DNA of 25,233 nt from a bacterium (GTDB lineage Bacteria; T1Sed10-126), in contig PWHN01000060.1 in the NCBI GenBank assembly GCA_003554945.1, positions 1 to 25,233 on the forward strand. The letters are read 5' to 3'. The notes under the pieces are model-generated. The model was not told the origin of the DNA, ran no database searches, and worked only from the letters and a program-made list of their open reading frames with translations. Below are positions 1-25,233 of this stretch, in pieces. Within the stretch, counting starts at the first letter, position 1; every line of letters starts with the position of its first letter. Both the position numbers and the translations under genes were made by a program.

Positions 1-1048
1 GGCAAGCCGTGGCAAGAGGTAAGAGCGCCCTGTAAATCTCCTCGTTCATCGGTATAAAATAAGAGTCCACTCGCACATCGGTCGCCTCTGAATCATAACT
101 CCCCCGCAGAATCATCAACCGCTCAAGCCCGGCTGAAAAACCAATGGCCGGGGTTGGACTACCGCCCAGTTCCTCCACTAATCCATCGTATCGCCCACCG
201 GCAAGCACGGCGTCCTGCTCGCCAAGAGCGTCAGAAGTAAACTCAAAAGCTGTCCGGCTGTAGTAATCAAGCCCCCGGACAAGATAAGGGTCAACCTCAT
301 AATCAACCTCGTAAACTTCAAGCAACTGGCGTAGTCCTTTAAAATGATCCTGGCATTTATCACAAATAAATTCTGGCAGACGTGGTATTTCGCGCCTGTA
401 AAGCTGCCGGCAGTTCTCATTTTTACAATCTAAAACCCGCAGCGGATTTTCCCGCAGACGGCGATCACAATCCTCACACATTTTAGCCGCCAGTGGCTCC
501 AGCTTTTCACGCAGTTGGTCGATGTAGCCGGGCCGACATTCCGAACAACCGACAGAATTTAAGAGCAGTGTTGTTTCCTCCACATCAACCCGGCGCAGGT
601 AGTCACGCGCCAGGGCGATAACTTCAGCGTCAATTCGCGGTCCGCTTCGTCCTAAAACTTCTAAACCAAGCTGATGAAACTGCCGCAACCGGCCGCTCTG
701 AGGTCGCTCGTGGCGAAACATGGGACCGGCGTAATAAAATTTCAACTGGTTGTGATCGGAAGTCAGTCCCTTCTCATTGACCATTCGAACAACACCGGCC
801 GTATTTTCCGGGCGCAGCGCAACGACACGGTCGCCTCCCTGCTCAATCGTATACATCTCCTTGCTCACCACGTCGGAACCACTGCCGAGTGAGCGGTCAA
901 AAAGCCGGCCATCCTCCAGAATCGGCGTGCTTACCGCCCGGTAGCCGGCGGCGGAGAAGACCCGGCGACCGCAGTCAATAAGCTCTTGCAGGTCCTCGGC
1001 TCCGTCACCGAGGTAATCCTCCATTCCAGATAACGCTTGTAATTCCAA
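1..1048 (-). CDS. hisS: Histidyl-tRNA synthetase, C-terminus missing at window edge
   Basis: Class II aminoacyl-tRNA synthetase that charges tRNA-His in the cytoplasm. About 349 codons are visible; the C-terminal anticodon-binding domain is cut off by the left edge just after it begins. Visible marks are the N-terminal ELQALSGMEDYL region, motif 2 as LRPENTAG (LRPEGTAG in many HisS), the Cys-rich insertion CSECRPGY...CEDC...LDCKNENC, the histidine motif RGLDYYSRTAFE and the motif GGRYDGL. These favour true HisS over the paralogue HisZ. The proposed start is TTG at 1048-1046, one base after the metK stop, with an SD-like AGGGTGGG inside the metK end; the first in-frame ATG (1024-1022) would remove conserved N-terminal residues. 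It is the last visible gene of the def-fmt-cvpA-TPR-metK-hisS operon. Identity is certain; the start is likely but not proven. Confidence 0.93.
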   Translation of the reverse strand, partial: MELQALSGMEDYLGDGAEDLQELIDCGRRVFSAAGYRAVSTPILEDGRLFDRSLGSGSDVVSKEMYTIEQGGDRVVALRPENTAGVVRMVNEKGLTSDHNQLKFYYAGPMFRHERPQSGRLRQFHQLGLEVLGRSGPRIDAEVIALARDYLRRVDVEETTLLLNSVGCSECRPGYIDQLREKLEPLAAKMCEDCDRRLRENPLRVLDCKNENCRQLYRREIPRLPEFICDKCQDHFKGLRQLLEVYEVDYEVDPYLVRGLDYYSRTAFEFTSDALGEQDAVLAGGRYDGLVEELGGSPTPAIGFSAGLERLMILRGSYDSEATDVRVDSYFIPMNEEIYRALLPLATAC

Positions 1049-1049
1049 A

Positions 1050-2201
1050 CTAACCCACCCTGTCGGCGAGCAGGTCAGCGCGGTCCGTTTTCTCCCAGGT
1101 AAATTCCGGTCCTTTGCGACCAAAGTGCCCGTAGGCCGCTGTCTTCTTATAAATGGGTCGGCGCAGCTCAAGATCGTTGATCAAACCGGCGGGGGTTAAA
1201 TCAAACTCCGCCCGCACAGCCTTTTCAATTTCATTTTTCGGCACTTTGCCCGTTCCGTGCGTATCAATCATGACCGAAACTGGCTCCACAACGCCAATCG
1301 CGTAGGCCACCTGAACCGTACACTGGTCAGCCAGTCCCGAAGCTACCACATTCTTTGCAACATAACGTGCACCATAGGTGGCGCTGCGATCGACTTTGGT
1401 CGGGTCCTTACCGGAAAATGCTCCGCCCCCGTGCGTACAGTAACCACCGTAAGTATCGACAATAATCTTGCGCCCCGTCAGACCGGCATCTCCGTAGGGG
1501 CCTCCCCTCACAAAACGGCCCGTCGGATTTACGTATAGCTCTGTTTCATCCGTCAGCCACTTGCCCGGAATTACTTCCTCAACCAGCTGTTCTTTCAGGT
1601 CGGCTTTAATTTCTTCCTGGGTCAGTTCCGGGTCGTGCTGGGTAGAGACGACAACTGCCGTCACTTCAACCGGTTTTCGACCGTCGTAGCGGACCGTTAC
1701 CTGGCTTTTACCGTCCGGGCGCAGATAATCCAGTTCACCCTCGCGGCGCAGACGGGCCAACCCCTTGGTCAAGCGGTGAGAGAGAATTATAGGCGCCGGC
1801 ATTAACTCTTCAGTTTCATTGGTGGCATAACCAAACATCAATCCCTGGTCTCCAGCGCCTCCTTTGTCAACTCCCTGGGCAATGTCCGGCGACTGGCGGT
1901 CCAGGGCCACCATGACCGAGCAGGTCTCGGCGTCAAATCCCAGCTCACTGTCGGTATACCCTATTTCTTCCACCGTCTTTCGAGCAACCTTGCTATAGTC
2001 TATGTCCGCTTCTGTGGTGATTTCTCCCGTCATAAATACCAATCCGGTTGAAACAGAAGTTTCACAAGCAACACGCGAGCTGGTATCCTCCTCGAACGCT
2101 GCATCCAGGACAGCATCGCTTATCTGATCGGCCATCTTATCCGGATGACCTTCCGTCACCGACTCGGATGTAAATAGATACGGTTCTTCTCCGTTAAACA
2201 T
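1050..2201 (-). CDS. metK: S-adenosylmethionine synthetase
   Basis: Makes S-adenosylmethionine from methionine and ATP. At 383 residues the protein has the normal family length and all signatures: [13 protein letters not shown] near the N-terminus, the ATP motif [12 protein letters not shown], and the phosphate loop [16 protein letters not shown]. The ATG at 2201 is preceded by an SD (GGAG) about 8 nt upstream. Only 42 bp separate it from the TPR gene upstream, so no SAM riboswitch of any known class would fit there; expression most likely comes from the operon promoter upstream of def. The downstream hisS start abuts the metK stop, suggesting translational coupling. The SAM product links it functionally to the methylthioadenosine/SAH deaminase-like gene at 17429-18772. 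Confidence 0.98.
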
Positions 2202-2243
2202 CTTGTGATCACTCCATTTGTGAAAATTATCATTGCTTAATCT

Positions 2244-2978
2244 CTATGCTGATTTGACTGAATCATCCATATCTTCTTTTTCCTCACGCTCGGCCTGCAA
2301 CCGGCTCAACGGCAGACCCAGACGCCGGTATACTGCAGTTAGAAGCTCACGGGCCTCGTCGTGGACATGCTCATCATCCAACAGCCCCTTTAGTATTTTA
2401 ACCGCTCGTGGAAATTTCGTCCTCTTTACCAGGCAACGCGCTAAATTAAGTTTAACCTCGCTATTGTTCGTATATTCAAGCGCACTTTCAAACGCCTGCT
2501 GAGCCTGATAGTAGCTGCCCACGTTTAGAAACTCATTGCCGCGGCGAACGTATTTATCAAAATAATTGCCGGAATTTTTCTCAACTTCTTGTTCCACTTT
2601 TTTTCTCAACCTGACCAGCTTGAGCCGGGGCTGAATTTTACGACCAATCAGCTCTTTTTGTTCCGGCAAATCATCCGCATCTATTTCCTGTATTGTCTCC
2701 AGCGCCCGGTCGTGAAATGAACGCTGATGGTAGGCCCAGGCCAGGCGCAGACGATCCAGCGCTGTCAACTCCTCGGCCACCTTCTTCAGCTTTCTGTATT
2801 CGACAAGCGCATAGACAGGGTGATCCAGTCCAAGCAGGTAAATATCACCCAGCAGCCGGTGACCGGCGGCCCAGTAAGGATCACGGCTCAATCCCTTTTT
2901 TAATTTTTCCACTGCCGTGGATAGATCATCTTCGCTCAGTTCCTGGTAGACTTCCGTCAATAAATTGTCCAGATCCAT
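2244..2978 (-). CDS. TPR-repeat protein of unknown partner
   Basis: A 244-residue soluble protein made of helical repeats of tetratricopeptide type. Recognisable units include the region around WAAGHRLLGDIYLLG, RLRLAWAYHQRSFHDRALE, and FLNVGSYYQAQQAFESALEY followed by VKLNLARCLVKRTKFPRAVK. The middle (about 105-135) is strongly charged and probably helical, and the C-terminus is an acidic/lysine tail. No signal peptide or membrane segment is visible, so it is likely a cytoplasmic scaffold. The ATG at 2978 has GAGAGGAG about 6 nt upstream. It lies 3 bp after cvpA and 42 bp before metK in the same operon. The sequence gives no hint of the partner; a role next to the CvpA membrane protein is only suggested by position. 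Confidence 0.85.
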   Translation of the reverse strand: MDLDNLLTEVYQELSEDDLSTAVEKLKKGLSRDPYWAAGHRLLGDIYLLGLDHPVYALVEYRKLKKVAEELTALDRLRLAWAYHQRSFHDRALETIQEIDADDLPEQKELIGRKIQPRLKLVRLRKKVEQEVEKNSGNYFDKYVRRGNEFLNVGSYYQAQQAFESALEYTNNSEVKLNLARCLVKRTKFPRAVKILKGLLDDEHVHDEARELLTAVYRRLGLPLSRLQAEREEKEDMDDSVKSA

Positions 2979-2981
2979 CCT

Positions 2982-3518
2982 CTACTCCTCTCTAAAACCT
3001 TCCAGCCACTCCTCGGCCCGGGCAATATAATCCTGGCCAAAGTCGTCAAATAAATATGGAATCCCATCCATCGTCCAGGTTACAACTCGCACCACCGGAC
3101 GACTGATAGTTGAATTTTCGACATAGTTTGGACGCTCCTCCCCCGAAATCGCTACCAGCATTACTAAGATCACACCGACAATTATAACACCTCGAATTAA
3201 TCCGAGAAGCGCTCCGGCAAGCCGGTCAAAAAAGCCCAGTTTTATGAAATGCACGAAATTGTGACATAAGAGACCGAGTAAGACAAGCACCGCACCCGCC
3301 AGTATAAAAACCGTAATAAATGATAGGGTCGCGGCCAGATCCGGCCCTTCAAACACAATCTCCACCAGCGGTTGAAATGAGGGGTAAAATAGAAAAGCAA
3401 TTATCAGCCCCAGGACAAAAGCCAGGAAGTAAAAGAGCTCCAGTATAAATCCCTGGCGAAAACTCCAGTAAGTGCTAAATATTACCCCGATTATCAGCAA
3501 CCAATCAAACCAGTTCAT
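2982..3518 (-). CDS. cvpA: CvpA-family membrane protein
   Basis: A 178-residue integral membrane protein. Four hydrophobic segments are visible, beginning with NWFDWLLIIGVIFSTYWSFR, then a long segment around LFYFLAFVLGLIIAFLFYP, then ITVFILAGAVLVLLGLL, then LLGLIRGVIIVGVILVMLV. The order, the Arg-Gln-Gly after the first helix and the FDRLAGALLGLIRG signature before the last helix are typical of CvpA, named for colicin V production and linked in other bacteria to envelope stress and cell division. The C-terminal 45 residues are soluble and charged. The ATG overlaps the fmt stop by 4 bp (ATGA), and the SD GGAGGAAG lies inside fmt, so translation is likely coupled to fmt. The molecular function of the family is not settled. 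Confidence 0.88.
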   Translation of the reverse strand: MNWFDWLLIIGVIFSTYWSFRQGFILELFYFLAFVLGLIIAFLFYPSFQPLVEIVFEGPDLAATLSFITVFILAGAVLVLLGLLCHNFVHFIKLGFFDRLAGALLGLIRGVIIVGVILVMLVAISGEERPNYVENSTISRPVVRVVTWTMDGIPYLFDDFGQDYIARAEEWLEGFREE

Positions 3519-4462
3519 CTATTTTCTTCCTCCCACACTTGATTACCTACTTCAAGATGCTGACGCCCGGCCTGAAAAGCTTCACATTTCATTTCCCGGC
3601 TTCCGGCCGGCTTCAAAGCTTCAATTCTGAGCGCATCGCGGCCGGCGGCAACTACCAGCCCTCCCTCTTCAATTGCCACTATTTCTCCCGCTTCTCCCTC
3701 GCCTTCGGTCACCGAGGCCCGACAGATGATACAACGTTCTCCACCAATTTTTGTGTGCGCTCCCGGCCGGGGATAATAAGCTCTAATCTGCCTCTCAATT
3801 TCCTCAGCCTCGGATTGCCAGTCAATTTCAGCATCGGCTTTGCTAATTCGCGAAGCATAGGTTGAACTTCCGCTCTGTTCTTTGCATTTTAGCGCATCTG
3901 ACTTCAGCCGCTCCAGAAAAGTATCCAGCGCTTTGCAATTCAATTCACTCAAACGATTGTAAAGCGATTTGTAGGACTCTTTCTCTTTAACCTGGATTTC
4001 TTTCTGCACACATATCGGGCCGGCGTCCAGGTCCTCAACCAGCTTAAAAATGGTCACCCCTGTCTTTTCATCGCCGGCCAGTAGAGTATGTCTGATTGGG
4101 GCCGCACCCCGCCAGCGGGGCAGCAGACTGGCATGGAAATTGTAACTACCATGCTGCGGATAATGAAATACTTCCGGCTTTAGTATCTGCCCAAACGCAA
4201 CCACAAACATCAAATCCAGCGGACCGGTCTTAGAAAAAATTTCATCTGCTTCCTCATTAAAGCTGGCCGGTTGATAAATTGGCAGATCCAGCTCTTCCGC
4301 CGCTTTTCCCACAGGTGTCAACTGTTTTTTCTGACCCCGGCCCCGCCGCTTCGACGGCTTCGTTACCACCCCTTTAAAATCCACGTCCACTCGCTCCTCG
4401 AGCCGGTTCATTACTTTACAGCCGTAGGGGGCCGTCCCCACAAAAAGTGTCTTAAGTTTCAC
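3515..4462 (-). CDS. fmt: Methionyl-tRNA formyltransferase
   Basis: Formylates initiator Met-tRNA using 10-formyl-THF before translation initiation. The 315-residue protein has the family's usual length. The catalytic triad is visible as Asn108 and His110 in NFHASLLPRWRGAAPI and Asp146 in DLDAGP; the C-terminal domain contains RQIRAYYPRPGAHT. An upstream in-frame reading to 4516 exists, but I place the start at GTG 4462 because GGGAGGGGG sits just before it and the protein then begins KLKTLFVGT, as the Rossmann N-terminus should. This start overlaps the end of def by 11 bp, the standard def-fmt pairing. The product of Fmt is later removed by Def. Confidence 0.96.
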   Translation of the reverse strand: MKLKTLFVGTAPYGCKVMNRLEERVDVDFKGVVTKPSKRRGRGQKKQLTPVGKAAEELDLPIYQPASFNEEADEIFSKTGPLDLMFVVAFGQILKPEVFHYPQHGSYNFHASLLPRWRGAAPIRHTLLAGDEKTGVTIFKLVEDLDAGPICVQKEIQVKEKESYKSLYNRLSELNCKALDTFLERLKSDALKCKEQSGSSTYASRISKADAEIDWQSEAEEIERQIRAYYPRPGAHTKIGGERCIICRASVTEGEGEAGEIVAIEEGGLVVAAGRDALRIEALKPAGSREMKCEAFQAGRQHLEVGNQVWEEENR

Positions 4463-4955
4463 TTTTTCCCCCTCCCTTTGCCTCTTCCAGTTGTTTCTGC
4501 ATCTCCATCTTTTCACTCAATGAAGCGTGGTCAACCAGCGTTATTCCGTCCAGATGATCGACCTCATGCTGCACACACTGAGCCAGCAGGTTTTCCACTG
4601 TCATCTCTACTTCTTCACCCGCGGCTGTCAGGGCTTTAAAGGTAACCACTCGTCCCCGTTCAGCTTCAATTTTTACCCCCGGGAAGCTTAAACAGGACTC
4701 GGGTATTTTCTCTGTCTCCCGCACCTTTATAATTTCTGGATTGAAGTATGCGGACCACTGCAGTTTGTCCGGCTCATCACGCATCAAAAAAATGCGAACG
4801 CTTTCGCCCACCTGCGGTGCTGCCAGTCCGACCCCCTCTTCCTCAGAAACTATCCGTCGCATATCCGCAACCAGTTCATCCCACTCCCCCGGGTCTTCCA
4901 CAGGCTCCGCTTCTTTCTTTAAAACATCAGCTGGGTAAATTTGTAACTCTCGCAT
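4452..4955 (-). CDS. def: Peptide deformylase
   Basis: Metalloenzyme that removes the N-formyl group from nascent proteins. The 167-residue protein carries motif 1 GVGLAAPQVG (41-50), motif 2 ESCLS (86-90, metal ligand Cys88) and motif 3 QHEVDH (129-134, ligands His130 and His134, catalytic Glu131). Motif 2 is usually EGCLS; here the Gly is Ser87, a conservative departure next to the metal. The ATG at 4955 has a strong SD (AAAGGAGA) 7-8 nt upstream. It is the first gene of the six-gene minus-strand operon, preceded by a 171 bp gap that should hold the operon promoter, although I could not pick a convincing -35/-10 pair there. Confidence 0.96.
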   Translation of the reverse strand: MRELQIYPADVLKKEAEPVEDPGEWDELVADMRRIVSEEEGVGLAAPQVGESVRIFLMRDEPDKLQWSAYFNPEIIKVRETEKIPESCLSFPGVKIEAERGRVVTFKALTAAGEEVEMTVENLLAQCVQHEVDHLDGITLVDHASLSEKMEMQKQLEEAKGGGKSET

Positions 4956-5126
4956 CTTAAAATCTCCTTTGCTTGGTTTGAAAAGACATTTATTTTCTCA
5001 TACTTTCCTGATTTCTTCATCCCTCCCACACTTCAACCATCAAACTTCCAGAATCTCCCCCAAAACTTTTTGATAATATTCTTTTCGGGGGTTCTGAGGG
5101 TTCAGACTGAAAGGGGAGGAATCAGA

Positions 5127-5699
5127 CTACGTCTCTTGTTCTAATATCCAGTCAACGGCAGACGGTAAAGCCTTAGCTATGTAATCTGGTTTAACATCAT
5201 CATTTTCGTCCAGAGCCCGGGCCACCGCTTCTCCCTTGCCCGTGCGCACCAGAATCGAACGACAGCCGGCTCGCTTCCCCGCCCTGACATCGGAAAGCTT
5301 GTCACCGACCATAAAAGAGCTCTTCAGGTCAATATCGTGCTCCTCAGCCGCGTCCAACAGCATTCCAGGAGCGGGTTTGCGCCGTTCGAGTCCGTTCCGG
5401 TAACGCTCTCTTTTAGCCTCAGGGTGGGCCGGACAATAATAGATATCCAGCAGATTTACCCCGCAAGAATTCAGCATCTCCCGCAAGTGCGCATGCATCT
5501 TCTTAACAGTAGATTCATCAAAATAACCGCGGGCGACACCGGATTGGTTAGTTACTATTACCAGTTCAAATCCAGCCTCCTCTATTTTCTTCAGCGCTTC
5601 CGGGATTCCGTCAAAAAATTCAAGTTCAGCCGGGTCGTCAGGATAATCCTTGTCCACAACCAGCGTTCCGTCCCGATCTATAAATACGGCTCGTCTCAC
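5127..5699 (-). CDS. gmhB: HAD-IIIA phosphatase, GmhB-like (heptose bisphosphate 7-phosphatase)
   Basis: Likely removes the C7 phosphate from D-glycero-D-manno-heptose 1,7-bisphosphate on the way to ADP-heptose for LPS core. The 190 residues show HAD motif I FIDRDGTL (Asp8, Asp10), motif II VTNQSGVARGYF, the RRKPAPGML segment (Lys108) and acidic motif GDKLSDV. Canonical GmhB binds zinc through a C-x-H plus C-x-C loop; here only CPAH (Cys89) remains and the second Cys pair is replaced around Leu104-Arg106, so the zinc knuckle looks lost. The start is GTG 5699, overlapping the DUF4254 stop by 4 bp, with GGGAG upstream. hldD, a later enzyme of the same pathway, is divergent at 6513. A histidinol-phosphatase-like role is the alternative, but there are no his genes nearby. 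Confidence 0.82.
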   Translation of the reverse strand: MRRAVFIDRDGTLVVDKDYPDDPAELEFFDGIPEALKKIEEAGFELVIVTNQSGVARGYFDESTVKKMHAHLREMLNSCGVNLLDIYYCPAHPEAKRERYRNGLERRKPAPGMLLDAAEEHDIDLKSSFMVGDKLSDVRAGKRAGCRSILVRTGKGEAVARALDENDDVKPDYIAKALPSAVDWILEQET

Positions 5700-6358
5700 G
5701 TCTCCCGCTCTCCTTTTAACACCGGATTAATATCGGGGTCGTTATAGGTTTTAAACTGCCGGTAGATCTTGAACCGCTTCCGCCCCGCTTCAAGGTCGTC
5801 AATTAACCTCAAATAAGCCTCATGTAAATCATTGCGCTGCTCTGCCAGTAACTCCACTGTTTTACTCTTTTTATCCATCTCCCGGTAGTGGTAAAGTTTT
5901 AAAGAAAGAATAGAAATCCGATCAAGCATCAAGCCGGGCGGCTCACTGTGAAGTGACACCGTCTCCTCGTCTGTTATTTTTTGCTCTTCAAAAATCAACT
6001 CGTCCAGCTCTTCCATGCAGTTGTTACGTTGCTGGTTAACAGCATCAATTCCCCTCTTTATGGTCACAATTTGCTCGGCCGACGCCGTCTCTGCGCGGGC
6101 CTCCGTCTCAAAGTGCCAGATCGTATGATTGGTCAGGTGGAGCCGGCGCAATCTATTAACAAAAGCATCCTTCACTTCAGGAAGCTGAAGTCGTTCTTTT
6201 ATCAAAGGAAAGAACCGTTTCGCGGCGTCAGAATACCAATCACCATCAATATTTCTCCAGTCCTGCAAAAAGTCGAGCAGCCGGTCTCGGGCTTCCGCGG
6301 GCGACGGCGAGTTCCAGCTATTACTCCAGTTGTCAAATTGACTCAGTTGCGGGCGCAT
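5696..6358 (-). CDS. DUF4254 family protein
   Basis: A 220-residue soluble, charged, mostly helical protein. The segment LHLTNHTIWHFETEAR and the later IKRGIDAVNQQRNNCMEELDE match what I know of DUF4254, a family often found beside LPS or glycosyltransferase genes; its biochemical activity is unknown. No signal peptide or transmembrane helix is seen. The start is chosen at ATG 6358, with GGAG 9 nt upstream; the TTG two codons earlier (6364) is too close to that SD. The gene overlaps gmhB by 4 bp, so the two are co-translated. Together with the divergent hldD it suggests a role in heptose-containing surface polysaccharide, which is inference from position. Confidence 0.78.
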   Translation of the reverse strand: MRPQLSQFDNWSNSWNSPSPAEARDRLLDFLQDWRNIDGDWYSDAAKRFFPLIKERLQLPEVKDAFVNRLRRLHLTNHTIWHFETEARAETASAEQIVTIKRGIDAVNQQRNNCMEELDELIFEEQKITDEETVSLHSEPPGLMLDRISILSLKLYHYREMDKKSKTVELLAEQRNDLHEAYLRLIDDLEAGRKRFKIYRQFKTYNDPDINPVLKGERET

Positions 6359-6380
6359 AAGCAATCACTCCACTTTTACT

Positions 6381-6408
6381 TTTATGTTTTCCTCTCAGAG
6401 TTTACAAT
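6381..6408 (+). promoter_or_regulatory. Weak candidate promoter for hldD-mfd
   Basis: A good -10 hexamer TACAAT (6403-6408) has only a poor -35, TTTATG (6381-6386), 16 nt upstream. If used, the transcript leader would contain the palindrome at 6438-6472. It is the best match in the divergent gap, but unproven. Confidence 0.3.
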
Positions 6409-6437
6409 AAATACAATTTCACTAATAGGTCCAACTA

Positions 6438-6472
6438 CAAAAGCCTCCCCCTTGAGGGGGAAGAGGCTTTTG
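6438..6472. repeat. G/C palindrome in hldD leader (dispersed family)
   Basis: Outer arms CAAAAGCCT (6438-6446) and AGGCTTTTG (6464-6472) are perfect complements. The core is CCCCC-TTGA-GGGGG, with AAG unpaired on the right side. It shares the core design of the palindromes at 12122-12240, 12920-13036, 14365-14419, 20256-20432 and 21767-21839, but its outer arms differ. It sits 40 bp before the hldD ATG, so it could act as a leader hairpin. The T run after it is only four bases, so a strong terminator is unlikely. Confidence 0.85.
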
Positions 6473-6512
6473 TGATCGAACTCATTAATAGTATAGAAAG
6501 GAGACGTTCAAA

Positions 6513-7487
6513 ATGATAGTAGTTACCGGTGGTGCCGGCTTTATCGGCAGCGCAATTGTCTGGGAACTCAACAATCGTGGTTATCATGAAATTATGGTCG
6601 TCGACCGCCTGGGGACGGAAAAAAAATGGCGTAACTTACGTAATCTGGAAATAGCTGACTACTGGGACAAGCAGGAGTTTCTCGCCATGGCCGGCAATGA
6701 CGACCTGCCGGTCAAACCGGAAGCAATTCTCCACCTCGGGGCCTGCAGCGCTACCACGCAAGAAGACGCTGATTACCTGATGCGTAACAACTACCAGTAC
6801 ACCAAATACCTGGCCCGCTACGCGCTTGAACACGACGTCCGTTTCATCTACGCCTCCAGCGCCGCCACTTACGGAGACGGCGAGTTGGGCTACCGTGACG
6901 ATCACAACCTGCTCAGTCAGCTTCGCCCGTTAAACAAATACGCACTTTCTAAATACGCGTTTGACCTGCACGCCCTCCACAACGGCTGGCTGGATAAAAT
7001 CGTCGGACTTAAGTATTTCAACGTCTATGGACCTAACGAATACCACAAGGGCGAGATGCGCAGCGTTATCCACAAGAGCTTTGGACAAGCTCAAAACAAC
7101 GGTAAAATCCGGCTCTTTAAGTCGCACCGCGAAGACTGCGCTCACGGTGAACAGAAACGAGATTTCCTTTACGTAAAAGACGCCGTGAACATGTCCCTCT
7201 TTTTCCTGGAAAATCCTGACGTTAACGGCATATTTAACATCGGCTGTGGCGAGGCACGCTCCTTTAACCACCTTGCCCGGGCCGTATTTAAGACGCTGGA
7301 TCTGCCAGAAAATGTCGAATATTTCGATATGCCGGCCGATATCAGGGATCGCTATCAGTATTTTACCGAGGCCGATATCTCCAAACTCAGAGAGGCAGGC
7401 TATGAAAAAGAGATCCACACCCTTGAAGAAGGAGTCGCCGATTACCTTAACAACTACCTGTTGACTGACGACCCCCACCTCGGATGA
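6513..7487 (+). CDS. hldD: ADP-L-glycero-D-manno-heptose 6-epimerase
   Basis: Epimerises C6 of ADP-D-glycero-D-manno-heptose to the L,D form used in the LPS inner core. The 324-residue SDR protein has the nucleotide-binding motif GGAGFIGS (6-13), the YASSAATYGDG segment with Ser115/116, Tyr143-x3-Lys147 (YALSK), and NVYGPNEYHKGEMRS with a conserved Lys179 distinctive of HldD. The clear SD AAAGGAGA lies before the ATG. mfd starts 10 bp downstream, likely on the same transcript. It is divergent from the DUF4254-gmhB pair, so two heptose genes flank one control region. Its presence is the main sequence argument that the host has an LPS-type outer membrane, unless ADP-heptose is used for another glycan. 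Confidence 0.95.
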   Translation: MIVVTGGAGFIGSAIVWELNNRGYHEIMVVDRLGTEKKWRNLRNLEIADYWDKQEFLAMAGNDDLPVKPEAILHLGACSATTQEDADYLMRNNYQYTKYLARYALEHDVRFIYASSAATYGDGELGYRDDHNLLSQLRPLNKYALSKYAFDLHALHNGWLDKIVGLKYFNVYGPNEYHKGEMRSVIHKSFGQAQNNGKIRLFKSHREDCAHGEQKRDFLYVKDAVNMSLFFLENPDVNGIFNIGCGEARSFNHLARAVFKTLDLPENVEYFDMPADIRDRYQYFTEADISKLREAGYEKEIHTLEEGVADYLNNYLLTDDPHLG

Positions 7488-7497
7488 GTAGTTAAAC

Positions 7498-10400
7498 ATG
7501 GTCCGCAAACATTTTACTCACGTTAACACCGGTCTGCTGGCTGACTGGATAAAAAATCTCTCTTCCCCCTTCCTCTGCCTTGTCCCCAACCGGCAGATCG
7601 CCGAGACAGTCTATGTCAACCTGGAGACTATTTATGGTGACCGGGTGGAACTATTACCGGACTGGAACCGCCTGCCTGGCGCTGAAGAGGCGCCGGGAGA
7701 AAATATCCAGGAGCGCCGTCTTCAGGCGTTAGGGGCACTCCAGCGGAAACAACTCCAGGGCTTAGTTCTACCCCTGCAAACCCTTGCTTATCCGGTTTTG
7801 CACCCTGATATTCTGCCTCTCCTTGAGCTAAAACCGGGACTCACCCTGCCGCCGCAAAAAATGGCGGGGAAACTTCTCGACCTCGGCTTCCAACGCCAGC
7901 CGCTGGCCCAGGAACGAGGGGATTTCGCACTGCGTGGTGATCTGCTTGATATCTTTCCTGAAAATTATCGTTATCCTCTGCGGCTCAGTTACTTTGACGA
8001 TGAAATAGAATCGATTGATTATTATCACCCTAATACTCAAATGCAGGCTGATGAAAGTCCACAATTTCCCCTACAACTGACACTGCAGAGTGAATTTGCG
8101 CTATCACCCGGCCAGCGCCAGCAGCTGGCCGAGAACCTGCGCGCCTCTGGTTTTCCCCAGCAGGCAAAAATATTGGAATACAGTCCTCGGCCCCACCAGG
8201 CCGCCGACTGGTTTGGCCTCTGGCCGCGACGCACAATCTGGCCTGAAAAATTAATCAAAAATACCACCACGGTCGTCTATCGGCCGTCCGATTGCGAGGA
8301 AAAAGCCCGGGAGTGGAATGAAAAAATTGACGCGGCGGACAACAGCGTCCCGGTCGCTGAAACTTATCGAAAGTTATTACCTCTTTTGCAGCGCCTGACT
8401 GACGAAAACACCTGCTTTTTCTCTCCGCTTCCCCGCCAGAACAGTCTTACCGCTGATATTGAGGAGTCTTCTTACGGTGAAACTTTCTCCCTCACTCCTC
8501 CCGCCCAACAGCCCCAGCCGATAGATAGTTTCATCCAAAAAATCGAAGCCACCTGCGGTGAGATCGACCAGCTGACTATTCACTGCAGTGAAGAAAGTTT
8601 CCGGGAAAGACTGACGACTTTACTTGCAGAAAAACTGGGTAGCGCCGAGGAATACAAAGGAACAAAGTTTACCCTTAAACCCTCACCCTGGCGTGGTTCT
8701 TACAGGGTTGGCAACTTCGCTTTGCTCAGCCTTGATGATTTTTTCAACCGCACAATCAGCCGCGGACGTATCTCCACCACCGCCGGCACCACGGAATACC
8801 TGGAATCTTTCGCCGATCTTGAAACAGGTGATCTTGTCGTCCACGAGGACTTCGGTATTGGCCGCTTCAGCGGCCTGGAGCTCGTCACCACCGAAAACCA
8901 GAAGCGCGACTGCATACACCTTGAATATGCCGGCAGCGACCGTCTCTATTTACCACCGGATCAGATGAACCGTGTCCAGAAATATATTGCTGACTCCGGT
9001 TTCACGCCACCCCTCTCCTCACTTGATTCTAAACGCTGGCAAAGAATGAAAAAACAGGTGCAAGAAGACGTCGACGATCTGGCGCGAGAACTGCTTGAAC
9101 TATACGCCCGGCGAGAATCCGGAAACACGGAACCGTTTCCCCCGGACAATCTCGAACAGACACAGTTTGAAGCCAGTTTCCCTTACCGGGAGACGCCGGA
9201 CCAGCAGGAGGCCATTCGGGCCGTAAAACGCAACATGCAGAAACCAAAACCGATGGACAGGCTGATCTGCGGCGACTCGGGTTACGGCAAAACGGAGGTC
9301 GCCCTGCGGGCTGCTTTCAAAGCAGCCTCAGCCGGTAAACAGACGGCTTTGCTGGCTCCCACAACCCTGCTTTCACGGCAGCATTACGAAACTTTTTCTA
9401 CCCGCTTTTCGTTTTTCCCCTACAGGGTTGAGCTGCTCAACCGGTTCCAGACACGTTCACAAACAGAACAGATTATCAAGGAATTAGAGCACGGTAAAAT
9501 TGATATAATAATCGGCACCCACTCGCTGATAAAACGAGATATTGAGTTCGACGATCTGGGTCTCTTGATAATTGATGAAGAGCAGCGTTTTGGCGTTAAA
9601 CAGAAGGAAAAATTAAAACTTGAACGTAAAAATTTAGACGTCCTCACCCTCTCTGCGACACCAATTCCACGTACTCTTTACATGTCGCTGTCCGGAGTTC
9701 AGGACATTAGCGTCATAAATACTCCCCCTGAGGATAGAATTCCAATAAAGATTCACGTCGGACCCTTCGACCCTGAAAAAGCTACTGAAGCAGTCGAACA
9801 TGAGCTGGACCGAGGCGGCCAGGTCTTCTGGATTTATAACCGCGTTCAGGGAATCAAGAAAGTCGCCCAACAGGTACAGTCATATCTACCCGAAGCTACC
9901 GTTGAGTTCGCTCACGGACAGCTTAACAAAAATACTCTCCGGCAAAAGATGCGGCGGTTTTACGACGGCGAGATAGACGTCCTTGTAAGCACCACTATAG
10001 TCGAGGCGGGACTGGATTGCCCGCGCGTTAACACGATGATTGTCCAGCAGGCCCACCGGTTCGGCCTGGCCCAGCTTTATCAACTGCGCGGACGAGTCGG
10101 CCGCAGTCATCAGCAGGCATATACCTACCTTTTTTACCCGGAACAAGCAAAACTGACCAAAGATGCGGAGACCCGGCTGCAAACCATCAAGGAGTGTTCG
10201 GAGATGGGGTCGGGATTTCAGCTCGCTATGCGTGACCTGGAGATACGGGGTGCCGGCAACATCCTCGGGCGGGATCAACACGGAAATATTCGTGCCGTTG
10301 GCTTTCCTTTTTATTGCCGGCTACTTCAGCGATCAATACGCCGCCTGCGCGAGGGTTTCGAGGCTCCAGAACCTCTGGCTCGTCTAAAATTCCCCGGTTC

Positions 10401-10809
10401 TTACTACATACCCCGAAATTACATCCCGGACGAACAACAGATCATCACCCAGTATCGAGAACTTGCCTCCTGTAGAGACTACGAGGGAGTGCAAAACCTG
10501 GCTGAACGGTGGGCCAGTACTTTTGGTCCACTACCCGAGCCGGTTAACCAGTTACTGCGCCGCCACGTCTTTAAGATTCTCGCAGAAAAAGAGGGCTGGG
10601 ACGACATAAAATATCAAAATGACCGGTTGAACCTTCGCTACAGCGATAAGAAACCAGAGGTATTGGGAACTATCGCTCAGGGCCTCGGAGCTTATCCCAC
10701 TGCCCGCGGGCGGCGCTACTTTATCCGCAACCTGACTCCCAATAAAATTCCCACCTGGCTAAAAATACTCCTGGAAGACGAACTGCAGCTATTAAACTTA
10801 ACTCCATAA
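7498..10809 (+). CDS. mfd: Transcription-repair coupling factor
   Basis: DNA translocase that removes RNA polymerase stalled at lesions and recruits UvrA. At 1103 residues it is slightly short for Mfd but has every module. The N-terminal UvrB-like region spans about 1-250, with RLQALGALQR and GDLLDIFPENYRYPLR. The RNA-polymerase-interacting domain follows VVHEDFGIGRFSGLE (about 445-510). The translocase has Walker A GDSGYGKTEVA (from 592), Walker B DEEQRFGV (693), LSATPIPRT (about 718-726), motif VI RGRVGRS (864) and the TRG motif RDLEIRGAGNILG (912-924). The C-terminal domain is also present. Walker A has Ser where Val is usual (GDVGYGKT). The ATG has only a weak SD, so translation is probably coupled to hldD, whose stop is 10 bp upstream. 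Confidence 0.97.
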   Translation: MVRKHFTHVNTGLLADWIKNLSSPFLCLVPNRQIAETVYVNLETIYGDRVELLPDWNRLPGAEEAPGENIQERRLQALGALQRKQLQGLVLPLQTLAYPVLHPDILPLLELKPGLTLPPQKMAGKLLDLGFQRQPLAQERGDFALRGDLLDIFPENYRYPLRLSYFDDEIESIDYYHPNTQMQADESPQFPLQLTLQSEFALSPGQRQQLAENLRASGFPQQAKILEYSPRPHQAADWFGLWPRRTIWPEKLIKNTTTVVYRPSDCEEKAREWNEKIDAADNSVPVAETYRKLLPLLQRLTDENTCFFSPLPRQNSLTADIEESSYGETFSLTPPAQQPQPIDSFIQKIEATCGEIDQLTIHCSEESFRERLTTLLAEKLGSAEEYKGTKFTLKPSPWRGSYRVGNFALLSLDDFFNRTISRGRISTTAGTTEYLESFADLETGDLVVHEDFGIGRFSGLELVTTENQKRDCIHLEYAGSDRLYLPPDQMNRVQKYIADSGFTPPLSSLDSKRWQRMKKQVQEDVDDLARELLELYARRESGNTEPFPPDNLEQTQFEASFPYRETPDQQEAIRAVKRNMQKPKPMDRLICGDSGYGKTEVALRAAFKAASAGKQTALLAPTTLLSRQHYETFSTRFSFFPYRVELLNRFQTRSQTEQIIKELEHGKIDIIIGTHSLIKRDIEFDDLGLLIIDEEQRFGVKQKEKLKLERKNLDVLTLSATPIPRTLYMSLSGVQDISVINTPPEDRIPIKIHVGPFDPEKATEAVEHELDRGGQVFWIYNRVQGIKKVAQQVQSYLPEATVEFAHGQLNKNTLRQKMRRFYDGEIDVLVSTTIVEAGLDCPRVNTMIVQQAHRFGLAQLYQLRGRVGRSHQQAYTYLFYPEQAKLTKDAETRLQTIKECSEMGSGFQLAMRDLEIRGAGNILGRDQHGNIRAVGFPFYCRLLQRSIRRLREGFEAPEPLARLKFPGSYYIPRNYIPDEQQIITQYRELASCRDYEGVQNLAERWASTFGPLPEPVNQLLRRHVFKILAEKEGWDDIKYQNDRLNLRYSDKKPEVLGTIAQGLGAYPTARGRRYFIRNLTPNKIPTWLKILLEDELQLLNLTP

Positions 10810-10837
10810 TTCCCCTTTTTTATCTACTGTATGAGAA

Positions 10838-10890
10838 GGTTCTTTCCACTGAACCATTATCCCCTCTTCCCTAAAAAAGAGAGGAAAAAC
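10838..10890. repeat. Degenerate G/C palindrome remnant after mfd
   Basis: The region contains AAGGTTC near 10838 and the imperfect stem CCTCTT (10863-10868) with AAGAGAGG (10877-10884). The text TTCCCTAA followed by a purine-rich arm resembles the copy at 20287-20306. It is probably a decayed member of the dispersed family. No terminator with a convincing T run is seen after mfd. Confidence 0.4.
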
Positions 10891-10974
10891 AATCCACTTT
10901 GAAACTACCATAAATTCCTGCTCTACGGCAGCATTCCTCCCTCCCCCCCACCTAAAACCAAAAATTACATTTAT

Positions 10975-11000
10975 CACATTTGCGCAATTGCGCAAATGTG
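10975..11000. repeat. Perfect 26-bp palindrome
   Basis: The sequence from CACATTTGCGCAA to TTGCGCAAATGTG is a perfect inverted repeat with no loop, centred between 10987 and 10988. It lies 165 bp after mfd and 25 bp upstream of the -35 of the putative tRNA-Asn promoter. Unlike the dispersed family it is not a G-run/C-run hairpin. A dimeric-protein operator or a cruciform/hairpin element is possible. Confidence 0.9.
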
Positions 11001-11024
11001 TGGGGTGTTGTTGGGTGAAATGTC

Positions 11025-11053
11025 TTGATTATGAGGGGAAAAATTACTAAAAT
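11025..11053 (+). promoter_or_regulatory. Sigma-A-type promoter for tRNA-Asn
   Basis: The -35 TTGATT (11025-11030), a 17 nt spacer and the -10 TAAAAT (11048-11053) lie 20 bp before the mature tRNA 5' end, so transcription would begin around 11060. This is a good match for housekeeping sigma. Confidence 0.65.
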
Positions 11054-11073
11054 ATAGTAGTTGAGTTCGTGAT

Positions 11074-11146
11074 TCCGCGGTAGCTCAGTTGGTAGAGCAG
11101 TCGGCTGTTAACCGACTTGTCGCCGGTTCGAGTCCGGCCCGCGGAG
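11074..11146 (+). tRNA. tRNA-Asn (anticodon GTT)
   Basis: A 73-nt cloverleaf can be read directly. The acceptor stem TCCGCGG pairs with CCGCGGA. The D stem is GCTC/GAGC. The anticodon stem GTCGG/CCGAC has loop CTGTTAA, giving anticodon GTT at 11107-11109. The variable loop has 5 nt, and the T stem GCCGG/CCGGC has loop TTCGAGT. The discriminator is G, and CCA is not encoded, so it must be added after transcription. It is a single tRNA with its own promoter, convergent with xdhC, whose stop codon is 4 bp downstream. The short T run that follows (GCTTTTTAC) may help stop transcription. Confidence 0.97.
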
Positions 11147-11150
11147 CTTT

Positions 11151-11966
11151 TTACTCCACTTCCCCCTGCTTCTCACCTATTTTCATGTGCTTGCCGCTGC
11201 CTCCAGTGTGAAGCTTTAATACCTCCGCCCAGAGAGAAACTGCTATGTCACCCGGCGAGGAGGTACCAAGCCCCAGTCCGATTGGTGAAAAGAAACGCTC
11301 GTCGTCTAGTGGATTTTTGCTTATTTCCTCCTCGATCTCATCGCACAATCGTTTTACTTTGGTCGCCGAACCAATCATTCCTATGTAACATGCCGGGGTT
11401 TCAAGCGCCTGCTTGAGAACAATCTCATCGGCGGCGTGACCACGGGTCACAATCGATAGATAGGTGTTTTCATCTACGTTAATTTTTTTCAGCACGTCAT
11501 CAAAATCGGCGCAGAGGACCTGTTCGGCGGAGGGAAATCGAGCCGGGTCAGCGTATTCTTCCCGGTCATCAACTACAGTATAAGAACGTCCAATAATTTC
11601 AGCTATCTGCCCCACGGCCTCACCAACGTGGCCGGCACCAAACTGCACCAGATGAAAGTCACGCTGGTATACGTCGATGAAAAACTCCGCCCATCCCCCG
11701 CAATACATACCCAGCTCGTCTGGTTCCAGAGTATGTTCAACTTTACAACTCTCGCCCGCTTTTATTGCTTCCACGGCCTGTTCAATAATTGTTGCCTCAA
11801 GCGTTCCTCCCCCAATTGTTCCCTCTATTTCGCCATCCTCATACACTATCATCTGGGCTCCCACGTGCCGGGGGGACGAGGCGGCTGTATCTATTAAAGT
11901 CACCAGCGCAAATGTATTCCCTTTCTGCTGATTTTTTCGCGCTTTCTCTATTATTTCTCTATTCAT
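11151..11966 (-). CDS. XdhC/CoxI-family molybdenum-hydroxylase maturation protein
   Basis: XdhC proteins bind, sulfurate or deliver the molybdenum cofactor to xanthine-dehydrogenase-type enzymes. The 271-residue protein has the N-terminal XdhC/CoxI domain, with SSPRHVGAQMIV (about 30-41), GTIGGGTLE (49-57) and the Cys motif MYCGG (Cys89). The C-terminal Rossmann domain has FGAGHVGE (109-116), VVDDR, GMIGSATK and IGLGLGTSSPGDIAVSL. The ATG at 11966 is preceded by AGGAGG at good distance. A promoter is seen at 12015-12043. No molybdenum hydroxylase subunit is in the window, so the client enzyme must be encoded elsewhere; the 8-oxoguanine deaminase at 18787-20154 fits the same purine theme. The exact subfamily (CO dehydrogenase, xanthine dehydrogenase or a selenium-dependent enzyme) cannot be told. 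Confidence 0.9.
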   Translation of the reverse strand: MNREIIEKARKNQQKGNTFALVTLIDTAASSPRHVGAQMIVYEDGEIEGTIGGGTLEATIIEQAVEAIKAGESCKVEHTLEPDELGMYCGGWAEFFIDVYQRDFHLVQFGAGHVGEAVGQIAEIIGRSYTVVDDREEYADPARFPSAEQVLCADFDDVLKKINVDENTYLSIVTRGHAADEIVLKQALETPACYIGMIGSATKVKRLCDEIEEEISKNPLDDERFFSPIGLGLGTSSPGDIAVSLWAEVLKLHTGGSGKHMKIGEKQGEVE

Positions 11967-12014
11967 AATTTCTAACCTCCTGAAAAGAATTATTGGTCTC
12001 TTTTATTCTGCATA

Positions 12015-12043
12015 ATTTTAAGTAAAATAGTTGCACCTGTCAC
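12015..12043 (-). promoter_or_regulatory. Sigma-A-type promoter for xdhC
   Basis: On the minus strand GTGACA (12043-12038), a 17 nt spacer and TAAAAT (12020-12015) each match the consensus hexamers at five of six positions. Transcription would begin near 12008, giving a leader of about 40 nt before the xdhC ATG. Confidence 0.6.
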
Positions 12044-12121
12044 GGGATATTTTGGGAAATTAATTTTTTGGCTTCCATTGCGAGTCTATACTCGCGAGCA
12101 ATTCTTTCACCCCCCTTTGTC

Positions 12122-12240
12122 TTCCCCCCCTTCAAGGGGGGAAAAAGGCAGACGGGTCTTTCCTCCTTTAAACGGGGAAAGGATAGATGTTTTTTTGTCC
12201 CTTCAAAAGGGAGGATGGGTCTTCACCCCTTCGAGAGGGA
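12122..12240. repeat. Four consecutive G/C palindromes upstream of MBL gene
   Basis: Palindrome 1 (12122-12143) is TTCCCCCC around CTTCAAG. Palindrome 2 (12158-12181) is CTTTCC...GGAAAG. Palindrome 3 (12198-12212) is perfect, TCCCTT-CAA-AAGGGA. Palindrome 4 (12227-12239) is CCCTT-CGA-GAGGG. Centres are about 36, 36 and 28 bp apart. The G/C core and TTCAA/TTCGA centre match the dispersed family. This occupies most of the 312 bp divergent gap 11967-12278 between xdhC and the MBL gene; the rest holds the xdhC promoter and AT-rich sequence. The stretch is open in frame with the MBL gene, but I regard that reading as accidental. Confidence 0.8.
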
Positions 12241-12278
12241 GCAAAAAGAGGAAAAAATTATCCAGAGGTGTAATTAAT

Positions 12279-12899
12279 TTGAACTACGAGAACGATGTTG
12301 AACGGTATCAACTCGGCGAACTGCAGACTAACTGTTACCTGCTCGGCGACAAATATATTATTGATCCCGGCGGCTGGAAGGAAGAACTCAGCCAACGGTT
12401 TCAACAAAAAAACAGGGCCCCGGATGCAGTTCTCTTGACTCACTCCCACTACGATCACATCGGCGGTATACCAACGCTTAAAGAGCTGTTTCCTGGTCTA
12501 AAAGTTTACTGCCACTCGCTGGAAGCGGAAGCGCTTTCCGACCCCGCTAAAAATTACACCACGATGAGCGGTAAACCGCTGGCTATAAAAGCCGATGGCT
12601 TCGTCGACAAAATAGACCTGAGTTTTCAGGGGAAAAAGATACAGGTGCTCAAACTACCCGGTCACTCCCCCGGGGGAGTCGGCTACTACCTGCCCGCCCT
12701 GAAGACCTGTTTTTGCGGTGATTCAATTTTCCGCAGCAGCATCGGCCGCACTGACCTGTATGGCGGAGACAACACCCAGCTCAAAACGGCAATCAAAAAA
12801 AATGTTCTTACACTTCCCGATGAAACCCGCCTCCTGCCGGGACACGGTCCACCAACTACCGTTGGTGAAGAAATTGAATCCAACCCTTATCTTAATTAA
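12279..12899 (+). CDS. MBL-fold metallohydrolase (glyoxalase II / YcbL-like)
   Basis: A 206-residue soluble metallo-beta-lactamase-fold hydrolase. Metal ligands are visible: HSHYDH (55-60), His129 in LPGHSPGGVGYY, Asp148 in CGDSIF, and His189 in LLPGHGP. Length and the GRTDLYGGD segment resemble the short YcbL/glyoxalase-II-like group, whose substrates are thioesters or are unknown. I start it at TTG 12279, with AGAGGTG 8 nt upstream; this gives the normal family length. The frame extends back to 12078 through the palindrome array, but that extension is low-complexity Pro/Gly/Arg-rich and has no SD of its own. The gene is divergent from xdhC and convergent with the sugar aminotransferase. Substrate cannot be assigned. 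Confidence 0.88.
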   Translation: MNYENDVERYQLGELQTNCYLLGDKYIIDPGGWKEELSQRFQQKNRAPDAVLLTHSHYDHIGGIPTLKELFPGLKVYCHSLEAEALSDPAKNYTTMSGKPLAIKADGFVDKIDLSFQGKKIQVLKLPGHSPGGVGYYLPALKTCFCGDSIFRSSIGRTDLYGGDNTQLKTAIKKNVLTLPDETRLLPGHGPPTTVGEEIESNPYLN

Positions 12900-12919
12900 T
12901 TAGACCCTATCCAAAAAGT

Positions 12920-13036
12920 CCCCTCTCCCCTGGAGGGAGAGGGCTAGGGTGAGGGGGATAAAACGTCACAACCGTTGTTCGGCCTCTACGAGGCCTATTC
13001 ACCCCCACCTTAATCCTCCCCCCTCAAGGGGGAGGA
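12920..13036. repeat. Inverted pair of G/C palindromes with central hairpin
   Basis: Half A (12921-12959) is CCCTCTCCC-CTGGA-GGGAGAGGG followed by CTAGGGTGAGGGGGAT. Half B (12998-13036) is the same unit inverted: TTCACCCCCACCTTAATC before CCTCCCCC-CTCAA-GGGGGAGG. A small perfect hairpin GGCCTC-TAC-GAGGCC (12981-12995) lies between them. This arrangement of head-to-head REP-like units fills the convergent gap between the MBL gene and the aminotransferase. A weaker stem AACCCT/AGGGTT (13044-13062) follows. Confidence 0.85.
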
Positions 13037-13071
13037 GATGTTTAACCCTTTTCGGAGAGGGTTTAATTAGC

Positions 13072-13099
13072 AACTACGTCAAAATACTTTGACGTAGTT
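13072..13099. terminator. Perfect 12-bp inverted repeat, possible bidirectional terminator
   Basis: AACTACGTCAAA (13072-13083), loop ATAC and TTTGACGTAGTT (13088-13099) lie 15 bp beyond the aminotransferase stop, between convergent genes. The position fits a shared terminator, and each strand would have short T or A runs nearby (AAATTTTTAAC at 13108). There is no classical U tract directly after the stem, so an operator or other structural role is possible. Confidence 0.5.
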
Positions 13100-13113
13100 C
13101 TACTGTTAAATTT

Positions 13114-14313
13114 TTAACTGATTTTTTCCAGCAGATGAGGATAAATCTTTTCAAAAGCCTCGCCAATTTGCTCGCGTTGTAAAGTGGTCAGACCGGGATA
13201 GGCGGGAACCCGAACGATAGAACCGGCAATACGTTCGGATACCGGGAGAGACTCCGGCGGCGGCAAATTTTCACGAGCAAAGGGGGTATGATGCAGCGGA
13301 TGGTAGTGTTCCAGTGCTTCAATTCCCTCGGCCTGAAGCGCTCGCAGGAACCAATCGCGAGCTTCAGTAGATTGCAAAATCAAGGCCGTTATGTGCCCGT
13401 TCGTCTCGATCGCCGAATGATAAGGACGAACAAATTCAAACAACCCCTCACTATCCAAACGGGATAACATTTCAAAAGTCTCTTGCTGTATCTGAAGCCG
13501 CTGCTTACGGATCTCCGGCCAGCGATTGAGTTGTTCGTTGAGAATACCGGCAAGTATATCCGAGAGCACGTAGCTACTACCTGTAGAACGCCAGGTGTAG
13601 CGATCAGCATCACCGCGACAGCTCACACTGCGATCAGTTCCCTTGTCTCGAATCATCTCTGCTTTTTTTATGTAATCGGGATCATTTATTAGCAGCGCTC
13701 CCCCCTCGCCGCAGGTCAGACTTTTTGTGGCATGAAAGCTCAGGGCACCAAACTGGCCAAAAGTCCCGGCCTGTCGACCGTTAAACCGACCATCAAAAGC
13801 TTGAGCAGCATCCTCCAGACAAAATAAATTTCTTTGCTCGCAAAACTCTACGACCTCATTAACAGGTCCCGGATAGCCACCGTAATGAACCATGATTACT
13901 CCCCGGCAGTTTTCCGTCCAGGCCTCTTCAATTGTCTCTGCGGTGAGAGTCAACGTCTCTTCGTCAATATCGGCAAAAACAGGTCGGCCACCAGCACGTA
14001 CTACCGCCAGCGCTGTTGAGACGTAGGTGAAAGAAGGAACAATTACCTCTTCTTCCGATTGCAAATCCATACAGAGCAGAGCGATTTCCAGCGAGTGGGT
14101 GCAGGAGGTGGTAGTTAAAACACGTTCACACTCCCAGCGTTCTTCAAGCCTCTCCTCAACCCTTTCGCATTCCGGACCGGGTCCGGCGATAAACCCGCCA
14201 TCAAGGACACGAGAAGCCGCAGTTTTTTCAGCTTCCGTGATTGACGGACGATGGTAGGGTATCTTCTCCTCTGCTACCGGGGCAGAACCGTCTATAGCCA
14301 ATTTCTTTTCCAA
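13114..14313 (-). CDS. DegT/DnrJ/EryC1/StrS aminotransferase, WecE/RffA-like
   Basis: PLP-dependent transaminase of nucleotide-linked keto-sugars. The 399-residue protein has GRPVFADID, the EDAAQAFDG motif with Asp168 and Gln171, and the PLP lysine Lys197 in SFHATKSLTCGEGGAL. The stretch IRDKGTDRS...YTWRSTGSSYVLSDI closely follows the pattern I know from RffA/WecE (dTDP-4-oxo-6-deoxyglucose transaminase), so dTDP-4-amino-4,6-dideoxyhexose synthesis is the likeliest role. Start is TTG 14313 with AAGGAAG 8 nt upstream; no early ATG is in frame. It stands alone with no dTDP-sugar or glycosyltransferase genes in the window. The product probably feeds O-antigen or another surface glycan; exact substrate is inferred. 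Confidence 0.85.
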   Translation of the reverse strand: MEKKLAIDGSAPVAEEKIPYHRPSITEAEKTAASRVLDGGFIAGPGPECERVEERLEERWECERVLTTTSCTHSLEIALLCMDLQSEEEVIVPSFTYVSTALAVVRAGGRPVFADIDEETLTLTAETIEEAWTENCRGVIMVHYGGYPGPVNEVVEFCEQRNLFCLEDAAQAFDGRFNGRQAGTFGQFGALSFHATKSLTCGEGGALLINDPDYIKKAEMIRDKGTDRSVSCRGDADRYTWRSTGSSYVLSDILAGILNEQLNRWPEIRKQRLQIQQETFEMLSRLDSEGLFEFVRPYHSAIETNGHITALILQSTEARDWFLRALQAEGIEALEHYHPLHHTPFARENLPPPESLPVSERIAGSIVRVPAYPGLTTLQREQIGEAFEKIYPHLLEKIS

Positions 14314-14364
14314 TTATGTTCTTCCTTTCAAAAACTAAACCTCATGTTGTGAGTTATTTTACAG

Positions 14365-14419
14365 AACCTTCCAACGCATCCTCCCCCCGCTCCCTCCAGG
14401 GGAGAGGGGACGGAAGGTT
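14365..14419. repeat. G/C palindrome with AACCTTCC/GGAAGGTT arms
   Basis: Outer arms AACCTTCC (14365-14372) and GGAAGGTT (14412-14419) are perfectly complementary. Inside is the stem CTCCC-TCCA-GGGAG plus flanking CCCC and GGGG. It belongs to the dispersed family. It lies in the 242 bp divergent gap between the aminotransferase and the GGCT-like gene; the remainder is AT-rich with no promoter I can call confidently. Confidence 0.8.
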
Positions 14420-14555
14420 TTGATGAATTATTTCACTTAATTCATTTAATACCGTTAAAATTATGATAAACTGATTATGCTTTCTGCCACAGTTTTTATC
14501 TGCTGGTTAAAATTAAGGATACAAAAATTTACCGTTTTTTTATAGAGGTATCGGA

Positions 14556-14942
14556 ATGAAAAAGACTAACCTCTTTGTTTACGGAACTTTAAGACGTGGT
14601 TGCTCACGCCACCAGATCCTGGTTGAAAAGATTGAGCATGGCGTGGCCTCCTACCGGGGCAACGCCTGGATAGACGGATTTGATCTCTATCGAGTGGGCG
14701 ATTTCCCGGCAGCAGTGCCCGGAGCGGGTAAAATTTTTGGAGAAATTTATTCTGTCCCATTTTCTCTGTTAACCTCGCAACTCGATGAGGTTGAAGGATT
14801 TCCGCATCTTTTTGATCGCAAACAGATTGAAGTGGAAAATGATAACTGCTGGATCTATTTTCAATCTACACCACCAGCAGAAGGTGAAAAAATACCATCG
14901 GGACAGTGGAAGCCCAAAACTGAGGATTCAAGCAATGGCTGA
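14556..14942 (+). CDS. Gamma-glutamylcyclotransferase-like (AIG2/YtfP) protein
   Basis: A 128-residue protein of the GGCT/AIG2 fold. The N-terminal motif FVYGTLRRG (7-15) forms the substrate loop, and LDEVEGFP (76-83) supplies the conserved acidic residue, probably Glu80. Members cyclise gamma-glutamyl amines or peptides to 5-oxoproline, but many bacterial members have no proven substrate. The ATG has AGAGGT upstream. The gene overlaps the next one by 8 bp, so translation is coupled, and leucyl aminopeptidase follows; a small peptide-handling operon is a plausible inference. The C-terminal tail from about 105 (Pro-, Lys- and Glu-rich) goes beyond the compact fold. Confidence 0.85.
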   Translation: MKKTNLFVYGTLRRGCSRHQILVEKIEHGVASYRGNAWIDGFDLYRVGDFPAAVPGAGKIFGEIYSVPFSLLTSQLDEVEGFPHLFDRKQIEVENDNCWIYFQSTPPAEGEKIPSGQWKPKTEDSSNG

Positions 14943-15903
14943 CCAAAAACAGAGCTCGGATTTGTCAAAAAAATCATCCTGGGCACGTCTGGAGCCGCCC
15001 CAGGTTGACGGTGAGGCCCCCCCCCACTGCTTGCTCTGGGGCCGTTTCTGGGCTACTATGGATAATCTGGCTGCTGCTTTTTACATTGATATTAATACTG
15101 AAAAGCAGAGAGTAAATACATTTCGGCTGGCTATTTTTAGCGACTTCGCCCGGCTTGACGAATATAATCCCCGGCACAGTCCCCAGCGATTTGAAGATAT
15201 GCTTCTCTCCTACAACATTTCAGACGTCCCGGTTCCCAAGGTCACTCTTACTGAGATTAAAACACAATTCAAAAGTGAAATCACTTCGGCCGGAGAAATT
15301 GATAAGCTGTATAAACTTCTAAATAACAAAAACTCAGAAGGGTTTGAATCCTGGGCGAAAACCTTTTTTCAAAAATTTGTTGATAAAGGTGAAGTGGAAT
15401 ATCATGTCCGCGGCTGGCTAACGGACCCTAAAAATTTGAAAGAAAGTTCTGAAGAATTAGAAAATGTTGACCCTTCCTCAGATGAAATAACCAAGGTTCA
15501 AGTCATTTACATTAACAGTCCACTGGGCGGCAAACTACCCACAGAACTTGAAGTTGGCGATGAAGTACACGTTCGCATAGTCGGTTCCGCGGTGGAAAAA
15601 CTCCCCGATTACATGCGCGACGATTCGAACGAGAAGAGATCCGTTCCCGTAAAGAGCTGGGTTCACTCAATTGAGGACAACCCTGACCTGCCGCCCCAGT
15701 TTGACGGCGAATCTAAAAACTATTTCCGCATTACTACTGAACTTGAGGCGGGTGTTTTCGGCGAAGGTCTTGTTTTTAAAGATGAACGGTTAAAGACCAA
15801 TGATTCAGGTATTGATCTGGATCTTAAGCCGGAGGATGTCTACCCCCTTTTAATTCTAATTATATTTTTGCTTGTCATCTTGTTGCTTTTAATCTTAGGC
15901 TGA
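14935..15903 (+). CDS. Unknown protein with C-terminal membrane anchor
   Basis: I do not recognise this 322-residue protein. It is soluble and acidic for about 300 residues, rich in Asp/Glu/Lys, with a possible folded segment around CLLWGRFWATMDNLAAAFYID and a beta-rich region containing VQVIYINSPLGGKLPTELEV and VHVRIVGSAVEKLP. It ends with one hydrophobic helix (PLLILIIFLLVILLLLIL) followed by a single Gly and the stop. There is no signal peptide, so it would be a tail-anchored protein facing the cytoplasm. Start is ATG 14935, overlapping the GGCT gene by 8 bp, with TGAGGA upstream; the same frame is open back to 14785 but only inside the GGCT gene. pepA follows after 19 bp. Confidence 0.75.
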   Translation: MADQKQSSDLSKKSSWARLEPPQVDGEAPPHCLLWGRFWATMDNLAAAFYIDINTEKQRVNTFRLAIFSDFARLDEYNPRHSPQRFEDMLLSYNISDVPVPKVTLTEIKTQFKSEITSAGEIDKLYKLLNNKNSEGFESWAKTFFQKFVDKGEVEYHVRGWLTDPKNLKESSEELENVDPSSDEITKVQVIYINSPLGGKLPTELEVGDEVHVRIVGSAVEKLPDYMRDDSNEKRSVPVKSWVHSIEDNPDLPPQFDGESKNYFRITTELEAGVFGEGLVFKDERLKTNDSGIDLDLKPEDVYPLLILIIFLLVILLLLILG

Positions 15904-15922
15904 CAATTAGGAGGTTTTAGCT

Positions 15923-17422
15923 TTGAAATTTGATATTAATTTAAAAAGAGAACGCGGATCGGATTATTCCGGTGACTGTATCGTCTATTTTGTCGCTCAG
16001 AACGACGACGAGACCCCGATAATTACCCATATTCCCGACCTGCCGGAAGCACCTTTCAGTGACTTTCAGGCAGACGAGGGAGAGACGCAATTTTTTTACT
16101 CAGGTGAGTTTGAAGCCGACCGACTCCTGCTCGTTGGTCTGGGGAAAAAAGAAGAGCTTGAGCTTTCACAAGCTCTGGAGGCTGCTGCCAGCTCTGTTTC
16201 CCCCCTGGAAAAATTAGACATTGAACAAGCTGCCGTGGTTTTACCGGTCGAGCTGTTTGAAAACAGCGAAAAATTAGCTGAAAAAACTTACCTCGGGTTT
16301 GCTCTTGCCGGTTATGAGTTTGAGCAGTTCAAATCAGAAGACAACGACGAAGATGATGACGAAGACGTTGAATTGGGCGAAATAATGCTGCTGTTCGAAG
16401 ATGGTCGACGGCAAACGTCTATCGAGCGCGGTATTGACAGTGGGAAAAATATAGCCCGCGCGGTTAGTCTCAGCCGGGATCTGGGCAATACACCGGCCAA
16501 TCAAATGACTCCGATAGAACTGGAGGCACAAGCCGCAGATATTGCCGGCAGTTCTAATAACATTACCCTGAATGTGATTGACGGCGACCAACTGAAGGAA
16601 AATAATTTTAACCTCATTCGAGCAGTTGGACAGGGGAGCGAACATCCTCCGCGTCTGCTTGAATTGGTTTATGAACCATCAAAATACCAGCAGACTGTAG
16701 TGTTAGTCGGAAAAGGGGTGACCTTTGACACCGGTGGCATTTCTTTAAAGCCAAGCAAAAAGATGGGAGAAATGAAATTTGACATGAGCGGTGCCGGGGT
16801 TGTCCTCGGTCTTATGCAGGCGGTTGATCAACTCAAACTACCTCTACGGGTTGTGGGACTGACCCCCTGCGTTGAAAATATGCCTGACAGCCGTTCAACT
16901 CGCCCCGGAGACATCGTCGAAGGCTACGCGGGCAAGACTGTAGAAATTTTAAACACAGACGCCGAAGGGCGATTAATACTTGCGGACACGCTCAGCTACG
17001 CCAGTGAAAAGTGGGGCGAAAAGGCCGACTATCTGCTTGACTACGCCACTCTCACCGGTGCCAGTATTGTGGTCTTAGGCCATGCCGGAGCCTGCCTGAT
17101 GGGAAACGACGACAAATTATGCGAATCGCTGATAAAAGCCGGCAAAACCGTTGACGAACGTCTCTGGCGACTTCCACTATGGGAGGATTATGAGAAAAAG
17201 ATTGAGAGCGAAACCGCAGACGTAAAGAACATTGGTGGCCGCGCTGGAACAATCATCGGCGGCACTTTCTTGCGACAATTCATTGACGAAGAAAAATTTG
17301 ATTCTTGGGCTCACCTGGACATTGCTGCCACAGCCTGGGGGATGAAGGAGAAGAGTTTTCGTCCTGAAGGTGGAACCGGGTTTGGGGTTCAGTTGACGCT
17401 GGAGTTTCTGCGTGACCTCTAA
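15923..17422 (+). CDS. pepA: Leucyl aminopeptidase (M17)
   Basis: Cytosolic dizinc or manganese exopeptidase that releases N-terminal residues from peptides. The 499-residue protein has the usual N-terminal regulatory domain followed by the catalytic domain. Metal and catalytic residues are visible: Lys264 and Asp269 in VGKGVTFDTGGISLKP, Asp287 in KFDMSGAG, and Asp346/Glu348 with Arg350 in the signature NTDAEGR. Residues 139-150 are almost entirely Asp/Glu (EDNDEDDDEDVE), fitting a salt-adapted proteome. Start is TTG 15923 with a strong AGGAGG. It ends the three-gene plus-strand unit and is convergent with the mtaD-like gene, the stops being 6 bp apart with no room for a separate terminator. 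Confidence 0.96.
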   Translation: MKFDINLKRERGSDYSGDCIVYFVAQNDDETPIITHIPDLPEAPFSDFQADEGETQFFYSGEFEADRLLLVGLGKKEELELSQALEAAASSVSPLEKLDIEQAAVVLPVELFENSEKLAEKTYLGFALAGYEFEQFKSEDNDEDDDEDVELGEIMLLFEDGRRQTSIERGIDSGKNIARAVSLSRDLGNTPANQMTPIELEAQAADIAGSSNNITLNVIDGDQLKENNFNLIRAVGQGSEHPPRLLELVYEPSKYQQTVVLVGKGVTFDTGGISLKPSKKMGEMKFDMSGAGVVLGLMQAVDQLKLPLRVVGLTPCVENMPDSRSTRPGDIVEGYAGKTVEILNTDAEGRLILADTLSYASEKWGEKADYLLDYATLTGASIVVLGHAGACLMGNDDKLCESLIKAGKTVDERLWRLPLWEDYEKKIESETADVKNIGGRAGTIIGGTFLRQFIDEEKFDSWAHLDIAATAWGMKEKSFRPEGGTGFGVQLTLEFLRDL

Positions 17423-17428
17423 CTTTTA

Positions 17429-18772
17429 CTATATGTTTTCGGCCTTGATAGCATCCTTCTCTTTCTTTCTCTGAGCGTTTATTCGGTGATTTGCACGGGA
17501 AATTCTATCCAACAGGCAATCCTCGTCTATTGTCCTTAAATCTCTCTCTCTCATTATCTCCCGCCCTTCAATCCAGGTGTCGCGCACATCGCTGCCCCGG
17601 ACCGAGTAAACCAACTGCGAGTAAATGTTATACAGCGGTAGAAGATGTGGCTGGCGTAAATCAATTGTAATCAAATCAGCCTGTTTCCCCACTTCAATAG
17701 AACCTATCTGGTCCTCCAGGTTGAGGGCCCGTGCACCTTCTATAGTCAACATGCGAATTAGCTTACGGGCTGTGAGCCTTTCCGGGTCTTTGTGGTGAAC
17801 TTTCTGCAACTTCCCGGCTGTATCCGCCTCAGCAAAAAGATCCAGGTCGTTGTTGGAAGCAGCCCCGTCTGTTCCCAGGCCCACGGTTAAGCCGTGTTTG
17901 ATCATCTTCATCACCGGCGCTACTCCGGCTCCCAGCTTCATATTGCTCTGCGGATTGTGACTGATCTTAACCTCATTTTCCCGTAATAATTCAAGGTCTG
18001 AGTCCTCAAGCCAGATGCCGTGAACAGCCAGCAATCGAGGTGACAAAAAGCCGACATCTTCAAGCCATTCGGTGGTTGTCATACCATATTCTTCCTGACA
18101 CTCTTCAATCTCCCGCCTTATTTCGGCCAGGTGTATAGAATACGGAACATCCGTCCCCTCCACAATTGTCTCCTGGAACCATTCAAGCAATTCCGGTGTT
18201 GTCGAATAGGGTGCATGCAAAGCTGCCCCTGGAATAATGTGATCGGGATGCGAATCTTCCAGAAACTCCATCATTTCATCTTTTCGCGGCGTATCCTCAT
18301 AAACATCCATTATCGCATCGTATAATACCGCTCTTATTCCGCTTTTCTGTGTAATAGGACTGTACAGGAACTGGTGAAAACTCATGTCAGCAATTGTTGT
18401 TACTCCCGCCTTGAGAGACTCTGTCAGGGAGAGTTCAACACCCATCTTTTGAGTTTCTTCATCCAGATAAGACTGGCGAAAACGGTATGTTTCCTGCAGC
18501 CACTCACGCAAAGAAAGGTCCTCGGCCAGACCACGAATTATCGACATCCGGCAGTGAATGTGGGTATTAACCAGGCCGGGCATAAGCAATTTGCCTTCAA
18601 GGTTTTCGCGGTGAAGACGGGGATATTTTTCTTCAATCTCCTCGGCCGGGCCCAGATCGGCTATCTCATCCCCATCAACCATTACAGCCCCGTCATTTAT
18701 GCGAGTATCTTTATCGTCACAGGTAAGAACAACCGCTCCTGTGAGTAAAAATTGATCTTCTCTGTCAGACAT
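17429..18772 (-). CDS. mtaD: 5'-methylthioadenosine / S-adenosylhomocysteine deaminase-like amidohydrolase
   Basis: A 447-residue metal-dependent amidohydrolase of the TRZ/ATZ family. Metal and catalytic residues are visible: His71 and His73 in MPGLVNTHIHC, His214 and Glu217 in IHLAEIRREIEE, His251 in AVHGIWL and Asp302 in GLGTDGAASNNDLD. The SIIRGLAEDLSLREWLQ stretch and the HNPQSNMKLGAGVAPV motif match MTA/SAH deaminases, which convert methylthioadenosine or S-adenosylhomocysteine to the inosyl forms. The ATG has GGGAGC upstream and lies 14 bp after the next amidohydrolase gene, forming a two-gene operon. The host also makes SAM (metK in this window). Chlorohydrolase-type or guanine-deaminase activity remains possible, since substrates vary in this family. 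Confidence 0.82.
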   Translation of the reverse strand: MSDREDQFLLTGAVVLTCDDKDTRINDGAVMVDGDEIADLGPAEEIEEKYPRLHRENLEGKLLMPGLVNTHIHCRMSIIRGLAEDLSLREWLQETYRFRQSYLDEETQKMGVELSLTESLKAGVTTIADMSFHQFLYSPITQKSGIRAVLYDAIMDVYEDTPRKDEMMEFLEDSHPDHIIPGAALHAPYSTTPELLEWFQETIVEGTDVPYSIHLAEIRREIEECQEEYGMTTTEWLEDVGFLSPRLLAVHGIWLEDSDLELLRENEVKISHNPQSNMKLGAGVAPVMKMIKHGLTVGLGTDGAASNNDLDLFAEADTAGKLQKVHHKDPERLTARKLIRMLTIEGARALNLEDQIGSIEVGKQADLITIDLRQPHLLPLYNIYSQLVYSVRGSDVRDTWIEGREIMRERDLRTIDEDCLLDRISRANHRINAQRKKEKDAIKAENI

Positions 18773-18786
18773 TTTATCGCTCCCGG

Positions 18787-20154
18787 TTATTTGAGGTTAG
18801 AAATCTGTTCTTCCGCCAATTCGTTTTGACGGGCCGCAAGACGCGTCAGATCAAGCGGTAGGAATTCTCCATTTTTAACAATAATCTCTCCATTAATAAT
18901 CGAGTGATTGACTTTAGGTGGGTGACAGAATACAAGCGCTGCCAGCGGATCATGTTGGCCACCAGCATAGTCTATGCTATCCTTCCGAATTCCAATTATA
19001 TCCGCTGCCATCCCCGGCTCTAGTTTTGCTATGTCATCGCGCCCTATTGCTTTCGCTCCACCAACAGTAGCCGCCCGCAGCACGTCTTTGGCGGTAATAG
19101 ATTCTTCGTCGTAATTAATCCTTTGAAGCAGAAGTGCCTGGCGCGCTTCGGCAAACATGTGTGAACTGTCGTTGGAAGCGCTACCGTCTACTCCAAGACT
19201 AACCTTAACGCCGGCTTTTAACATATCAACAACGGGAGCCATACCGGAGCCAAGCCTCATGTTAGAACTCGGACAGTGACTCATTGAAGCTCCGGCCTTG
19301 CCCATGCGACGAACTTCATCTTCATTAAGGTGAATAGAGTGGACGTGGATCGTCTTTTCGTCCATCCAGCCCAGAGATTCCAGGTAATCAAAGGGACGCA
19401 TACCCGTCTCTTCGATACAGAACTCTTCCTCGTCTATTGTCTCAGCGAGGTGGGTATGAAAATAGACCTTCTCAAACTGTTCTCCCAGCTCTTTGCTCTT
19501 CTTCATAATACTGTCAGTCACTGAAAAGGGCGAACAAGGAGCGACAATAATTCTGGTCATTCCATATTTTTCCGGTTCATGATACTCGTGTATTACATCC
19601 TCTGTGTGCTTTAAGATGGTATCCTCGTCCTGAACTACGCTGTCTGGAGGTAAACCGCCGTCTTCCTTGGAGAGAGACATACTTCCACGCGTCGGATGAA
19701 ACCGCAGCCCAATGTCCTGCACAGCTTCGACCTCGGCTTCAAAGACTCCCTCGGGGTGCGCCTCGGGAAAGACGTAGAAATGATCAACAGCAGTTGTACA
19801 ACCCGACATTATCAGTTCGGCAGCGGCCACCTGAGCACTCACACGAGCCATCTCGGGAGTTAGATACTTCCATATCTCATAGAGATAGGTTAGCCAGTCG
19901 AATAATTTTGCGTCCTGAACTGCCGGTATGTTCCGGTTCAATGTCTGATAAAAGTGGTGGTGAGTGTTAACCAGCCCCGGCATAAAGATATGGTTACTGC
20001 CGTTAATTATTTGGTCGGGTTCCCAGTCTTCGCCCAGTTCCCTGGCAATCTCTTCAATCCTGTTGTCAATAATTCGTATATTAACGTCTTTTTGCAGGTC
20101 TTCTCCAACTTCTGTTACCAGCGTATCAACATCTTTTATTACAATTTCTGACAA
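18787..20154 (-). CDS. 8-oxoguanine deaminase-like amidohydrolase
   Basis: A TRZ/ATZ-family hydrolase of about 455 residues. Residues (numbered from the TTG) are His65/His67 in NTHHHFYQTL, His235 and Glu238 in THLAETIDEEE, His272 in HVHSIHL and Asp323 in GVDGSASND. QDAKLFDWLTYLYEIWKYL, TRGSMSL, GGLPPDSVVQ and APCSPFSVT are the marks I associate with the 8-oxoguanine deaminase group, which turns 8-oxoguanine into urate. Some members are annotated as hydroxydechloroatrazine hydrolases. The start is uncertain: TTG 20154 has AAGGAG at 10 nt, whereas GTG 20163 lies only 1 nt from that SD. It is the first gene of a pair with the mtaD-like gene. XdhC at 11151 hints at wider purine metabolism. Confidence 0.82.
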   Translation of the reverse strand: MSEIVIKDVDTLVTEVGEDLQKDVNIRIIDNRIEEIARELGEDWEPDQIINGSNHIFMPGLVNTHHHFYQTLNRNIPAVQDAKLFDWLTYLYEIWKYLTPEMARVSAQVAAAELIMSGCTTAVDHFYVFPEAHPEGVFEAEVEAVQDIGLRFHPTRGSMSLSKEDGGLPPDSVVQDEDTILKHTEDVIHEYHEPEKYGMTRIIVAPCSPFSVTDSIMKKSKELGEQFEKVYFHTHLAETIDEEEFCIEETGMRPFDYLESLGWMDEKTIHVHSIHLNEDEVRRMGKAGASMSHCPSSNMRLGSGMAPVVDMLKAGVKVSLGVDGSASNDSSHMFAEARQALLLQRINYDEESITAKDVLRAATVGGAKAIGRDDIAKLEPGMAADIIGIRKDSIDYAGGQHDPLAALVFCHPPKVNHSIINGEIIVKNGEFLPLDLTRLAARQNELAEEQISNLK

Positions 20155-20255
20155 CTTTCTCACTCTCCTTATAAATTTTATTTTACAGTTGAGATACTAC
20201 TCAAAGTTAATTCCATATCTTATCTATTATTCCGTAAAATTACCACACCTTTCCG

Positions 20256-20432
20256 CTATTTACCAAAACTTTCCATCAGTCCCCACTTCCCTAAGGCGAG
20301 GGGGAGAAAACGGTTTTGAAATAGTAATTCCCCCCTTTTGTTTCCCCCCCTTCAAAGGGGGAAAGATGCGTTCAAAGGTTCTGACTATTTACCAAAACCT
20401 TCTAACGTCATTTAACCTTTTTCCCCCGAAGG
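20256..20432. repeat. Cluster of G/C palindromes between diguanylate cyclase and amidohydrolase genes
   Basis: Copy A has outer arms CTATTTACCAAAAC (20256-20269) and GTTTTGAAATAG (20313-20324), complementary apart from a 2-nt bulge, around a C-run/G-run core. Copy B is TTTCCCCCC-TTCAA-AGGGGGAAA (20341-20364), flanked by AAATAGT (20319-20325) and ACTATTT (20384-20390). Copy C begins with CTATTTACCAAAACCTTC (20385-20402), a near-direct repeat of the start of copy A, and has AACCTT...CCCCC-GAAGGT. The cluster fills most of the 281 bp gap 20164-20444. Confidence 0.8.
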
Positions 20433-20444
20433 TAGGAAAATTTT

Positions 20445-21650
20445 TCAACCCGTTTTGACGCGACTTACAAGACGACCGTCGTCCAATCGAACACTTTTCG
20501 CTCCGGGATCAGGGACCAGTTCGTCTCCATCAACTAAAAAGCCATACAGTAGCTCTCCACCGGGAACGGGGACTTCTGCCTCCCAGGCCCCTGGTGAGCT
20601 TTGTTCTAAGGATGTCAAAGGCTCCCAGTTTACAAAATCACCTGTCAATTCAACACTATTGGCTTGAGCAAATTTTTCTCCCACAAGCTTGAACCTGTGT
20701 AAAACAGTTTCTGTGAATCGATTCCGTCCTTTTTCCTTTGAATAATACATAGCCCGGTCTGCAGTCTCAAACAATTCTGATACAGTTTCCCCGTGTTCAG
20801 GGGAGGTTGCGCTTCCCACACTTACCGTTAATCGACCGGACGGTTGTCTTTCCTCGCCGTCAAACCTCTGCTTTTCAACCTGCTTACGTAAACGCTCGCC
20901 AGCTTTGCGAGCAATTAAATTATCTGCTCGACTAAGCACTACAGAGAACTCTTCTCCGCCCACGCGACCGACAAGATCTCCCTTCCTGAAAAGATTGGCG
21001 ACGGTTGAACCCAGTTCGGCCAGCAGCCTGTCACCGGCAGCGTGACCGTGAGTGTCGTTAAATACTTTGAAATTATCTATGTCAAAAACTAACAACGAAA
21101 GAGGCAGTTTACGTGCTTTATGCAACTGTAACAGTCTCTCCGCTTCGCTATAAAAATATTTTTTGGCAGCCAAACCGGTTAGCTCATCCTTTTTTACTTC
21201 AGCAGATACCTCCTCCGTGTGTTGACGTAATTTACGAGTGAGCGACCGGTGAGTCTGAAGCAAGAAATTCTGATTGTGAAAATACTGGGCCAGACCGTGA
21301 ATTTTTGCTTCCAGCAGCCTGAAATCAGGCGGCATGTTAAAATATCCAAATCCACCCGCGTTTATCCAGTTTAACGCCCTGGTCGGGCCAAGAATGTTCC
21401 CAAACAAAATAACCTGGGTGAAAACACTGGCTTTGCGCACTCGCCTGAGAAATTGTCCCACTTCACCAACAATTTCATCTTCGGCTATCAACAGGTGAAA
21501 ATCTGTCTGACCAAGATTGTTCCACAAGTCAGCAACATTTCCGACCTCGACGACTTCAAACGACCGCCGGGCCAGAAGCTCCCTTGTCTTCTTCTTGATC
21601 GACCGGTCCTCTATCAACAGACAGCCGTGCAACTGGCTCTTATTTTCCAT
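20445..21650 (-). CDS. Diguanylate cyclase: degenerate receiver + GGDEF + glycogen-binding-like E-set domain
   Basis: A 401-residue cytoplasmic protein likely to make cyclic di-GMP. Residues 8-125 resemble a response-regulator receiver, but the expected phospho-acceptor Asp position in FHLLIAED reads Ile and the usual Lys before Pro reads Asn-Met (YFNMPP), so it is probably a pseudo-receiver. Residues 152-313 form a GGDEF domain with DELTGL, DIDNFKVFND, an intact I-site RKGD (222-225) and active GGEEF (231-235). Residues 318-401 form a beta domain: FKLVGEKFAQANSVELTGDF, then NWEPL, GAWEAEVPVPGGELLYGF and LVDGDELVPDP. This is the pattern of CBM48/AMPK glycogen-binding early-set domains. The ATG at 21650 has a GAGGATG SD, and a good promoter lies at 21714-21742. 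The function of the fusion is unknown. Confidence 0.88.
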   Translation of the reverse strand: MENKSQLHGCLLIEDRSIKKKTRELLARRSFEVVEVGNVADLWNNLGQTDFHLLIAEDEIVGEVGQFLRRVRKASVFTQVILFGNILGPTRALNWINAGGFGYFNMPPDFRLLEAKIHGLAQYFHNQNFLLQTHRSLTRKLRQHTEEVSAEVKKDELTGLAAKKYFYSEAERLLQLHKARKLPLSLLVFDIDNFKVFNDTHGHAAGDRLLAELGSTVANLFRKGDLVGRVGGEEFSVVLSRADNLIARKAGERLRKQVEKQRFDGEERQPSGRLTVSVGSATSPEHGETVSELFETADRAMYYSKEKGRNRFTETVLHRFKLVGEKFAQANSVELTGDFVNWEPLTSLEQSSPGAWEAEVPVPGGELLYGFLVDGDELVPDPGAKSVRLDDGRLVSRVKTG

Positions 21651-21713
21651 TTGCTACATCCTCTTCTCTACACAAGCTGTTATTAACGGTAGCCGTCATA
21701 AAGAACTTTTTTC

Positions 21714-21742
21714 ATTATATATGCTGAAAGAGGTCATATAAA
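21714..21742 (-). promoter_or_regulatory. Sigma-A-type promoter for diguanylate cyclase gene
   Basis: On the minus strand TTTATA (21742-21737), a 17 nt spacer and a perfect TATAAT (21719-21714) would start transcription near 21707, about 57 nt before the ATG. Confidence 0.6.
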
Positions 21743-21766
21743 GAATAAACTGGTTTATGGCTGAAC

Positions 21767-21839
21767 CTACCGAAGCATCTCCCCCCCATCCTAACCTTCC
21801 CCCTCCAGGGGGGAAGGAATTTTGGAAGCCCTTCGGTAG
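21767..21839. repeat. G/C palindrome with CTACCGAAG/CTTCGGTAG arms
   Basis: Outer arms CTACCGAAG (21767-21775) and CTTCGGTAG (21831-21839) are perfect complements. The core CCTTCCCCC-TCCA-GGGGGAAGG carries one extra G, and CCCCCCCATCCTAA precedes it. This family member lies in the 323 bp divergent gap 21651-21973, which otherwise holds the cyclase promoter and unremarkable AT-rich sequence. Confidence 0.85.
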
Positions 21840-21973
21840 ATTCTGTGTTTATGGTTTGGGCTCTGCAGTGACGAAATTGCGGTGAAAGTTAACAAAGAAA
21901 CCCGCATTAGTTCTGAATAAATCTTTGCGGCTATCATGACGATAATAGGAACAGAATGAAAGGAGAGATAAAA

Positions 21974-22147
21974 ATGACCCCAACAAAAATTATAACAACA
22001 GACGAACTGGCAAGAATTGTCGGCTGTCCCCGCCAGCGGATCAACAGCTGGCTTGATAATCAACCTGATGGGCTTGTAGTAGAAAAGGATGGTAAGAAAG
22101 GGCTTGACCCCGTAACGCTCGCCCTGTTTTTAAAACAACAAGATTGA
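21974..22147 (+). CDS. 57-residue helix-turn-helix protein
   Basis: A very small protein whose residues 8-28 (TTDELARIVGCPRQRINSWLD) read as a helix-turn-helix of the MerR/excisionase type, followed by a short beta-hairpin-like stretch LVVEKDGKKGLDP and a terminal helix TLALFLKQQ. It is probably a DNA-binding protein. I choose ATG 21974, which has AAAGGAGA 7-8 nt upstream; an in-frame ATG at 21956 lies before that SD and lacks one. It is divergent from the diguanylate cyclase and convergent with the next gene (4 bp between stops). No phage or integrase genes are nearby, so an excisionase role is not supported. The target is unknown. Confidence 0.72.
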   Translation: MTPTKIITTDELARIVGCPRQRINSWLDNQPDGLVVEKDGKKGLDPVTLALFLKQQD

Positions 22148-22151
22148 CCGC

Positions 22152-22622
22152 TCAGGCGACTTCTTCCAGCACATTACCTCGCAGGTCAAGATCGTTATTG
22201 CCACTAACATTTTCCAGGTCCTGAAACCCGTTGGATGTATATATTTGGCGAGCATCCCCGGCGCCGTTTACCTGCAATAAAGAATAATTAAATTCACCGG
22301 CGCCATTTTCAGGGCGAGAAATAACTATCGCCGTCATCCCACTTTCTCCGCCACCGTTTTCCAATGCATCTGCAGTTGTTCCACCCATCACACGGACCGA
22401 AAGAACTTCGCGCCCTTCCAGCGACTGAATACGGCTCTGCTCGGCGAAAATTTGTCTCTCCAGATCAGTTGGTTCAAAGCCACCGCCGCGGTCTCCGCCA
22501 CCCGTAGATTCGACCGCCTCAACCTGACGCACCGGACCTTCACTGGGAAGAGCAAGGGCTTCGGAAATGCTAGAAAAAACAGGTGGCGCCTGTCCTAAAG
22601 ATGATATACTGTTTATGTTCAT
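22152..22622 (-). CDS. Unknown Gly-rich protein
   Basis: I do not recognise this 156-residue protein. It begins MNINSISSLGQAPPVF, continues through a low-complexity Ser/Glu/Pro part, then GGGDRGGGF and a helical EPTDLERQIFAEQSRIQSLEG. After a Gly-rich linker (ALENGGGESG) comes a beta-prone half with TAIVISRPENGAGEFNYSLL. No clear signal peptide, membrane helix or catalytic motif is seen. The N-terminal MNINSISS style occurs in some flagellar or secreted accessory proteins, but that is weak. Start is ATG 22622 with GGAGG about 9 nt upstream; the reading frame extends to 22643 without support. Its SD lies in one arm of the inverted repeat at 22627-22662. Confidence 0.65.
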   Translation of the reverse strand: MNINSISSLGQAPPVFSSISEALALPSEGPVRQVEAVESTGGGDRGGGFEPTDLERQIFAEQSRIQSLEGREVLSVRVMGGTTADALENGGGESGMTAIVISRPENGAGEFNYSLLQVNGAGDARQIYTSNGFQDLENVSGNNDLDLRGNVLEEVA

Positions 22623-22626
22623 AATT

Positions 22627-22662
22627 GTTTCCTCCACTATCATATATCGACCCGGAGGAAAC
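22627..22662 (-). promoter_or_regulatory. Inverted repeat containing the SD of the 22152-22622 gene
   Basis: GTTTCCTCC (22627-22635) and GGAGGAAAC (22654-22662) are perfect 9-bp complements separated by 18 nt. In a minus-strand transcript that starts upstream, the first arm would pair with the GGAGG that serves the ATG at 22622 and could mask it. The 18 nt spacer is AT-rich and contains TATGAT on the minus strand. Confidence 0.45.
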
Positions 22663-22713
22663 GAAAGTTCAATCCTAAATTTTAGCCTGAAAAATTTCTG
22701 GAGGTGTGCTGCA

Positions 22714-23328
22714 TTGTACGTAGTTGCTTTCGTAGTATTTATACTGGCTGTTTTCGCTCTCTATTTGACTTTGAGAAGCGAACAGAAACAATACGATGAA
22801 ATAGAGAATGTAATGGAAGGCAAACAGGCGGCGGAGGACGCCGAAGGAAGAGGCTTGCTCTGGAACGGAAATGTCGACGGATATGAAGTGCAGATCAGAC
22901 GGGGAATGCGACTGCGTGACTCGCACCGGTTGATAACCATTCTGGTCGGACTTACAGCTCCCTACCACCTCAGAATTGATCCCAATAACCCGCTGCGTCA
23001 AATTTCAAGGGCGATGGGCGAAATACTCACAGAAAGCAGTAAAATGAAACAGGAAGGTTCTTTGAAGCATCTTCTGGTCTACTGTGATCAACCGGATATG
23101 GCGTTAGACCTCGTAGGACGGCTCAATAATCAAGAGGCAGTCGAGACCCTGAGACAGTTTCACCACGTAGAAATTAATCCGCTCCACCTGAGTGCCTGGT
23201 TTTATCAGCCGGATATCAGTCTTGAAGAGATAAAGGATAGAACCGATGAACTGGTTGAGTTGCTGGAGAAAACAGACGCCGACGCTCTGCTGGAAGAAAA
23301 TGAAATACAACTACCGGAGCGCCGTTAA
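22714..23328 (+). CDS. Unknown protein with N-terminal membrane anchor
   Basis: A 204-residue protein that I do not recognise. The first 20 residues (YVVAFVVFILAVFALYLTL) form one membrane helix, followed by a coiled, charged segment and a soluble domain with LLWNGNVDGYEVQIRRGMR, YHLRIDPNNPL, LLVYCDQPDMALDLV and a C-terminal acidic helix. The start is TTG 22714 with GGAGGTG 7 nt upstream; the frame is open back to 22567 but that part overlaps the divergent gene's coding region. The topology suggests a cytoplasmic domain tethered to the membrane. It is convergent with mutL (1 bp between stops) and divergent from the Gly-rich protein. It has no catalytic signature I can name. Confidence 0.75.
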   Translation: MYVVAFVVFILAVFALYLTLRSEQKQYDEIENVMEGKQAAEDAEGRGLLWNGNVDGYEVQIRRGMRLRDSHRLITILVGLTAPYHLRIDPNNPLRQISRAMGEILTESSKMKQEGSLKHLLVYCDQPDMALDLVGRLNNQEAVETLRQFHHVEINPLHLSAWFYQPDISLEEIKDRTDELVELLEKTDADALLEENEIQLPERR

Positions 23329-23329
23329 C

Positions 23330-25105
23330 TCACCGGGGATCCAAATCCGATAGAGGCCGCCCCACCCATCTGGCCATTTCCTCGTTTTTCACCTCATAAT
23401 AGAGGGGACGTCCATGAGGACATAGCTTTGGAAAATCCAGCCCGTTCAAGCCGGCGACCAGCTCCTCCTGCTCGCGAGGTAATAGACGCTCGCCTCTTTT
23501 AACAGCATTTCGGCAGGCCATAATAGCCAGCATCTCTTTTTCAGGCCTGCTTACATCACCCTGGCGAACTGTTTCAATAAACTCTTCAATTATAGAGAAG
23601 ACCGCCTTCCGATCATCGCTGCGCCGACCGAGAAATCCCGGTACCGCCTGGACAATCATTGAACCACCGCCAAAAGAATCTATCTCCAATCCTAATTTTG
23701 CCAGTTCATCGCGGTTGTTTTCCAGTATTTCCCGGTCAACCCGGCTCACTTCCAACCGTATCGGTACGGATAAATATTGGGCCGAGTCTTCTCCGGCCGC
23801 TCGCTCCAGATACTGCTCATACAAAACACGTTCGTGAGCGTTATGCTGATCCAGAAACAAGAGTCCACTATCTTTTTCAACCAGCAAAAACAGGTTGCGA
23901 AACTGTCCTATTACTCGCGCCTGCTTCTCTTTTTTTTCCTCTTCCTTTTGAAATAGCCCCCCCTGGGTTGGCTGAGCGCTGAAAGAATCGTCGGGATCTC
24001 CCTTTTCTTCATTTTGTTCGAAGTATCCGCCAGACAGACTGCCTCCCACGCTTACGGTCCCCTCAACATTAGTACTGGCTTCATCCTGATAGTGACTTTT
24101 TAGCGCTTCGGTTACTGTCTGATATAAAAATTTAAAGACAGTCCTGCTGTCGTTAAATCTCACCTCTTCTTTTCGCGGGTGGACGTTAACGTCCAATTCG
24201 ATTCGAGGCAGATTTAAAAACAGGACTACAACCGGATGCTGATTGGTAAGCACCAGATCTTTGTAGGCCTGTAAAATAGCACGATACAAAACTGGTTCAC
24301 GAACAGGCCGCGAATTAACAAACAAAAACTGATGGCGGCGGGAGTGATGAACCGCCTCGCCGTCTGAAATTAACCCGGTTAAAGCGAATCGTCCCTTCCC
24401 CTTCCAATCCGGCTCAATAGAGTTTGTCTCTATCAGGTGACCGGCCGTCTCCTCGCCGAGCGTTGCAATAACTCTTTCCCGCAGCTCACCGGGCGGGACG
24501 TTGAGCAGTTCACGGCCCTCCTGACTCAAAATAAAGTGGACATCCGGATGGGCCAGTATCTTCTTCTGTATCTCTTTAAGGATATGTTTCTTTTCCGTAG
24601 TGGTCGTCGCCAGAAATTTTTTGCGCGCCGGAACGTTTTCGAATAAATTTTCCACAGTCACGGTGGTCCCCTGACTGCGGGCGGCAGGTTTTACCTGCGG
24701 TTCTTCCCCGGCTTCTTTTACCAATATTGCCGCCTCGGATGAACCGGCTCGACAACTCAGTATCTCTATTCGCGCCACAGAGGCGATACTGGCCAGGGCC
24801 TCGCCTCTAAACCCCAGCGTCTGAACGCTCTCGAGATCGGCAGCCGAGGAAATTTTGCTGGTCGTATGTTTTTTTACTGCCAGGCTTAAATCTTCAACCG
24901 CAATCCCCTGCCCGTCGTCACTCACCTTAATTTTTCGAACCCCGCCACTGATAAAATCAACTTCAATTTTGCTGGCTCCGGCATCCAGTGAATTTTCAAC
25001 CAGCTCTTTAACTACAGAGGCCGGGCGTTCAACCACCTCACCGGCAGCGATCTGATTGGCCACTTCAGAAGTTAGTTCTTGTATCTTGTCAGACAGTTCA
25101 ATCAC
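23330..25105 (-). CDS. mutL: DNA mismatch repair protein MutL
   Basis: GHKL ATPase and latent nicking endonuclease of mismatch repair, acting with MutS. The 591-residue protein has the N-terminal ATPase with ANQIAAGEVVERPASVVKEL, ENSLDAGA, DDGQGI (63-68) and GFRGEAL (98-104), then an acidic/Gln-rich linker (about 340-395) and the C-terminal dimer/endonuclease domain. Endonuclease motifs are present: DQHNAHERVLYE (419-430; the usual DQHA(x)2E(x)4E has Ala where Asn422 is), ACR (530-532) and CPHGRP (562-567). So a methyl-independent, self-nicking MutL is expected. The only canonical upstream start, GTG 25105, lies inside the SD itself; CTG 25096, 8 nt after GGAGG, would give MSDKIQELTS, the normal MutL N-terminus. 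No mutS is in the window. Confidence 0.96.
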   Translation of the reverse strand: MIELSDKIQELTSEVANQIAAGEVVERPASVVKELVENSLDAGASKIEVDFISGGVRKIKVSDDGQGIAVEDLSLAVKKHTTSKISSAADLESVQTLGFRGEALASIASVARIEILSCRAGSSEAAILVKEAGEEPQVKPAARSQGTTVTVENLFENVPARKKFLATTTTEKKHILKEIQKKILAHPDVHFILSQEGRELLNVPPGELRERVIATLGEETAGHLIETNSIEPDWKGKGRFALTGLISDGEAVHHSRRHQFLFVNSRPVREPVLYRAILQAYKDLVLTNQHPVVVLFLNLPRIELDVNVHPRKEEVRFNDSRTVFKFLYQTVTEALKSHYQDEASTNVEGTVSVGGSLSGGYFEQNEEKGDPDDSFSAQPTQGGLFQKEEEKKEKQARVIGQFRNLFLLVEKDSGLLFLDQHNAHERVLYEQYLERAAGEDSAQYLSVPIRLEVSRVDREILENNRDELAKLGLEIDSFGGGSMIVQAVPGFLGRRSDDRKAVFSIIEEFIETVRQGDVSRPEKEMLAIMACRNAVKRGERLLPREQEELVAGLNGLDFPKLCPHGRPLYYEVKNEEMARWVGRPLSDLDPR

Positions 25106-25121
25106 CTCCTTTCTTTAGCCT

Positions 25122-25158
25122 GAACTATTCACGACAGCTTAACTGTCGTAAATAGTTC
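25122..25158. repeat. 16-bp inverted repeat in the mutL leader
   Basis: GAACTATTCACGACAG (25122-25137), loop CTTAA and CTGTCGTAAATAGTTC (25143-25158) pair with a single mismatch (C25130 against A25150). It lies 17 bp upstream of the mutL GTG, just before its SD. It may be a terminator for a gene beyond the right edge or a leader hairpin; no U tract follows the stem on the minus strand. A TATAAT on the minus strand (25208-25203) could start mutL transcription upstream of it. Confidence 0.75.
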
Positions 25159-25233
25159 ATCCACAGGACAGCCGTTTATCGTCTCCAAAAAAGGATTAAG
25201 CAATTATATTCCAGTCTGGCTATTTCTACATAA

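Follow-up and report, generated by a model that had tools for sequence, protein, structure and literature searches.

A gene for a predicted diguanylate cyclase with a receiver-like and an E-set domain

The 25,233-nucleotide stretch of DNA analysed here (the window) carries on its minus strand an ATG-initiated gene for a protein of 401 amino acids, in which a pseudo-receiver, a coiled coil, a GGDEF domain and an E-set domain follow one another, the E-set standing at the C-terminus immediately after the GGDEF domain (Table 1). The plus frame across 20445-21650 is riddled with stops, leaving minus as the coding strand. The initial annotation had delimited this open reading frame without stating its strand. 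Its extent was borne out by our analysis, and its three domain calls (receiver-like, GGDEF and AMPK1_CBM/CBM48-type E-set) were supported by Pfam and PDB matches. The set searched contained one other genome of the phylum, which shares the family but not the genus of the window's genome. This second genome encodes a full-length ortholog with the same three-domain order, whose presence in related genomes had been proposed as a check.

Table 1 Positions of the cyclase gene, its domains and key residues, neighbouring genes, and glgA-linked fusion loci in other genomes. Plain numbers refer to the window; L005 is the ortholog locus.
Feature	Position	Strand	Basis
Whole gene, 401 aa	20445..21650	(-)	ORF list and translation; ATG start; full-length ortholog L005:1486-2700, 45% identity
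Degenerate receiver domain, residues 8-125	21276..21629	(-)	E57 at acceptor site; G84 and M106 replace Thr/Ser and Lys
Helical linker, residues 126-152	21195..21275	(-)	Within single predicted helix 110-153 (AlphaFold secondary structure); 59% identical to ortholog
GGDEF diguanylate cyclase domain, residues 153-312	20715..21194	(-)	PF00990, E 5.8e-41; TIGR00254, E 3.6e-42
I-site R222-K-G-D225	20976..20987	(-)	Translation; same in ortholog
A-site GGEEF, residues 231-235	20946..20960	(-)	Translation; same in ortholog
E-set (AMPK1_CBM/CBM48-type) domain, residues about 318-401	20448..20699	(-)	PF16561 and PF02922; AMPK beta-2 CBM in PDB
W342, AMPK-beta W100 equivalent, kept	20625..20627	(-)	Alignments
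G370, AMPK-beta K126 equivalent, lost	20541..20543	(-)	Alignment
L378, AMPK-beta W133 equivalent, lost	20517..20519	(-)	Alignment
8-oxoguanine deaminase	18787-20163; L005:68-1444	(-)	NF006055, over cut-off
57-aa helix-turn-helix-like protein	21974-22147	(+)	Weak YfeC-like similarity
Small unannotated protein	22152-22643; L005:3124-3570	(-)	
glgA followed by GGDEF-AMPK1_CBM	L182:4767-7626 (G205); L171-L175; L179 with L178		

The PF00990 match covers the whole GGDEF domain (residues 154-311, profile positions 3-161 of 161), and both the GG[D/E]EF active site and the RxxD inhibitory site are present and identical in the two orthologs, so that the earlier description of an active GGDEF domain, based on RKGD at 222-225 and GGEEF at 231-235, holds at the level of motifs. 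AlphaFold modelled this part with pLDDT mostly >90, and a Foldseek search with the receiver-helix-GGDEF model returned structures of the WspR, DgcR and PleD cyclases as top matches, 3bre, 6zxb and 3i5a among them. The cyclase is apparently competent, c-di-GMP synthesis being predicted from the motifs alone.

Like WspR, PleD and DgcR, the window protein combines a receiver fold, a long helix and a GGDEF domain with an RxxD I-site. The Pfam Response_reg match stayed under the cut-off (E 0.0077). A profile made of the two orthologs only matched the PmrA receiver in PDB over residues 8-122 (E 4.8e-4; E 1.6e-4 in another comparison with the pair profile), and the AlphaFold model shows (beta-alpha)5 secondary structure at a pLDDT of only about 47-63, which together with the Foldseek result points to a receiver fold ahead of the helical linker and GGDEF domain, as in cyclases of the WspR/PleD type. 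Unlike these, the window protein has an extra C-terminal E-set and lacks the phosphorylatable Asp with its conserved Thr/Ser and Lys. Alignment to PmrA placed Glu at the acceptor position of both orthologs (E57 in the window protein; 21480-21482), Gly at the beta-4 Ser/Thr position of both (G84), and M106 at the beta-5 Lys position, where the ortholog has Q. The receiver had been described as dead for want of the phospho-acceptor Asp and the Lys; both are indeed lost, but the acceptor has been replaced by a conserved Glu and is not merely absent. Judged by these residues, the receiver is unable to be phosphorylated at Asp in the normal way. Exchange of Asp for Glu at a receiver acceptor site is a substitution often used as a phosphomimic, and the conserved E57 could be a built-in phosphomimic that holds the receiver in an active-like state.

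The C-terminal domain was identified by several profile comparisons. In the whole-protein scan, AMPK1_CBM and CBM_48 both scored slightly under their cut-offs (PF16561 at 329-392: E 1.7e-5, 25.4 bits against 26.8), and the profile search of the C-terminus against these two families that the initial annotation had suggested gave significant matches: with the last 87 residues alone, both cut-offs were passed (PF16561, E 8.4e-7, 29.6 bits against 26.8; PF02922, 24.9 bits against 22.4). AMPK1_CBM was over the cut-off in a six-frame genome search as well. The profile of the ortholog pair found AMPK beta-2 CBM structures in PDB (E 3.6e-4, residues 331-393), and a profile with nine related E-sets found the AMPK beta CBM with an E of 1.6e-11. 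By these scores, the sequence similarity between the E-set and AMPK CBM domains is well beyond chance. AlphaFold gave no confident fold for the E-set, with or without an immunoglobulin-like sandwich: its pLDDT was 49 for the domain alone, from an alignment of 2 rows, and 30-41 within the model of the whole protein, from 22 rows. Scans of viral contigs found no relatives of the E-set.

GGDEF-E-set fusions recur in other lineages and follow glgA in one family

A model of the GGDEF end together with the E-set was run over 386 genomes, mostly of distinct families. In five genomes from outside the phylum, its match extended over the GGDEF end and the E-set alike. With about 430 different genomes covered in all, such frequencies are rough. 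Reading the open reading frames revealed a GAF-GAF-GGDEF-E-set order in two of them (G147, G284) and GGDEF-E-set with other N-termini in the remaining three (G205, G183, G038), with AMPK1_CBM over the cut-off in all five. Four of these five genomes have glgA, which was not seen in G038 (87% complete). A match in G178 was not counted, as it contains internal stops and its open reading frame ends after the GGDEF domain. GGDEF-E-set fusions exist in at least three lineages beyond that of the window. The initial annotation had called the arrangement one that it did not know as described; this stands for the exact receiver-GGDEF-E-set order, found in this phylum alone, but not for the pairing of GGDEF and E-set.

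In the 45-genome phylum of G205, the fusion is present in 9 genomes. Within one of its families (f183; four genera), the fusion lies directly downstream of glgA in all seven readable genomes. In G205, G409, G412, G413, G414 and G415, both genes have the same orientation and glgA comes immediately first; in G411 the fusion is split over two contigs, one ending with glgA and the N-terminal half, the other opening with the rest. The gap between glgA and the fusion is roughly 40-170 bp, varying with the start codon chosen. G410 (65% complete) is uninformative, and in two further families of the phylum (G405, G406) the fusion lies away from glgA. The proteins of the glgA-linked family resemble the window protein in having a GGDEF domain followed by a C-terminal AMPK1_CBM domain, but differ in their all-helical N-terminal part without a receiver, their GGEEM or GGEEL active site, their retained glucan-contact residues and their operon-like position next to glgA.

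The fusions form about four groups on both the GGDEF tree and the E-set tree, and a single origin of all of them was not rejected by the AU test (GGDEF tree, p 0.48; E-set tree, p 0.35). On the E-set tree, which is weak, the window protein and its ortholog are placed next to E-sets of membrane proteins in which the Lys is likewise missing, and apart from the other GGDEF fusions (support 94, modest), a grouping that would make an independent fusion in the window's lineage possible. These nearest relatives of the window E-set are encoded directly after ECF sigma genes and many of them lack the Lys; unlike the window protein, they are single-pass membrane proteins, probably anti-sigma, with no GGDEF domain.

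The window protein has lost glucan-contact residues that other fusions keep

In AMPK beta-1, glycogen binding is abolished by W100G and by K126Q, and weakened by W133L and by G147R (PMC6274970). With residue equivalence to AMPK beta drawn from sequence alignment only, the window protein keeps W100 and has Gly and Leu in place of K126 and W133, respectively, and Val in place of N150; the ortholog shows the same pattern at all four positions. Looking for the glucan-binding Trp and Lys residues, another check proposed at the outset, therefore gave a divided answer, with the W100 equivalent present but those of K126 and W133 replaced in both proteins. The window E-set thus resembles the AMPK beta CBM48 domain in its whole-domain family match and in W100, but departs from it at K126 and W133 and in being fused to a cyclase, where the AMPK domain is a kinase subunit. 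Among the fusion E-sets from outside the window's phylum, the Lys is kept in 13/13 and the W133 equivalent in 12/13, the last having Phe. Because W100, unlike K126 and W133, belonged to the pattern by which the comparison domains were collected, its conservation among them is uninformative. CBM48 domains elsewhere may rely on other contacts.

The genome of the window encodes glgA, glgB and a phosphorylase (glgP), all on other contigs (glgA on C41, the window being C12); no glg genes were found within the window, and the cyclase gene does not directly follow glgA. In the ortholog genome, a 91% complete draft, searches for phosphorylase, GH13 and further CBM48 domains gave no match, glgA did not exceed the cut-off, and glgB was not detected. 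A draft may miss genes, and this gap is not proof of absence; that all of the glg genes went missing by chance is unlikely, because in the window genome they lie on separate contigs. The persistence of the cyclase where no glycogen system was detected speaks against a glycogen ligand, and together with the loss of the K126 and W133 equivalents makes glycogen sensing by the window protein doubtful.

The initial annotation had suggested that the activity or location of the cyclase could follow carbohydrate storage. For the window protein itself, it is unlikely, though worth keeping in mind, that an altered site in the E-set holds an alpha-glucan, be it glycogen or another, with cyclase output or location set accordingly. 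The family matches, the retained W100 equivalent, the glg genes of the genome and the other fusions, with their conserved residues and glgA adjacency in seven genomes, would all fit such a role. Against it stand the missing Lys and Trp in both members of the phylum, the location of the glg genes on other contigs, and the ortholog that persists apparently without them. The suggested link fares better with the relatives: if any of these cyclases is tied to glycogen, the glgA-linked proteins are likelier than the window protein to be among them, and some GGDEF-E-set cyclases probably read out or sit on glycogen.

A probable interaction or regulatory module at the C-terminus of a predicted WspR/PleD-like cyclase

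The reading that we favour, with confidence about evenly balanced, is that of a soluble cyclase of WspR/PleD build whose receiver is not a phospho-switch and whose E-set has been repurposed as an interaction or regulatory module rather than a glycogen sensor. Such a protein would dimerise via its receiver-like domain and helix, and its motifs suggest that it would make c-di-GMP under I-site feedback. The E-set, presumably derived from a glucan-binding-type domain, would now dock a partner or pack on the cyclase, and the window protein would represent a divergent member of a wider GGDEF-E-set cyclase class.

Compared part by part, the two orthologs are 30% identical in the receiver, 59% in the helical linker, 54% in the GGDEF domain and 45% in the E-set, so that the E-set looks maintained, not decaying. 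Invariant E-set positions include Gly-Asp-Phe, Trp, Tyr-Gly, Asp-Pro and Val-Ser-Arg, and premature stops are absent from both cyclase genes. These observations bear on the idea that the E-set is a passive appendage (an aid to solubility or dimer packing, or a decaying remnant) with no ligand or regulatory role. Its lost ligand residues, its shortness and its C-terminal position, where additions are tolerated, would agree with this, but conservation above that of the receiver across two genera, with invariant positions and no premature stops in either gene, makes it improbable.

Gene order around the cyclase is kept in both genomes, with a small unannotated protein upstream and an 8-oxoguanine deaminase downstream. 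A role in purine metabolism, with the cyclase co-regulated with the deaminase and the E-set docking it or another neighbour-encoded protein, appears very improbable: the deaminase gene comes next downstream of the cyclase in either genome, with the same orientation and, in the ortholog genome, a spacing of 41 bp, but about 280 bp separate the two genes in the window, a pair of genomes from a single family has little power, and no link between a cyclase and this deaminase is known.

The small upstream protein, with N-terminal NSISS and C-terminal DLxG motifs, had no Pfam or NCBIfam matches. Divergent from the cyclase gene, the window also encodes a 57-aa helix-turn-helix-like protein, and a comparable frame can be read at the corresponding position of the ortholog locus.

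Relation to known links between c-di-GMP and glycogen

We consider it possible, though somewhat short of an even prospect, that the GGDEF-E-set proteins form an unrecognised class of cyclases with an output or location set by glycogen or other alpha-glucans, some of them in glgA-cyclase operons, and that the window protein is an offshoot that has retained the domain order while its glucan site changed. No description of a GGDEF domain fused to CBM48/AMPK1_CBM, or linked with glgA, was found in the open-access literature; in Fibrobacter, GGDEF and CBM48 are on separate proteins.

The one direct link between c-di-GMP and glycogen found in the literature is Streptomyces GlgX, a glycogen-debranching enzyme with a CBM48 domain that binds and is controlled by c-di-GMP (PMC9530166). 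According to work cited in the same paper, cyclase overexpression in E. coli lowers glycogen by a mechanism given there as unknown (PMC9530166). GlgX, the nearest precedent found, shares CBM48 with the GGDEF-E-set proteins and unites c-di-GMP with glycogen metabolism (PMC9530166), but is an effector enzyme that binds c-di-GMP, whereas the window protein is predicted to make it. The glgA-adjacent relatives with their kept residues suggest a little-known link between c-di-GMP and sugar storage. If true, a cyclase that follows glgA and carries a glycogen-type domain would provide the reverse link, from storage state to c-di-GMP, and the window protein would be a natural comparison in which the glucan site has been lost.

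Outside the cyclases, ECF sigma factor genes of many lineages are immediately followed by genes for short proteins, one of them with zf-HC2, in which a membrane-helix-like stretch leads to a C-terminal E-set (L125:629-1725, L126:632-1734, L128:645-1734, L138:674-1602, L139:1459-2893, L141:392-1725). A likely role for these is that of anti-sigma proteins whose outer domain is of the CBM48 type. In Planctomycetes GWC2_45_44, a ParA/MinD-type ATPase carries a C-terminal AMPK1_CBM domain (L054:2874-4226, minus strand; E 8e-12).
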